IMG/VR virus record: IMGVR_UViG_3300042465_006232 | Span: 1 to 48,899 of that record | Length of the DNA stretch: 48,899 nt | Reading direction: 5' to 3' (one strand) | Origin: a virus | Shown: positions 1 through 48,899 of the stretch, one piece after another | Layout: the number at the start of each line of letters is the position of its first letter | How positions within the stretch are numbered: the stretch's first letter is position 1 | Made by a program: the position numbers and the translations under genes | The notes under the pieces: generated by a model | The model's input: only the letters and a program-made list of their open reading frames with translations | Told to the model about the DNA's origin: nothing | The model's database searches: none

Positions 1-45
1 ATTCTCCGAAATTGGGTCTAGACATTTTTATATTTTTTATTAAAA

Positions 46-2451
46 CTAATACTGAGCGTAAACTCTATCTTTACTTGTTAATCCAAAGCCTTTTACCTTG
101 TCGTAAAAAGACAGCATTGCATTATCTTTTTCTGCTTGCGTTGGTTCCTGTACTGCGTAAATTACGCCATTTAATTGAGTCGCCGCTTCGGCAAATAACT
201 TTCTTTTTGTTGTATTTAACTCTATGCTAAAAGCCCCTTTGTCTAAAGAATTTTCTCTATTTCCTTCGTCATAACCCATTAGCCTGTAAACTGCAGCAAC
301 TTGATTTGCCATAGCTGAATTATACCCAGCGTCTCCTGGTTTCAGATTAAGCTTATTCATTTCTTTCTTAACTTGATTTTCAATAGAAAATGATTTAAAG
401 TCCTCAGAACCTTTGCTAGCTGTTTTTGCAGTAAAATATCCAGACTTGTTTAATGTCAATGAGTTTTTATTTCCATCAACGTGAAACCCGTCGTTTCTAA
501 ACGTTGAGTTTCTTGTTAAGTAGTCTTTCTGAATGGCGTCGCTTTGTTGCTTGCTATAAGTTTCTCTTCCTTTGAATTTCCCACTATCAGTATCTATATC
601 TGGAATTAAAGCTGTAGAAGCTACGTTGTTTGACATAGTTTCAATCCTTTTTCTAGATACTGGATCAAGATTAAGTGTTCCGATTGATTTTAAAATCTCA
701 GTGAAAGCTTCTCTTCCCTCTTCTTTAAAGTCAACGGTTACGCTTTTAGATAACGACCCTTCTTTTTTTGGAGTAACAGAAAAAGACAATGAAGGATAAC
801 CTCTTGCATTCATTGTATTTATTGAGTTAAATTTTATATTAACATCTCCACTAAAAGCTTCATCAAGTTCTGTTGTTTCTCCAGCAGTATCGATTACTTT
901 TCCTCCAGAACTAGAAATTAATTTTTTAAAATTTCCTACTCCAATTCGAGCAACATAATTATTGATTTGGTCGTCCAATAAATCAGCGTCCTTTCCAACT
1001 CCTATGGTGTATCCGTCTGTTGTGTATAATAGATTATCATCAAGACCGGATTCAGATAAAGCTTCACTATAAAGTTCTTCCATGTGAGGCATGAATTTAT
1101 CTAAAAAGAATTTAGCGCTTTGATCCCAATCTCCCTCTGTCCCTTTGAGAGATTCTTTAAGTAATTTAGCAATTTTTCCAGCTTCAGCTATGTTCTTTGG
1201 AGCTTTTTCTGGACCAATTCCATATCTGCTATTGAAAAATTCAGCAGTTTTTTCTTTCATCTTTTTTTCAATCTTGTCTTTGTTTTTTGATTCGAAATCA
1301 CCTACGATATGCATCATTCTTATAGCCGCTTGTTTCATAGGAACCCAAGCTCTGTCTTCCAATACTTTACTTCCTGGTTTATTTTCCTCAATTTCCATTG
1401 ACTTAACAATTGACTCTACGTTTATTGGATTTAAGGTATGTTTTCTAGTCCATATCTTATCATTTCCTCCAATAGTAAATGACGGCGCTGGTCCGGTTTC
1501 CATTGTTTTAACTAAAGCAATTTCAGCAGGGGTTTTATCTCCATCAGGTCCGGTTCCGCCTGATGGTTTCTCATAAGCATCTGACTCAGCGTGAGAAGAC
1601 GTGTCCATTATTCCTGACAAATGAGCTACTCTAGCTAAGAATGATTTTTTTAGAGACTTATACTTTTCTAAATCTCCATTAGCTCGATACTTCAAATCTT
1701 TGGAGATGTCTGAGTTTTCGTTTAAAACTTCATCATTCATATAATCTCGATATGCTTTTAACTGCTTAGCGTTGTCTGCATTTTTCTCCGAATATTTCAA
1801 TCCTTGCTCAGTAAGAACTATGTTTCCATTAGCGTCTTGAGTAACTCCGTCTCTAAACACATCTGTAGAAGTACTTCCCATAATGTTTCTAAGCTTTGTA
1901 GACTGCTCTATTTCGTCGATTTTTTCAGGAGCATCTGCTGGATTAAATGCTTCTATTGTTGAATTAGGAGATTCTTTAAGCATTAGTGAAGCCGCATCAT
2001 TTCTTGTCTTTAGCTCGCTTTCCCAATTTTTTTTAATATCTTCTCCAGATTGATTTTTTTTCATTGCGTATGAATAATACTCAAGTTTCCTTTTATCAAT
2101 AGATATTTTATCTGCAGCTCCTCTTCCAAGAACTCCATTAGCGGCGCTTTGAGTATTGTATTCGTTTTTAAGCCTTCTCATTTCTTCTAGTTTACCTGGA
2201 TCGGAAGCTCCTTCTCTACTCATTCTTGCTGCTAAATCAGAAGATTTATCTATAAAGTCTTGATTTAATCTACCTGCTTCAGATTCAAACGGAGCTGAAA
2301 CAGACGTGTTAGCTCTATTTAAAGCAATTAAATCATTTGTGTTATTCACTTCATCGTGTCTCTTTCTCATCTCCATTGGAAGAATAGATAGTTTCTCAAA
2401 CGACTCTGGAGTATATTTTAAATCAGATTGATATGTATTGAATCTACCCAT
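46..2451 (-). CDS. Virion cargo/ejection protein (crAss-like)
   Basis: An 801-aa protein with no signal peptide or membrane segment. It is hydrophilic, rich in Lys, Glu, Asn and Ser, with long helical stretches in the first 200 residues. It is the most distal gene seen in the leftward late operon and its ATG overlaps the end of the 1015-aa gene by 8 bp, so the two are translationally coupled. In crAss-like phages the genes after the muzzle/stabilisation gene encode large cargo proteins packed in the capsid or tail and injected with the DNA; size and position fit that role. No enzymatic motif was recognised. The assignment rests on context more than on motif. Confidence 0.6.
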   Translation of the reverse strand: MGRFNTYQSDLKYTPESFEKLSILPMEMRKRHDEVNNTNDLIALNRANTSVSAPFESEAGRLNQDFIDKSSDLAARMSREGASDPGKLEEMRRLKNEYNTQSAANGVLGRGAADKISIDKRKLEYYSYAMKKNQSGEDIKKNWESELKTRNDAASLMLKESPNSTIEAFNPADAPEKIDEIEQSTKLRNIMGSTSTDVFRDGVTQDANGNIVLTEQGLKYSEKNADNAKQLKAYRDYMNDEVLNENSDISKDLKYRANGDLEKYKSLKKSFLARVAHLSGIMDTSSHAESDAYEKPSGGTGPDGDKTPAEIALVKTMETGPAPSFTIGGNDKIWTRKHTLNPINVESIVKSMEIEENKPGSKVLEDRAWVPMKQAAIRMMHIVGDFESKNKDKIEKKMKEKTAEFFNSRYGIGPEKAPKNIAEAGKIAKLLKESLKGTEGDWDQSAKFFLDKFMPHMEELYSEALSESGLDDNLLYTTDGYTIGVGKDADLLDDQINNYVARIGVGNFKKLISSSGGKVIDTAGETTELDEAFSGDVNIKFNSINTMNARGYPSLSFSVTPKKEGSLSKSVTVDFKEEGREAFTEILKSIGTLNLDPVSRKRIETMSNNVASTALIPDIDTDSGKFKGRETYSKQQSDAIQKDYLTRNSTFRNDGFHVDGNKNSLTLNKSGYFTAKTASKGSEDFKSFSIENQVKKEMNKLNLKPGDAGYNSAMANQVAAVYRLMGYDEGNRENSLDKGAFSIELNTTKRKLFAEAATQLNGVIYAVQEPTQAEKDNAMLSFYDKVKGFGLTSKDRVYAQY

Positions 2452-5400
2452 TGTATTGTGCTTTAATTTCGTTTATGTATTTTTTTCTTTTATCCTGAAC
2501 GTTTTCATAGTTATCTACAAAGCTTAAGATTCCTCCGTCTGCTTTTGAAGTTTTTCTTCTGTTCTGACCCCAATTAGAAACCATATTTTGAAAGCTAAGT
2601 TTATCTTCAGGATCGTAAACACCTCCTTTATATCCGCCAGAAAGATTAAATAATAAATTCTTGTCGCTTTGTTCTTGACCTATCGCCTCTACTGAAGCAT
2701 ACAGGTTGTCTCTAGCTTTTTCTTTTCTTCCTTGAACAAAATCCTGTTCCTGAAGATTAGCTTGATAATCTTGATTTCTAACACCTACGTTAACATCAGC
2801 CACTCGCTGAGTTTCAGCCTGGTCTTTGTCTCTAACAGCATTATTTATTTCATACATTTTAGAATAACTGTCGCTCTTAAGTTTGTTGATTTCACTACTG
2901 TTAGCGTATTGCATTGCTCTAGCTGCGGCAGCAGAACCTCCTGAAGTAGCAAGTATCGCTTGAGACCTGTTGTTCATTTCCTGACTCATTTTGTTGTCAA
3001 TAATAGATTCATCAAAATAATTAGGAGTACTAGTTTTTGAATACATCTCTGAACTTATTACTCTAGGTTTTTCGTTTCTGCTATTAATATAATTACTTAA
3101 AGCCCCTACTGCTCCAGCGTATTTAAGCGGACTATCTCCTTTCATTTTAAATACAGGCTTATTGCTTTGCTGAGTTACATTTGTTGCTATTTTTTTATTA
3201 GCTTCACCTGCATATACTCTAGCTACAGAATTGCTTGAGTCGTCATTTTTTTTAATGTACTTATCTGCTAAAAACTTCAGCTTTGTTCCATCGTGATACA
3301 TATTTCCTCCATAAGCACGAAAATTCTGATTACTAGGAAAAACAGGCTGTACTTCAGGAGCTAGTTCTCCAAACTTGCTGTTATGCATTTTAGCGGTTAT
3401 TCCCATATCTTGTGTGTTAGCGGCTTTGTTTTGTTTAGCTGCTCCTAATCCGCCGATAATCCCGCCGACAAGAGCACCTCCCGCTGCTCCCCAAGGACCA
3501 AGCGCCGCTCCAGCAGAAGCCATTTTCAACGCTCCAGCAGCAGCTGAACCAGCTACGCTTTTCTTTTGAATTACGTTGTCTAAATCGTTTACGTCGTGTT
3601 TTTTAAAAGCGTCCATTCCTAATTCGAATCCAGCAGTAGCGACGCCTAATCCGGCTCCAATAGTAGCCCCTGCATTATCTTTACTCAAAGCTCCTTTTCC
3701 TGAAAATAAAGGATTTCCTCCACCTTCAAATTTACGCATCCTTCCTCCATAAGCCATTTGAGGTTGCTCAAGTTCTTGTTGCTCGACTAACGCTTGGTCT
3801 TCAGGAGAAAGGAATTGTTCCGATTGCTCTTGCGTTGGATCTTCTTGAACTTCTTTGTTTGGACCTCCGCTGAATTGAAATTTAGGCGCATTTGATTCTG
3901 CAACTATATCTTCTTCCTGAGACTTAAAGCTTTTCGCTCTGTCGTTACCTATTTTTAAAGAATCTAATTGCGATTCTGCTGTTCGTTTAATAATAATATC
4001 AAAAGGATTTTCTTCAAGAAACTCGTTGATAAATTTACTAGCGTCAGCATAAGTCATTCCTATAACTTCTTTTGGAAGATACAAGTTGTCTACATCCGCT
4101 TTATCTAGAGTCAGCCTGTCTGAGAAAATATAATCTCCCATCCTAGTCTCTCCTTCTTCAACTGTATTCTGAGCGCCGTCTTCACCAACTCCTTGATTGA
4201 TTCCACCGTTAGGATTCTCTTCGTGAGTTCCTCCTACGTTAAAGTCGTTTAATAAACCATTATTTATTTCTCCTCCATCAGCAAACATAGAAGCCACTGG
4301 CTTTACTTGTTGTTTTTTTAAAGCTTCATTTGCAGAATACTCTTTCCACTGGGGAGTTCTTTGAACCGCAAGCATTTCGCTTTGGTTTATAAATTCTCTA
4401 TCTCTCTCTGGATTAAATCCGCCGTTTACAGGGTCTTTACTATATAAGTAAAATCCGTTGTTGTTTCCGCTAGTTACTCCCGGTTGGTATTTAACAATCT
4501 TTTTTGTGTCAAAAGATTCTTTGTTGTTAAAAGGCTTTTCTGTATTTGGAGTGTATCCTATGTCAGTCATTACTACTGAAGCCTTTGCTTGAGCGGCTTT
4601 TTTAGCAGCTAACCTAGCAGCTTCTTCTGGAGTAATTTCACCTCCAAAAGAAAACGTCTTTGCCTTCATTGAGGCTTCACCACTAGTTTTTACCCCGTCT
4701 AATACAGGGGCTTGTTTCGGCAGAATAAACTTCCCTCCAGGATTTCCACTATACATCAATCCTGCGGAATTACTCGCTGAAGATAATTCGGAAATTGGAG
4801 CTTGTTGAACTTCTTGTTGCGCAGGTTCTAGCTGAGCCTCTTGAGCTACGTCTTCAGGATTTTCTAATTGCTGCTGTTCTTGGTTCTGCATCTGAGCTTG
4901 TTGCTCAAACTGCATACGTTGCTCTTGTTGAGTTCTAATTTGCTCAGCAACAGCTTGTCGTTTATTTTCTTTTTGTAATGATATTGCTCCAGGATCATCT
5001 GGACCACCAACTCTTGATGATACTTTTCTATAAGAATCTGCGTTAGTTCTTGGCTTGCCAGACTCGTCAAAAAAGAAAAGCTTGTTTCCGTTAATAACCT
5101 CTTTAGACATTCCGTCAGTAGATAATCCGTCTGGATTAGACTTCATTCTTTTAAGATACTCAACTCCTCCTTGCTGACCAAAGACGTGTAAGGCGTAAGC
5201 GTTCCCAGGATTGACCTCGATACCATTTTGAGCAAGAGCTTTTTCGCTTTTCTTTGTGTATAGCTCAAACGCCAAGTCGTTGTCTTCTACGCTTTGTCTG
5301 TTAAGCTTTCTTCCTGCTGATTTTTCAAGATCCCTCCAAGTTCCATCTAGTATTTGATAAGGTCCTCTTGCGGAAGACATTCTATTTTTAGTGTTTAAAG

Positions 5401-5491
5401 CGCCAACAGCAGAGACTTTTCCAGTCTCAGCTCCAAGCGTTTTTGATTTTTGGTCTGCTGTTGAGTATTTAGTTGGTTCTTTCTTTACCAT
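2444..5491 (-). CDS. Large ejection protein with lysozyme-like N-terminus
   Basis: A 1015-aa modular protein. Residues 20-60 resemble a soluble lytic transglycosylase core: a candidate catalytic Glu22 in AETG, then SSARGPYQ and DGTW at about 39-52. Residues 175-235 are Gln/Glu-rich. Around 418-428 is GGTHEENPNGG followed by a VEEGET motif, which I associate with virion proteins of crAss-like phages. Residues 597-697 are a Gly/Ala-rich hydrophobic stretch with glycine-zipper spacing, able to enter a membrane. The rest is coiled and Gln/Lys-rich. Short Y/D-G-G motifs recur (FADGG, AYGGRM, AYGGNM, KADGG). Likely role: carried in the virion, opens peptidoglycan and helps form a DNA channel. The Glu assignment is inferred, and the lysozyme domain is short at its N-terminus. 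Confidence 0.65.
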   Translation of the reverse strand: MVKKEPTKYSTADQKSKTLGAETGKVSAVGALNTKNRMSSARGPYQILDGTWRDLEKSAGRKLNRQSVEDNDLAFELYTKKSEKALAQNGIEVNPGNAYALHVFGQQGGVEYLKRMKSNPDGLSTDGMSKEVINGNKLFFFDESGKPRTNADSYRKVSSRVGGPDDPGAISLQKENKRQAVAEQIRTQQEQRMQFEQQAQMQNQEQQQLENPEDVAQEAQLEPAQQEVQQAPISELSSASNSAGLMYSGNPGGKFILPKQAPVLDGVKTSGEASMKAKTFSFGGEITPEEAARLAAKKAAQAKASVVMTDIGYTPNTEKPFNNKESFDTKKIVKYQPGVTSGNNNGFYLYSKDPVNGGFNPERDREFINQSEMLAVQRTPQWKEYSANEALKKQQVKPVASMFADGGEINNGLLNDFNVGGTHEENPNGGINQGVGEDGAQNTVEEGETRMGDYIFSDRLTLDKADVDNLYLPKEVIGMTYADASKFINEFLEENPFDIIIKRTAESQLDSLKIGNDRAKSFKSQEEDIVAESNAPKFQFSGGPNKEVQEDPTQEQSEQFLSPEDQALVEQQELEQPQMAYGGRMRKFEGGGNPLFSGKGALSKDNAGATIGAGLGVATAGFELGMDAFKKHDVNDLDNVIQKKSVAGSAAAGALKMASAGAALGPWGAAGGALVGGIIGGLGAAKQNKAANTQDMGITAKMHNSKFGELAPEVQPVFPSNQNFRAYGGNMYHDGTKLKFLADKYIKKNDDSSNSVARVYAGEANKKIATNVTQQSNKPVFKMKGDSPLKYAGAVGALSNYINSRNEKPRVISSEMYSKTSTPNYFDESIIDNKMSQEMNNRSQAILATSGGSAAAARAMQYANSSEINKLKSDSYSKMYEINNAVRDKDQAETQRVADVNVGVRNQDYQANLQEQDFVQGRKEKARDNLYASVEAIGQEQSDKNLLFNLSGGYKGGVYDPEDKLSFQNMVSNWGQNRRKTSKADGGILSFVDNYENVQDKRKKYINEIKAQYNG

Positions 5492-5508
5492 AGCGTTTAG
5501 TTGTTATA

Positions 5509-5535
5509 CAAAAATATGTCTTTAATGAAGTTCAA
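5509..5535 (-). promoter_or_regulatory. Possible Bacteroidetes-type promoter before cargo genes
   Basis: On the minus strand TATTTTTG (5516-5509) matches the -7 consensus TAnnTTTG. A TTG lies 16 bp upstream (5535-5533), slightly shorter than the usual 17-23 bp. It falls in the 53-bp gap between the muzzle gene and the 1015-aa gene, so it could give the cargo genes their own transcript. In DNA this AT-rich a match can arise by chance. Confidence 0.35.
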
Positions 5536-5544
5536 TGCTGATTA

Positions 5545-8500
5545 TTACTGTATTACTATATAATTAGGCGTATAGTATAATACTATATCATTCATAGCCA
5601 TACTGATTCCAGTAGTGTTAGTAATTTTTAATTCCATCACCGCCCAATTGTTTCTTATCCTATCTCTAGAATTCTTTTGTCTTGGGAGCGAGATTCTATG
5701 CTGCCTATTTTTTTTCCGTATGTTGGTTCTATTGATTAAATTAACAAATCCAGAGTCTTGAAATTCATTACTCAATCTAACTTTATCCCAAGTTATCAGA
5801 GATTCTTTTCCTGAAATGTCTTTTGACAAACAGTTAAATTCTAGGTTATTAAATAGACATTCTACCATTGGTTCTGGCGCAAGTACTACAGAGTATCCAG
5901 CTTCTTTCACTTCTCCGTAAAACACACCGTGCTTTCCTGCGAAATTCTTATAAACCAATGAACCGTTTTTAGGAGAAACAGTAAGCATTTCTTTTTTGTT
6001 GAAAATATACATTGGAGAGTCGTAGTCGTAATAACTCGTAAATCCTTTTGTTCCTTCGTTATATGCTATTGTAGTACATTTCCCTTCGTTAAATACAGAT
6101 ATATAAACATCACTTGTTATTGGGTCGTGACCCATTGATATACCTGCTCTTTTGATAGGGTTATCTGCGTTTACAAAAGCCTGATTTATTATGTCTTGAA
6201 ACTCTTTGTGAAATCCTTCAGAATCAGAGATGTTAGTTAGTACTCCACCTGATATAGAGCAGAATGATTTGTTCAATGCGTCAATATAGTATAGAGCTAT
6301 CTCAGTAGAGACAACTCCCCATTTATTAACGCTTCCTGATTTAGTTGTAATGTATTTATACTCGTTAAACAACTGCCCTGTTCCAAGCTGTACAGCGATA
6401 CCGTCGTTACCTGATATCTGAACTCTAGGTAAAATAGATATTCTAGCAATTGCTCTGTCTTGAAAAGCGTATACTTCGTCACCGTAAGAAATCAACGCAT
6501 TGATAGGCCCGTATCTTCCGTCAATTCCAATTTGCTCGTTAATTAATAAATCAGTCCAACTATCAATAGGCTCGTTAGGAATCTTTTCTTTAGTAGCTAT
6601 AATGGACGTTTCAAATGTATTTACAGCTCTAAAATTATAATCCCTATCTACTCTATAAATAAGATTAGGCTCCTGAGAATATACCCTGTTGTATTTCTTG
6701 TATTCTTCATAAAGAGGCGAAAACTTGCTGTCCCATTCTGTTAGACTTAAATCATTCCTTCTTCTCAAGTCAACTGAAGTTTCTGTAGTGTAAGAAACTA
6801 TTTCGGTAACGTGAGAAGTACTTGCTGTACTTGATTCAGTTCCGTTCTTAGAAATTCTTTCGAATTTATAATTAGCAACAAAAGTGTCTCCTGGGCTTTT
6901 TATAAAGCAAGTTAAATCTGTTATTTTTTTATAAGAACCTATTTCTACATAAGGAGTGCGCTTTTTATCTTCATAGGAGTTGCCTCCATAAATACTACCT
7001 ACATACAATAAAACAGGTTCTGTTTTAAATTCGCAAAGAATAACAGAAGACTTATCAGTAAGTCCTGATTGAGAAAACACATCTTCCAATCCTCTTCTAG
7101 TTTTCATTTCGTCTCCATCAGCTCCTAAAGCAAAAAAAGCAGAACGACAAACGTGAGACGCTACTGAATTTATGCCAGGAACACCCATATCAGTGGCTCT
7201 TCCTGGTTTATTAGCATTTTCAAAAGTATCGCTACTCATTGGCTCCATTGTATTTACATAGGCTAATTCAGGATTGTTTTTATATCTTTTTCTTCCTTGA
7301 CCTCTTTCTGCTATTTCAGGAGAGCCGTATAGCTCAAAATTCTTTTTAGAAAATGTAAAAGCCCCAACAACAGTTCCTAAACTATTTTTTCTATCTGCGT
7401 TATATTCTCTGTAAAAATGATGCGTGTCGTAAGTGTCTTTGTTTCCTGACGGTCCGAACAATGCAAAATCTTGCAAGTTCCTTCGATCTCCAGACAACGA
7501 CTCTATAGATCCGTCTATAGCTCTTTTATCTGATGGTGATATATATCCTTCTGTTTTTGTCTCATTTAATATTTGCTTTGAAGATGAATTTAACTCTTTT
7601 CCCCACCAAGCATTGTCTGTGTTTTTAAGACCCCCTATTACTGTTAGTTGTTTAGAATTAATTTTACTTATTAAATCAAACTCTATTTCAGGGCAATGAA
7701 ATTGCATTAGCTTATTAAATTGCATGCTGAACTTTCTAGCATCATCCCCTGAATTTCCGCTATACACTTCACTTATGTTTCCGTAATAACGTTTTTTATT
7801 TCCGCTGTTTGCAAACAATGAAAGAAAAGGACCTAGCGGACTGAAATTCCCCACAAGATCACCTACTTTTTTTTCTTCGTAGAGAACAGGATTTCCACTA
7901 ACTATGTTTGGATTAATTAAGTTTTTATAACTTTTTACAGAAAGCAAAGGACATAAGCTATCATCAAAAGGCCTTATTAAAGAAGGTATTTTTATAGCAG
8001 AGCTTTTATGGCAAAAATTTTCAGCCTCTACGGTAAAATTACTTGGCCTATTACCTTTAGTCTCGACATCTAAAGCAACCATTCCGTTTATAATTCCTTG
8101 AGCTATTACAGTTCGATCTTTTATCTTTCTTTCCGCACGAAGTATCTTGTACCCAACAGGTCTTTGTTCTTCAGGAAGAGAGGAAATCCAAGTAGTAAAA
8201 GCAGGAAGCAATTCTACTTTGAGTGTTCCATAATATCCTGTTAAGTTACCTTCGCTCAATTGCTGTGTTACAAAATCAGCAATCCACTTAGGCGTTGTTA
8301 CTTCCCCGTATTTATTGTAGAATTGAATTGCTAATCTATAGATTTCTCCGTCTTTGTAAAATCTCCCTTTTGCATCTTCTTCGCTAAATTTATCAACGTC
8401 TCCGACTCTGCTTCTTGTTAATGTGTATTTTAAAAACCTTCCAGTTCCTCCAGGGTATCCATTGGCGTTTTGATTGTATTTGTAATAATCAACATTTATG

Positions 8501-9774
8501 CAAGAATGATTAGAAGAAGGTGATGCCGGTGCAGATTTATGAAAAGTCATTAAATCTTCATTAACGGGAACAACAGAAACATAGTCAGTTAATTCGTCTG
8601 TAATAGTTTTCATCGACCTAGCTATTTTAGAGTTACCGTTCTCATCAAAACTGAAAGCTCTACATCCATCAGCCACATCTATTCCGTCCACAACTAAATC
8701 ATATACTTTCTCAGCGTAATTAGTTAAGAACATTCTGTTGTTTTTTACCTCCATAGACTTAGGAATAATAATGTCTCCTCCTAAGAACAAAAACGTTTCG
8801 TTAGATATGCCAAGCAAAACAGATCCGTCATCGTAATATTCTAAAGTTCCTGTCGAAGGAATACCTTGGTCTACTATTACAGATATACTTGGAGATAAAT
8901 TATAGCTAGTGTATTTTACAGCGTAAATTTTTACATTCGTATAAGACTGGTCTAAGCCGTCTATTTTTAAAGAAACAGTTCTTGATACTACCTCGTTTAA
9001 CTCGCCGCCTCCATAAACATCTTTGTCTAATGGGACTAGTTCGCTCAATGGAGATATTTTTGTCTGAGAACCATTAACCCTGTAAAGGTTGTAAGCGTAT
9101 TGAATCATTCCTGAAGTATGACTTCCTCCTACGAAAGTGTCTGTAATCTGAGGTTGCGACAGATTAAAATCTCCAACCATATTTAATACGTTAATTTTTA
9201 AATCAACGAGCTTTGGGTCTTTTACATTTACAGAACGCTGTTGCGCTTTACCATCTATCCAATACGTTTTATCAATATTCTCATTCTCATAATTACTATG
9301 AGCCTGTATTGGGTTGTTTGAGGAGAAGCCTAGGTTTCTGCAATAAACCAATTTAATGTCTTTTATAGCTTCGTCTTTTACATACCATATACAATCAAAG
9401 CCAAGGTTGTTTGTGCTAAAAATAACAATACCGTCTCTCGATATAGAATGTCCGTGAAATACAGATCCTGCAGATTTAGCCTGGTCTGCAAAATCTTTTT
9501 GGATTTCAGAGTCTTGAGTTAGAGTATACTTAAGCGATTTAGCTTTTCCGTTTACAGTGTACTTAAAAGAAGTAGAGGAATAGTCTACCGTCACTTCAGG
9601 TAAAATAAATGAAATGTCGTTTCCTTTTTCTAAAACAAACCCTCCAGTAGCTTCTTCGGTATGTGTAATAAATCTTAAATTCTTTGCGTGAAAATAACTT
9701 CCTTCAGCTTGCTTGCCTTTAAGTAAGTCTTTGACCATCTTAAGAGGCTTGTATATTTTTTGTCTTACTGTCAT
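5545..9774 (-). CDS. Tail stabilisation / muzzle protein (crAss-like)
   Basis: A 1409-aa protein, mostly predicted beta strand, without a signal peptide. Length, position after the ring and IHF-like genes, and the N-terminal style (a short basic start running into a K-x-L-R-F-I segment) match the large tail muzzle/stabilisation protein of crAss-like phages, the analogue of P22-type tail needle-knob/stabiliser proteins at the distal tail. The start is 8 bp after the upstream gene, inside one tightly packed tail operon. It has no detectable enzymatic motif; its C-terminal 60 residues are rich in Arg and Asn. Family assignment by recognition of gene order and size. Confidence 0.7.
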   Translation of the reverse strand: MTVRQKIYKPLKMVKDLLKGKQAEGSYFHAKNLRFITHTEEATGGFVLEKGNDISFILPEVTVDYSSTSFKYTVNGKAKSLKYTLTQDSEIQKDFADQAKSAGSVFHGHSISRDGIVIFSTNNLGFDCIWYVKDEAIKDIKLVYCRNLGFSSNNPIQAHSNYENENIDKTYWIDGKAQQRSVNVKDPKLVDLKINVLNMVGDFNLSQPQITDTFVGGSHTSGMIQYAYNLYRVNGSQTKISPLSELVPLDKDVYGGGELNEVVSRTVSLKIDGLDQSYTNVKIYAVKYTSYNLSPSISVIVDQGIPSTGTLEYYDDGSVLLGISNETFLFLGGDIIIPKSMEVKNNRMFLTNYAEKVYDLVVDGIDVADGCRAFSFDENGNSKIARSMKTITDELTDYVSVVPVNEDLMTFHKSAPASPSSNHSCINVDYYKYNQNANGYPGGTGRFLKYTLTRSRVGDVDKFSEEDAKGRFYKDGEIYRLAIQFYNKYGEVTTPKWIADFVTQQLSEGNLTGYYGTLKVELLPAFTTWISSLPEEQRPVGYKILRAERKIKDRTVIAQGIINGMVALDVETKGNRPSNFTVEAENFCHKSSAIKIPSLIRPFDDSLCPLLSVKSYKNLINPNIVSGNPVLYEEKKVGDLVGNFSPLGPFLSLFANSGNKKRYYGNISEVYSGNSGDDARKFSMQFNKLMQFHCPEIEFDLISKINSKQLTVIGGLKNTDNAWWGKELNSSSKQILNETKTEGYISPSDKRAIDGSIESLSGDRRNLQDFALFGPSGNKDTYDTHHFYREYNADRKNSLGTVVGAFTFSKKNFELYGSPEIAERGQGRKRYKNNPELAYVNTMEPMSSDTFENANKPGRATDMGVPGINSVASHVCRSAFFALGADGDEMKTRRGLEDVFSQSGLTDKSSVILCEFKTEPVLLYVGSIYGGNSYEDKKRTPYVEIGSYKKITDLTCFIKSPGDTFVANYKFERISKNGTESSTASTSHVTEIVSYTTETSVDLRRRNDLSLTEWDSKFSPLYEEYKKYNRVYSQEPNLIYRVDRDYNFRAVNTFETSIIATKEKIPNEPIDSWTDLLINEQIGIDGRYGPINALISYGDEVYAFQDRAIARISILPRVQISGNDGIAVQLGTGQLFNEYKYITTKSGSVNKWGVVSTEIALYYIDALNKSFCSISGGVLTNISDSEGFHKEFQDIINQAFVNADNPIKRAGISMGHDPITSDVYISVFNEGKCTTIAYNEGTKGFTSYYDYDSPMYIFNKKEMLTVSPKNGSLVYKNFAGKHGVFYGEVKEAGYSVVLAPEPMVECLFNNLEFNCLSKDISGKESLITWDKVRLSNEFQDSGFVNLINRTNIRKKNRQHRISLPRQKNSRDRIRNNWAVMELKITNTTGISMAMNDIVLYYTPNYIVIQ

Positions 9775-9781
9775 CTTTTGA

Positions 9782-10612
9782 TTATAAAATATTAATTACC
9801 TCTTTGTCAGAAGAATGTTCATATCTGTCAGAATGCAGCGAGCTTATATTAAACAGTCCTACGTGAGAATTTATGAACGCCTCCATTTCGTCTTCACTGC
9901 TTATTCCTTGAAACTCTGTTTGAGCAGCCCCTATGTACCAAGAATATTCTTGCTCGGCTCTAGTTAAAGAGCGTTCTGAAAGCTTATTCAAATCAACAAG
10001 AACCTCAAATACTTGAACTTTAATGTAGTTTACAATAGCTTTTATTAAAGCCTCGCTGTTTGGGACTAAAGGAATACCGTCTTTATCTGCGTTAATTCTA
10101 TCGTAAATCATCAGAACTCCTCCGTTTTTTACAGAGCATTGAACGTGCTGATTGTTTACTTTGTATTTAAAAGTTTCCGTCGAATTTTTCACCGTGTTTT
10201 CAGTTTTCATTCCGTTCATTTTCACAGAACTTACAGATGGGTCTGTAATTAATTCATTATTAAAAACGGCATTGTCGGCAGATGTTCTTGCGTAAGCATT
10301 TCTCATCTCTAAAAGCTGCGGTTGCTTACCAAGTGAATTAGTAGACTCGGTCATCGGAATTGTTGTGCCGTCTGCAAGAACAAATTCCACTTTCTTAAGA
10401 TTAAGAGCTTCTTTTGGTATGAATGCTAAATGGTTTTCCAATATAGCAAAATGAGGATGTTCTTTGTAGATGCCTGGAACTTTTACCAGTTTCAATACCG
10501 ATAACGAGTAGTCTATTACGTCTTCGTAATTAAGCGATTTCATCAAAGGATGTCTCATTACCTTATTGGCAATTAAGTCCATAGAAACGTATGTAACGGA
10601 TTTACTGTTCAT
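9782..10612 (-). CDS. Tail ring/connector protein, crAss-like conserved
   Basis: A 276-aa protein between the IHF-like gene (3-bp gap) and the muzzle gene (7-bp gap). The N-terminal half is helical (residues 1-60), followed by a beta-rich middle and a C-terminal helix with a Trp-Tyr motif near 222 (EYSWYIG). No known catalytic motif. In crAss-like genomes a conserved structural protein of this size sits exactly here and forms part of the stacked ring assembly below the portal, so a neck/tail ring role is inferred from synteny. Confidence 0.55.
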   Translation of the reverse strand: MNSKSVTYVSMDLIANKVMRHPLMKSLNYEDVIDYSLSVLKLVKVPGIYKEHPHFAILENHLAFIPKEALNLKKVEFVLADGTTIPMTESTNSLGKQPQLLEMRNAYARTSADNAVFNNELITDPSVSSVKMNGMKTENTVKNSTETFKYKVNNQHVQCSVKNGGVLMIYDRINADKDGIPLVPNSEALIKAIVNYIKVQVFEVLVDLNKLSERSLTRAEQEYSWYIGAAQTEFQGISSEDEMEAFINSHVGLFNISSLHSDRYEHSSDKEVINIL

Positions 10613-10615
10613 CTT

Positions 10616-11155
10616 TTATTTTATTTCGTAGGCGTTAACCTCTTTGTTAATTATGTTTTGAGAAAGCTTTGTTTTCAATGTTCTAGAGAACTTGAAAGAA
10701 TACAATGATTTGTTTTTTAAGCTTGTTCTAAACAGGTAGTGTTTCAATTTAAACAAATACCCAGAAGAGTGCGAGTTTATGTGCCTTACAAACGTTTTTC
10801 CTCTAAGCTCTGGCTTTTGCTTCCAAAGTATGTTTGTCGCGTTTTGGTCTATAGGAAGATTGTTTATAAGCTCTCCCTTATCGTTCATATAAACTTTTCT
10901 TTCTACTTTAACTAAGTATAAATCGCCAAGCGCACTTCCTAGCGATATGGTATTCCCGTGAGACAAATCTTCTTGAGTCAACTCAAAATATCTAGATATT
11001 ATTTTTGTAATCATCTTTTTATCAATCTCTGGGTATATCTTTTTTATCTTCCAGAAAACGTGAGATATGTACTGCTCATTATTATAATCTGCCTTTATTC
11101 TACTGCGTCTGCTCTTCGCTACTTTGTTGTTGTCTTTGTTGTCTTCTTGGACCAT
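10616..11155 (-). CDS. IHF/HU-like protein of the tail gene cluster
   Basis: A 179-aa basic protein. Residues 25-110 look like an IHF/HU fold: two N-terminal helices (VFWKIKKIYPEI, MITKIISRYFEL), then LGSALGDLYLVKVERK, corresponding to the beta-arm scaffold that in IHF reads G-x-G-x-F. The C-terminal 60 residues are strongly basic (KLKHYLFR, KFSRTLKTKL). IHF-like subunits beside the tail ring gene are a hallmark of crAss-like phages and may bind DNA in the virion or during packaging. The start overlaps the upstream ring gene by 56 bp in another frame. A later start is possible, but the basic N-terminal tail would then be lost. Confidence 0.65.
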   Translation of the reverse strand: MVQEDNKDNNKVAKSRRSRIKADYNNEQYISHVFWKIKKIYPEIDKKMITKIISRYFELTQEDLSHGNTISLGSALGDLYLVKVERKVYMNDKGELINNLPIDQNATNILWKQKPELRGKTFVRHINSHSSGYLFKLKHYLFRTSLKNKSLYSFKFSRTLKTKLSQNIINKEVNAYEIK

Positions 11156-11846
11156 AATAAGGTATGTTTTGGGCTAGCGTATCGTCAGCTCCGTTATTGA
11201 CCGTGTCTTGTTTTAATCTGTATTTTAGTATTAATTCGTTTACCGTTTCTGTAACTATCGGCGCAACTAAGCTTTCTGGAATAGGGTATTTTTTATCGTA
11301 AAAATCACAAGCTACTTCTCCGGGTTTTAAGCAAACAAGCGCATCGGCTTCTTCTGGATCTTCTGCAATAACTTCTAACTTTACTTCCTCTATAAAAACG
11401 TGTGAATTTGAAGGACTGAATAGAATCACTTTTCTGTCGCTAGTTACAGAAACGTAAATTTGATTTGTATTAAATCTTCCTTCAGACAAATAAGGAACTC
11501 TTTCGTGTGCAACTACATTTATCCATTTAGACATAATGCTTTCAAGTTTTACAGACGCTATTCCTTCAGTATCTTGGTCGCTATTTATTGTAGCCGGCAA
11601 TATAAAGTTGCTTTTCAATAACACAACTCCGTCTTCGCATTCTGGATCTGGAGTTAGTTTTAGGCACAAAAGCTGATAAGCCTCTCTTGGCATTTGCTTT
11701 CTTGGATTAGCCGCAAGAACCTCTAAATAAGTCGCTCGTTTGTTTTTGAATAAAAAAGCAAGATGCTCATTAGATAATGTGACATCATCTGAATAAGCAT
11801 TTACCATTTCTCTTGCGCTAGAAATCATTTCTCTTAAAGTAGCCAT
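11100..11846 (-). CDS. Tail ring protein 1 / tail tubular protein
   Basis: A 248-aa protein starting MATLREMISSAREM, followed by a helical N-terminal domain (residues 1-60) and a beta-rich middle. This resembles the P22 gp4 / tail tubular family used for the first ring beneath the portal in podoviruses; in crAss-like phages it adjoins the IHF-like gene as here. The C-terminus is a Gln/Arg-rich tail (about 230-248) that overlaps the start of the IHF-like gene. No membrane segment. It is the first of five contiguous tail genes with 3 to 52 bp spacing or overlap. Confidence 0.65.
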   Translation of the reverse strand: MATLREMISSAREMVNAYSDDVTLSNEHLAFLFKNKRATYLEVLAANPRKQMPREAYQLLCLKLTPDPECEDGVVLLKSNFILPATINSDQDTEGIASVKLESIMSKWINVVAHERVPYLSEGRFNTNQIYVSVTSDRKVILFSPSNSHVFIEEVKLEVIAEDPEEADALVCLKPGEVACDFYDKKYPIPESLVAPIVTETVNELILKYRLKQDTVNNGADDTLAQNIPYYGPRRQQRQQQSSEEQTQ

Positions 11847-11854
11847 ATCATATT

Positions 11855-12466
11855 TTATTTAGCTTTAATGTTGATGTTTATAATTTTACTTTCTCCGCAC
11901 TTATCAATAACAAAAGCTGTTGCTTGTTTTTTACCAAGAAATCTTGTTTTAATTTTAAGCACTGGAATAGTCCATAAATTTCTTTCCCAATAACCAGTTG
12001 CTGTTGTCTCGCCTTGAAATACTCTTTCTGTAAAAACTAACGACAAAGCGTTATTTTCATATTTAATTAAACCTTTATTTACTAGACATTTTGTAGAGTC
12101 TATAAACGGCTTAGATATCGGAGTTTTATTGTTTATAGCAAGTAAGACTTCTGATAAATCAGTTTCTACGATTGTGGTGTCGCGATATTTTAATACGTGG
12201 TTCATTATTGAAGTCACTCTATTTAGCTTAATTCCTTGAAGCTTTAATGCTTCGGAAAGCTCTTTATTGCTTTTAATATAATTAAGCAGTTGTCTATCGG
12301 TATTTACGATATACGCTACCTTAAGACTATCAAACCTATCGTATTGCAATTGATTTTGTATAGTGTCTTTTTTAAACTGAGCTTTATCTTGATAGTCTTT
12401 TACAAAATAAACTACAGTGCAAACAAACACTAGTATTAATATGTATTTTATGTATTCTATTTTCAT
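11855..12466 (-). CDS. Spanin-like inner-membrane lysis protein
   Basis: A 203-aa protein with one N-terminal transmembrane segment (about residues 7-23, YILILVFVCTVVYFV) preceded by Lys, then a periplasmic helix rich in Gln, Lys and Leu (30-90) and a beta-rich C-terminal domain. An i-spanin of Gram-negative phages has this plan: N-terminal anchor, coiled stalk, periplasmic domain. It overlaps the endolysin gene by 1 bp and lies downstream of two small membrane proteins, which supports a lysis role. The globular C-terminal domain is larger than in classical Rz, so an unrelated Bacteroidetes phage membrane protein family is possible. Confidence 0.5.
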   Translation of the reverse strand: MKIEYIKYILILVFVCTVVYFVKDYQDKAQFKKDTIQNQLQYDRFDSLKVAYIVNTDRQLLNYIKSNKELSEALKLQGIKLNRVTSIMNHVLKYRDTTIVETDLSEVLLAINNKTPISKPFIDSTKCLVNKGLIKYENNALSLVFTERVFQGETTATGYWERNLWTIPVLKIKTRFLGKKQATAFVIDKCGESKIININIKAK

Positions 12467-12978
12467 TAATTCTTTGGTATTAATTGCTCTATAGAGTGAG
12501 CAATACTGTTTAATAACAGGCTGTAATTAGGGTCTGTTGCGTATCCTGCTTTTGCAATTTCTCTGATAAACTTATAAGGGTCTTGTCGAACTTTAACCGC
12601 CTCGGCATATCTTCTGTTCTTTAGAAAGAACTGAACGTGGTCTGTAAAACACTCTTCGATTGTTTCAAATTTTCTGAAGTAATCTTTGATTTTATACTTG
12701 TAATACTTCTGTCCCTTGCGTAGCACTGGAGTTACGGAAATAATATGCGGAAATTTAGCATTGGCACTTCTGCTGTACTCAGTTGTAGTAAGTAGTTGCT
12801 CGTTTCCATTAATTCCGTCAGTATCTTTTACGCCGAACAACATATTTCCCGGAGCAATATCTCCCCATCCACTCTCTAAAGCGCCTTGTGCTAGTATTGC
12901 AATGGCCGAGAACCCAGTTAAGTCTTGAGACTTCTTGGCTCCTGGATAAAATTTATTTACGTAGTCTTGTTTTTTCAT
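12466..12978 (-). CDS. Endolysin, glucosaminidase (GH73-like)
   Basis: A 170-aa single-domain enzyme. Residues 24-46 carry the family signature: AILAQGALESGWG with candidate catalytic Glu35, followed by NMLFGVK. The rest (KYKIKDYFRKFETIEECFTDHVQF, then a YAEAV and AGYATDP block near 115-150) matches the FlgJ/GH73 beta-N-acetylglucosaminidase fold that cuts the glycan strand of peptidoglycan. There is no signal peptide, so release needs a holin. The gene touches the spanin-like gene and follows two small membrane-protein genes, making a compact lysis cassette. Confidence 0.85.
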   Translation of the reverse strand: MKKQDYVNKFYPGAKKSQDLTGFSAIAILAQGALESGWGDIAPGNMLFGVKDTDGINGNEQLLTTTEYSRSANAKFPHIISVTPVLRKGQKYYKYKIKDYFRKFETIEECFTDHVQFFLKNRRYAEAVKVRQDPYKFIREIAKAGYATDPNYSLLLNSIAHSIEQLIPKN

Positions 12979-12988
12979 TTTTTATTTT

Positions 12989-13204
12989 TTATTTTTTTTT
13001 ATTTTTAGACGACTTTATATAAGCTTCGTTCTCAGAAAGCTTACGTTCTATTTTGGCTATCAATAAATTAAGACGCTCTTCTTTTTTGTCTGCTTCTATT
13101 TTTTTTTGAATAACCTCTTTAGAAGGATATATCTTTTCCTTTGCAGGAGATAACATTAATGCGCTAAAAGCTAAAATGGCTATAAAGTAAAACGTAGACT
13201 TCAT
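12989..13204 (-). CDS. Small exported or membrane protein in lysis cassette
   Basis: A 71-aa protein: hydrophobic N-terminal segment (residues 4-20, TFYFIAILAFSALMLSP), then a highly charged helix rich in Lys and Glu that is probably coiled coil. The ATG overlaps the stop of the upstream 103-aa gene (ATGA). The first segment could be a signal peptide or an anchor. Alternatives are an outer spanin subunit (but there is no lipobox Cys), a holin regulator or an antiholin. Function unknown; context suggests lysis. Confidence 0.5.
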   Translation of the reverse strand: MKSTFYFIAILAFSALMLSPAKEKIYPSKEVIQKKIEADKKEERLNLLIAKIERKLSENEAYIKSSKNKKK

Positions 13205-13512
13205 TTGTTTTTCGTTATTTCTTTTTTCTCCTCCCTTTGTTCAATAAGGATTTCGAGAAGGTGATTAAATTTATCTGTATAGTATTCAAGTTTGACAGTA
13301 TATCTTTCCTGATCTTTGGCACGGTCAGTATTAATAGAATTATTTCTATTATAAAGAAGTAGATAATTTGCTCTGTGCTGTCTGTCATTTGAGTATGCTA
13401 ATGTTATTAATAATATTATTATTGCTATGTAGTTTACTTGAGTCTTTTCGCTCGGCTTTAATAAAAAATACCAGCTAAGAGTCTTTCTTATTTCAAATAT
13501 AATGCGTTTCAT
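13201..13512 (-). CDS. Small membrane protein, holin-like or spanin-like
   Basis: A 103-aa protein with one clear transmembrane segment (about residues 28-42, YIAIIILLITLAYS), an N-terminal basic region of about 25 residues, and a charged C-terminal helix ending in EEKKEITKNK. First gene of the lysis/tail operon left of the lysogeny cassette; its start lies about 70 bp beyond the terminator at 13580. A holin or spanin component is inferred from size, topology and neighbours; no family was recognised. Confidence 0.5.
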   Translation of the reverse strand: MKRIIFEIRKTLSWYFLLKPSEKTQVNYIAIIILLITLAYSNDRQHRANYLLLYNRNNSINTDRAKDQERYTVKLEYYTDKFNHLLEILIEQREEKKEITKNK

Positions 13513-13579
13513 TGTTGGATTAGATTGTGGCTTGAGCGTGTTTATAGTAAGTTAAAAATTAAAGCAACGCATTAGTTTT

Positions 13580-13609
13580 TATGAAAACAAAAAGAATCAA
13601 AAGATTCTT
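13580..13609 (-). terminator. Intrinsic terminator between lysogeny and lysis genes
   Basis: Read on the minus strand: a 7-bp perfect stem (AAGAATC/GATTCTT, 13603-13609 with 13592-13598) with a TTTT loop, followed by a T-rich tail (TTTTTGTTTTC). It ends leftward transcripts from the small lysogeny-side genes before the lysis operon starts at 13512, which implies a separate late promoter in the 70-bp gap. No convincing TAnnTTTG box was seen in that gap. Confidence 0.6.
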
Positions 13610-13640
13610 GTGTTTAACGCTTTAGCGGACATAACAAATA

Positions 13641-13799
13641 CTACTCCTCCTCAAGAAACGCAGATAATCTTGATCCTATAACGGTGTCTTCTGATTTTTT
13701 ATTTTTCATTTCACTCATAGCTTCAAATTGATCTTCTGTCATTTGGCTGTGAGTTATTGAAGAGTATATTTCTATGTTGTCGGTAATTGAAATTTCCAT
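13641..13799 (-). CDS. Small acidic protein, unknown
   Basis: A 52-aa ORF starting ATG at 13799 and ending TAG at 13641. Acidic and helical: MEISITDN start, a middle SQMTEDQFEAMSEM and the end SAFLEEE. No motif recognised. The ORF fills its interval, has normal codon use, and is followed by an intrinsic terminator, which supports it being real. It is the last of three minus-strand genes running away from the repressor region, so a lysogeny or early regulatory role is possible. Confidence 0.45.
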   Translation of the reverse strand: MEISITDNIEIYSSITHSQMTEDQFEAMSEMKNKKSEDTVIGSRLSAFLEEE

Positions 13800-13946
13800 A
13801 TTGAATGTTATTTTTTATAAAATTAATTGATTAATTAACGGGGGTTCTTACTGTTTATAACTTAATCGTGATTTCTGTTTAATGAAAAAAAGTAATGACT
13901 ATACAAACTTACTCTCTTAAAACGAGTTGTTGACAAAAAGTTTCTA

Positions 13947-14141
13947 TTATTTTTTCCTACTAATTTTTAACAAGTGGTTTTCTACGTTTTGCTCTCGAGC
14001 TTCTTTTTTTGATAGAGGCCTAACTAACTGCTTATTTTCCTCTGGTAATGAGCTATTTAACTTATTTAACATCCTTGTTAGGAAAGCAGCTTCTTCTTCT
14101 GAAATATGCATATTTATTGTTGACTTTTTGTAGTGATACAC
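13947..14141 (-). CDS. Small helical protein, unknown
   Basis: A 64-aa protein rich in Lys, Glu and Asn, predicted helical (EEEAAFLTRMLNKLNSSL, then SKKEAREQNVENHLLK). An alternative start is the internal Met11. No family recognised. It lies between the HTH gene at 14202-14426 and the 52-aa gene on the same strand, 60 bp below the former, and is probably co-transcribed with it from the promoter at 14479-14507. Confidence 0.45.
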   Translation of the reverse strand: MYHYKKSTINMHISEEEAAFLTRMLNKLNSSLPEENKQLVRPLSKKEAREQNVENHLLKISRKK

Positions 14142-14201
14142 ATTGACCTCGCGTTTTCTATAATAGAACGTAAGTAGTTTCTTTGTTTATTATTGGCGCA
14201 A

Positions 14202-14426
14202 TTACTCAAAAAGCTCTTCTTTGTTAACGCTTAGATAATTAATCATCTCTGTTATTACGATATGATTATACAAGTTTCCAAATACATTATTATCCCTTAA
14301 AGCCCTGTAGAACCATTGCTCCACTCTTCTTTCGCTGCATTCGAAATTGTTTGCGATAATTTTATGGAACGCATTATCTCTAACCAATTTCTCAAGAATA
14401 TTCTTTTTTAAAGTTTTTTTTATCAT
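14202..14426 (-). CDS. Small HTH protein, Cro- or excisionase-like candidate
   Basis: A 74-aa basic protein. Residues 15-45 read as helix-turn-helix: a helix with FHKIIANNFE, a turn at CS, then a recognition-type helix ERRVEQWFYRAL. It is encoded divergently from the XRE-family gene at 14539, with 112 bp between the starts. That arrangement and size are typical of a phage Cro-like regulator or excisionase opposing a repressor. Which is not decidable from sequence alone. Confidence 0.5.
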   Translation of the reverse strand: MIKKTLKKNILEKLVRDNAFHKIIANNFECSERRVEQWFYRALRDNNVFGNLYNHIVITEMINYLSVNKEELFE

Positions 14427-14452
14427 TTTATTTTTTAATGTAGATTTTTAGC

Positions 14453-14460
14453 TAACTTTG
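14453..14460 (+). promoter_or_regulatory. -7 box for rightward HTH genes
   Basis: TAACTTTG is an exact TAnnTTTG match on the plus strand, about 80 bp ahead of the 14539 gene. No TTG is present 17-23 bp upstream, so this promoter may be weak or need an activator. Its predicted start point falls inside the dyad at 14464-14476. Confidence 0.45.
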
Positions 14461-14463
14461 AGT

Positions 14464-14476
14464 ATTCAAATTGAAT
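14464..14476. promoter_or_regulatory. Candidate operator, ATTCAA-A-TTGAAT
   Basis: A perfect 6-bp inverted repeat with one central base lies exactly between the two opposing -7 boxes (14453-14460 plus, 14479-14486 minus). A protein bound here would cover the start region of both promoters. The likely ligands are the adjacent HTH proteins. No second copy of this exact dyad was noticed elsewhere in the window. Confidence 0.45.
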
Positions 14477-14478
14477 GT

Positions 14479-14507
14479 CAAAGATAAGTCAACAATTTGT
14501 AAACAAA
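14479..14507 (-). promoter_or_regulatory. Leftward promoter of the lysogeny switch
   Basis: On the minus strand a TTTG (14507-14504) and TATCTTTG (14486-14479) are separated by 17 bp, a full match to the Bacteroidetes TTTG/TTG - N17-23 - TAnnTTTG promoter. It points at the 74-aa HTH gene starting at 14426, leaving a leader of about 45 nt. Confidence 0.65.
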
Positions 14508-14538
14508 AAGTATCTAATATTTTTTTTTAAACTTAAAA

Positions 14539-14943
14539 ATGAGTAATAGGCTAAAGAAAAAACAATCAAACCAATCTCTTAAAAACGCAATCGAATTCCT
14601 AGATCTTGATATGACTATGGAAGAGATGGGTAAAAAAATGAACTATAGCAAAGCTGCTGTAAGCAAGTATCTTGGTGATTTTTCGCCAAGCAAAACTTTT
14701 ATGTCTAAGTTTGAAGAAGTGTTTAATGTTTCTTTAAAAGATTTCGAAGAAGCTGATTACAAACAGCCAGTAACCAAATCAAATGCAATTCAAAGCTCTA
14801 ATGAAGTTATGGATGTGAAAGCGTTAAATCTCTTAGTTCAAGAACTAAGGGAAAGAGTATTCGATCTTAAGGAATCTCTTCTTGCCGAAAGAGAATTTAA
14901 CGAATACATTAAAAAAGAAAACGACAAGCTTAAGTCATCTTAA
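14539..14943 (+). CDS. XRE-family HTH regulator with coiled-coil tail
   Basis: A 134-aa protein. Residues 18-62 form a Cro/C1-type HTH: FLDLDMTMEEMGKKMNYS, the turn, then KAAVSKYLGD and a following FEEVFNVSL helix. Residues 90-134 are a charged coiled coil (VQELRERVFDLKESLLAER), probably for dimerisation. It lacks an S24-type autoprotease domain, so induction would not be by RecA-driven self-cleavage. First gene of the plus-strand cassette that ends with the integrase. Likely repressor or co-regulator of lysogeny. Confidence 0.65.
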   Translation: MSNRLKKKQSNQSLKNAIEFLDLDMTMEEMGKKMNYSKAAVSKYLGDFSPSKTFMSKFEEVFNVSLKDFEEADYKQPVTKSNAIQSSNEVMDVKALNLLVQELRERVFDLKESLLAEREFNEYIKKENDKLKSS

Positions 14944-14983
14944 TTATTGAATAAATAATAAATCAATTAATAAACCTAATGTT

Positions 14984-15298
14984 ATGAATCAACTTGATAA
15001 AAGAATTTTCGACTTAATGGATATGCTTATGTCTTACGGAGAAATAAGATTTAAGGTTGACTTCTGTAGAAGCGTTGGAATGTATCCTCAGGTATTAAAT
15101 CAAATAGCTTCTGGTAGAAATCATTTTACACTTGAGCAAGTGAACTCTATTTGCAAAGTGTACAATGTAAATGCTAATTGGATCTTAGGAACTGAAGACA
15201 ACGTGTTTACTAAAGACAGCAGTGTACAAATAGTGTACAAAGATGGAGAGAAATCTGTATTGAGACGCTTGCAAGCCCCTGTATTAGCGGTAAAATAA
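14984..15298 (+). CDS. XRE-like phage repressor, HTH protein
   Basis: A 104-aa protein, 40 bp after the first HTH gene. Residues 20-70 read as a lambda-repressor-like HTH: FKVDFCRSVGMYPQVLNQIASG, with NHFTLEQVNSICKVYNVNANWILG closing it, the typical C1-like end in Bacteroidetes phages. The remaining 35 residues are basic and beta-like. The gene body itself carries three GTGTACAA words, two of them 11 bp apart, matching a pair in front of the integrase, so it may regulate itself and the integrase. No protease domain. Confidence 0.65.
   Translation: MNQLDKRIFDLMDMLMSYGEIRFKVDFCRSVGMYPQVLNQIASGRNHFTLEQVNSICKVYNVNANWILGTEDNVFTKDSSVQIVYKDGEKSVLRRLQAPVLAVK
15222..15240. repeat. Paired GTGTACAA sites inside repressor gene
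   Basis: GTGTACAA occurs at 15222-15229 and 15233-15240, exactly 11 bp apart (one helical turn). A third copy is at 15158-15165. The core TGTACA is palindromic and so a plausible dimer-binding half of a cooperative operator. The repeats encode ordinary residues (V-Q-I-V-Y-K), so codon constraint alone could explain one copy but hardly the phasing. Confidence 0.4.
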
Positions 15299-15342
15299 AC
15301 GTCAAAAAAAATACAGCTAGAATCCCTTCCTCTCTGCTTAAA

Positions 15343-15376
15343 AACGGGAGCGTCAGTATTTACAGGCGTTCCCGTT
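15343..15376. terminator. Hairpin between repressor and integrase
   Basis: AACGGGAGCG (15343-15352) pairs with CGTTCCCGTT (15367-15376) over 10 bp with one G-T pair, around a 14-nt loop. On the plus strand it is followed by CTCTGTTAAAA, not a T-run. On the minus strand it is followed by TTTTTAAG. It may attenuate readthrough into the integrase or stop leftward transcripts. The flanks CTCTGCTTAAAAA and CTCTGTTAAAAAA form an imperfect direct repeat. Confidence 0.4.
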
Positions 15377-15392
15377 CTCTGTTAAAAAAAAG

Positions 15393-15411
15393 GTGTACAA
15401 AAGGTGTACAA
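15393..15411. repeat. Tandem 11-bp repeat with GTGTACAA before integrase
   Basis: AAGGTGTACAA is repeated back to back, giving GTGTACAA at 15393-15400 and 15404-15411 with the same 11-bp phase as the pair at 15222-15240. It sits 11-29 bp ahead of the chosen integrase ATG, an ideal place to block its transcription or translation. Candidate operator for the neighbouring XRE proteins. Confidence 0.5.
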
Positions 15412-15421
15412 TACTTACAAA

Positions 15422-16582
15422 ATGAGCGCTAAATTTACCATACCGAAACTTGTAAAATACGACGACGATTCGAAACCGTGGTACGTATATTTTAGGTATG
15501 AAAAAAAACTATTCAGGTATAAATTTAGTCTGAACTATATTAAGAACCTTTCTGAACGCGAACACGAATTTAGAGAAGTTTGTAAAATCCTACTGAGTAA
15601 ATTAAACTCAGGTTGGAATCCAAACATTAAAGACCACGAAGCAGAATTAAGTGAATACACTTTAAACGAAGCGTTGGATTTTGCATTAGCTAAAAAAAAG
15701 CCTAACGTGTCTCTTAAGACGTATCAAGGTTATTCAGGTACGGTAAGATTCATTAAATCATCTGTGATAGATTTGAACTTAAAAAACTTAAAAGTTATAG
15801 AAGTCAAAAGAGTTCACATTAAACTAATTTTAGAGAAAACAATTGAATTGCGTAAATGGAGCAACAAAGCTCATAACAAACACTTAGGATATCTGAAGGC
15901 TATATTAAGCGAATTAATTCAATGGGATATAATAGAGACCAATCCTGCATTTAACGTTAAGTCTTTGCCTGAGACAGAATCAGATGCAAATGTACCTGCT
16001 AGCTTGGCAGATATAGACAGAATCAGAAAAGAGCTGTCTACTAACCATAAAAGCTTTTACGTTTTTGTCATTACTATTTTTCACACTGGAATTCGTCCTG
16101 CTGAAATATTAAAACTAAAACTCATAGACGTCAATCTTAAAGCCGGCGAAATCACTCTTTCTCCAGATATCACGAAAACCAACAAAAAGAGAATCGTACC
16201 TATTAATAAGTACTTGCTTAAATTTTATAAAGAAATGGATTTTGAAAGTCTTCCTAAAGAGTATTATCTTTTCGGAACCTTTAGAACGCCTAAAAAAATA
16301 TACAAAAAAACTGAACCTGATTTTATTCCTGGACCGAGAAAAGTAAGTAGATGTACTGCCACAAGACGTTGGGAGTCAATAGTAAAACTTGGTCTTAAGA
16401 TAGATATGAATTTGTATGCTATGAAGCATTATGGAGCCGACCAAAAGATACTTGCCGGTTTACCGTTAGACACATTAAGAGAACTCTATGGTCATTCAAG
16501 TACGTTGATGACTGAGAAGTATGCCAAGAAAGTAAAAGAAGTGTACAGGAGACAGATCATGGATCAATCTCCTGACTTCTAA
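15422..16582 (+). CDS. int: Tyrosine recombinase, phage integrase
   Basis: A 386-aa integrase from the ATG at 15422. A GTG at 15404 would add six residues but lies inside the GTGTACAA repeat, so I rejected it. The N-terminal arm-binding region and a SAM-like core-binding domain (about 75-185) precede the catalytic domain. Catalytic residues seen: Arg225 in HTGIRPAE, a beta-hairpin Lys around 252-256 (TKTNKKR), a YAMKH box (332-336) replacing the usual HxxRH, His358 in LYGHSS, and nucleophile Tyr367 in MTEKY. The Y-x-x-K-H form is common in integrases of Bacteroidetes phages and transposons. It would insert the phage into, and with a helper excise it from, the host chromosome. It ends 6 bp from the convergent holin-like gene. 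Confidence 0.9.
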   Translation: MSAKFTIPKLVKYDDDSKPWYVYFRYEKKLFRYKFSLNYIKNLSEREHEFREVCKILLSKLNSGWNPNIKDHEAELSEYTLNEALDFALAKKKPNVSLKTYQGYSGTVRFIKSSVIDLNLKNLKVIEVKRVHIKLILEKTIELRKWSNKAHNKHLGYLKAILSELIQWDIIETNPAFNVKSLPETESDANVPASLADIDRIRKELSTNHKSFYVFVITIFHTGIRPAEILKLKLIDVNLKAGEITLSPDITKTNKKRIVPINKYLLKFYKEMDFESLPKEYYLFGTFRTPKKIYKKTEPDFIPGPRKVSRCTATRRWESIVKLGLKIDMNLYAMKHYGADQKILAGLPLDTLRELYGHSSTLMTEKYAKKVKEVYRRQIMDQSPDF

Positions 16583-16588
16583 ATTAAT

Positions 16589-16759
16589 TTATGCAGTAGC
16601 ATCTGCTCCAAAAAGCAATCCTATTCCGCCAAGCACTGTGGCGATAGTTGAAGTTAAAGTTACCTCAGTAACATTTCCAGTTGTGATTGCAAAATACAAT
16701 CCTACGATACCACCAGCAATCATTGCAATTCCTGCTGATGTAGTTTTCCAGTTTTTCAT
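16589..16759 (-). CDS. Small two-helix membrane protein, holin-like
   Basis: A 56-aa ORF from ATG at 16759 to TAA at 16589. Two hydrophobic Gly/Ala-rich segments (residues 9-25, AGIAMIAGGIVGLYFAI, and 36-53, TSTIATVLGGIGLLFG) joined by a polar loop; short charged N-terminus MKNWK. Small class II holins look like this. It is the last gene of the right-hand minus-strand operon, separated from the other lysis genes by the lysogeny cassette. A phage tail-tip membrane peptide is an alternative. Confidence 0.55.
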   Translation of the reverse strand: MKNWKTTSAGIAMIAGGIVGLYFAITTGNVTEVTLTSTIATVLGGIGLLFGADATA

Positions 16760-16771
16760 TTTTATTGTTGT

Positions 16772-17176
16772 TTATTGATTAAGTTTTTTTAATGCTTCTT
16801 TTAATTTTTGTGCTTCACTTTTTTTATATTTCCCACGCTTTTTAGGCTTTGGTTTTGGCGTTGGTATTGGAGTGCCTTTTGTGAACTTATTTTCGTAAAG
16901 CAAGTCTGCATCTATGATGTTGCCGCCTATTACAAAACTTCCATTTCCTAAATTACCAGAGCCTATTACTATTTGACTTTGAGTAAATGCCGTGTTGCAA
17001 AAAAACATCAGCGCTATTGCACTACTTTTTTGACAATACTTTAAAGACTCTAAAGCCTTTGCAAAGTTCTTAACAGTATCTTTTGAAACAATATCTCTCT
17101 TTAAAAGAAACATATAATGCTTGCGCAAAGTAGCTTCTCTAAGTTGATTTGTTGAGATTTCTTTTTGTAATTTCAT
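16772..17176 (-). CDS. Membrane-anchored basic protein, unknown
   Basis: A 134-aa protein: basic helical N-terminus (1-48), a hydrophobic segment at about 50-66 (SAIALMFFCNTAFTQ) that resembles a signal-anchor with a Flavobacteriia-type Q after it, a Gly-rich stretch (GSGNLGNGSFVIGG), then a Pro-Lys repeat (PTPKPKPKKRG) and a basic helical end. It follows the NHL fibre gene by 10 bp and precedes the holin-like gene by 12 bp. No family recognised. The internal signal-like segment means it could be surface-exposed or a lysis factor. Confidence 0.45.
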   Translation of the reverse strand: MKLQKEISTNQLREATLRKHYMFLLKRDIVSKDTVKNFAKALESLKYCQKSSAIALMFFCNTAFTQSQIVIGSGNLGNGSFVIGGNIIDADLLYENKFTKGTPIPTPKPKPKKRGKYKKSEAQKLKEALKKLNQ

Positions 17177-17186
17177 AGTTTAATTA

Positions 17187-19817
17187 TTAGTGAGATACCC
17201 AAGCAGTACCATTATAAAATACTGGACAAACAACTGATCCTCCTCCTGTTAATGTTCCTATGTAAGTAGGCGCTGTAGCATCTGTAACATAAGCAGTATC
17301 TCCTTGCGCTCCTGTTGGTAATGTAGCTACTGTGTATTGTGCTAGCCTTTGTATTTGTTTAGATTCTAGATATTCTCTAGTTACAACGGCTTTCCCTGTA
17401 GACTCTGCGGTTATTAAAGCATTAGTTACAGAAGGTAAAGTGGTTAGTCCGTTTTTAAGTATTTTAAGTGCATCTGAAGGAGTACCATAAACGCCATTTC
17501 CAATAGTCATTAAACGATCTGTAGGAACATGTAAATTAAGAGTGCCACTAGGCGCTATGGTATTATAATAACCCATAGCTATTTCTCCATAAGATTTTGT
17601 TTGAAGTACTTCTCCACCTAAAACAATACTATAGTATCCTTCTGTTCTTCCATGATGAGTTCCAAAAATATTTGACCTATCAGTTTTTGCACCATGCAAA
17701 AAACCATAACCATCCCAATCAGTCCAGCCTAGGTCTATTGTTCTTTTACCATTAAATGATTCATACATAGTAGTAAGTCTGGTTGAATGATTCAGTCTTA
17801 TTGCAGAATTTAAAGAACTTGGATACGCTGCATCTATGAATGGAGTAAAATATGTTAAGTATTCTTTTGTTATTAATGCATTGGTTCTTATAGACTGTTT
17901 AAGTTTTAAATATGTAGTATTATTAGCTACCGGAACTCCATCAGCGCCAAAATACAAATCGTTATTTTTTTTAATATCTCCATTACCATCAGCTATTAAG
18001 GAAGATGATTCATAGTTAGGAGTTACTTGACTTAATGCATAAGGTGTTGTGTGCACAGTTAGTAAATTACCTCCTGTTTCTTTAAAAAGATTAATTGGTT
18101 CTGATAATGGTAAAGTACCTATAATTACTCCTACTCCTGATGATATTTCATTAACTTGTGTACCACCATAAGCGTATACTTCAGTAGGACTTATGACAGT
18201 AATTTTTGAACCTCCTGGAGTTATCATAGTACCTGTCGTTCCTGTAGGTTCTATTTTTCTTGTTCCGCCACAAATATTATCAGTAGCATATATATTTCCT
18301 AAAGAATCACAAGTAAGACTAGTAGTTCCACAACTCACTGCTGTTGTTGAATATGTAGTTACTCCAGAAGTATTTATTTTCCATAATTTATAATTATTAT
18401 TACTTCTTGCAACAAAAACATCTCCAGTTAAAGGACTTACTGCTATTGATACTGAACGCTCACCATAAGCAGTACTTACTGGGCCTTCAAAATTTCCAAC
18501 AAATGTAGAAACACCCGCAGGACTAATTTTATAAACTGTACTTTCAGCTGAATTTGCAACATAAATATTATTATTAGAATCAATAGCAAAGCCTTGTGCT
18601 CCAGAACCTCCAGTAGATGCAAAATAAGTTGGAATCCAAGGAGCATTATATTCTGCTTTATATATTGAACTTCCATTTGAATAAGTGAAATATATATTTC
18701 CTAACGAATCAACAATAAGATTAGTAGCTTGTCCGCTAGTTGCTGTATGATTCACAGGATTTCCAACAATAGCTCCTTGCTTTAATATATAGTTAGTGTT
18801 AGTAGCAAAATATATTGTATTGTTGTAAAATACGCTATTTGTAGGGTAGGAATTAAAAGTATCTAAATATCTAATAAAAGTCTGTTTTGTTGTTCCATTT
18901 AGATTTTTTAATCTTAATCCAGAAACATCTTGAGCGCCAGTTGCTATTTCAAGTCTATTATTAGGTGTAGTTGTTCCAATACCTACATTTCCAGAATTAT
19001 TTTTATAAATATCATCGCCATTTGCAGTCCAATAACCTGTTGACGTACTTGTACTACCATCTGCCATTAAGAATTGCGTTGAAAGTCCACCATCTTTTAC
19101 AAATGATGTAGCGTTTACTTGTTGAAATATAGATTTTCCAACAGTAACTTCAATTGCTCTAAAATCAGCAGCGGAAGTAAGTGTTGGATTTATATATAAT
19201 GCTCTACTTATACCATTTGCTCCTCCAGTTTGATTAATAGTTGGGTCTAAATTTATTACGTTAAATTGAGCGTTTCCAGAAGTAGGCTCAAATGAAGTTC
19301 TAAATAATTGTATTACATTTGAAGTACCAGAGGTAATATTAACTGGAAAACTCATATCAAATTGAAAACCCTTATTGTCGGGTGTATAAAATCTTACATA
19401 ATTATTTAAAAAGTCAAATCCTTTTGCACTTGAATTTTGTTGTAATCCACTACAAAAAACTTTTGCAAATTCATTAAATTCATATATAACTTCATTTGCA
19501 TTATTTAAAACAGTAAAAGCTTGACCACTATTTAGTTTAATTTTGGTGTGTCCAATATTATTATTCTGAATATCATTTCCCGTTTTTGTCCAATAATTAC
19601 TAGCTGATGTTGCAGAACCAACTCCCTTTAAGAAATTTTTTCTTGACATAACCTTAGTCATTCCAGTAATGCTATCTCTAAGAACTACTTGAGTAAGTGT
19701 ATCCGTAGTTGTATCAGGAATATCTAAACGTAGCTTTCCTGTTTTAAAAGTTCCCGTGTTAGTCTGTCCGTAATTAATTGCTGTGATTAGTAATAAAAAT
19801 AATAATAGTTTTTTCAT
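17187..19817 (-). CDS. Tail-fibre-like protein with signal peptide and NHL-type propeller
   Basis: An 876-aa protein. Residues 1-17 are a textbook Sec signal peptide (MKKLLLFLLLITAINYG then Q), with the +1 Gln common in Flavobacteriia. Around 276 is VGIGTTTP, the fibre motif seen in trimeric phage fibres and Bacteroidetes surface proteins. Residues 320-560 hold repeats of about 42 residues around D-S-x-G-N-I-Y motifs (VDSLGNIYFTY, IDSNNNIYVAN, CDSLGNIYATD), an NHL/SMP30-type beta-propeller. The last 60 residues resemble phage fibre tips (LPTGAQGDTAYVTDA, FYNGTAW). Last of the receptor-binding block. A signal peptide is unexpected for a virion protein: it may be host-derived, or the product may be displayed on lysogens. 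Confidence 0.7.
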   Translation of the reverse strand: MKKLLLFLLLITAINYGQTNTGTFKTGKLRLDIPDTTTDTLTQVVLRDSITGMTKVMSRKNFLKGVGSATSASNYWTKTGNDIQNNNIGHTKIKLNSGQAFTVLNNANEVIYEFNEFAKVFCSGLQQNSSAKGFDFLNNYVRFYTPDNKGFQFDMSFPVNITSGTSNVIQLFRTSFEPTSGNAQFNVINLDPTINQTGGANGISRALYINPTLTSAADFRAIEVTVGKSIFQQVNATSFVKDGGLSTQFLMADGSTSTSTGYWTANGDDIYKNNSGNVGIGTTTPNNRLEIATGAQDVSGLRLKNLNGTTKQTFIRYLDTFNSYPTNSVFYNNTIYFATNTNYILKQGAIVGNPVNHTATSGQATNLIVDSLGNIYFTYSNGSSIYKAEYNAPWIPTYFASTGGSGAQGFAIDSNNNIYVANSAESTVYKISPAGVSTFVGNFEGPVSTAYGERSVSIAVSPLTGDVFVARSNNNYKLWKINTSGVTTYSTTAVSCGTTSLTCDSLGNIYATDNICGGTRKIEPTGTTGTMITPGGSKITVISPTEVYAYGGTQVNEISSGVGVIIGTLPLSEPINLFKETGGNLLTVHTTPYALSQVTPNYESSSLIADGNGDIKKNNDLYFGADGVPVANNTTYLKLKQSIRTNALITKEYLTYFTPFIDAAYPSSLNSAIRLNHSTRLTTMYESFNGKRTIDLGWTDWDGYGFLHGAKTDRSNIFGTHHGRTEGYYSIVLGGEVLQTKSYGEIAMGYYNTIAPSGTLNLHVPTDRLMTIGNGVYGTPSDALKILKNGLTTLPSVTNALITAESTGKAVVTREYLESKQIQRLAQYTVATLPTGAQGDTAYVTDATAPTYIGTLTGGGSVVCPVFYNGTAWVSH

Positions 19818-19837
19818 TTTTTTTCAAATTTTATTTA

Positions 19838-21442
19838 TTATGCCTGATAAGTAACGTTAATTATAATTCCAAATTCATTCACTTCTACAATAGCTCCGCC
19901 CATTCCATAGCTTCCTATTGTTTTTAAGGTTGTTAATCCTGGATTTCCGTATAAAGTAACAGCCTCAGTTAAATAAGCTAAGTCATCAAGAGCCATAAAA
20001 TAAGCTGTTTCTGTTTCAGGCACAGGGTCTCTAGTAGGAATGTTAGGGTGATTGACAACGCTAATTGAAGAACTTCTTAGTGTTGGTTGCTCCCACTCAC
20101 TTGAATTGCTCATATTGAAATTAGCTAGATTAGAATTATTTAATTCGCCATACCCATTCCATTTAAGAGTATTTGAAAACTCAGTAGCTGAAATCATTCC
20201 TTGAAAAATATCTCCCGCTATTGGAAAATTATTTTCGTGATTTGTGCCTCTTGCAATCCAAGTAAATGTTCCAAAAGCTGGCGGACGAACATCAGACAGC
20301 ATTGCAAAAGTTTCTACCAATCCTCCTAGCTTATTTGGCATTTGCGTCACATAACTTTGAGTGGTATTGTCAGCTCTAATAAAATTAAATACAGATTCTA
20401 GCTTTTGAAATAAAATATGATCGCTTGCAAATCGAGTACATAAAGAGTTTATGTTGTTAAAAAACCAAATAAATCTTGGTGTAGCAAAACCAGAACTCAA
20501 TACTTGATCTATTGTTGGAATTATTATTGCAGGAGGCGTTACCGGGTTTCCGACACTTGAGTCTGTAACTAGTACATAAGTAACATACAAGTTTTCATTT
20601 GGAAGCTGAGGAGCGATGGCCATTCCTAATGTTTCTATTCCTGATATTCTTGTAAATCCATTTGAGCTATTTGGAACAAAATAATCTAATCTTGTTCTTC
20701 CTGTGGCGCAATAAGCAATAGCAAAAGATGCGCTTGCGAGATTAGTATAAGTAACACCGTTTAATTTCCATCTTCCTAATGCGGCAATAGTTAAAATATT
20801 AGTAGATAAAGAAAAAGCAGGTTTTACAATAAAAGTATTACTTACATCAACGTAGCCTTCTAAAACATCAAGCCTGTCGTCTAGGTCAAGTGCTGTAATA
20901 AATTTATTCTCACCGTCTTCTCCATCATTTTGCAGTTCAGAAGTTTTATAATTTTTATTTTTTATATCAAAAGAATAAGTATACACCTCTTCGTCAATCA
21001 ATTCTCCAAGAAAAAAATCACCTAACAAAGTGACGTAAATTCTAAAATACTCGCCGTAACTTGCTATAGAGTCTACGCTAAACTTAAAAAAATTATTGAC
21101 AGATGTTAAGCTCTTTAAATCAAGCACAAGTCCTTCAGTGCTTCTTAAGCTGTCAAACAATAGGGATAAATTTATATTCTTTGTAGCGCTTTTATTTACT
21201 AATAAATAAGTAAAATTGTCTGGATGCCTTTCGTTGTTGTTTGTTAAAAATCTTCCTGGTGTGTTCTGCGTTATCAAAGGATTGGATCCGTCAGAATATA
21301 TAAACTGAATATCTTCTAATTCATTTAAAGCATCAGATAGAGACGAAACTATATTTACCAATTCAGCAAAGCTCCTCGAATTAGTTGAGGCGCATTTGTC
21401 TGATTTAAGCAATAGTTCTATTATTCTCTCGGCTAACGTCAT
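19838..21442 (-). CDS. Tail fibre protein
   Basis: A 534-aa protein with a helical N-terminal 50 residues (LAERIIELLLKSDKCA, then FAELVNIVSSLSDALNELE), perhaps the virion attachment or trimerisation helix, followed by long beta-rich sequence and a C-terminus of fibre type (SIGSYGMGGAIVEVNEFG-like end). No catalytic motif recognised. It sits 9 bp from the upstream gene in a run of adhesion genes and probably forms part of the receptor-binding apparatus. Function inferred from context and composition. Confidence 0.55.
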   Translation of the reverse strand: MTLAERIIELLLKSDKCASTNSRSFAELVNIVSSLSDALNELEDIQFIYSDGSNPLITQNTPGRFLTNNNERHPDNFTYLLVNKSATKNINLSLLFDSLRSTEGLVLDLKSLTSVNNFFKFSVDSIASYGEYFRIYVTLLGDFFLGELIDEEVYTYSFDIKNKNYKTSELQNDGEDGENKFITALDLDDRLDVLEGYVDVSNTFIVKPAFSLSTNILTIAALGRWKLNGVTYTNLASASFAIAYCATGRTRLDYFVPNSSNGFTRISGIETLGMAIAPQLPNENLYVTYVLVTDSSVGNPVTPPAIIIPTIDQVLSSGFATPRFIWFFNNINSLCTRFASDHILFQKLESVFNFIRADNTTQSYVTQMPNKLGGLVETFAMLSDVRPPAFGTFTWIARGTNHENNFPIAGDIFQGMISATEFSNTLKWNGYGELNNSNLANFNMSNSSEWEQPTLRSSSISVVNHPNIPTRDPVPETETAYFMALDDLAYLTEAVTLYGNPGLTTLKTIGSYGMGGAIVEVNEFGIIINVTYQA

Positions 21443-21451
21443 AAGTATTTA

Positions 21452-22483
21452 TTAGTAAATTATTTCTAAGTAAGGCTTGAATCCATCTAAACTTATATCC
21501 GTAAGAGAGAAAGTGTTTTCTGCGGGAGCTAATGCGTCAAAATCGTCTTTAGAAACGATAGCTATATCTAGGTATCCGTTTGCTATTAAGTCAGACAGCC
21601 CGTTTGAGTTCAAAGGGAAATTTATCCAACCGACATTAACACTTGCTACTTCCACAAGAGAATAGTTTGTGTATATATCTCTGTTGTCAAAACTCTCCAC
21701 ATCTAAGCCGAACGGAGTTGACTTAAGTGCTTTTAGCATCTGAGGATTTCCAGTAGTATGAATTTTTAAATTAACAGCAGTAGGAGTTCCTACAAGGCCT
21801 GGACTAAAGTTCAAATAGAATCTTCTTATATAAAAAGCTATCGAGTCGTTTTCTTGCCCAACGGAACCACTGCTTGAAATAAATCCTGCAGAAACAAAAG
21901 TTCCGCTAGCTCCAGACTGAGCGTCAATGTAAGCTTCTTTTGCATTGGTTATTGTAACACATCCAGGAGAAATTTGCGATTGAAAATTAACATTATAAAG
22001 CAACGCATTAGAAAATAAAGATAAATTATCTACGCTTTGCAATCTTACTAAAGTTTCAACTGTAGGAGCTGTAAGTCCCGTGACTGGACTTGTGGAACTT
22101 ATTAGTGAACTAGTCCAAGTAACTCCAGCGTTTGTAGATTTTTGTAAATTTAACGCACTTACACTACCTCCTGTTATTGTAAAATTAGCCTGTGTTCCTG
22201 TAAAAGAGTTAAATGTTATTGCTATTACTACACAAGCAGAGTAACTTGATAAAATCGTCCCGTTCCAATATGCTTTGTTTGTTCCGTCAGAATACCATCC
22301 TGCAGCGGCAACCGTATCGTTAGTATTGTAAACCAAAGAAGTCGAAACAAAGGTAGACGTACTTATTCTGTAAGACGTTTTAACTTTGTCGCATACAGCG
22401 TTATCCGGAAAGAAAGCCAGGTTTATTAAAGTGTTTGGAGAAGGCGCGGTATAGGCCCCTATACTGATTATCACTGTAGCCAT
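21452..22483 (-). CDS. Tail appendage protein with SIGAYT module
   Basis: A 343-aa beta-rich protein rich in Ser, Thr and Asn. It begins MATVIISIGAYTAPSPN, closely resembling residues 97-113 of the upstream 218-aa protein (MAKVTISIGAYTNLPPN), so both share an N-terminal attachment or beta module. The middle (SVSALNLQKSTNAGVTWTSS) is repeat-like and Ig/fibronectin-flavoured; the C-terminal part has the pattern of a jelly-roll carbohydrate-binding domain. No catalytic motif. Likely a branched fibre component. Confidence 0.5.
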   Translation of the reverse strand: MATVIISIGAYTAPSPNTLINLAFFPDNAVCDKVKTSYRISTSTFVSTSLVYNTNDTVAAAGWYSDGTNKAYWNGTILSSYSACVVIAITFNSFTGTQANFTITGGSVSALNLQKSTNAGVTWTSSLISSTSPVTGLTAPTVETLVRLQSVDNLSLFSNALLYNVNFQSQISPGCVTITNAKEAYIDAQSGASGTFVSAGFISSSGSVGQENDSIAFYIRRFYLNFSPGLVGTPTAVNLKIHTTGNPQMLKALKSTPFGLDVESFDNRDIYTNYSLVEVASVNVGWINFPLNSNGLSDLIANGYLDIAIVSKDDFDALAPAENTFSLTDISLDGFKPYLEIIY

Positions 22484-22495
22484 TTTTCTATTTTC

Positions 22496-23152
22496 TTAAG
22501 AAGTAAATAATCCCGAACCAGCGTCAGATATAGAAAAATTAAATTCAGCACTTACAGCAGTAAGGGTAGAGCTGTTGCTAACATAAGTAAACAATCCTGA
22601 AGCTATGTTTGCAAATACAATGTCTTGATTCACCGTTACATTTGTTCCACTTAGTTTTAGCGTTCCTGAAGCAGGCAAGCTTAAAATTTTTAGTTTACTC
22701 GGAGCGTCTCCTTCAGGGTCTTGATACGGAGGAACTAGTCCTGTAGTGAAATCAGCTACTGTGAATGTTTTTGTAGCTCCGTGATTTAACGGAACAGATA
22801 AATTACCTACTTGATTAGGAGGCAAGTTCGTGTACGCTCCTATTGATATTGTTACTTTTGCCATTTTACTATATAGTTTATTTTGATTATTATCGCTTAC
22901 TTTGAAATTAAAAAACGTATTTATAATGCCTTGCTTTAGTCTTTTAAAAGAAAGAAGATTTGATTTACTTACCGGAAAACAATCTTCTATCTTCACAAGA
23001 ACATTGTTATAATACAACAACCCAGAATCTGGGTCGGGCAAACTAAGTATAACCACTTCGCAAGGAAAGTCTCCATCGTCATCAACAAAGTTTTTTGTAA
23101 ATGCTCCTGGGAAAAAATTAAAAGACTCGTTTACTTTTATATTGTAATTCAT
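22496..23152 (-). CDS. Two-domain cadherin-like virion protein
   Basis: A 218-aa protein made of two related halves. Both contain D-x-x-G-D-x-P followed by the I-L-S-L-P box (FVDDDGDFPCEVVILSLP at about 22-39 and YQDPEGDAPSKLKILSLP at about 143-160) and end with FNF-x-V/I-SD. This is the pattern of cadherin-like/Ig-like repeats of bacterial adhesins, where the Asp residues may bind Ca2+. The second half starts at an internal Met with its own SIGAYT module, so the gene looks like a fusion or a tandem duplication. Likely fibre spacer or adhesin. Confidence 0.55.
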   Translation of the reverse strand: MNYNIKVNESFNFFPGAFTKNFVDDDGDFPCEVVILSLPDPDSGLLYYNNVLVKIEDCFPVSKSNLLSFKRLKQGIINTFFNFKVSDNNQNKLYSKMAKVTISIGAYTNLPPNQVGNLSVPLNHGATKTFTVADFTTGLVPPYQDPEGDAPSKLKILSLPASGTLKLSGTNVTVNQDIVFANIASGLFTYVSNSSTLTAVSAEFNFSISDAGSGLFTS

Positions 23153-23177
23153 TTTAAATACTTTTTATTTAATTTTT

Positions 23178-25295
23178 TCATTCTTCAATTAACTGTGTTA
23201 CTAAAAGTTGTGGGTAAGGTGTTGGTGCAGTATTAAGTAAAATAGTATTAACGCTGCTAACTCTTTTTACTAATAGATAATTTACACCTGCATTAGACTG
23301 TATATTACTATTCACAAACATACCATTGGCCATATTACTTACACTTCCCACTACAGTTGAATTAACTATGTGTGCTGTAAGGCTTGTTTCAAATAAAGGA
23401 ATAGCGTCAAGGAAGTTACATCCCTCTACAGTTACCTCTTCTCCTTTAATTATATTTGACGAAGAATTAGTTGAAAAATCACAAGAGTATAATCCTAATT
23501 TAGGTGTAGCTTCAATAATACGTGTTCCTGAATTGTTTTTAAAATCACAATTTATGACCACTGGTGCATTATGATTAACGGCTATAATTGAAGTTCCCGT
23601 GTTGCCGCTAAAATTACATTCTATCCAAGCGTTTAAATTATCTGCTCTTCCTGTTATTAAAGAAAATCCTATTCCGCAATTTATTACTTGACATCTATAA
23701 AATACAGTTTTATCAATATAAGTCATATGGTTGGTTTCAACTCCTCCCCAAGCAGGGTCAGGCGTTTGTTTAAATGCTGTTGGTATGTTAAAGAAATGTA
23801 TTTGTTCAAACATATTATTGTCCATACCATACATTTGAGCAACTTCTATTCCGTAAGTAGCCTGATTTCTAAATACTACATATTTAAAATTAATTCCATT
23901 TGGCTGATAGAATACGTCTAATCCATCTGAAGTAATATGAACTCCTTTGTTACCTCCTTGTAGGGTCATATGAAGTAAAGTAAATGAACTTACGGTTGTC
24001 CCTCTAACATTTATTAAATTAAAATCATCTGTTAATCCAACGATTACTGTTTTTCCTGTTCCCGCACCTACAATACCTTCTCCTGAATTAATTAATAAAG
24101 AAGTATCAATATAAAAAATACCTTCAGGTAAATTAGCAATTCCTTGTGTGTCAATTAAATTTTGAATATAAGCTCTACTACTTGTTTGTCCAATTCTATT
24201 AGTAGCCCAAGCAATTCCTGTTGGATTAGCTATTGTTGCAAACACATATCTATTCCATTTTGCTCTTTCTGTACCTAAAATAGAAGACGCTATGTTTGTA
24301 GCAGGCGTACCTGTTATTAATGCTGTTTGGTTCGATCCTTCATAACTCAAATTAGTGTCATTAAAAAATGCTCTAGTATCATAGTTTCCGCCAGTAACCG
24401 CGTAAGGTGACGAATTAGAATCTATAGTTAACGTCTTAGCTGTTGTAGTACTTGCTCCACCGTTAGTAGAAATTTCTTTATCTAATAACATTAAATTATT
24501 AGCTTGAATATCAAAAACAGGTGTTGAGTTAGTAGCATAGCCTAGTCCCGCCATACTACCTAATTTAACATCATTCATATTTCGCATATACAATAATGCT
24601 TTTCCTGTGCCTAAATTATTGAAGTTCCAAGCCTCTGCATCTAAACCAACTATGTTTAGATTGCCAAAGTTATTAATATCCGTTGCGTCTCCGTGAGCGG
24701 TTAACAAGTTTAGCCAAGCCCAAGTGTTACCATAACTAGGAGTTGTGTTGTTTCCTTTTAAATCTAATTGAGGATATTCTGAAGTTATCCAATGTTTTAT
24801 AAACTTGTTATTTCTGAAATACCCACTAGAAGTGTTATTAATAGTGATTTTACTTCCTATTATGTCTACAAATTCACAGTTTTCTACAGAGCTATTTGTG
24901 CCTAAAATATACCCTCCGTTTGTTTTGGATATTTTACAATTTGTAATAGCAGAACCACTTAAAAAATTAAGCCCATACCATACTTTAACACTGTTTACTA
25001 AAACATTAGTTGCTCCGGCAGTTATATTAATAGGCGGCATTTCATTGTAAGAAGAATGTCCGTACAATTTCATATTGCTAGTTAAATTTACACTAGCAAC
25101 TCCTCCAACTCTGTAATTACCCGATTCTAATTTGACTGCCCCATAAGTATTTAAAGCAGTTTGAAGATTAGCTCTTTCGCTGTACGGCAGTAAATAAGCA
25201 TCAAAATAACTAATTTCTTCAGGTTGATTAAAATTTAAAGGAACAGTTACGACACTAGGTTTTCTTTTTTGTTGTTGCAATATTATGTTTCTCAT
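23178..25295 (-). CDS. Tailspike with two parallel beta-helix domains
   Basis: A 705-aa protein. After a basic N-terminus there are two copies of a pectate-lyase-like layout. The first runs about 45-300 (LQTALNTYGAVKLESGNYRV, then runs of N-C-x-I/F repeats such as ITNCKISKTNGGYI and VENCEFVDI). The second runs about 370-700 (IQNLIDTQGIANLPEGIFYI, then VVINCDF, LGLYSCDF, VTVEGCNF). Right-handed beta-helices of this kind bind and often depolymerise surface polysaccharide. No unambiguous catalytic residues could be assigned. It follows the esterase fibre by 6 bp. Confidence 0.75.
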   Translation of the reverse strand: MRNIILQQQKRKPSVVTVPLNFNQPEEISYFDAYLLPYSERANLQTALNTYGAVKLESGNYRVGGVASVNLTSNMKLYGHSSYNEMPPINITAGATNVLVNSVKVWYGLNFLSGSAITNCKISKTNGGYILGTNSSVENCEFVDIIGSKITINNTSSGYFRNNKFIKHWITSEYPQLDLKGNNTTPSYGNTWAWLNLLTAHGDATDINNFGNLNIVGLDAEAWNFNNLGTGKALLYMRNMNDVKLGSMAGLGYATNSTPVFDIQANNLMLLDKEISTNGGASTTTAKTLTIDSNSSPYAVTGGNYDTRAFFNDTNLSYEGSNQTALITGTPATNIASSILGTERAKWNRYVFATIANPTGIAWATNRIGQTSSRAYIQNLIDTQGIANLPEGIFYIDTSLLINSGEGIVGAGTGKTVIVGLTDDFNLINVRGTTVSSFTLLHMTLQGGNKGVHITSDGLDVFYQPNGINFKYVVFRNQATYGIEVAQMYGMDNNMFEQIHFFNIPTAFKQTPDPAWGGVETNHMTYIDKTVFYRCQVINCGIGFSLITGRADNLNAWIECNFSGNTGTSIIAVNHNAPVVINCDFKNNSGTRIIEATPKLGLYSCDFSTNSSSNIIKGEEVTVEGCNFLDAIPLFETSLTAHIVNSTVVGSVSNMANGMFVNSNIQSNAGVNYLLVKRVSSVNTILLNTAPTPYPQLLVTQLIEE

Positions 25296-25301
25296 TTTAT
25301 T

Positions 25302-27866
25302 TTAAAGGTTTAAACTGTTAAGCCAGTCCCTTAAAAGCGTACTGTAATTGAATAATGTAGAACCTAAATGAGTTCCTCCTGATATAGAAGTATAATCAAC
25401 ACGACCTCCTTTGTTTTCAATAATAGTTTGAAAAGCAGTGCTTTGAGTGGCGTTGATTGTTGCGTCTGAGTCTCCATGAATTAATCGTAATGGTATCTTA
25501 GATAAAGATCCAACAACTAAATGTATATTGTAAGAATCTAACCCAGCTATTACTCCTGTGTATGGTTGAAAAGTAACGTCTCCTGGAACATAAGTATAAC
25601 CAGCGCTATATGCATCTCTAAAATTATAAGCGTATTCAGATAACGCTGGTTTATTTACTTCATCAGCAATTTTAACCCAATTAGTAACATTACTTGTAGC
25701 GACGCCAGTACTTGATAATATGTTTCTATACATAGCCCCATAAGCCTTATTTATTAACGAAGTAAAAGAACCGTTAGCATAATTTGTTGTTAAATCTAAT
25801 GCGCCACATATACTAATAACTCCTTTAACTTTATTTGGATATTGAGCCGCATACAGCATAGCATTGTAACCACCCATAGAAGTTCCAATGTGAATATGAT
25901 TATCTGGTTTTATTAATTTGTCACAATAATCCATCAATGCTTTTCTATATACCATACCCGCAGGAGAGCCCCAGTTTGAAGATGTTGAGCCAGCTCCCCA
26001 AAGTGCCGTTCCTACTGGATTGTTATACGAATTGAATGTACCATAACAAATAGCATATCCAGCGTTATATAAATCGCTCCAAAATGTCGCTTGCGAATCT
26101 AAATTACCGTCTATACCGTTAGGGTGATGATATTGTATTAATGTTTTCGCTCCAATAGGCGCGTGTACATATGCTGGATATATATTATCTAAATTGTCAT
26201 TAAGTACTTTAACTTCGGCAACAGTCCCGACCCATGATTTAGGATTGTAGGTAGTTAAGTCATCGTAGTATTGAATGTTTACAGAATTCAATATCATTTC
26301 CTTCGTTCCAGTCCCCTCTACGCTAATGCTGTCAATAGCATCAAACATTAAAGCTGCTCCTGATGGATTGTAATTAAAATCAAATCCTTCTACAATACTT
26401 TGACCTGTAAAAGCGGGTTGAAATGTAGTTGCTCTTACTCCACTCCATTTTGTAGTGACAGGCATTACAGATTTTACAATTCTCGTTCCGTTTCCTATAA
26501 TAGAAAATTGCCAAGTCGAGTTGTCAGTAATTGCAGATATACCTTGATTTGTTAAATGCCCTTTAGTCATTGTCAAAACAGAACTTCCTACATCAACCAT
26601 GTTTTCTCCTTGCCATCCTATTCCACTTTTTAATACTTTTATTTTAAAGTTTGCTGTTGATGCTTTTTTGACTGTAAAAATAATATCAATTCTAAATGGC
26701 TTTGTTTCATCTATTGCTGTAAAATTTATACCTAATGTACTTGTATTTCCGCTAGCCCTAATTCCATCATCTACATTTACAAATCCTGAATTTGTATTTA
26801 GATTAGAAATTTGCAACAACTCTTTTGAATAAATATCTGAATTTACCGTCGAACCTCCACCACTTTGCCAAGTAGTGCCTCCTAACTGCGTGTTTATGCC
26901 TGATACTATTTGTGCGTTAGTTTGATTTTCCCTTCCGTCGTACCACTTTATTCCATCCGTGTCGTGAATAAAATAAACTGGAACCATACCAGTAGCCCCT
27001 GTAATTATCGAATCTGTAAATCCTTGTAATGTAGCAACTTGCGCTGCTGAAAAATATAAATTAACTAATCCTGAATCGCCGTTAGCTGTTCCTGTAATGG
27101 TTAAATCAAGATTGCCCGTTATATCTATTTTGAAGTTTGGACTCAATGTGTTATGCGCCACTGACATTGTAGATGCGTAAGTTTTTGCTGTAAATGCCGT
27201 ATTTACTGTAGTTGGGATATTGGCGTCTACATAATCCTTTACAGATTTTACGCTTGGCACTTTAAAATTACTAGCTCCATCAGTAACGATACTTGTAGAT
27301 CTTTCAGACGCTAACAAATAGAGATTACTTGGAATGTCAATTATCTTTTCAAAATACCAATAATTACTTGTGCGGTATATAAACCTATATGCCTCATTTG
27401 CATTTATTTGCAAGTTTGATTGATTTCCTGATACTCCATTTGCTCCACCTGATAATTTAATTTCTTCCGCATCATTTACATAAACACTTACTGTTCCTGA
27501 ATAATTACTTGCTAAAAACAAAATTTCTTTTCCAACTTCAGTAGTAGTTGGTAGTTTTACTTCTGAACCACCACTTTTATTAACGGTATTTATATCATAT
27601 TGTAAAGTTGTTTTTGATCCGCTAACCGCATCAATGCTTCCTTGTGTTTTAGCGACACTTGTAATACCTGCCAATCTTGCTATTTCGGTATCGTTAACAA
27701 GGCTCTTCCCTATAACTTTATCCACTTTTAACGCGTCTTGTTGATCAGTATAGTCAATACTAGCATCGAGTTGGTCCGCAACATTATCAGCTGTAATGCT
27801 ATTGTTTGCTGTTTTTATTCTAATATTAGTATTATTATCTGCCTTTATTTGCGAACTTGTTGCCAT
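25302..27866 (-). CDS. Tail fibre with C-terminal alpha/beta-hydrolase
   Basis: An 854-aa protein. Residues 1-110 look like a fibre base (TDQQDALKVDK, DTEIARLAGI-type helix), 110-340 are fibre repeats with short helical registers (YLLASERSTSIV, VPSVKSVKDYVD), 340-540 are a beta domain, and about 560-854 an alpha/beta-hydrolase. The hydrolase carries a GTSMGG nucleophile elbow (Ser near 661), LIHGDSDATI (Asp near 799) and GGTHLGS (His near 831), a complete Ser-Asp-His triad. It probably deacetylates or de-esterifies host capsule or glycan. First gene of the adhesion block, preceded by two small genes on the same transcript. Confidence 0.8.
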   Translation of the reverse strand: MATSSQIKADNNTNIRIKTANNSITADNVADQLDASIDYTDQQDALKVDKVIGKSLVNDTEIARLAGITSVAKTQGSIDAVSGSKTTLQYDINTVNKSGGSEVKLPTTTEVGKEILFLASNYSGTVSVYVNDAEEIKLSGGANGVSGNQSNLQINANEAYRFIYRTSNYWYFEKIIDIPSNLYLLASERSTSIVTDGASNFKVPSVKSVKDYVDANIPTTVNTAFTAKTYASTMSVAHNTLSPNFKIDITGNLDLTITGTANGDSGLVNLYFSAAQVATLQGFTDSIITGATGMVPVYFIHDTDGIKWYDGRENQTNAQIVSGINTQLGGTTWQSGGGSTVNSDIYSKELLQISNLNTNSGFVNVDDGIRASGNTSTLGINFTAIDETKPFRIDIIFTVKKASTANFKIKVLKSGIGWQGENMVDVGSSVLTMTKGHLTNQGISAITDNSTWQFSIIGNGTRIVKSVMPVTTKWSGVRATTFQPAFTGQSIVEGFDFNYNPSGAALMFDAIDSISVEGTGTKEMILNSVNIQYYDDLTTYNPKSWVGTVAEVKVLNDNLDNIYPAYVHAPIGAKTLIQYHHPNGIDGNLDSQATFWSDLYNAGYAICYGTFNSYNNPVGTALWGAGSTSSNWGSPAGMVYRKALMDYCDKLIKPDNHIHIGTSMGGYNAMLYAAQYPNKVKGVISICGALDLTTNYANGSFTSLINKAYGAMYRNILSSTGVATSNVTNWVKIADEVNKPALSEYAYNFRDAYSAGYTYVPGDVTFQPYTGVIAGLDSYNIHLVVGSLSKIPLRLIHGDSDATINATQSTAFQTIIENKGGRVDYTSISGGTHLGSTLFNYSTLLRDWLNSLNL

Positions 27867-27882
27867 GTTTTTTTTTATTTAA

Positions 27883-28287
27883 TTATACAAATTGATTTGA
27901 AAATGTATTTACAAATACACCTAAATACTCAACACTTCCTTCGTCGCCAATAATAAAATCATCTACTTCTGGCGCGTGATCTCCGGTTAATTTTATGTCC
28001 TGTACAGTTAAGTGTGTTAAGAATTGATTTGATTTAAAAGCTTCTGACTGCAAGTCTTGCTTGCAAAACTCTCTTGAGGAATTTAATACCTTATAATAAA
28101 ATAAACACAGTTCTCTTTTGTCGTCTTCGCTTATTCCAATTGCGCAAGACATCTTAAGTGTTTTATATATGCAGTTTAAAAAGTATAAATTTTTAACGCT
28201 GTAAGTACCTTTTCGCCTTGCGTTTTTAAACGCTTTACTCATAGTCCCTAGCATTACTTTTAAATGTGTTTCCTTATTTAATTGCAT
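27883..28287 (-). CDS. Small helical structural protein, unknown
   Basis: A 134-aa, mainly helical protein with a basic first half (MLGTMSKAFKNARRKGTYS) and an acidic, beta-like C-terminus (DHAPEVDDFIIGDEGSVEYLG). Three Cys residues are scattered, without a metal motif. 10 bp after the 194-aa gene and 16 bp before the esterase fibre. Perhaps a fibre adaptor or chaperone; nothing recognised. Confidence 0.4.
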   Translation of the reverse strand: MQLNKETHLKVMLGTMSKAFKNARRKGTYSVKNLYFLNCIYKTLKMSCAIGISEDDKRELCLFYYKVLNSSREFCKQDLQSEAFKSNQFLTHLTVQDIKLTGDHAPEVDDFIIGDEGSVEYLGVFVNTFSNQFV

Positions 28288-28297
28288 TGTTTATCTT

Positions 28298-28882
28298 TTA
28301 AAAATGTGAGCTACTTCCGCAATCTTCGCATCCTGCTTCGTCAGGAACATTAGCACAATCTACACAAGAGCTGCAGATAGTTTTTAGTCTTCCTAAAAGA
28401 GTTATGGCATCAATGTATCTGTTTAATTTTATAGCTTCGCTTATGGCGTCTAAAAGCAAATGAACTGCCATTACATTGTTCGCGTCCCCAGAGTCAGTCA
28501 CTCCAGAAGAAAATATATTAAGATAGCTTCCGCTAGTTCTTAATAACATTTCCATTGCGCACTTATAATATCCAACTAAATTAGTAACTACCGCAGTTAC
28601 TGGATTTAAGAATTGAGTGGATCCAACAGGCGTCTCGTCCGTTTCAAATTCTAAAAAATAAATTCCGTCAAATCGAATTAGTCCAATTGAGCTAGCGTCT
28701 ATAAAAAATAACTCTTTGTTTGTTAATTTAGAAAGCGGTATTACTTTTTTTCTAGAATATACTTTAAAAGTGCTTTCAGTCCAAAGGTTTGCGCTTGTGA
28801 TTTTAAAACCAACTGCAGCTTCAATATCTACATATATTCTTTTATTATCAGCCGAAACCCTGCACTCATTAATTGTTATCAT
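28298..28882 (-). CDS. Virion-associated protein with Cys-rich tail
   Basis: A 194-aa protein: beta-rich N-terminal half, helical second half, and a C-terminal cluster of five Cys (C170, C173, C176, C185, C188: C-x2-C-x2-C-x8-C-x2-C), which could bind zinc. It starts a new transcription unit: the strong terminator at 28923-28958 and a TAAATTTG box lie just upstream. Its position between connector genes and fibres suggests a tail-to-fibre adaptor. Function unknown. Confidence 0.5.
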   Translation of the reverse strand: MITINECRVSADNKRIYVDIEAAVGFKITSANLWTESTFKVYSRKKVIPLSKLTNKELFFIDASSIGLIRFDGIYFLEFETDETPVGSTQFLNPVTAVVTNLVGYYKCAMEMLLRTSGSYLNIFSSGVTDSGDANNVMAVHLLLDAISEAIKLNRYIDAITLLGRLKTICSSCVDCANVPDEAGCEDCGSSSHF

Positions 28883-28905
28883 TAGATAAAAAATTACGTA
28901 TTAAA

Positions 28906-28913
28906 CAAATTTA
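28906..28913 (-). promoter_or_regulatory. -7 box for the adhesion gene block
   Basis: On the minus strand TAAATTTG matches TAnnTTTG exactly, immediately after a strong terminator and 24 bp before the start codon at 28882. No -33 TTG at the right distance was seen; the position instead falls in the terminator stem. Confidence 0.45.
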
Positions 28914-28916
28914 ACT

Positions 28917-28958
28917 TTAAAAAAATAAACCTAGACTAATTGTAATCTAGGTTTATTT
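28917..28958 (-). terminator. Strong intrinsic terminator after 335-aa structural gene
   Basis: On the minus strand a 13-bp perfect stem (28946-28958 with 28923-28935) closes a 10-nt loop and is followed by a run of seven T. The A-run is on the other side only when read on plus, so it acts leftward. It separates the head/connector operon from the adhesion block and explains the promoter box that follows. Confidence 0.85.
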
Positions 28959-28984
28959 AATATAATATCTATGTGAATTATTAA

Positions 28985-29992
28985 TTACACAAAAGCAACC
29001 CAAGCAGGTCCGCCTGCTGCGGCAATAGCAGCGCCAATTTTGTTTATCTCAACCAATGTCTCGCAAACAAATATTAATTGTTTGTCAGACTTTTGAGGAT
29101 CGTATGCAGACACGTCTGTGTACTTGATGTCAATCGTGTAGTACGATTTTGCAGTATCAGCCTCGTAAGCTCTGTTAAAGCTTAATGATCTGTCTAAAGT
29201 TGAAAACTCTCCAAGATGAGAACTTAAATAGTGCTCTAATTCTTTAATCTGATACCCAGCTCCTTTTGCATAAACACCAGGAACAGTTGTTGAAGTCAAA
29301 ACAGTAGAAAGCGTTGCAAATGAATCAGCATTTGTTCTAGCTACCATGTTCCACATCAATTGGTCGAAAGATCTCAATGCTACTACGTAGTCAGTTAAGA
29401 TAAAATCTTTTTCTTGAATAGTTAAAACACCTGCAACCTGAGTGATTTTGAAGTATTTGTTAATTGGAACAGAAGTTCCTACAATCATAACTTCAGTCCC
29501 TTTTGCTCCTTGATAGCCAACGTGGATAGACCTGTCAAACTGAGTCGCTAAATCTTTTCCAAGTTTTGTAGCTAAGGTAGTAACAGTGTCTCCGGCTACA
29601 GCTTTAGCTGAAGCTAAAAAGCTAATCCAGTTTTTTTCAGAAAGCCCGTAGTTCAATTTGAAATCAAGGTAGTATTCTACTCCAGTAACAATTGCGGCTT
29701 CAACTTTTGCAGTTTGAATTCTTCCTGTTTTTGCTCTAGGAGCAGTACCTTTCATATAGGTAATGTCTTTTGGAGTAATCAAGTCTGATTTAGACAAATC
29801 TCCAGCTGCATTTTTCTTTAAGAAAAGTAAATCTTTACCTGCTGACCAGGCTACTCCACCTTCTCCTAAAGGTACTATTTCTCCATTACTTGCTCCAGTA
29901 ACGAATGTTGCAGATGTAACTTCCGTAGCAACTGCGTCGAATAACATAAAATGTCTAATTCCTTTTTCGAATGGCAATGATGTTGTGCTCAT
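28985..29992 (-). CDS. Virion structural protein, crAss-like
   Basis: A 335-aa beta-rich protein with low Cys content and Ala/Gly/Thr-rich loops (VTGASNGEIVPLGEGG, AAIAAAGGPAWVAFV at the end). No signal peptide. It follows the 215-aa gene by 31 bp and is closed by the strong terminator, so it ends the head/connector operon and may be made in high amounts. By gene order it could be a tail hub, tail tube-like or auxiliary capsid protein. Which one I cannot say. Confidence 0.55.
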   Translation of the reverse strand: MSTTSLPFEKGIRHFMLFDAVATEVTSATFVTGASNGEIVPLGEGGVAWSAGKDLLFLKKNAAGDLSKSDLITPKDITYMKGTAPRAKTGRIQTAKVEAAIVTGVEYYLDFKLNYGLSEKNWISFLASAKAVAGDTVTTLATKLGKDLATQFDRSIHVGYQGAKGTEVMIVGTSVPINKYFKITQVAGVLTIQEKDFILTDYVVALRSFDQLMWNMVARTNADSFATLSTVLTSTTVPGVYAKGAGYQIKELEHYLSSHLGEFSTLDRSLSFNRAYEADTAKSYYTIDIKYTDVSAYDPQKSDKQLIFVCETLVEINKIGAAIAAAGGPAWVAFV

Positions 29993-30023
29993 TTTTTTGT
30001 TTTTGTATTAATTAGTAAATAGA

Positions 30024-30671
30024 TTATTGTTTTTGTATGTTGTTTGTTCTAGCAATTGATATAGCTTTGAACACAGCTACGTCTATAATTTTTGAATGAA
30101 TGAACGCAGGCAGTGTTGTTGATTGCTTTTTGTTTAAACCTTCTATACTTAACCCTGGATCAAGATCTGATATAATAATCGGATCAATCTCTTTCACGTA
30201 TGTAATCCTGTATGCGTTTAATACTTCAGAAGAAAATACCGTAATAAGAACTTTGTTGTTCTCTATTTTAACTACTTTTCTTTTAGTTGGCTTTTTAAAT
30301 GAATTATTCAAAAATGTATTTATCTCATCTAACTTGCTAACGACAACTTCAGGAACTGCAATACAATTATTTAATTTCGGCTCTTCCCTAATAATCTTCA
30401 TTAGCTTTTCAGGAAGCGACACTGTGTATTTTAAAAGAGACGGAGTTAAGTTTGAAATTTTAACTACAGCTCCGTCGTGATACTTTATAATATGCGACAC
30501 TATTCTTCTAGACTCTTCGTTCAATTCAAAGTTTTCCAAAGCCGCTTCGGTAAGATCTCTTACGGCTTGAGTAAGAACTATAGACATTTCATAATCGTCT
30601 ATGTCTGGCCCTCCTTGAGATGCCGCGTCGTACTTAAAATTAAACTCGTTTCTGAACTCTTCTAGATCCAT
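30024..30671 (-). CDS. Connector/head completion protein candidate
   Basis: A 215-aa protein. The N-terminal half contains helices (MDLEEFRNEFNFKYDA, LTQAVRDLTEAALENFEL) as in phage head-tail connector adaptors; the second half is beta-rich and ends in a basic helix. Starts 9 bp after the 294-aa gene. Conserved position after the major capsid gene in crAss-like genomes suggests a neck protein. No enzymatic motif. Confidence 0.5.
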   Translation of the reverse strand: MDLEEFRNEFNFKYDAASQGGPDIDDYEMSIVLTQAVRDLTEAALENFELNEESRRIVSHIIKYHDGAVVKISNLTPSLLKYTVSLPEKLMKIIREEPKLNNCIAVPEVVVSKLDEINTFLNNSFKKPTKRKVVKIENNKVLITVFSSEVLNAYRITYVKEIDPIIISDLDPGLSIEGLNKKQSTTLPAFIHSKIIDVAVFKAISIARTNNIQKQ

Positions 30672-30680
30672 AATGCTTTA

Positions 30681-31565
30681 TTATTTTACTTTCTTAGTAA
30701 GAATAGCTAACTTAGCTTCTAAACTTAATAAAGCCTCTTGACCTACTCCAGAGCCTAAATACGATGCAGCTCCTTGCATATCGGCTACAACACCGTCAAA
30801 TGTTATTGGCTCTCCTTTTTCAAAGTAATACAAGCTGTTAACCTTGTTGATTAATTTGTATCTCAAGAAATGCGTAATTTTTATTTTAGTCTCCAAGAAC
30901 TCGTCTTCAAGAATTTTAGCAAACAATACTGGCCTTGCATTCATTTCTTTCCAAGACTCTCTTTGTAAGAACTCTAATCCAACTGTCGCTGAAACCGGTT
31001 TACTTATATTTGATAACAAGTATCTTAAAACGTCTTCGTTCTCGTCGTATTTGTTATACAATTTGAATGCAGACTTAGCTGATGAAATGTCTACTTTTTC
31101 TTTTTTAAACTCGTCTTTTTCTTTTATCAAAGCGAACTTGCATTTTTTAACTTTAGCCTCTTCAACAGAGCCTCCCAATGATTCTGAATCCTCAAGTACT
31201 CTGATGTAGATGTAATCGATAGGATTTTTTTTGTTGTATAAAGCGCCTTCTTTCTTTAGAAAGATAGGGAAGATAGACTGACTCATTCCGTACTTGTCGG
31301 TGATGTATTCTTTCCAGAAGTCTGAATCACCTCGTACTAACGTAGGGTCGTTAAACTCTTCAGCCAATACTCTTAATTCGTCCTCACTGAAGATGTCGTT
31401 TATTCTTCTTGTCGACACTGGAGCGCAAATTCCAATTCTAGCGTTGTTTGACAATCCGCCGTATTCGGGATGTGTCTTATCTGTAATTCCGTTGCTTAAA
31501 TCTGGAAGGTATTTTACAAACACTTTCTCATCAACAAACATTTCTTTTCTAGTAATCGCTGCCAT
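30681..31565 (-). CDS. Conserved crAss-like structural protein
   Basis: A 294-aa protein of mixed helical and beta character, Lys/Glu-rich in the middle (KKCKFALIKEKDEFKKEK) with an Ala/Gly-rich end (ADMQGAASYLGSGVGQEALLSL). It is the first gene after the major capsid gene, separated by a 123-bp gap that carries two stable hairpins. A conserved structural gene of unknown function is found at this point in crAss-like phages. No domain recognised. Confidence 0.5.
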   Translation of the reverse strand: MAAITRKEMFVDEKVFVKYLPDLSNGITDKTHPEYGGLSNNARIGICAPVSTRRINDIFSEDELRVLAEEFNDPTLVRGDSDFWKEYITDKYGMSQSIFPIFLKKEGALYNKKNPIDYIYIRVLEDSESLGGSVEEAKVKKCKFALIKEKDEFKKEKVDISSAKSAFKLYNKYDENEDVLRYLLSNISKPVSATVGLEFLQRESWKEMNARPVLFAKILEDEFLETKIKITHFLRYKLINKVNSLYYFEKGEPITFDGVVADMQGAASYLGSGVGQEALLSLEAKLAILTKKVK

Positions 31566-31600
31566 ATCATTTTTTTTAAGGTTCTTGCTAACGAGGATAG

Positions 31601-31657
31601 AGAGATTAAGTTTTTAATCCCTTCCTCAGAAAGAGTGCGTCCGTCAGGTACGCACCC
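31601..31657 (-). terminator. Two hairpins after the major capsid gene
   Basis: On the minus strand, first GGGTGCGT pairs with ACGCACTC (31650-31657 with 31633-31640, 8 bp with one G-T, 9-nt loop), followed by only a short TTTC. Then AGGGATTAA pairs with TTAATCTCT (31614-31622 with 31601-31609). Neither has a full T-run, so they probably act as a partial terminator or RNA-stability element that lets capsid mRNA exceed downstream genes. Confidence 0.5.
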
Positions 31658-31688
31658 TATCTATTGGAAAGTTTATTTTTAAAAAATC

Positions 31689-33191
31689 TTATTCAAGGAT
31701 TTTAGGAATCAATGCTACACATCTCTCTTTGTTGTAAACTGCAACTCCAAGGTGAGTGAATTTTGTGATAGTCGCGCTATCTTCGTCAGTTGACATGTAT
31801 TGAACATTGTCTTCTTTCGTGAACGGGTTACGGAAACCTGAGCTGTATCCACATTGCTCTCCACCGATTTTTTGGAATTTAGAATACATCAATTTCTGGA
31901 TGTTTGGATCTTCTTTTGTTCCCATATAACGGATGTCAGCACGGAAGCTTTCTGCTGGCAACTGAGTACCTGGCATTAAGATTTTGTTACGAACTGGATC
32001 ATCATACTGGTCTTGAATGTTGATTTTCATTCTGATTCCGTTAGCAGAAAGATATTCAGTGAACTGGAACCCTGCGCTTAAAGCGTTAGAATGCAAATCA
32101 GAAGATACTTTCTGAATTGTAGAAGGGTTGTTGTTTGAGATTGCTTGCCATCCTGAAACAGTACTCAATACTGCTTTATGAAATAACGTTGCGAAACCTT
32201 GACCACAATCTAAGTCGAACACTCTTTCGTTCAATCCGATTTTGTTGTAAGACAATTGTTGCAATACATTTTCAACCATATCCAAAGAGAAAAAGTTAAA
32301 GAAGATGCTGTTTGCGTTATCAGTTTGTTGACGAAGACCTGGGCCAAATGTCAATTTTCTACCTGATTTACCGTCGATGTTGAAAGTGTTACCTTTGTCA
32401 TCAACGTTGGTAGTTCCGTAAGCCAATGCTTTGTTTTTGTAGTCAGAGAACTCTTTTGCTACCAACCAGTCTTCGTAAGAAGATAACACAGTCATTGTAG
32501 TTTCGTTTCCTTTGTTGTCCAAAGCAGGGAAGCCCATCAAGATTGCGTAATCATCGATATCACCGGCAACTTTGTGGTCAATACGAATTGTTGACAACAT
32601 ACCACGTACTTTAGCAGTAGACGGACGTCTAACACCACCTTGGCTTCTAGATAAACCTCTAGCAGCAGGAGCGTACTCAACAGAGAATTTTTTACCTGGC
32701 AAGAACTCGTCAGAAGGAATTCCGTTTGGAGTTCCCCAACCTTCTACTGTGTAAGCAACATTGTCGCCTTCAGCTTCAGGAGTACGAATTACACGTACAG
32801 GATATTTTTCGTTTTTCTCACCAACGATAACTTCACCTTCGAAGAAGTAATCTTCACCGAAAATAAGTTCCATAACTGCTCCTCCAACAAGAACCGTAGT
32901 TCCAGCGTCAACAACAACTCCGTTCACTCTAGCTTCGATAAGCTGAACATTACGTCTTGAGTCTGCGATAATTTCGTAGTAGAAATCACTTAATGTGTCT
33001 ACATATTTTACACCTAACTCTTCAAGAGTATCTTCTAAAGTTCTTCCAGAATAGATAGCGTTCAGCTTAACCATATTCTTTCTGATCTTCTCAGGCTGCG
33101 TTTTGTGAAGCGCTTTTAAAGTTGCTTCAGGGTCGAATAATGGGCCGTTCCAGTTTTTCAACTCGGTCATTTGCCATCTGTCTAGTTTCAT
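31689..33191 (-). CDS. Major capsid protein (HK97 fold, crAss-like)
   Basis: A 500-aa protein whose sequence resembles crAss-like major capsid proteins: N-terminal arm (about 1-60), an inserted beta domain with the GKKFSVEYAPAARGLSRS stretch near 165-185, then STIRIDHKVAGDIDDY and an HK97-type body; the C-terminal LIPKILE follows a FTHLGVAVYNKE strand. It forms the icosahedral shell. It comes right after a scaffold-like gene and before paired hairpins. The gene is visibly less AT-rich than its neighbours, as expected of a very highly expressed protein with optimised codons. Confidence 0.85.
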   Translation of the reverse strand: MKLDRWQMTELKNWNGPLFDPEATLKALHKTQPEKIRKNMVKLNAIYSGRTLEDTLEELGVKYVDTLSDFYYEIIADSRRNVQLIEARVNGVVVDAGTTVLVGGAVMELIFGEDYFFEGEVIVGEKNEKYPVRVIRTPEAEGDNVAYTVEGWGTPNGIPSDEFLPGKKFSVEYAPAARGLSRSQGGVRRPSTAKVRGMLSTIRIDHKVAGDIDDYAILMGFPALDNKGNETTMTVLSSYEDWLVAKEFSDYKNKALAYGTTNVDDKGNTFNIDGKSGRKLTFGPGLRQQTDNANSIFFNFFSLDMVENVLQQLSYNKIGLNERVFDLDCGQGFATLFHKAVLSTVSGWQAISNNNPSTIQKVSSDLHSNALSAGFQFTEYLSANGIRMKINIQDQYDDPVRNKILMPGTQLPAESFRADIRYMGTKEDPNIQKLMYSKFQKIGGEQCGYSSGFRNPFTKEDNVQYMSTDEDSATITKFTHLGVAVYNKERCVALIPKILE

Positions 33192-33226
33192 AGTATTTAC
33201 TTTTTATATAGTTTTGTTGTTTACTT

Positions 33227-34282
33227 TTATTGAAGCGTCATTCCGCTTTTAGAGCCTGATTGAGCGCTCCTGCTTAAATCTTCTTTATCTAAAGACCTAA
33301 GTCTATCTTCAAGTTTTCTAGCTGAATCGCTGCTAACTTGAGTTTTGATGTCTCCAAGATTTTTAAATCCGTTTGTGTTGATAAACAATGCGTTTAAAAT
33401 AATCTCAGCTTCAACACCATTTTCTCTACGCCATTTACCAAATTGATTTAAAGGCTGTCCTTCCGGAGTTGTGTCTACTTGCGTAGTCATAAGTTTTAGA
33501 ATCTCGCTCTTAGTTTCTTTAGTAAGCTTGATATCGCCCATTATGAATTCTTTTGCGTCGATTGTCTTTCTAACATCTTCGATAGAGGCTTGTTTTTCAA
33601 CTTTTTTCTCCTCTACAGACGCGTTGTATGTTTCAACTTTTTTATTGTAAAGGCTTTGAATGGAATCTGCAGCGTCTTCTTTGTCTTTTTTAAGCTCGAA
33701 GCTTCTGTTAGCTAGAACGACTGCTTTGTCTTGATCCATTCCCGACTCGATCAAATCCATTACCATTATGTCAAATCTTAACTGACCTCCAGCTTCACTT
33801 TCATCGTTTAAGTCGTCAATGCTTATTGATTCAATCCAGCTTAACTCCTTTTGCATACTTTCGTATTCGTTTAAAGGAATTCCTGATTCAATTGAGTCCA
33901 GATATCTTTTTTGAGTCTCGCTTAGGTTAGAGTGTTTTTCAGACTCTATCTGCTTCATCACCAAATTCTTCAAATCCTCAAGAGAATCAACTTTTTCAAA
34001 CCCTTCTAATTCTGAGGATAACACCCCTTCTTCTTTTAGATAGTTTGCAAAAACCGATATAGTCGAAGACGAATCATTAGATTCTGAAGAAGGGGCTATC
34101 TCCTCGTTTGTTTTTTCAAACTGCTTGTTTGCAAATTCTTCTTTTGGCTCAATTACGACTGGCGCAATTACTTCTTCTGCTTTTATTGGTTCTGTAACAA
34201 CAGGGACTACTACAGCTTCTGTTACTACTTCTTCATTTTTAACTTCAATATCTCCTAATGTTAGGAATAAATCGTGGTCCAT
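33227..34282 (-). CDS. Scaffold-like protein
   Basis: A 351-aa highly acidic, Glu/Ser/Val-rich protein: residues 1-80 are low-complexity (repeated EEV, VVPVV, EPK), 80-250 are coiled-coil helix, and the basic C-terminus ends SARKLEDRLRSLDKE. The place between portal and major capsid and this composition are typical of phage scaffolding proteins that guide shell assembly and leave. No protease motif. A dyad and a TAGATTTG box in front give it and the capsid gene a separate promoter. Confidence 0.65.
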   Translation of the reverse strand: MDHDLFLTLGDIEVKNEEVVTEAVVVPVVTEPIKAEEVIAPVVIEPKEEFANKQFEKTNEEIAPSSESNDSSSTISVFANYLKEEGVLSSELEGFEKVDSLEDLKNLVMKQIESEKHSNLSETQKRYLDSIESGIPLNEYESMQKELSWIESISIDDLNDESEAGGQLRFDIMVMDLIESGMDQDKAVVLANRSFELKKDKEDAADSIQSLYNKKVETYNASVEEKKVEKQASIEDVRKTIDAKEFIMGDIKLTKETKSEILKLMTTQVDTTPEGQPLNQFGKWRRENGVEAEIILNALFINTNGFKNLGDIKTQVSSDSARKLEDRLRSLDKEDLSRSAQSGSKSGMTLQ

Positions 34283-34311
34283 CTTGTCTATGTTTTAAAG
34301 GTTTTGCATTA

Positions 34312-34350
34312 CAAATCTATCTCTAGTATATGATGGATTAATATCATATA
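34312..34350 (-). promoter_or_regulatory. Promoter box and dyad before scaffold and capsid genes
   Basis: On the minus strand TAGATTTG (34319-34312) matches TAnnTTTG, 30 bp before the 34282 start codon. Upstream, where the -33 box should be, is an 8-bp inverted repeat TATATGAT/ATCATATA (34343-34350 with 34327-34334, 8-bp spacer). There is no TTG, so this may be an activator-dependent late promoter with the dyad as the binding site. The 92-bp gap is otherwise empty. Confidence 0.45.
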
Positions 34351-34374
34351 TGGCTATAATGCGGAACTGAGTTT

Positions 34375-36786
34375 CTAAATCCTCGCTTTAGTTTTAGAAG
34401 CTGACACTTTCAGCTTTTCTATCTTCTCTTTTTCTCTGTTGTTTCTGATACGTTCATCTAAGTCTAACATCGACTGCATAGAGTCACTGGAAAGCTTGTC
34501 GTATTCCAGATTCATTTTTCTGTCTTCTAGGTCGTATTTGCGAGCTTCAGGATCTGCTTCAGAAACTTCTTCTATTCCAGCATCAAGAGCCATTCGCTTA
34601 GTTAGATTATCTTGGTCTACTTTGTATTTGTCAGCTTCAAGATTATCGTTGTGATGACGTTCAATCATCTCTTGATTAGCTTGAGCTTGCTGTTGAATAG
34701 CTTGAGCATTTTTATTATCAGATTCTAATTGAGCTTGTTGCGCTTGTTCTTTTCGCTTCATCAAGTCTTCTTCTCCTTTTTCTATGATGCGCTGTTTCTC
34801 GCTTAAGCTACTTGAGTTGTAGATTTTAAATACATCGCTGTATCTAATTGCCTGAGTCTGCATTGCCGCCTGAGTAAGGCCATCCATCATTTGCTCTATT
34901 TTAGATAAATCAGTTTCGTTGTCAACTAGAATTCCATACTCTTCATTAGAAAACTCGTCATCTATTTCGAAGATTTGATTCACATAATCATCGCCGATAA
35001 ATTGGAACTTAGCACTAGAGCCTTTATAAGCAACCTTACACAGCTCCAATAGCATTGTAAGAACACGTTTTTTAACGTTGTCGTGAATCTTGAATCTTTC
35101 ATTTGTAATATAGCTTGATTGTGTTACGGCTCTTTCAACACCCCCAACCGTTTCTCTGTTTTGGATATCTCCTAACCTCTGTGGCGGAACCCCAACAATT
35201 CTACCCATTTGCTGTTCAACATAATTTAAGATGTTGATTTGTTGTTGGATGAAGTCGCCAAGTTGCTGATTAATGCTTTGGCCCGAATTAGGAATACCAC
35301 CGGCAAGTTTACCTGTAGCCATACCTTTATTTCCCTCCTTGAAACTATCTTTTACGGCTATACCAGCTTTCTTGGCGAAGAACATCCATTTATTTAAATC
35401 CCATCCTGGAGGAAGACTTGCTAAATCCACAACAACTAAGCTTCCGAAGAATTTACTCATTGCATCTTGCATTCTATGAAACGTAGCGTCGTACATCAAT
35501 TGATATGGAAATGCCATATCCATCATAGAGGACGCTTTGTATGAATTGATGCTGTAAATTTGACCTATGATTCCTGGGTGATTGTATCCTGGATCGTCAA
35601 ATTTATTGTATTGAATGTCTCTTGGTTTGATATAAGGATATATTCCGTCTCCGATTTCAACACCTTCCCACCATTGAGATACCCAGTAGTCTTCAGCCTC
35701 TTCACCTTCTTCGGTTTTTGGTACGTAAGTTTCTGATTGATAGTCGTAAACAGGTTTCCCTGTTTTTTTATCGTATGATTTTACGCGTTTAATTAATTTT
35801 CTGGATTTCCAAAACAGTCTAATTACTCTGATGTTTCCTTCTGAGTCTGATATCTCTGAATGTCCGTTTGAAAAATCAGAACCCATTCCTTTTGGTAAAC
35901 TAACATAATCTCTCATCATCTCTCTACGAGCTAAGTTGATTCCGTGTTCATCTCTATCTAGGTCAGAACCGTCGCTTCCGGAAATCTTCTGAGTAGCTTC
36001 GTCAATCCATTTAGTATCAGCTTCAGATAAGTATCTATAATATCTATCTTGAATCATTCCTGGCGCTTCGTAGGCGTAATTGATAATTACATCAGCGTCT
36101 TCATATCGATTGCTGTTTCCAGACCGAACAACAAATGTTGTTTTCTGATCCATCTTCTCGATACTTGGGCGATTATTAAAAACATCGCCTATGTAAGCTT
36201 CTTCGGAGTTTAGTAAAACGTCTTTAAACCCAGCATTAAATTTCATCTTCAAGTCAAGCTCTTTGATGTAATGTCTAAGCAATAAATTTGCCCGTTTCTC
36301 TCTAATGTCTTGGTATTCAAACTTTACGTAGTAGTCAAAAGCTTTCAACTGGTCCGTAGCTTCTTGTTCGTTAATCCCAGGGTCGGTAATAATTTCTTGA
36401 ATTTTCTTTTCAAACATCTTACGCTTGTCAATCTCTATTTTAGAGATAGCGTTTGGATTTGTCAAAATAGCTTTCCATTCAAACCTACGATCAAACTCCT
36501 CTCCAATAAGCACGTTTAAATAAGGCGCTGCAATTGGGTGATGCTGAATATTAGTAGGATATGCGAATTTTTTTAGCGCATTTGGATTTAGTAAAGTCAT
36601 ATATTCTTTCACATCTATTCTTCCTAGATACGATAATACATTTCTTTCCTTTCTAGCAACAGAAGTTCTGATTTGAGAATCGTCCGAATAGATTGCGTTT
36701 TTAGCCCATCCGAAATGATCTTCTTTCCATTTCTTGCCTTTGGTAGCAAACTTTTTTTTCTGTGAAGGAAATGCTTTGATACTCAT
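34375..36786 (-). CDS. Portal protein
   Basis: An 803-aa protein matching crAss-like portals in length and position, directly after the terminase. Helical throughout, with a Gly-rich, Trp-containing middle (SLPPGWDLNKWMFFAKKAG), a PQRLGDIQNRETVGG segment typical of portal proteins near 545-560, and a Gln/Ala/Glu-rich coiled C-terminal barrel (from about 660). It makes the dodecameric vertex through which DNA enters and leaves. Starts 14 bp downstream of the terminase stop. Confidence 0.85.
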   Translation of the reverse strand: MSIKAFPSQKKKFATKGKKWKEDHFGWAKNAIYSDDSQIRTSVARKERNVLSYLGRIDVKEYMTLLNPNALKKFAYPTNIQHHPIAAPYLNVLIGEEFDRRFEWKAILTNPNAISKIEIDKRKMFEKKIQEIITDPGINEQEATDQLKAFDYYVKFEYQDIREKRANLLLRHYIKELDLKMKFNAGFKDVLLNSEEAYIGDVFNNRPSIEKMDQKTTFVVRSGNSNRYEDADVIINYAYEAPGMIQDRYYRYLSEADTKWIDEATQKISGSDGSDLDRDEHGINLARREMMRDYVSLPKGMGSDFSNGHSEISDSEGNIRVIRLFWKSRKLIKRVKSYDKKTGKPVYDYQSETYVPKTEEGEEAEDYWVSQWWEGVEIGDGIYPYIKPRDIQYNKFDDPGYNHPGIIGQIYSINSYKASSMMDMAFPYQLMYDATFHRMQDAMSKFFGSLVVVDLASLPPGWDLNKWMFFAKKAGIAVKDSFKEGNKGMATGKLAGGIPNSGQSINQQLGDFIQQQINILNYVEQQMGRIVGVPPQRLGDIQNRETVGGVERAVTQSSYITNERFKIHDNVKKRVLTMLLELCKVAYKGSSAKFQFIGDDYVNQIFEIDDEFSNEEYGILVDNETDLSKIEQMMDGLTQAAMQTQAIRYSDVFKIYNSSSLSEKQRIIEKGEEDLMKRKEQAQQAQLESDNKNAQAIQQQAQANQEMIERHHNDNLEADKYKVDQDNLTKRMALDAGIEEVSEADPEARKYDLEDRKMNLEYDKLSSDSMQSMLDLDERIRNNREKEKIEKLKVSASKTKARI

Positions 36787-36800
36787 TATGTATATATTTT

Positions 36801-39122
36801 TTAGTTTTTGTAGTTGCTTTCGAAGTTTTCGTATTGTTCTTCGCCCTCTGGATTGCCATAGTTCTCTCTAACAAAATCATCTTCCTCTATGTACTCATCT
36901 TTAGCATCTTCCTTATCTCTAGACTCGGTTAGCCTTAAGCGTTCTTGTCTAAGAATCATTACCATATCCATTGCCGAAACTCTATCAAAGTTGCCGTCAA
37001 TGTGATACTCGTAAATTTCTTCTAAGTATCCTAAAGACCGTATTTTTCTAAGCTGTGGAACTTCAACTGATTCTCCTTCTGCATTTACAGACTTATGAAT
37101 ACTTCTGTGCCAGCTTTTTTGAAGACGCTTACCATCTGCGATAATAAAGCTAGTCGTCCTAGTTCCTTTTGCTTGGTTCCCCATCGGAGCTTGCTTTGTT
37201 TCCTCTACATCTTTTAGATATCTAGGGGCATCGCAGAGCAAGTACAGTGAATTTTTTCCGTTGAAATACCCAAACAACCCTTTTATATTATTCTCGTAAT
37301 TACCAACTGCATTGTAAAACAAAAGCAGTCTTCTACATACTTCATAAAAATCTTCTGCTAATTCTGGACGCCCAGTATACTCGGCTACAATCTCATCTGT
37401 CCAAAGGTCGAATACGAAAATACTTGCCAACGATCCGTTTGAAACATAGTCCGCGTCAACAGGGTCAATTCCCGCGATATACCTGTATTGGAAAGGTTTG
37501 TTGATTGAGTGATCTATCTGCGGTAAAGCAAATATCTCCACAGCCCCCTCCAGATTAGTCTTATCTGACTTATACTTTCGTATGGGAATTTTATCAAAAT
37601 TAGTTTTGAATTCAACTTTGCCCTCGCTTTTTATAACCAAGTCGCCTACTAAATGCGCCGAAGTAAATCTATCTTCATTGACTCTACATTCTTCCAAATA
37701 ATCTCTAATCTCTACGGTGTCGAAAGTTGAACCGGTAGACTTCATTATAGCTTCTTGAGGCGTCACAGGGTTTTCTGCTATATTTTGAGTTATTGTAGAA
37801 GTCTCTTTAGAGTTATATTTAATATGAACTCTATTTTTTATTAATGTAACAAGACTGGCCACGACATCGCTATTTCCACTTCCGTCCATACGCCCTTTCA
37901 TATTTAAATAGCTTGCGTGAAAGAATCCGCATCTGCTTCCTGCCTTGGTGTGTTTATCAAAAACATTAGGAAGCCCGTAAACATTGTATCCTCCAGGGCT
38001 GTAAAATAATTCCCGAAGACCAGCAAAGGCGGCGCCTTCAGTTCCTCCTGTTCCATAAGCATTCATCAGTCCAAAAACATAACCACCCTCTTCTTCAACA
38101 GATGGACGTCCAATGTTCCAGGCTTTGATAGAGTTGTCAAACTTACCGAACTCTTCCCATTCAATTAAAACCGCACGCTTACCACGCGCTTTTTCATGAT
38201 CGTTGTTAAGCGTAACTCCCATTACTTGATTGTGAGTTCCTTTCTCGATGCCAGACTCTTTGTCTTTGTATCCCATCATCCAGTGCATATTTATCCAAGA
38301 GTTTTTAAGCTCACGAATTGCAGGAAATGGCGTATGTTGCGCGCAGAAATCTATTACGTCTACGAACTTATTTAGAATACCATCTTTAGTTAAGTATTCC
38401 TTTTCGTTTGCAATAGCTAAGCTTACTACGTTTCTTTTTGCGTCAGCGCTTTCACCGATTACAAAATTTCTTCCAAGCTTAGAACCTCCTTTAAGCGAGT
38501 AACCAGCTCCACGTTTTTTAAGCGTAACAGTGTGAGAACCGTTATCACGCGCTCTGTCTAGGTAATGAAAGAACAAATAATCTCCGTCGTAGAAATCAGG
38601 AAGTCCCTGTATACGGTCAGCTCTTTTAGAACCTTTCCGCTTTTTAGACTTCATAATAGGCGAGTAGTTCAGGTAAAAATAAAAGTATCCTGTTATCCAT
38701 TCTCCGTCAGATTCTCGAACGTAACCGTCCCAGCACCTACGCATTTCTTCGTCCCAAAATAATCTGTAATCGCTGAATGGATTTCGACTTGGCTTTAGAA
38801 GAGTATAAACTCCGTGTTCTTCAAAGTGAATAGCCGATTGTCTGAAGTAATCCATATCTTCTAATATGTGCGGATTAGTTATATCTACACGAATCATTCC
38901 TTTTGGATCCTCAGTTCTCTTTTCATCTAGCTCGTCGTTGTTTGGATCTAGCCAACGCTTTAGGTCTTTTGAGTATAATCTATCTGGGGAAATTAGATTC
39001 TGCACAAATTGTATTGAAGAAATATATTCCATAAACATATTGCGCTCCTCTTTGTTGAGAGAATCAATAAGCTCTTTGTTTATTTCTGTATTTACCGAGT
39101 TAGTTAAAGTGTATTCACTCAT
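36801..39122 (-). CDS. terL: Terminase large subunit
   Basis: A 773-aa packaging motor. The ATPase domain holds a divergent P-loop-like Gly/Lys-rich stretch (KKRGAGYSLKGGSK at about 200) and a Walker B-type VLIEWEEFG near 319. The RNase H-like nuclease domain has metal-binding Asp candidates in AGIDPVDAD (about 550), LLCDAPRY (about 630) and SAMDMVM (about 717). Long for a terminase, as is usual in crAss-like phages. It cleaves concatemers and pumps DNA into the portal. The classical GxxGxGK[ST] P-loop is not present in its usual form. Confidence 0.9.
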   Translation of the reverse strand: MSEYTLTNSVNTEINKELIDSLNKEERNMFMEYISSIQFVQNLISPDRLYSKDLKRWLDPNNDELDEKRTEDPKGMIRVDITNPHILEDMDYFRQSAIHFEEHGVYTLLKPSRNPFSDYRLFWDEEMRRCWDGYVRESDGEWITGYFYFYLNYSPIMKSKKRKGSKRADRIQGLPDFYDGDYLFFHYLDRARDNGSHTVTLKKRGAGYSLKGGSKLGRNFVIGESADAKRNVVSLAIANEKEYLTKDGILNKFVDVIDFCAQHTPFPAIRELKNSWINMHWMMGYKDKESGIEKGTHNQVMGVTLNNDHEKARGKRAVLIEWEEFGKFDNSIKAWNIGRPSVEEEGGYVFGLMNAYGTGGTEGAAFAGLRELFYSPGGYNVYGLPNVFDKHTKAGSRCGFFHASYLNMKGRMDGSGNSDVVASLVTLIKNRVHIKYNSKETSTITQNIAENPVTPQEAIMKSTGSTFDTVEIRDYLEECRVNEDRFTSAHLVGDLVIKSEGKVEFKTNFDKIPIRKYKSDKTNLEGAVEIFALPQIDHSINKPFQYRYIAGIDPVDADYVSNGSLASIFVFDLWTDEIVAEYTGRPELAEDFYEVCRRLLLFYNAVGNYENNIKGLFGYFNGKNSLYLLCDAPRYLKDVEETKQAPMGNQAKGTRTTSFIIADGKRLQKSWHRSIHKSVNAEGESVEVPQLRKIRSLGYLEEIYEYHIDGNFDRVSAMDMVMILRQERLRLTESRDKEDAKDEYIEEDDFVRENYGNPEGEEQYENFESNYKN

Positions 39123-39127
39123 AATTA

Positions 39128-39673
39128 TTACATATCCTCGTATGTAGATTTAGTTTTGCTTCCTTTGTTTAAGTTGACCTCGGCTTGGCCTTTAACGTAT
39201 TCTTTTTCTGCTTTGTTAAGCGCCTCCATAAGTGACGGGACTAGCTTTGCCGTTTCTATGATTTGTTTTAAATTGTAAACAGGCTTTCCCATCTTGTCTT
39301 TTTCTCCAAGGTCTATGGCCTTTAGTTCAGTTCTGATTTTCTGAACCATAGCGTAGGTGTCTTTTAGTAATCCTGAAGACATTGTTTCTGAACGCTCTAA
39401 AAAAGTATTACAGCAGTCTGTAATATAATTATCAGGCTGCCATCCCGCAGGAAGATTGGTGTGCTTTATTACTTCTAAAGACCGCTCAGCTTCGTCTGCT
39501 TGCTGCTGAAAGTCAGAAGAAGCCTCGTGCATAAAGTAGATGTACGCTAATTCTTTTAGAATAAGATTCTCATTTCCCTTGCGATCAACGTAAAGGAAAT
39601 TAAAGTCTCTTATTAACAGAATCTCAGGCTCAATGATTACATTGAACCCGTCTTCGCAACTAAATAACTTCAT
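39128..39673 (-). CDS. Pre-terminase helical protein, possible TerS
   Basis: A 181-aa protein: beta-like N-terminus (FNVIIEPEILLIRDF), then long helices from residue 40 (FQQQADEAERSLEV, KDTYAMVQKIRTEL, ETAKLVPSLMEALNKAEKEY) and a basic end. Its stop is 5 bp before the terminase start, and it overlaps the upstream gene by 14 bp. Position and coiled-coil content suggest a small terminase or packaging accessory. No HTH could be pointed to with confidence. Confidence 0.4.
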   Translation of the reverse strand: MKLFSCEDGFNVIIEPEILLIRDFNFLYVDRKGNENLILKELAYIYFMHEASSDFQQQADEAERSLEVIKHTNLPAGWQPDNYITDCCNTFLERSETMSSGLLKDTYAMVQKIRTELKAIDLGEKDKMGKPVYNLKQIIETAKLVPSLMEALNKAEKEYVKGQAEVNLNKGSKTKSTYEDM

Positions 39674-40259
39674 CTTCGAATCCTATTAAATCGTTAAGCT
39701 GATGATTTGTTTCGTATACCCAGACTATATCTCTTTGGTCGATCATAATGTAATCGTGGCCGTCTATATTATGAATAGGCACGTCGATATATTTTGTATA
39801 CTGTCCATCAGGAGCAACTTCGTTTGTATCACGCACGTTTGTAAATCTTCTGAAGTCTATTTTAACTAACTGACCTACTTTGAAATTCTCTTCAGCGTTT
39901 TTTCCGACACTGACAATTTCCTGTTCGTTAAAAACCACACGCACCATTCCCGGCGCCTCACCTTTAAACTTTTCATCTCCTTCAAGGTCTAGTTGCACTA
40001 AATTCATGCTAGCTAACTTGTTTATCATTTTTGGGCGAACTGCTTTAGTCATTACAAATGAAAAAGGAACTTTTACTCCAGGCGTCGGCGCTCTAATTTC
40101 ATTTCGTCTAGCTTTATTGTGTTCTTCCAGTTTTCTGTCTTGATTCGCAAAATCAGATTTCTTTTCCATTAAGAACCCAGCATCAACGAACAGTCCGTTA
40201 GCACTTTTAATCATTCCTTCTTTAATCATTGCCTTTGCAGGCATTTTTAAATTTTCCAT
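39660..40259 (-). CDS. GroES-like co-chaperonin candidate
   Basis: A 199-aa protein. The first 60 residues are basic and helical. From about 65 the pattern resembles GroES/gp31: a beta start (VKVPFSFVMTKAVRP), IVSVGKNAEENFKVGQLVKIDF (compare V-A-V-G, K-V-G-D-x-V-x-F in GroES) and IDGHDYIMIDQRDIVWVYE (compare D-G-x-E-Y-L-I-x-x-x-S-D-I-L-A-V-V-E), where GroES ends. A recognisable mobile loop is missing, and there is a 60-residue extension and an acidic tail. A phage-encoded cap for host GroEL, used to fold the capsid protein, would fit its place in the packaging operon. The similarity is by eye and remote. Confidence 0.4.
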   Translation of the reverse strand: MENLKMPAKAMIKEGMIKSANGLFVDAGFLMEKKSDFANQDRKLEEHNKARRNEIRAPTPGVKVPFSFVMTKAVRPKMINKLASMNLVQLDLEGDEKFKGEAPGMVRVVFNEQEIVSVGKNAEENFKVGQLVKIDFRRFTNVRDTNEVAPDGQYTKYIDVPIHNIDGHDYIMIDQRDIVWVYETNHQLNDLIGFEDEVI

Positions 40260-40290
40260 ATTTTTAATTTATAAAGCGTAGCTTTAGTTT

Positions 40291-40566
40291 TTATTTATTT
40301 TTTTTAAGCTCATTTGCTTTGATGCACAAGTATTTTTTATAGTTCGGAACCATAAATCCTAATCCAGGTATTTTTAATATTGGTACATTTTTCGAAAAGT
40401 CTTCAGAAGAAAGGATTGCATCTCCGGCTAATTGAGGTTCTTCTATTTTTCCTTTCATGTATTTAAACAGAACGCTTATAGACTCTTCAACTACGCTTTC
40501 AGGGACTCCTAATTCAAAGCTAACTTTAGTTATTTTCTTTTCCTCTAATGTTTTTCTAATTTTCAT
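40291..40566 (-). CDS. Small helical protein, unknown
   Basis: A 91-aa protein of alternating basic and acidic helices (TLEEKKITKVSFELGVPESVVEESISVLFKYMK) with a C-terminal strand LKIPGLGFMVPNYKKYL. The first 30 residues could be a short HTH-like unit (FELGVPESVVEESI). 6 bp after the upstream gene, 31 bp before the next. Unrecognised. Confidence 0.45.
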   Translation of the reverse strand: MKIRKTLEEKKITKVSFELGVPESVVEESISVLFKYMKGKIEEPQLAGDAILSSEDFSKNVPILKIPGLGFMVPNYKKYLCIKANELKKNK

Positions 40567-40572
40567 ATCTTT

Positions 40573-40962
40573 CTAGATTGCTACTTTTGGCATTACGATA
40601 TCAATAGAGTACGTGAATTTAAAGCTTTCGAACGGTCTTTGAATAGCTGGTACTATTCTTTTGTTGACGCTCTTTCCGATAATCAAGTCTTTCTTTCTTA
40701 AGATAGCTAGATTATTATTGAACGTGTAGATTTCAAATTTAAGCTCTTCTCTCATCTTTTTACGATTCTCCGAAGAAAATAAAAAGAAATCTATCATTGC
40801 TTTATCCGACGTTGTTTCAGATATTAAATGCCTGTGATATAAAATCTTCGCTAGAAGATCTATCTCTTGCTGCCTTAGTCGAAGAAACGGCTGGAGCATA
40901 TTAAGCCATAGCTTAAAAAACTGCTCTTCGGTTACTCCGACACTCTGGATGTTCTGATTCAT
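40573..40962 (-). CDS. Winged-helix-like protein, unknown
   Basis: A 129-aa protein. LRLRQQEIDLLAKILYHRHLI is an amphipathic helix of the type that starts DNA-binding domains; KKMREELKFEIYTFNNNLAILRKKDLIIGKSVNKRIVP then reads as recognition helix, a short helix and a wing. This layout fits a wHTH protein used in packaging initiation or regulation. Upstream of the TerL group, so it is the other candidate for the small terminase. Confidence 0.45.
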   Translation of the reverse strand: MNQNIQSVGVTEEQFFKLWLNMLQPFLRLRQQEIDLLAKILYHRHLISETTSDKAMIDFFLFSSENRKKMREELKFEIYTFNNNLAILRKKDLIIGKSVNKRIVPAIQRPFESFKFTYSIDIVMPKVAI

Positions 40963-41223
40963 TTAGTTTAAATTAATTATTGACACTGTTTTGCAAACAT
41001 ATATTCTATTTCCTTTTGTGAATTGACCAAAAGCGGTAAGTATTAGTTCTGAGCCTAGAACATAGTCGCTTAGCTTGTGGTTATTTCGCATAAAATTGTT
41101 TATTAATTCTTTTTCAGATAAGTCATAAGCTTTCTTAGTAAACAAGACGTTTCTAAAATTGTCCTCGTTCAGTAGGTAGTTTTCTGTTATCTGCTTCCCG
41201 GTCATCCAAGTATCTTCTTCCAT
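40963..41223 (-). CDS. Small protein overlapping zinc-ribbon gene, unknown
   Basis: An 86-aa protein with helices (DNFRNVLFTKKAYDLSEKELINNFMRNN) and a hydrophobic C-terminus (ILTAFGQF, VCKTVSIINLN). The first possible ATG (41223) overlaps the zinc-ribbon gene by 71 bp; Met7 (41205) still overlaps. It stops 1 bp before the 129-aa gene begins. No family recognised, and overlap makes its start uncertain. Confidence 0.4.
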   Translation of the reverse strand: MEEDTWMTGKQITENYLLNEDNFRNVLFTKKAYDLSEKELINNFMRNNHKLSDYVLGSELILTAFGQFTKGNRIYVCKTVSIINLN

Positions 41224-41413
41224 TTTCTTCTGTATAAAGCTCTTCCCAGAGATTAATATTTGTTTCTATTATGTCGGTGTTTCCACATTCTCCGCAATAA
41301 CAGTTTATTGTTTTAGGTATTACAATCACTTTAAGTGATAAGCAGTGCTGACAATAGAATACGTTGTCTTCTTCTTCGCGCATTTCTATATTGAAATCAT
41401 TCTCGCTAAACAT
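41153..41413 (-). CDS. Zinc-ribbon protein
   Basis: An 86-aa protein with C21-x2-C24, then C38-x-C40-x2-C43, a zinc-ribbon pattern (YCQHC and CYCGECG) with an aromatic and Val/Ile core between. The last 30 residues are acidic then basic. Such small ribbons bind DNA, RNA or a polymerase. It overlaps the Cys-rich gene by 8 bp upstream and the 86-aa gene by 71 bp downstream. Confidence 0.6.
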   Translation of the reverse strand: MFSENDFNIEMREEEDNVFYCQHCLSLKVIVIPKTINCYCGECGNTDIIETNINLWEELYTEENGRRYLDDREADNRKLPTERGQF

Positions 41414-41762
41414 TGTCTCCGTTTTTATAGTTGCTTCTAAGAATCACATCGTCAACTTGCCCTTTAATTTCACCCAAGTCTGGAATTTCATTTGTTTTTT
41501 TAAATTTATTCCAATCTCCGTAACTCATCAGGTCTGGAAATTTATTACTGCAAGCCTCTGTTGCGTATGATTTTTGTATCGTTGGGCAAGTGCATTTTTC
41601 GCATTCTCCAGTTACTAAGCAAGTATCTTTACAGGTGTATAGCCTAAAATAAACTTGTTCTTTTATGTATTCTGGCAAACCAAAAATATTATCGTAATAG
41701 TATTTCGAGTATCCTTGGAGGAATGACTTTACTTTATTTATTGTTATGTCGCTTATTTTCAT
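41406..41762 (-). CDS. Cys-cluster protein, unknown
   Basis: A 118-aa protein, helical at the N-terminus, with C44, C48, C54, C57, C59 and C71 (C-x3-C-x5-C-x2-C-x-C). Six Cys in 28 residues suggest metal binding. The C-terminal half is polar. Together with the zinc-ribbon gene it makes a pair of small metal-binding proteins at the start of the late operon, where they could be regulators of late transcription. Confidence 0.5.
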   Translation of the reverse strand: MKISDITINKVKSFLQGYSKYYYDNIFGLPEYIKEQVYFRLYTCKDTCLVTGECEKCTCPTIQKSYATEACSNKFPDLMSYGDWNKFKKTNEIPDLGEIKGQVDDVILRSNYKNGDNV

Positions 41763-41773
41763 TGGGGGATTTG

Positions 41774-42136
41774 TTAATTGTTTATTGTTACTGTTATTTC
41801 TTTTCTCGTTGTTGCAATGTACTGTTTCTTTAACACAATGTATCCGGCTCCGTGACTTACGTCTATTGTTTTTAACACAAGCACGTTTTCGTTAAATGAT
41901 TCTAGTGTTATTTTGTGTTGTTTTTCACCTTTCTTACCTAAAAACACCGGTTCGCCTACTTTGATTTTAATCCTGCTTGGCTCTGATGCCGCGGCCACTA
42001 CTTTATCTTTAGATAATGGAATTGTTTCCGGCTTAACATCTCTAGGAATTAACCCTGAGATGAATGAACTCTCGAAAGTTCTTGGCAACAATCCCGCTAT
42101 AAACGCATTGTTGAATGTTTGTTGTGTTGCTATCAT
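41774..42136 (-). CDS. Small protein with N-terminal repeat, unknown
   Basis: A 120-aa protein. The start has an internal repeat, FNNAFIAGLLPRTF and FESSFISGLIPRDV, followed by a beta-rich basic domain (IKIKVGEPVFLGKKGEKQHKITLESF, then YIVLKKQYIA). The repeat could be a peptide that docks a partner twice. It overlaps the upstream 68-aa gene by 4 bp (ATGA). No family recognised. Confidence 0.5.
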   Translation of the reverse strand: MIATQQTFNNAFIAGLLPRTFESSFISGLIPRDVKPETIPLSKDKVVAAASEPSRIKIKVGEPVFLGKKGEKQHKITLESFNENVLVLKTIDVSHGAGYIVLKKQYIATTRKEITVTINN

Positions 42137-42339
42137 CTTGTTTCCAGTGCTAGGATTCCTGCAATTAAGTCAGGATTCAGTTGTTGTTTTATTTCCTCTA
42201 ATGTTTCGGGTTTGTCTTCTATTTTAAATCCCTTATCATTAGGTAACATTCTACCTTCTCTCCACGCGTCATTTGCCTTTATAAACATATTCATAGCCTT
42301 TTTATCTTCTTCCCTTAATTGCTCTTCAGTTTTATCCAT
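42133..42339 (-). CDS. First gene of late operon, small helical protein
   Basis: A 68-aa charged helical protein (EEQLREEDKKAMNMFIKANDAWREG, then EDKPETLEEIKQQLNPDL). First ORF after the long structured leader at 42365-42806 and so the first translated gene of the leftward arm. Ends overlapping the next start. Unknown function. Confidence 0.5.
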   Translation of the reverse strand: MDKTEEQLREEDKKAMNMFIKANDAWREGRMLPNDKGFKIEDKPETLEEIKQQLNPDLIAGILALETR

Positions 42340-42364
42340 AGCAAATGTGATTTAATGATTATTA

Positions 42365-42806
42365 AAGTGATTTGTTTCGGCCATAGACCGTAGTAAAATG
42401 CGTTGTAAGTACTGTTTAATAGCTATTTAAGAACATAACTATTTCCTACCCTGAACATAGCCGTAGTAGGCTTTTCGGGTCGAGACTTAATTGCTTAAGT
42501 CCGAATTTAACTTTGAATTTCCGTAGTTGTTATTCAGTTAATTTCCATATTCAATTTTACTTGAACTTAGGATCTTAACCTATCCTATGTATTTAGTTTT
42601 TTGCGGTTTATCCTGACCATTTCTAAATACCCTACATTATATCAAAGCTCTTTTTAGTCTATCGGGGACAACTCAGTGGCTATTTTACTAGTGTTTCCGC
42701 CACTTACAACCCAACTTCTAATCCTATTACTCGCATCGGAAAATCTCTTTTCAGAGACAAAGAATACGTATGAACCTTACAGGATGAAAGGCTTTTGAAA
42801 CCTGAC
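42365..42806 (-). ncRNA. Candidate large structured RNA or 5' leader, hairpin array
   Basis: Gene-free stretch on the minus strand with eleven hairpins in series. Pairs (plus coordinates): 42798-42803/42789-42794; 42753-42758/42743-42748 (GAAA tetraloop); 42710-42714/42662-42666 enclosing 42699-42704/42675-42680; 42623-42630/42589-42596 (8 bp); 42582-42587/42568-42573; 42561-42565/42550-42554; 42537-42541/42507-42511; 42501-42505/42474-42478 enclosing 42495-42500/42485-42490 (GCAA tetraloop); 42466-42470/42445-42449; 42435-42443/42418-42426 (9 bp); 42386-42390/42378-42382. From 42418 to 42630 they follow with 1-8 nt gaps. GNRA loops appear only when read on minus. A TATATTTG box lies just upstream. 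Either a stable RNA or a leader of the late operon; no known family recognised. Confidence 0.5.
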
Positions 42807-42811
42807 TGTCA

Positions 42812-42819
42812 CAAATATA
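42812..42819 (-). promoter_or_regulatory. -7 box for late operon or structured RNA
   Basis: On the minus strand TATATTTG is an exact TAnnTTTG match. Transcription would begin near 42805, directly ahead of the first hairpin. Upstream is a very AT-rich tract (42825-42925) with long T and A runs that could act as an UP element, but no TTG lies at -33. Confidence 0.55.
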
Positions 42820-43035
42820 CTTTAAAAGAATACATAAAAAATTTTTTATATATATTTTTTTAAAGTTTTTTTTATTAGTAGAGATGTGTGTGTGTTCTTC
42901 TAAAAAATTTAAAAAAATTTTTTTTCTAAGAGCGTGAGATGATCCATTCACCAACCGCCCTGCTTTTTAATAATGGGTGAACCCCCTAGGTTGATATACT
43001 ATCAACTTCAGTAACATTACCAAACACTACGTATT
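42820..43035. other. AT-rich divergent intergenic region
   Basis: Between the leftward promoter box and the rightward gene at 43036. 42825-42925 is almost pure A/T with homopolymer runs up to eight. 42990-43006 is a perfect 7-bp dyad (GTTGATA-TAC-TATCAAC) 30 bp before the 43036 ATG, a candidate operator. Around 42954-42988 is a GC-richer patch with GGGTGAACCCCC. No TAnnTTTG box was found on the plus strand. Confidence 0.45.
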
Positions 43036-43296
43036 ATGGCAAATGCTAAACTTATTTCTTCTTACGAATTCAAAGGAACATCAAAAGTAAAAGGCACACC
43101 TTTTGTCTTTTTCACAGCTATTCTCGCCTTAGACGGCTTAATAGTTAAGGCACAGACTGATGAAGCTACGCTTCTCACTCTGAAAGATAAAGTTGGAACA
43201 AAGTTCAACCTTTATAAACAATTCAGAGCAACTGAAGACGGAGTCTTAGTTGAGTCTTATTACTTAGGTGAAGAAAAGATTAAAAAGAATAAATAG
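43036..43296 (+). CDS. Small early protein, unknown
   Basis: An 86-aa protein, beta-rich and basic (LISSYEFKGTSKVKGTPFVFFTAILALDG, then VGTKFNLYKQFRATEDG). It lies alone between a long divergent region and its own terminator; its TAG stop is inside the terminator stem. Monocistronic, so probably strongly expressed early. No family recognised; the length and fold could fit a small OB-like or host-takeover protein. Confidence 0.6.
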   Translation: MANAKLISSYEFKGTSKVKGTPFVFFTAILALDGLIVKAQTDEATLLTLKDKVGTKFNLYKQFRATEDGVLVESYYLGEEKIKKNK

Positions 43297-43317
43297 GCTT
43301 ACGCCTATTTTTCTTTT
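43291..43317 (+). terminator. Intrinsic terminator of the 86-aa early gene
   Basis: AAATAGGC (43291-43298) pairs perfectly with GCCTATTT (43303-43310) round a TTAC loop, followed by TTCTTTT. The stop codon TAG of the gene lies in the 5' arm, so gene end and terminator are fused. Confidence 0.75.
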
Positions 43318-43330
43318 AATAAACTGGTAA

Positions 43331-43614
43331 ATGGTTAAGGTTTAAAGATAAACAAAGCTTATAGCTTGGCATACAGCTTGACGGCTTGAGATGCTGAGCT
43401 ATTGAGCTAACATTCATTAACCATATTAATACGCATACTAATTAATACGCATACCAAACTCAATAGGTGTTCAGCATAAGCTAGCTGATGTAATACCTGA
43501 ACAGAGCGACTAGCAACGCAGAATGAGAAGCTGTATTCAGCATAACATTAGCATAAATGGCTGAAAGAGTGTGACCTTAGAGTGTGAGACTATAAGAGAA
43601 CCCACCTTTCAGCC
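43331..43614 (+). ncRNA. Candidate structured RNA, early region (strand uncertain)
   Basis: A 375-bp gene-free stretch (43297-43672) after a terminator. It holds ATGGTTAA/TTAACCAT (43331-43338 with 43417-43424) closing a domain with ATAGCT/AGCTAT (43361-43366 with 43397-43402) stacked on CAGC/GCTG (43374-43377 with 43393-43396); TGTTCAG/CTGAACA (43468-43474 with 43497-43503); and GGCTGAAAG/CTTTCAGCC (43559-43567 with 43606-43614, 9 bp) followed by a T-rich stretch. No ORF of useful length. Could be an RNA, a 5' leader of the 63-aa gene, or a replication-type region. Confidence 0.4.
43425..43454. repeat. 14-bp tandem direct repeat
   Basis: ATTAATACGCATAC occurs at 43425-43438 and 43441-43454, a 16-bp period. 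It lies between two predicted stems. Two copies in phase could be protein-binding iterons (operator or origin). A 10-bp word TTCAGCATAA also repeats nearby (43470-43479, 43536-43545), and GAGTGTGA repeats at about 43566-43587. Confidence 0.6.
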
Positions 43615-43672
43615 TATTTTAGAGATTAAGAATAAACGATTGAATAATATAAATATAACTAAAACACTAAGT

Positions 43673-43864
43673 ATGAACTTCAATCATAAGTTATACGGTA
43701 AGGCTAGATTAATAACAAACAAATCATTTAAGCCTTGTTTAGATCCAATAGCAATTAACTATGTTATATTAGGATCAGACACAATACAATCCTCTTCAAT
43801 AAGAGACTCAGGAATAATAATAACGCCTGAAACACTAATCAAATACAAATACAAATCAAACTAA
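43673..43864 (+). CDS. Small basic protein, unknown
   Basis: A 63-aa ORF from ATG 43673. A GTG at 43571 would give 97 aa but would run through the GGCTGAAAG stem region and has a poorer N-terminus, so the ATG is preferred. Basic and beta-like (HKLYGKARLITNKSFKPCLDP), ends KYKYKSN. 20 bp before the next ORF, which suggests co-transcription. Unknown. Confidence 0.5.
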   Translation: MNFNHKLYGKARLITNKSFKPCLDPIAINYVILGSDTIQSSSIRDSGIIITPETLIKYKYKSN

Positions 43865-43884
43865 AACACTTAAAACAAAACATT

Positions 43885-44127
43885 ATGAGTAACACTCAAG
43901 TAATGCAAACAGCCGTAACATCTGCAATTAAACTAATTGTAATTATGTTATGCACAATCATATCAGGAATGACAGTTCCTTTTGTGATTTCAGTAGTAAT
44001 AGCAGGCTTATCTAGTCAAGCTACATTAGAAGATTGTGTATCAACATTTCCATTTGTATTATTCAGTGCATTAGGAATGTTAGTAACAGCAGTATATATC
44101 TATGAAGAAATTCACAATAAAGATTAA
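43885..44127 (+). CDS. Two-helix membrane protein, unknown
   Basis: An 80-aa protein with two hydrophobic segments (about 14-41, IKLIVIMLCTIISGMTVPFVISVVIAG, and 53-71, FPFVLFSALGMLVTAVYIY) and an acidic C-terminal tail EEIHNKD. Early position and small size are compatible with a superinfection-exclusion or membrane-modifying protein. It is not obviously a holin and lies far from the lysis genes. No family recognised. Confidence 0.5.
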   Translation: MSNTQVMQTAVTSAIKLIVIMLCTIISGMTVPFVISVVIAGLSSQATLEDCVSTFPFVLFSALGMLVTAVYIYEEIHNKD

Positions 44128-44157
44128 AACAAGTAAAATCAATTAAATAAAAATCAA

Positions 44158-44183
44158 GTCAACGTGTGAAAGTACACGTTGAC
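44158..44183. promoter_or_regulatory. 10-bp perfect hairpin or dyad
   Basis: GTCAACGTGT (44158-44167) and ACACGTTGAC (44174-44183) are perfect inverted repeats with a 6-nt loop GAAAGT. On plus it is followed by AAATAACAAT, so it is not a normal rightward terminator. On minus TTGATTTTTATTT follows, so it could stop leftward transcripts. It could equally be an operator. Confidence 0.55.
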
Positions 44184-44198
44184 AAATAACAATAACAA

Positions 44199-44259
44199 GT
44201 GAGTAATTCGTCAACTTAAACATTCTCTTAATAGAGTTTGTTTAGGTTGGCTAGCTCAC
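44199..44259 (+). ncRNA. Long irregular hairpin
   Basis: A nested stem: GTGAG/CTCAC (44199-44203 with 44255-44259), CAACTTAAACA/TGTTTAGGTTG (44212-44222 with 44239-44249, 11 bp with one U-G), and CTCT-TAAT-AGAG (44225-44236). The U-G pair rather than a Watson-Crick pair in an otherwise perfect helix fits an RNA on the plus strand. It lies 15 nt after the 10-bp dyad and immediately before the small ORF at 44276. Confidence 0.45.
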
Positions 44260-44275
44260 ATTATACCTAAAACAA

Positions 44276-44374
44276 ATGAAAAAATATTACATTACAGCCC
44301 GCAGATTTCTCTCTTGGCTTATGAAAGAGCTAAAAGAAACAGGTAAAAATGCTAGTTACGCTATAAATAGATAA
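44276..44374 (+). CDS. Possible 32-aa basic peptide
   Basis: ATG at 44276 to TAA at 44374, starting MKKYYITARRFLSWLMKELK and ending ASYAINR; basic and amphipathic. It is the only open stretch between two structured regions, so it may be translated, or the region may simply be noncoding. Confidence 0.3.
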   Translation: MKKYYITARRFLSWLMKELKETGKNASYAINR

Positions 44375-44396
44375 TGTAACTCAAAATGCGCCCTTA

Positions 44397-44863
44397 GTGA
44401 AAGAAAACAAACTCTTATCCGCTTTCACAAAGGAGTTAACAAACAAGAGATAGAGTGGTGTCAACCGAATCAATCGGTAATTATAGGGTAAAACCCAATT
44501 CCTGTATTAAAATTTGCAAATCCTATAGTCAAAGTACAAGACTAAACATCGTATAAACAGCAATTAGGTTCGTTGAAGCAAATTAAGATTCCCGCATAAA
44601 AGTAAGACAGTATGTGCGAATTATACGTCTAGTGAAGATTCTGTAGACTGTAAAATCAGAATAAATAGTAAACTACAACTGTCTTTGCGATTACTAACAA
44701 CGCTTGAGATCGACAACTCATTATGTAAACTAAAGCAACAACCTATAGCTACGGTTGCCAAGAAATCGCATTGCAAGCTCATAAGCATAAGTGGCACAAC
44801 AATGCATAATAAAATAATCAGGCCCAATAACGAGGATATAGCTACTATGTCTCTATCCTCGTT
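44397..44863 (+). ncRNA. Candidate structured RNA with own terminator
   Basis: A 535-bp gene-free stretch (44375-44909) ending in a terminator. Possible helices: GTGAAAG/CTTTCAC (44397-44403 with 44422-44428) interleaved with AACTCT/GGAGTT (44410-44415 with 44432-44437), a pseudoknot topology; ACCGA/TCGGT (44464-44468 with 44474-44478); TATAGG/CCTATA (44482-44487 with 44522-44527); CGTATAA/TTATACG (44550-44556 with 44621-44627); GTCTA/TAGAC (44627-44631 with 44644-44648); TGCGATT/AATCGCA (44686-44692 with 44764-44770) enclosing two small stems. No convincing ORF on either strand. The terminator implies a transcript that ends before the 44910 gene. Some helices share bases and are alternatives; folding was not computed. 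Confidence 0.4.
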
Positions 44864-44873
44864 TGGTTTGATT
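44829..44873 (+). terminator. Intrinsic terminator closing the gene-free region
   Basis: AACGAGGATA (44829-44838) pairs with TATCCTCGTT (44854-44863), 10 bp perfect, 15-nt loop, followed by T-rich TTGGTTTGATTT. No coding sequence ends here, so it terminates a noncoding or short transcript. Confidence 0.65.
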
Positions 44874-44909
44874 TAAACTAGAAATTAATAAATCAAATAT
44901 AAAAACGCT

Positions 44910-45521
44910 ATGGAAAACATTAAGGAAATTAGAGTAAATAAATTAGTAAGAAACACAAATCTTACGATTGAAGATTTAGAGTCGGCATTTGGAATTGAAA
45001 AAGGACAATTAAATCCTAATCAAAAATTAATGTTTAAAGTATTTGAAAACGTTAATCAAGAAACAAAGGAAGAAGAACCTAAAGAAAAAGAGCTTAATAC
45101 TTATGAAATATTAAGAGAAATGCTTGAAGAAATTAGAATAAAAAAAGCTGAATTAGGCTATTCCAATGGATACACAATCGTAAAAGGAATAAGAATAGAA
45201 CAGTTAAATTTCGAAGACTGTTTATTGTTGTCTACTAGATTAAATGATTATGAAAAAGCATACAAAGAGCAAAGACCAACTGAGGATCCAATGCTTTCAA
45301 ATCATAAAGTAGAATACATAAAAAAACAATTAGGTAAAAGATTTGAATATTTAGAATTAATCAAAGAAGGTTCTGCAATTGAAAGATTAATTAATAACGT
45401 TAAAAACATTCAAGAAATGAATAAAAAAATCAACGCAATGAAAGCTTGTATTCATTTTCACAAAAAAGAAATGAGCGAAACGTTTGAAAAAATAGGATTA
45501 AAAGCAGAATTAAAATTCTAA
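44910..45521 (+). CDS. Helical early protein, unknown
   Basis: A 203-aa very charged protein: N-terminal part with a possible short HTH (NLTIEDLESAFGIEKGQL), a Glu-rich linker (KEEEPKEKELN, about 55-65), and a long coiled C-terminal half (KKQLGKRFEYLELIKEG, NNVKNIQEMNKKINAMKA). Starts 37 bp after the noncoding terminator; ends before a hairpin and a strong terminator. Unit of its own. Function unknown; DNA- or RNA-associated role is possible. Confidence 0.5.
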   Translation: MENIKEIRVNKLVRNTNLTIEDLESAFGIEKGQLNPNQKLMFKVFENVNQETKEEEPKEKELNTYEILREMLEEIRIKKAELGYSNGYTIVKGIRIEQLNFEDCLLLSTRLNDYEKAYKEQRPTEDPMLSNHKVEYIKKQLGKRFEYLELIKEGSAIERLINNVKNIQEMNKKINAMKACIHFHKKEMSETFEKIGLKAELKF

Positions 45522-45533
45522 TCAAACAACATA

Positions 45534-45602
45534 TTCAACACGTTTAGTAGTGTTTGTGTGTTGAAAGCAATACCCTATCTCTTAATTGAGGTAGGGTTTT
45601 TT
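45534..45602 (+). terminator. Hairpin plus strong intrinsic terminator
   Basis: First TTCAACAC/GTGTTGAA (45534-45541 with 45558-45565), then ACCCTATCTC/GAGGTAGGGT (45572-45581 with 45588-45597, 10 bp with one G-T pair, 6-nt loop) with a run of six T (45597-45602). The second is a clear terminator of the 203-aa gene and isolates the downstream 249-aa gene. Confidence 0.85.
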
Positions 45603-45709
45603 GTTAATGTATCATATCAGTTTCCAAAGGACTGACAGCATAGTGCTGAATACAGATGGGCAAATAAAAACAATATTGGCAATTAAGTCAAAAACAAAAA
45701 CGTTTAATT

Positions 45710-46459
45710 ATGAAAACAGCAGTAGTTTCAAGAGAAGAATTAAAAGACGCAGTAAATGAAGCGTTAGCATTGCCAACAGTAAAATCAGGCGATTTATTTA
45801 TCGCAGGAGTTACAAAAGCAAAAGACCACAACGGACAACATCAAATGATTTTGGAAATTGTTCAGTCTAAAAAGCAAGTAGGAAGAAAAGTGAATTTGCT
45901 TCAAGTTTTGAATATGGGAGACTCAAGATTCAAACCAAGCACAAGAGCATTAAGAGTTTGGTATAAAATCACACCTGAAGGTTTTGACCACTTGTTTCAC
46001 GCGTTAACAGTGAAAACAGCAGGCACAGAATTAACTGGAGCTGAATTGCAAAAGAAAACTGCAACATTGAAAGGAAAAGAAATTCTAGCAATCTTCACAA
46101 AAATCAAATCGATTACGGTTGACGGAGAAGAAGAAATTCCAACAATCTCAATCAAACAGTATTCATCTGAAGGAGGATTGCCAAAAAGAATCCAAACAAT
46201 TCTTGATATTGAAGAAGATGAAAGAACCGAATCTCAAATCGCAGACCTTAAATCAATGTCTATGGTTACGACTGAAGATGAAGATCCTTTGGTTGATGAA
46301 AATGGAGACCAAGTTTATGAAATCAACGAATTTACCTATGGTGAAGACGAAGATATTCTTATTCCTAAAATGACGCTTAGTACGTTCAATGCAAAAGGAA
46401 AAGCTCCGGTAAAAGCACAACAAGAGGCAGGAAGCTTAATCGCAGGATTAACAGAATAA
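45710..46459 (+). CDS. Early protein, possible ssDNA-binding
   Basis: A 249-aa protein, beta-rich: DLFIAGVTKAKDHNGQHQMILEIVQ and VNLLQVLNMGDSRF strands, a helical middle (LTGAELQKKTATLKGKEILAIF), an acidic segment (TEDEDPLVDENGDQVYEI near 195-215) and a hydrophobic end. Flanked by strong terminators on both sides, so it is a single-gene unit and probably abundant. Size, acidic region and early position are compatible with a phage ssDNA-binding protein, but no OB motif could be proved. Confidence 0.4.
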   Translation: MKTAVVSREELKDAVNEALALPTVKSGDLFIAGVTKAKDHNGQHQMILEIVQSKKQVGRKVNLLQVLNMGDSRFKPSTRALRVWYKITPEGFDHLFHALTVKTAGTELTGAELQKKTATLKGKEILAIFTKIKSITVDGEEEIPTISIKQYSSEGGLPKRIQTILDIEEDERTESQIADLKSMSMVTTEDEDPLVDENGDQVYEINEFTYGEDEDILIPKMTLSTFNAKGKAPVKAQQEAGSLIAGLTE

Positions 46460-46466
46460 GTAAATT

Positions 46467-46496
46467 TAAAAGAGCTGTAGCAATACAGCTCTTTTA
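46467..46496. terminator. Bidirectional terminator with GCAA loop
   Basis: TAAAAGAGCTGTA (46467-46479) and TACAGCTCTTTTA (46484-46496) form a 13-bp perfect stem closed by a GCAA tetraloop. The A- and T-rich arms give a T-run on either strand. It ends the 249-aa gene. Confidence 0.9.
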
Positions 46497-46521
46497 TTAT
46501 TATTAACCTAAATCAAAACCA

Positions 46522-46656
46522 ATGAAAAAAAGAATTCAAGCTGAGCCAATGACAAATCAAGAACGATTTGAACATTGGATGAAAGAAATAATATTTCACG
46601 TAGACAGATGTAATTTCAATAAAATGGAAAATGCAATGTCTAAAATCACAAACTAA
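46522..46656 (+). CDS. 44-aa protein, unknown
   Basis: ATG 46522 to TAA 46656. Charged, helical (NQERFEHWMKEIIFHVDRCNF). It fills the space after the terminator, 11 bp before the 60-aa ORF. A second Met at residue 10 is an alternative start. No family recognised. Confidence 0.45.
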   Translation: MKKRIQAEPMTNQERFEHWMKEIIFHVDRCNFNKMENAMSKITN

Positions 46657-46667
46657 AAGCTAATCTT

Positions 46668-46850
46668 ATGTTTCCAAAAGAAAAACGAAAAAGAATTTAC
46701 AATCACGCAATACTGCAAGGAGAAATTGTTTTTAGAACTGATAAAAAAATCAATTTCGAAAATACATTTAAAAATCAAACAGTTTTCTACAACAGTTTAA
46801 CTCATAAGGTTATAGCCAGAGAAATAAAAGGAAAACTAATAAAAGCTTAA
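46668..46850 (+). CDS. 60-aa basic protein, unknown
   Basis: Strongly basic (FPKEKRKRIYNHAILQGEIVF, ending KGKLIKA), with beta-like strands. Could bind nucleic acid. Probably co-transcribed with the 44-aa ORF just upstream. Followed by a 170-bp gap that carries a large inverted repeat. Confidence 0.5.
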   Translation: MFPKEKRKRIYNHAILQGEIVFRTDKKINFENTFKNQTVFYNSLTHKVIAREIKGKLIKA

Positions 46851-46904
46851 CTTGTGAACAAATTGTAAACAAATCGAATAAAAAAAGTCAATAAACCTAT
46901 ATTC

Positions 46905-46939
46905 TAACTCATAGCTTAAAATATTTAAGCTATAAGTTA
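46905..46939. repeat. 16-bp inverted repeat with one mismatch
   Basis: TAACT-C-ATAGCTTAAA (46905-46920) pairs with TTTAAGCTAT-A-AGTTA (46924-46939) over a 3-nt loop; the adjoining TTAAAATATTTTAA is a 14-bp palindrome. Very AT-rich and without a long T-run after it. Could be a weak terminator or an operator for the following gene group. Confidence 0.55.
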
Positions 46940-47020
46940 AAATATTTTAATAAACTATGACTAAAACATAAAATTATAATGTATTTTCGCACTTGAGTTT
47001 AAATAAAATAGATACAAAAA

Positions 47021-47296
47021 GTGAACAAAAAAGAAACTACATTAAATAAAGCTAGACTTTATTTAACAATAGAACAAGCGTTGTTAAACAACGAAAAAAA
47101 ATCCCAAGAAATAGTATTAAGTATGTCTAAAGAAAAACTAGCAATGGAAATTTGTTTAGTCTCATCAGGCTTAATTAATATAGAAGAAAGCGAATTAGCG
47201 TGCTTGGAATCAGCCTATGAAAAAACTTCAGTCAATAGGTTAGTAGAAATAATGTTACTGAAAAAAAATGTTACAGAATTATCAACAATGTATTAA
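47021..47296 (+). CDS. Helical early protein, unknown
   Basis: A 91-aa protein starting at a GTG (no ATG near). Lys/Glu-rich helices (KARLYLTIEQALLNNEKKSQEIVL, KEKLAMEICLVSSGLI, LESAYEKTSVNRLVEIM). No motif recognised. 9 bp before the 122-aa gene, so these begin one operon that continues to the window edge. Confidence 0.5.
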   Translation: MNKKETTLNKARLYLTIEQALLNNEKKSQEIVLSMSKEKLAMEICLVSSGLINIEESELACLESAYEKTSVNRLVEIMLLKKNVTELSTMY

Positions 47297-47305
47297 AACC
47301 GCAAA

Positions 47306-47674
47306 ATGGAAGAATTAATAAAAAAAACCACCTTAAATCTATTCTTAGCTATTACAATATTCTACATAATTATATCAATCTCAATAGTTATTGGGAATGT
47401 AATAAAAAAAAGAATTCTAAGGCATAAAGGAAATATCTACATAGCTATTCAATTGTTGCTAAATAGCGACGATACGTTTAGCAAAAACAAAATAGCCGAT
47501 ATGGATCTTGAAGAAATAGATGCAGAAGTTGACTTAATAATCAACGGAGACTACATATCCTCAAGCCTTAGCTCTAAAATACTAAAGAGTAAATTAAATT
47601 ACATCAATCAATACTATATAGTAGCCTTAAAAAATAACTTGTTTGAAAAGCGTAAAAAGCAATTCAACTACTAA
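47306..47674 (+). CDS. Small membrane-anchored protein, unknown
   Basis: A 122-aa protein with one N-terminal transmembrane segment (about 12-32, FLAITIFYIIISISIVIGNVI) followed by KKRILRHKG, an acidic middle (DMDLEEIDAEVDLIIN) and a basic end. The charged part would face the cytoplasm by the positive-inside rule. Ends 43 bp before the chosen start of the next gene. Unknown. Confidence 0.5.
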   Translation: MEELIKKTTLNLFLAITIFYIIISISIVIGNVIKKRILRHKGNIYIAIQLLLNSDDTFSKNKIADMDLEEIDAEVDLIINGDYISSSLSSKILKSKLNYINQYYIVALKNNLFEKRKKQFNY

Positions 47675-47717
47675 TAAATATCTAAAGCAACGATTTAGTT
47701 TTAAACATTTAAAACCT

Positions 47718-48248
47718 ATGACAACAGAAGTCACGTCAATTGATATTAATTTATTAAGCTCGACGTTAATCAATATCGTAAAGCCAACCATTAAAGAATA
47801 TTACGCATCTAAAGCGAAAAAACTTATGGACGAGTGGCAAGGAAACTGCTGTAATCAAACAGCGGTTATTGTTGCAAACATTATGAACTCATCAATTTCT
47901 AGGCTAGGATATACTATTAAAGCATATCACGGAGATTTTGTTGATATCATACACGGAAATCAAGTTGAATACAACCATTGCTGGGTGTATTGTGAACACA
48001 GAACCGAACCCGATATGTCCATATTCATTGACGTAGGGAGAACTAGCAAGCCTTGTCTTGTTATGTTTAGAAAGACTAATACTTACGACAAAACTATTCC
48101 AGAATATAAGTTTCAATACCTAACAAAAGCTTTGGAAATCGATTATAAAGCGTCGCTTCAGGAAATCGAATATTTCACTAGTGAAAAAGGAGTTATTGCA
48201 TACTATAATATCCTAGATAAAATCAACAACCAAAAACTATTCAAGTAA
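47718..48248 (+). CDS. Transglutaminase-like Cys-His-Asp protein
   Basis: A 176-aa protein from ATG 47718. The frame is open from a TTG at 47643, which would overlap the previous gene, so ATG is preferred. Candidate triad: Cys44 or Cys45 in QGNCCNQTA, His87 in YNHCWVY and Asp105 in FIDVGR. Order and spacing (Cys helix, His-x-Trp strand, Asp strand) match transglutaminase-like and related papain-fold enzymes, here in a compact cytoplasmic form without signal peptide. Possible role: processing or modifying a host protein early in infection. Ends by overlapping the next ORF (TAATG). Confidence 0.5.
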   Translation: MTTEVTSIDINLLSSTLINIVKPTIKEYYASKAKKLMDEWQGNCCNQTAVIVANIMNSSISRLGYTIKAYHGDFVDIIHGNQVEYNHCWVYCEHRTEPDMSIFIDVGRTSKPCLVMFRKTNTYDKTIPEYKFQYLTKALEIDYKASLQEIEYFTSEKGVIAYYNILDKINNQKLFK

Positions 48249-48334
48249 TGGAAGACGTGCTTAAGTTTTTAATAACCGCCATAATACTTGCATTCGCATT
48301 TGAACTACAAATCAAAATCAATAAGAAAAAATGA
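48248..48334 (+). CDS. 28-aa single-span membrane peptide
   Basis: ATG 48248 overlaps the previous stop (TAATG), and its own TGA overlaps the next ATG (ATGA at 48331-48334). The product MEDVLKFLITAIILAFAFEL plus a KINKK basic end is one membrane segment with a positive tail. Coupling on both sides makes translation likely. Function unknown; maybe a small membrane modulator. Confidence 0.55.
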   Translation: MEDVLKFLITAIILAFAFELQIKINKKK

Positions 48335-48899
48335 ATAAATCTATAAGTCAACAAGGGTTTCACGAAGTAAATGCAGACGCCATCAAAGAGGTAATGGCTG
48401 ATTTTGTGCCGATATTTCAGAAAACAAAAAAAGAGATTAATGCTGAACTAGCATATATGCAATCAAGATTCTTTGTAGACGAAGCTGTTTCAAAAACAAA
48501 GCTAATGGAAAAGACGTCTTGTTTTGGTTCTAAATGCTCATTCTGCTGTCACGACACAATCTATGTATCTCACGATGAAGGAGATTACATTAAGAAAGTA
48601 ATTAAAGATAAAGGCATTACGCCTAACGCTGACAGAATAAACAAGCAGAAAAAAATGAATCCAAATATCAAATGGATTGACAAAGCTTGCCCGTTATTAC
48701 TTGACGAAGACGAATCAGGTCAAAGAAAATGCTCTATTTATGAAGACAGACCGCTTATTTGCAGAACACACAACAGCGTAGAAGATCCTGAGTTTTGTAA
48801 CAAGGATATACATCCTGGAAGAACTGTTGGCGAATTGAAAGCCGTTATGATAGAAGGATTGGTAATGTCGTCTATGGTGTCGGGAAACAAAGATTTCAC
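48331..48899 (+). CDS. YkgJ-family cysteine-cluster protein (partial)
   Basis: About 189 codons, running off the window edge. C64-x4-C69-x2-C72-C73 is followed by C120, C134, C144 and C156, with RPLICR around C144: the pattern of YkgJ/UPF0153 proteins, which hold a metal centre (Fe-S or zinc) and are poorly characterised. Helical N-terminus (IKEVMADFVPIFQKTKKEI). Starts at the ATGA overlap with the 28-aa peptide, so it belongs to the same early operon. In a phage it might modify or capture host metal or act on a metabolic target. The end is missing. Confidence 0.75.
   Translation, partial: MNKSISQQGFHEVNADAIKEVMADFVPIFQKTKKEINAELAYMQSRFFVDEAVSKTKLMEKTSCFGSKCSFCCHDTIYVSHDEGDYIKKVIKDKGITPNADRINKQKKMNPNIKWIDKACPLLLDEDESGQRKCSIYEDRPLICRTHNSVEDPEFCNKDIHPGRTVGELKAVMIEGLVMSSMVSGNKDF

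Follow-up and report, generated by a model that had tools for sequence, protein, structure and literature searches.

The comparison of homologues shows that a gene-free stretch between the late and early arms of a phage genome encodes, on its minus strand, a structured RNA that belongs to a new family, as predicted from sequence conservation and pairing. The window analysed here is the whole 48,899-nucleotide virus record IMGVR_UViG_3300042465_006232. A sequence-only reading of it had proposed an undescribed RNA at this place, and covariation in the homologues now speaks strongly for that proposal. Five helices (P1, P2o, P2, P3 and P3b) are backed by compensatory changes, and we regard this evidence as strongly positive. 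What the RNA does is a harder question. We tentatively favor an autonomous structured RNA, co-transcribed with the phage late genes and probably acting in trans, and we place this slightly ahead of a cis-acting leader such as a put-like antiterminator.

The locus

In this 48.9-kb virus record, matches to PHROG families were obtained for TerL (6681), the portal (6547) and the major head protein (11589). TerL is about 45% identical to the TerLs of Steigviridae crAss-like phages, and the source virus is a crAss-like phage. Minus-strand genes from 42339 downwards make up the late arm (terminase, portal, head), and plus-strand genes from 43036 upwards make up the divergent early arm. No credible ORF was found between 42339 and 43036, so the stretch is as free of genes as the sequence-only reading had supposed. 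Its placing between the arms also holds, and most relatives carry the RNA at the same early/late junction. Scans with the proteins that flank the RNA on both sides gave no relatives.

The promoter-like box noticed earlier right upstream is present as a -7 box of the Bacteroidota type (Table 1). Similar TAnnTTTG-like boxes stand upstream of the RNA in most relatives, several of them with an upstream TTG or TTTG. The RNA is expected to start at about 42803-42806, and at the other end the real signal reaches about 42400 and possibly 42378.

Two further elements were observed in the intergenic DNA. The block at 42930-42995, just upstream of the divergent early gene (minus strand CCTAGGGGGTTCACCCATTATTAAAAAGCAGGGCGGTTGG...GGATCATCTCAC), is nearly identical in the relative L007, and the sequence separating it from the RNA is not; the block is possibly an early promoter or operator. 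A 26-nt AT-rich stretch occurs, 92% identical, at 42850-42875 and 14398-14423, once in each of the two divergent intergenic regions. It may be a promoter element common to the two regions, or a chance result of low complexity.

Table 1. Features of the junction and predicted parts of the RNA (window coordinates)
Feature	Position	Strand	Basis or remark
First late-arm gene downstream of the RNA, 68 aa	42133..42339	-	ORF; without family match
Structured RNA (predicted); 5' end 42806, 3' end estimated	42400..42806	-	z -4.0, L007 homology, 3' motif 42439-42453
3' region, close to first late gene	42439..42501	-	
Conserved 3' motif CAGGGUAGGAAAUAG (family form AGGGG...)	42439-42453	-	
3'-region hairpin GCCUACUACGGC	42460-42471	-	
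3'-region hairpin GACUUAAGCAAUUAAGUC	42484-42501	-	
P3b 3' strand CUACG, GAAA internal-loop side, P3 3' strand UCAAAG	42511..42526	-	
Two more P3-domain hairpins (GGAUAGGUUAAGAUCC, UUCAAGUAAAAUUGAA)	42550..42585	-	poorly conserved; second partly missing in L007
P4 hairpin GUAUUUAG...CUAAAUAC	42589..42630	-	MFE; helix nearly the same in L007
P3b 5' strand UGUAG	42632..42636	-	flank-defined complementarity
Conserved internal-loop side UAUAA, directly after P3 5' strand	42641-42637	-	
P3 5' strand CUUUGA	42642..42647	-	flank-defined complementarity
Conserved motif UGUCCCCGAUAG; its CCCRAU is the P2o 3' strand	42659..42670	-	100% of cells paired, 62 sequences
P2 hairpin AGUGGC...GCCACU	42675..42704	-	GUUUGC/GCAAAC in L007
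Conserved motif AGAAGUUGGGUU; its GUUGGG is the P2o 5' strand	42708..42719	-	invariant in 45 rows (also the search seed)
P1 domain, closing helix AUCCU...AGGAU	42721..42785	-	MFE; family covariation
P1 inner hairpin UCUCUGAAAAGAGA	42744-42757	-	MFE
P0 hairpin AGGUUU-CAA-AAGCCU	42789..42803	-	L007 at same place: AGAUA-GCGA-UAUCU
Promoter -7 box TATATTTG, Bacteroidota type (TAnnTTTG)	42812..42819	-	sequence; conserved in L007
First gene of divergent early arm, 86 aa; other side of junction	43036..43296	+	homologue in L007

Finding the family

A TerL search found L007, which can be aligned along the entire region (76% over 1145 nt) and shows compensatory changes from GUGGC/GCCAC to GUUUGC/GCAAAC. 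L009 is a more distant relative that keeps AGAAGTTGGGTT and TGTCCCCAATAG at the same junction and little else. The conserved core of the minus strand reads AGAAGUUGGGUU...UGUCCCCRAUAG, and scanning IMG/VR with the pattern AGAAGTTGGGTTN{25,55}TGTCCCC gave 89 stretches, about 83 of which are real. A flanking core, ...GGGTC-AGAAGTTGGGTT-[hairpin]-GTTGTCCCCRATAG-...AAAnTTGC-nnnnnn-TATAA, is common to all except six; the six are without conserved flanks, lie mostly in coding sequence and were excluded as chance. Reducing the pattern matches left 45 non-redundant members.

An independent pattern that required neither AGAAGTTGGGTT nor the motif AGAAGUUGGGUU matched nine contigs. Seven of these are the RNA, and both sequences are present in all seven; the remaining contigs carry almost the same sequence as each other, which is unrelated and looks coding. 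The region and two further members gave no match in a BLAST search of 50,697 phage records. The covariance model R1 was built from 45 training rows, and the window, itself one of these rows, matches it with 73 bits (E 3e-14). Records outside the training set match too. The window has the features that define the R1 family, namely the P2o helix (AGAAGUUGGGUU/CCCRAU), P1 and P2, and it also has the long-range helices P3 (CUUUGA/UCAAAG) and P3b (UGUAG/CUACG) at the positions defined by their flanks.

Covariation and the fold

The strongest evidence comes from compensatory changes. In A1, an ordinary MAFFT alignment of the 45 core sequences, 86% of the cells of the 17 proposed pairs are paired, and the covariation score is 0.380 against 0.140 for shuffled data and 0.132 or less when partners are slid by 1-3 columns. 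A second alignment (A4) holds 62 members aligned to the model, i.e. fitted to the structure, and in it P2o (GUUGGG/CCCRAU) is paired in all 62 sequences. Three P2o pairs are doubly changed, and the changes seen are UA to UG, CG and AU, and GC to AU. Double changes occur at 5 of 5 pairs in P1 and at all 6 pairs in P2 of the same alignment.

For P3 the 3' strand was placed by its flanking motifs only, and complementarity was not used. This sited the strand in 27 of the 45 members; the remainder have altered flanks and were excluded. The two strands are complementary in 26 of these 27, with 17 distinct pair types, and P3b, which lies beyond the UAUAA/GAAA internal loop, pairs perfectly in 17 of 20 types. 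For each helix none of 20000 permutations was as good, by controls that ignore the relatedness of the sequences.

Folding energy is a different matter. The earlier expectation that the stretch would fold better than chance stands for the stretch as given, whose minus strand beats 100 of 100 shuffles (z -4.0; plus strand -1.6), but the effect is modest in homologues, where the mean z over 20 family members is -0.87 on the RNA strand against -0.48 on the other. Cutting the stretch to 384 nt also drops its z to -2.4. The signal is fragile enough that an energy argument alone cannot carry the claim of a structured RNA, and we dropped it as main evidence after seeing the z-scores of the homologues.

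The eleven hairpins in series that had been drawn by eye have to be given up. The minimum-energy fold has nine hairpin loops, and the fold supported by evolution is multi-branched as judged by covariation: the RNA would form P0, P1 with its inner hairpin, an arm of P2o and P2 based on AGAAGUUGGGUU and UGUCCCCRAUAG, and the long-range domain P3-UAUAA/GAAA-P3b. This last domain (42647 pairs with 42511 etc.) encloses several of the supposedly serial hairpins. Another long-range pair, UUGUAAGU/ACUUACAA (42702-42709 with 42403-42410), is feasible only in the window and L007 and overlaps P2, and we do not claim it.

We assign the RNA to the minus strand because GU pairs outnumber AC pairs and because of the orientation of the promoter. 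Among the non-Watson-Crick cells, P2o has 53 GU and 0 AC and P2 has 29 GU and 15 AC; in P1 GU hardly exceeds AC.

Distribution

Model R1 finds exactly one copy per record in 34 IMG/VR viral records of up to 106 kb. Among 35 scanned proteins the terminases associated with the RNA belong to the crAss-like phrog_6681 in 11 cases and to phrog_38 in 4, and since both occur near the RNA it crosses phage groups. The RNA family is common to many unrelated viruses of Bacteroidota, at one copy per genome.

Named phages carry it as well. One is cr111_1, a crAss-like phage of the Steigviridae found in human faeces; there the RNA (R1 E 8.6e-6) lies at the same early/late junction, in the gap between a minus-strand tRNA-Arg and a plus-strand operon, and its P2o is GGAGGG/CCCUUC. 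At the corresponding junction of crAss001 there is a gap of 318 nt; it has a similar promoter, and a 34-nt block in it matches the cr111_1 RNA at 91% identity. The R1 core was not recognised in that gap, which from its sequence is a probable divergent relative of the RNA. Two other matches to R1 were set aside. The one in Cellulophaga phage phi4:1 (E 0.015), a coreless P1-like hairpin that runs into nrd, probably arose by chance, and the one in cr126_1 (E 0.95) lies inside a gene.

The RNA is rare in bacteria. A pattern scan of one genome per species across 84,980 bacterial species gave matches in two, both Bacteroidota. Of 395 Bacteroidota genomes sampled with R1, only one had the RNA. The rumen MAG RUG14866 (G009) has 17 copies; a sample of its genus added G625 with 12 copies and G526 with one. 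A single chromosomal copy in Salinimicrobium (L102, NZ_JAIVCC010000016.1) lies near excisionase-like and relaxase-like genes (named by eye), which suggests that it sits in an integrated mobile element.

Genomic context

Nearly all phage copies of the RNA lie promoter-proximal to a co-directional late operon at a divergent junction. The first genes after it differ: a holin, a small gene before the terminase small subunit, a virion protein, or the ribonucleotide reductase region. A predicted intrinsic terminator separates the RNA from the first gene in only 1 of 43 phage gaps, and a second promoter lies between them in 8 of 43 loci. A few lineages (e.g. L066 and L092) have the RNA behind a co-directional gene instead. 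The exception is L029, where the flanking genes on both sides are on the opposite strand and no substantial co-directional gene lies within about 3.9 kb downstream.

The bacterial copies look different. In G009 and G625, which are related Bacteroidales, they are dispersed stand-alone genes. Several have a clear -33/-7 promoter, an intrinsic terminator closely follows many of them, and they often converge on the next gene. That neighbor is often faced at its 3' end, where the product has a type 9 secretion cargo-like end (named by eye). Some copies are full-length, and many are missing the outer P3 domain.

Other RNA genes were seen in the same phage records. Islands of tRNA genes lie 3' of the RNA and co-directional with it in two of them (L029:1919-4076, 19 tRNA genes; L075:2994-6279, 10), and L049:11020-11416 is a tmRNA gene (RF00023, 63 bits) that ARAGORN does not report.

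What the RNA may do

Several readings of the RNA deserve to be weighed against the same evidence. The reading we tentatively prefer would run as follows. One copy per phage would be made from a host-type promoter at the early/late switch; the promoter and its place are there to be seen, and transcription we infer. The product would be a self-contained RNA, abundant alongside the late transcripts in the manner of a phage tRNA or of GOLLD/ROOL, and it would engage a host factor in trans, the host transcription machinery being our first guess. In most phages it would form the 5' part of the late transcript and be processed from it, or be active while still attached. That the RNA may be able to act by itself is suggested by L029, with both neighbors on the other strand, and from the stand-alone genes of G009 and G625, often with promoter and terminator and convergent to a neighbor; the eight phage loci with another promoter after the RNA point the same way. 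Against this, the promoter-proximal, co-directional and almost terminator-free phage RNA is at least equally compatible with a cis leader, the outer P3 domain is missing from several bacterial copies, and the idea of a Ro60/TROVE partner failed. The cis leader is quite possible in its own right. It would be a nascent RNA that binds the very host RNA polymerase transcribing it and makes this enzyme resistant to pausing and termination along the very long late operon, as put does, or one that controls or protects the late mRNA, and it is suggested by the phage position without a terminator together with the single copy per phage and the variable first genes. It is known from HK022 put that a nascent RNA alone can render RNA polymerase resistant to pausing and termination (PMC9378689). 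The late genes of crAss001 start at 30-60 min, probably by means of host RNA polymerase, and the host-type promoter of the RNA fits this (PMC8375218). However, a cis leader sits less well with the many stand-alone bacterial genes that end in a nearby terminator and face convergent genes, with L029 and its lack of anything substantial to lead, and with the eight loci where another promoter follows.

The other explanations fare worse. A catalytic or processing role, in which the RNA cleaves itself or is cut by the host and so trims the late transcript, would be in keeping with a compact and very conserved core with invariant unpaired residues (AGAA, UGUC) found in both phages and rumen bacteria. 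We consider it improbable, since we can name no conserved cleavage site and see no match to any known ribozyme family, and a size of 300-430 nt with a variable 3' domain is unlike the small ribozymes. Still less credible is a DNA element (an origin, a packaging site or protein-binding palindromes) whose inverted repeats merely resemble RNA. The divergent junction is a natural location for one, but GU exceeds AC on the RNA strand, the helices are long-range and multi-branched, the promoter and 3' motif keep a constant orientation, and bacterial copies come with promoter and terminator. Chance folding of AT-rich spacer DNA can draw on the unimpressive z-scores of the relatives, yet we give it almost no credence in view of the compensatory changes in five helices, the permutation results for P3 and P3b and conservation across dozens of phage lineages. 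A more adventurous reading is that unrelated Bacteroidota phages share a protein-free RNA device that, at the switch from early to late genes, captures host RNA polymerase or a different host machine, with the stand-alone and often shortened Bacteroidales copies as decoys or domesticated forms. We think this unlikely, though less so than catalysis.

Relation to known RNAs

Rfam 15, which includes GOLLD, ROOL, 6S, tmRNA, riboswitches and ribozymes, gave no match to the window RNA at the gathering threshold. The RNA was likewise unmatched in 9 phage and 8 bacterial loci, with only chance-level matches in permissive scans, and so the earlier failure to recognise a known family is upheld. We found no description of the family in the literature searched, most subscription papers and the preprint servers being outside its coverage. 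The RNA appears to be new at the level of the RNA family, and its broad kind, the large structured phage RNA, has precedents in GOLLD and ROOL (PMC12286853).

Like these two, it is large, intricately folded, phage-encoded and without an assigned function, and some members lie near tRNA genes (L061, L075 and the crAss001 junction). Unlike them, it fails both covariance models, has its own core motifs, sits at the early/late junction and is free of tRNA genes in most loci. It is also shorter, about 300-430 nt against 659 nt for one ROOL RNA and over 800 for many GOLLD RNAs (PMC12286853). It resembles HK022 put as a promoter-proximal structured RNA in cis to a long phage operon, with L029 and the bacterial copies as exceptions. 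However, it is much larger, belongs to other hosts and to a late rather than an early operon, and stands alone in bacteria; a relation to put is not evident in sequence or structure.

The likeness to Y RNAs and Ro60 (TROVE) systems comes from genes in a few of the phages. TROVE-type proteins are encoded within a few kb of the junction in crAss001 (gp96, L155) and cr111_1 (L154), and L032 encodes a phrog_850-type protein (L032:5253-6746; DUF2828/DUF7788, the PHROG labelled RNA-binding). In nearly all records, unlike in Y RNA systems, the RNA is not encoded together with such a protein. We reject a Y RNA of a phage Ro60 protein, as TROVE (PF05731) and phrog_850 are absent from the window and from 26 of 26 RNA-bearing IMG/VR records searched whole.

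Significance

We believe that this highly conserved and strongly covarying RNA, which dozens of phage lineages (crAss-like phages among them) carry in a single copy and which Rfam lacks, is a core component of these viruses that has been overlooked. The stand-alone bacterial copies are simple genetic handles for studying it, and stranded RNA-seq of a crAss001 infection already exists (PMC8375218). An action on host RNA polymerase would account for the reading of very long late operons, and an action in trans would place the RNA beside GOLLD and ROOL as a new class.
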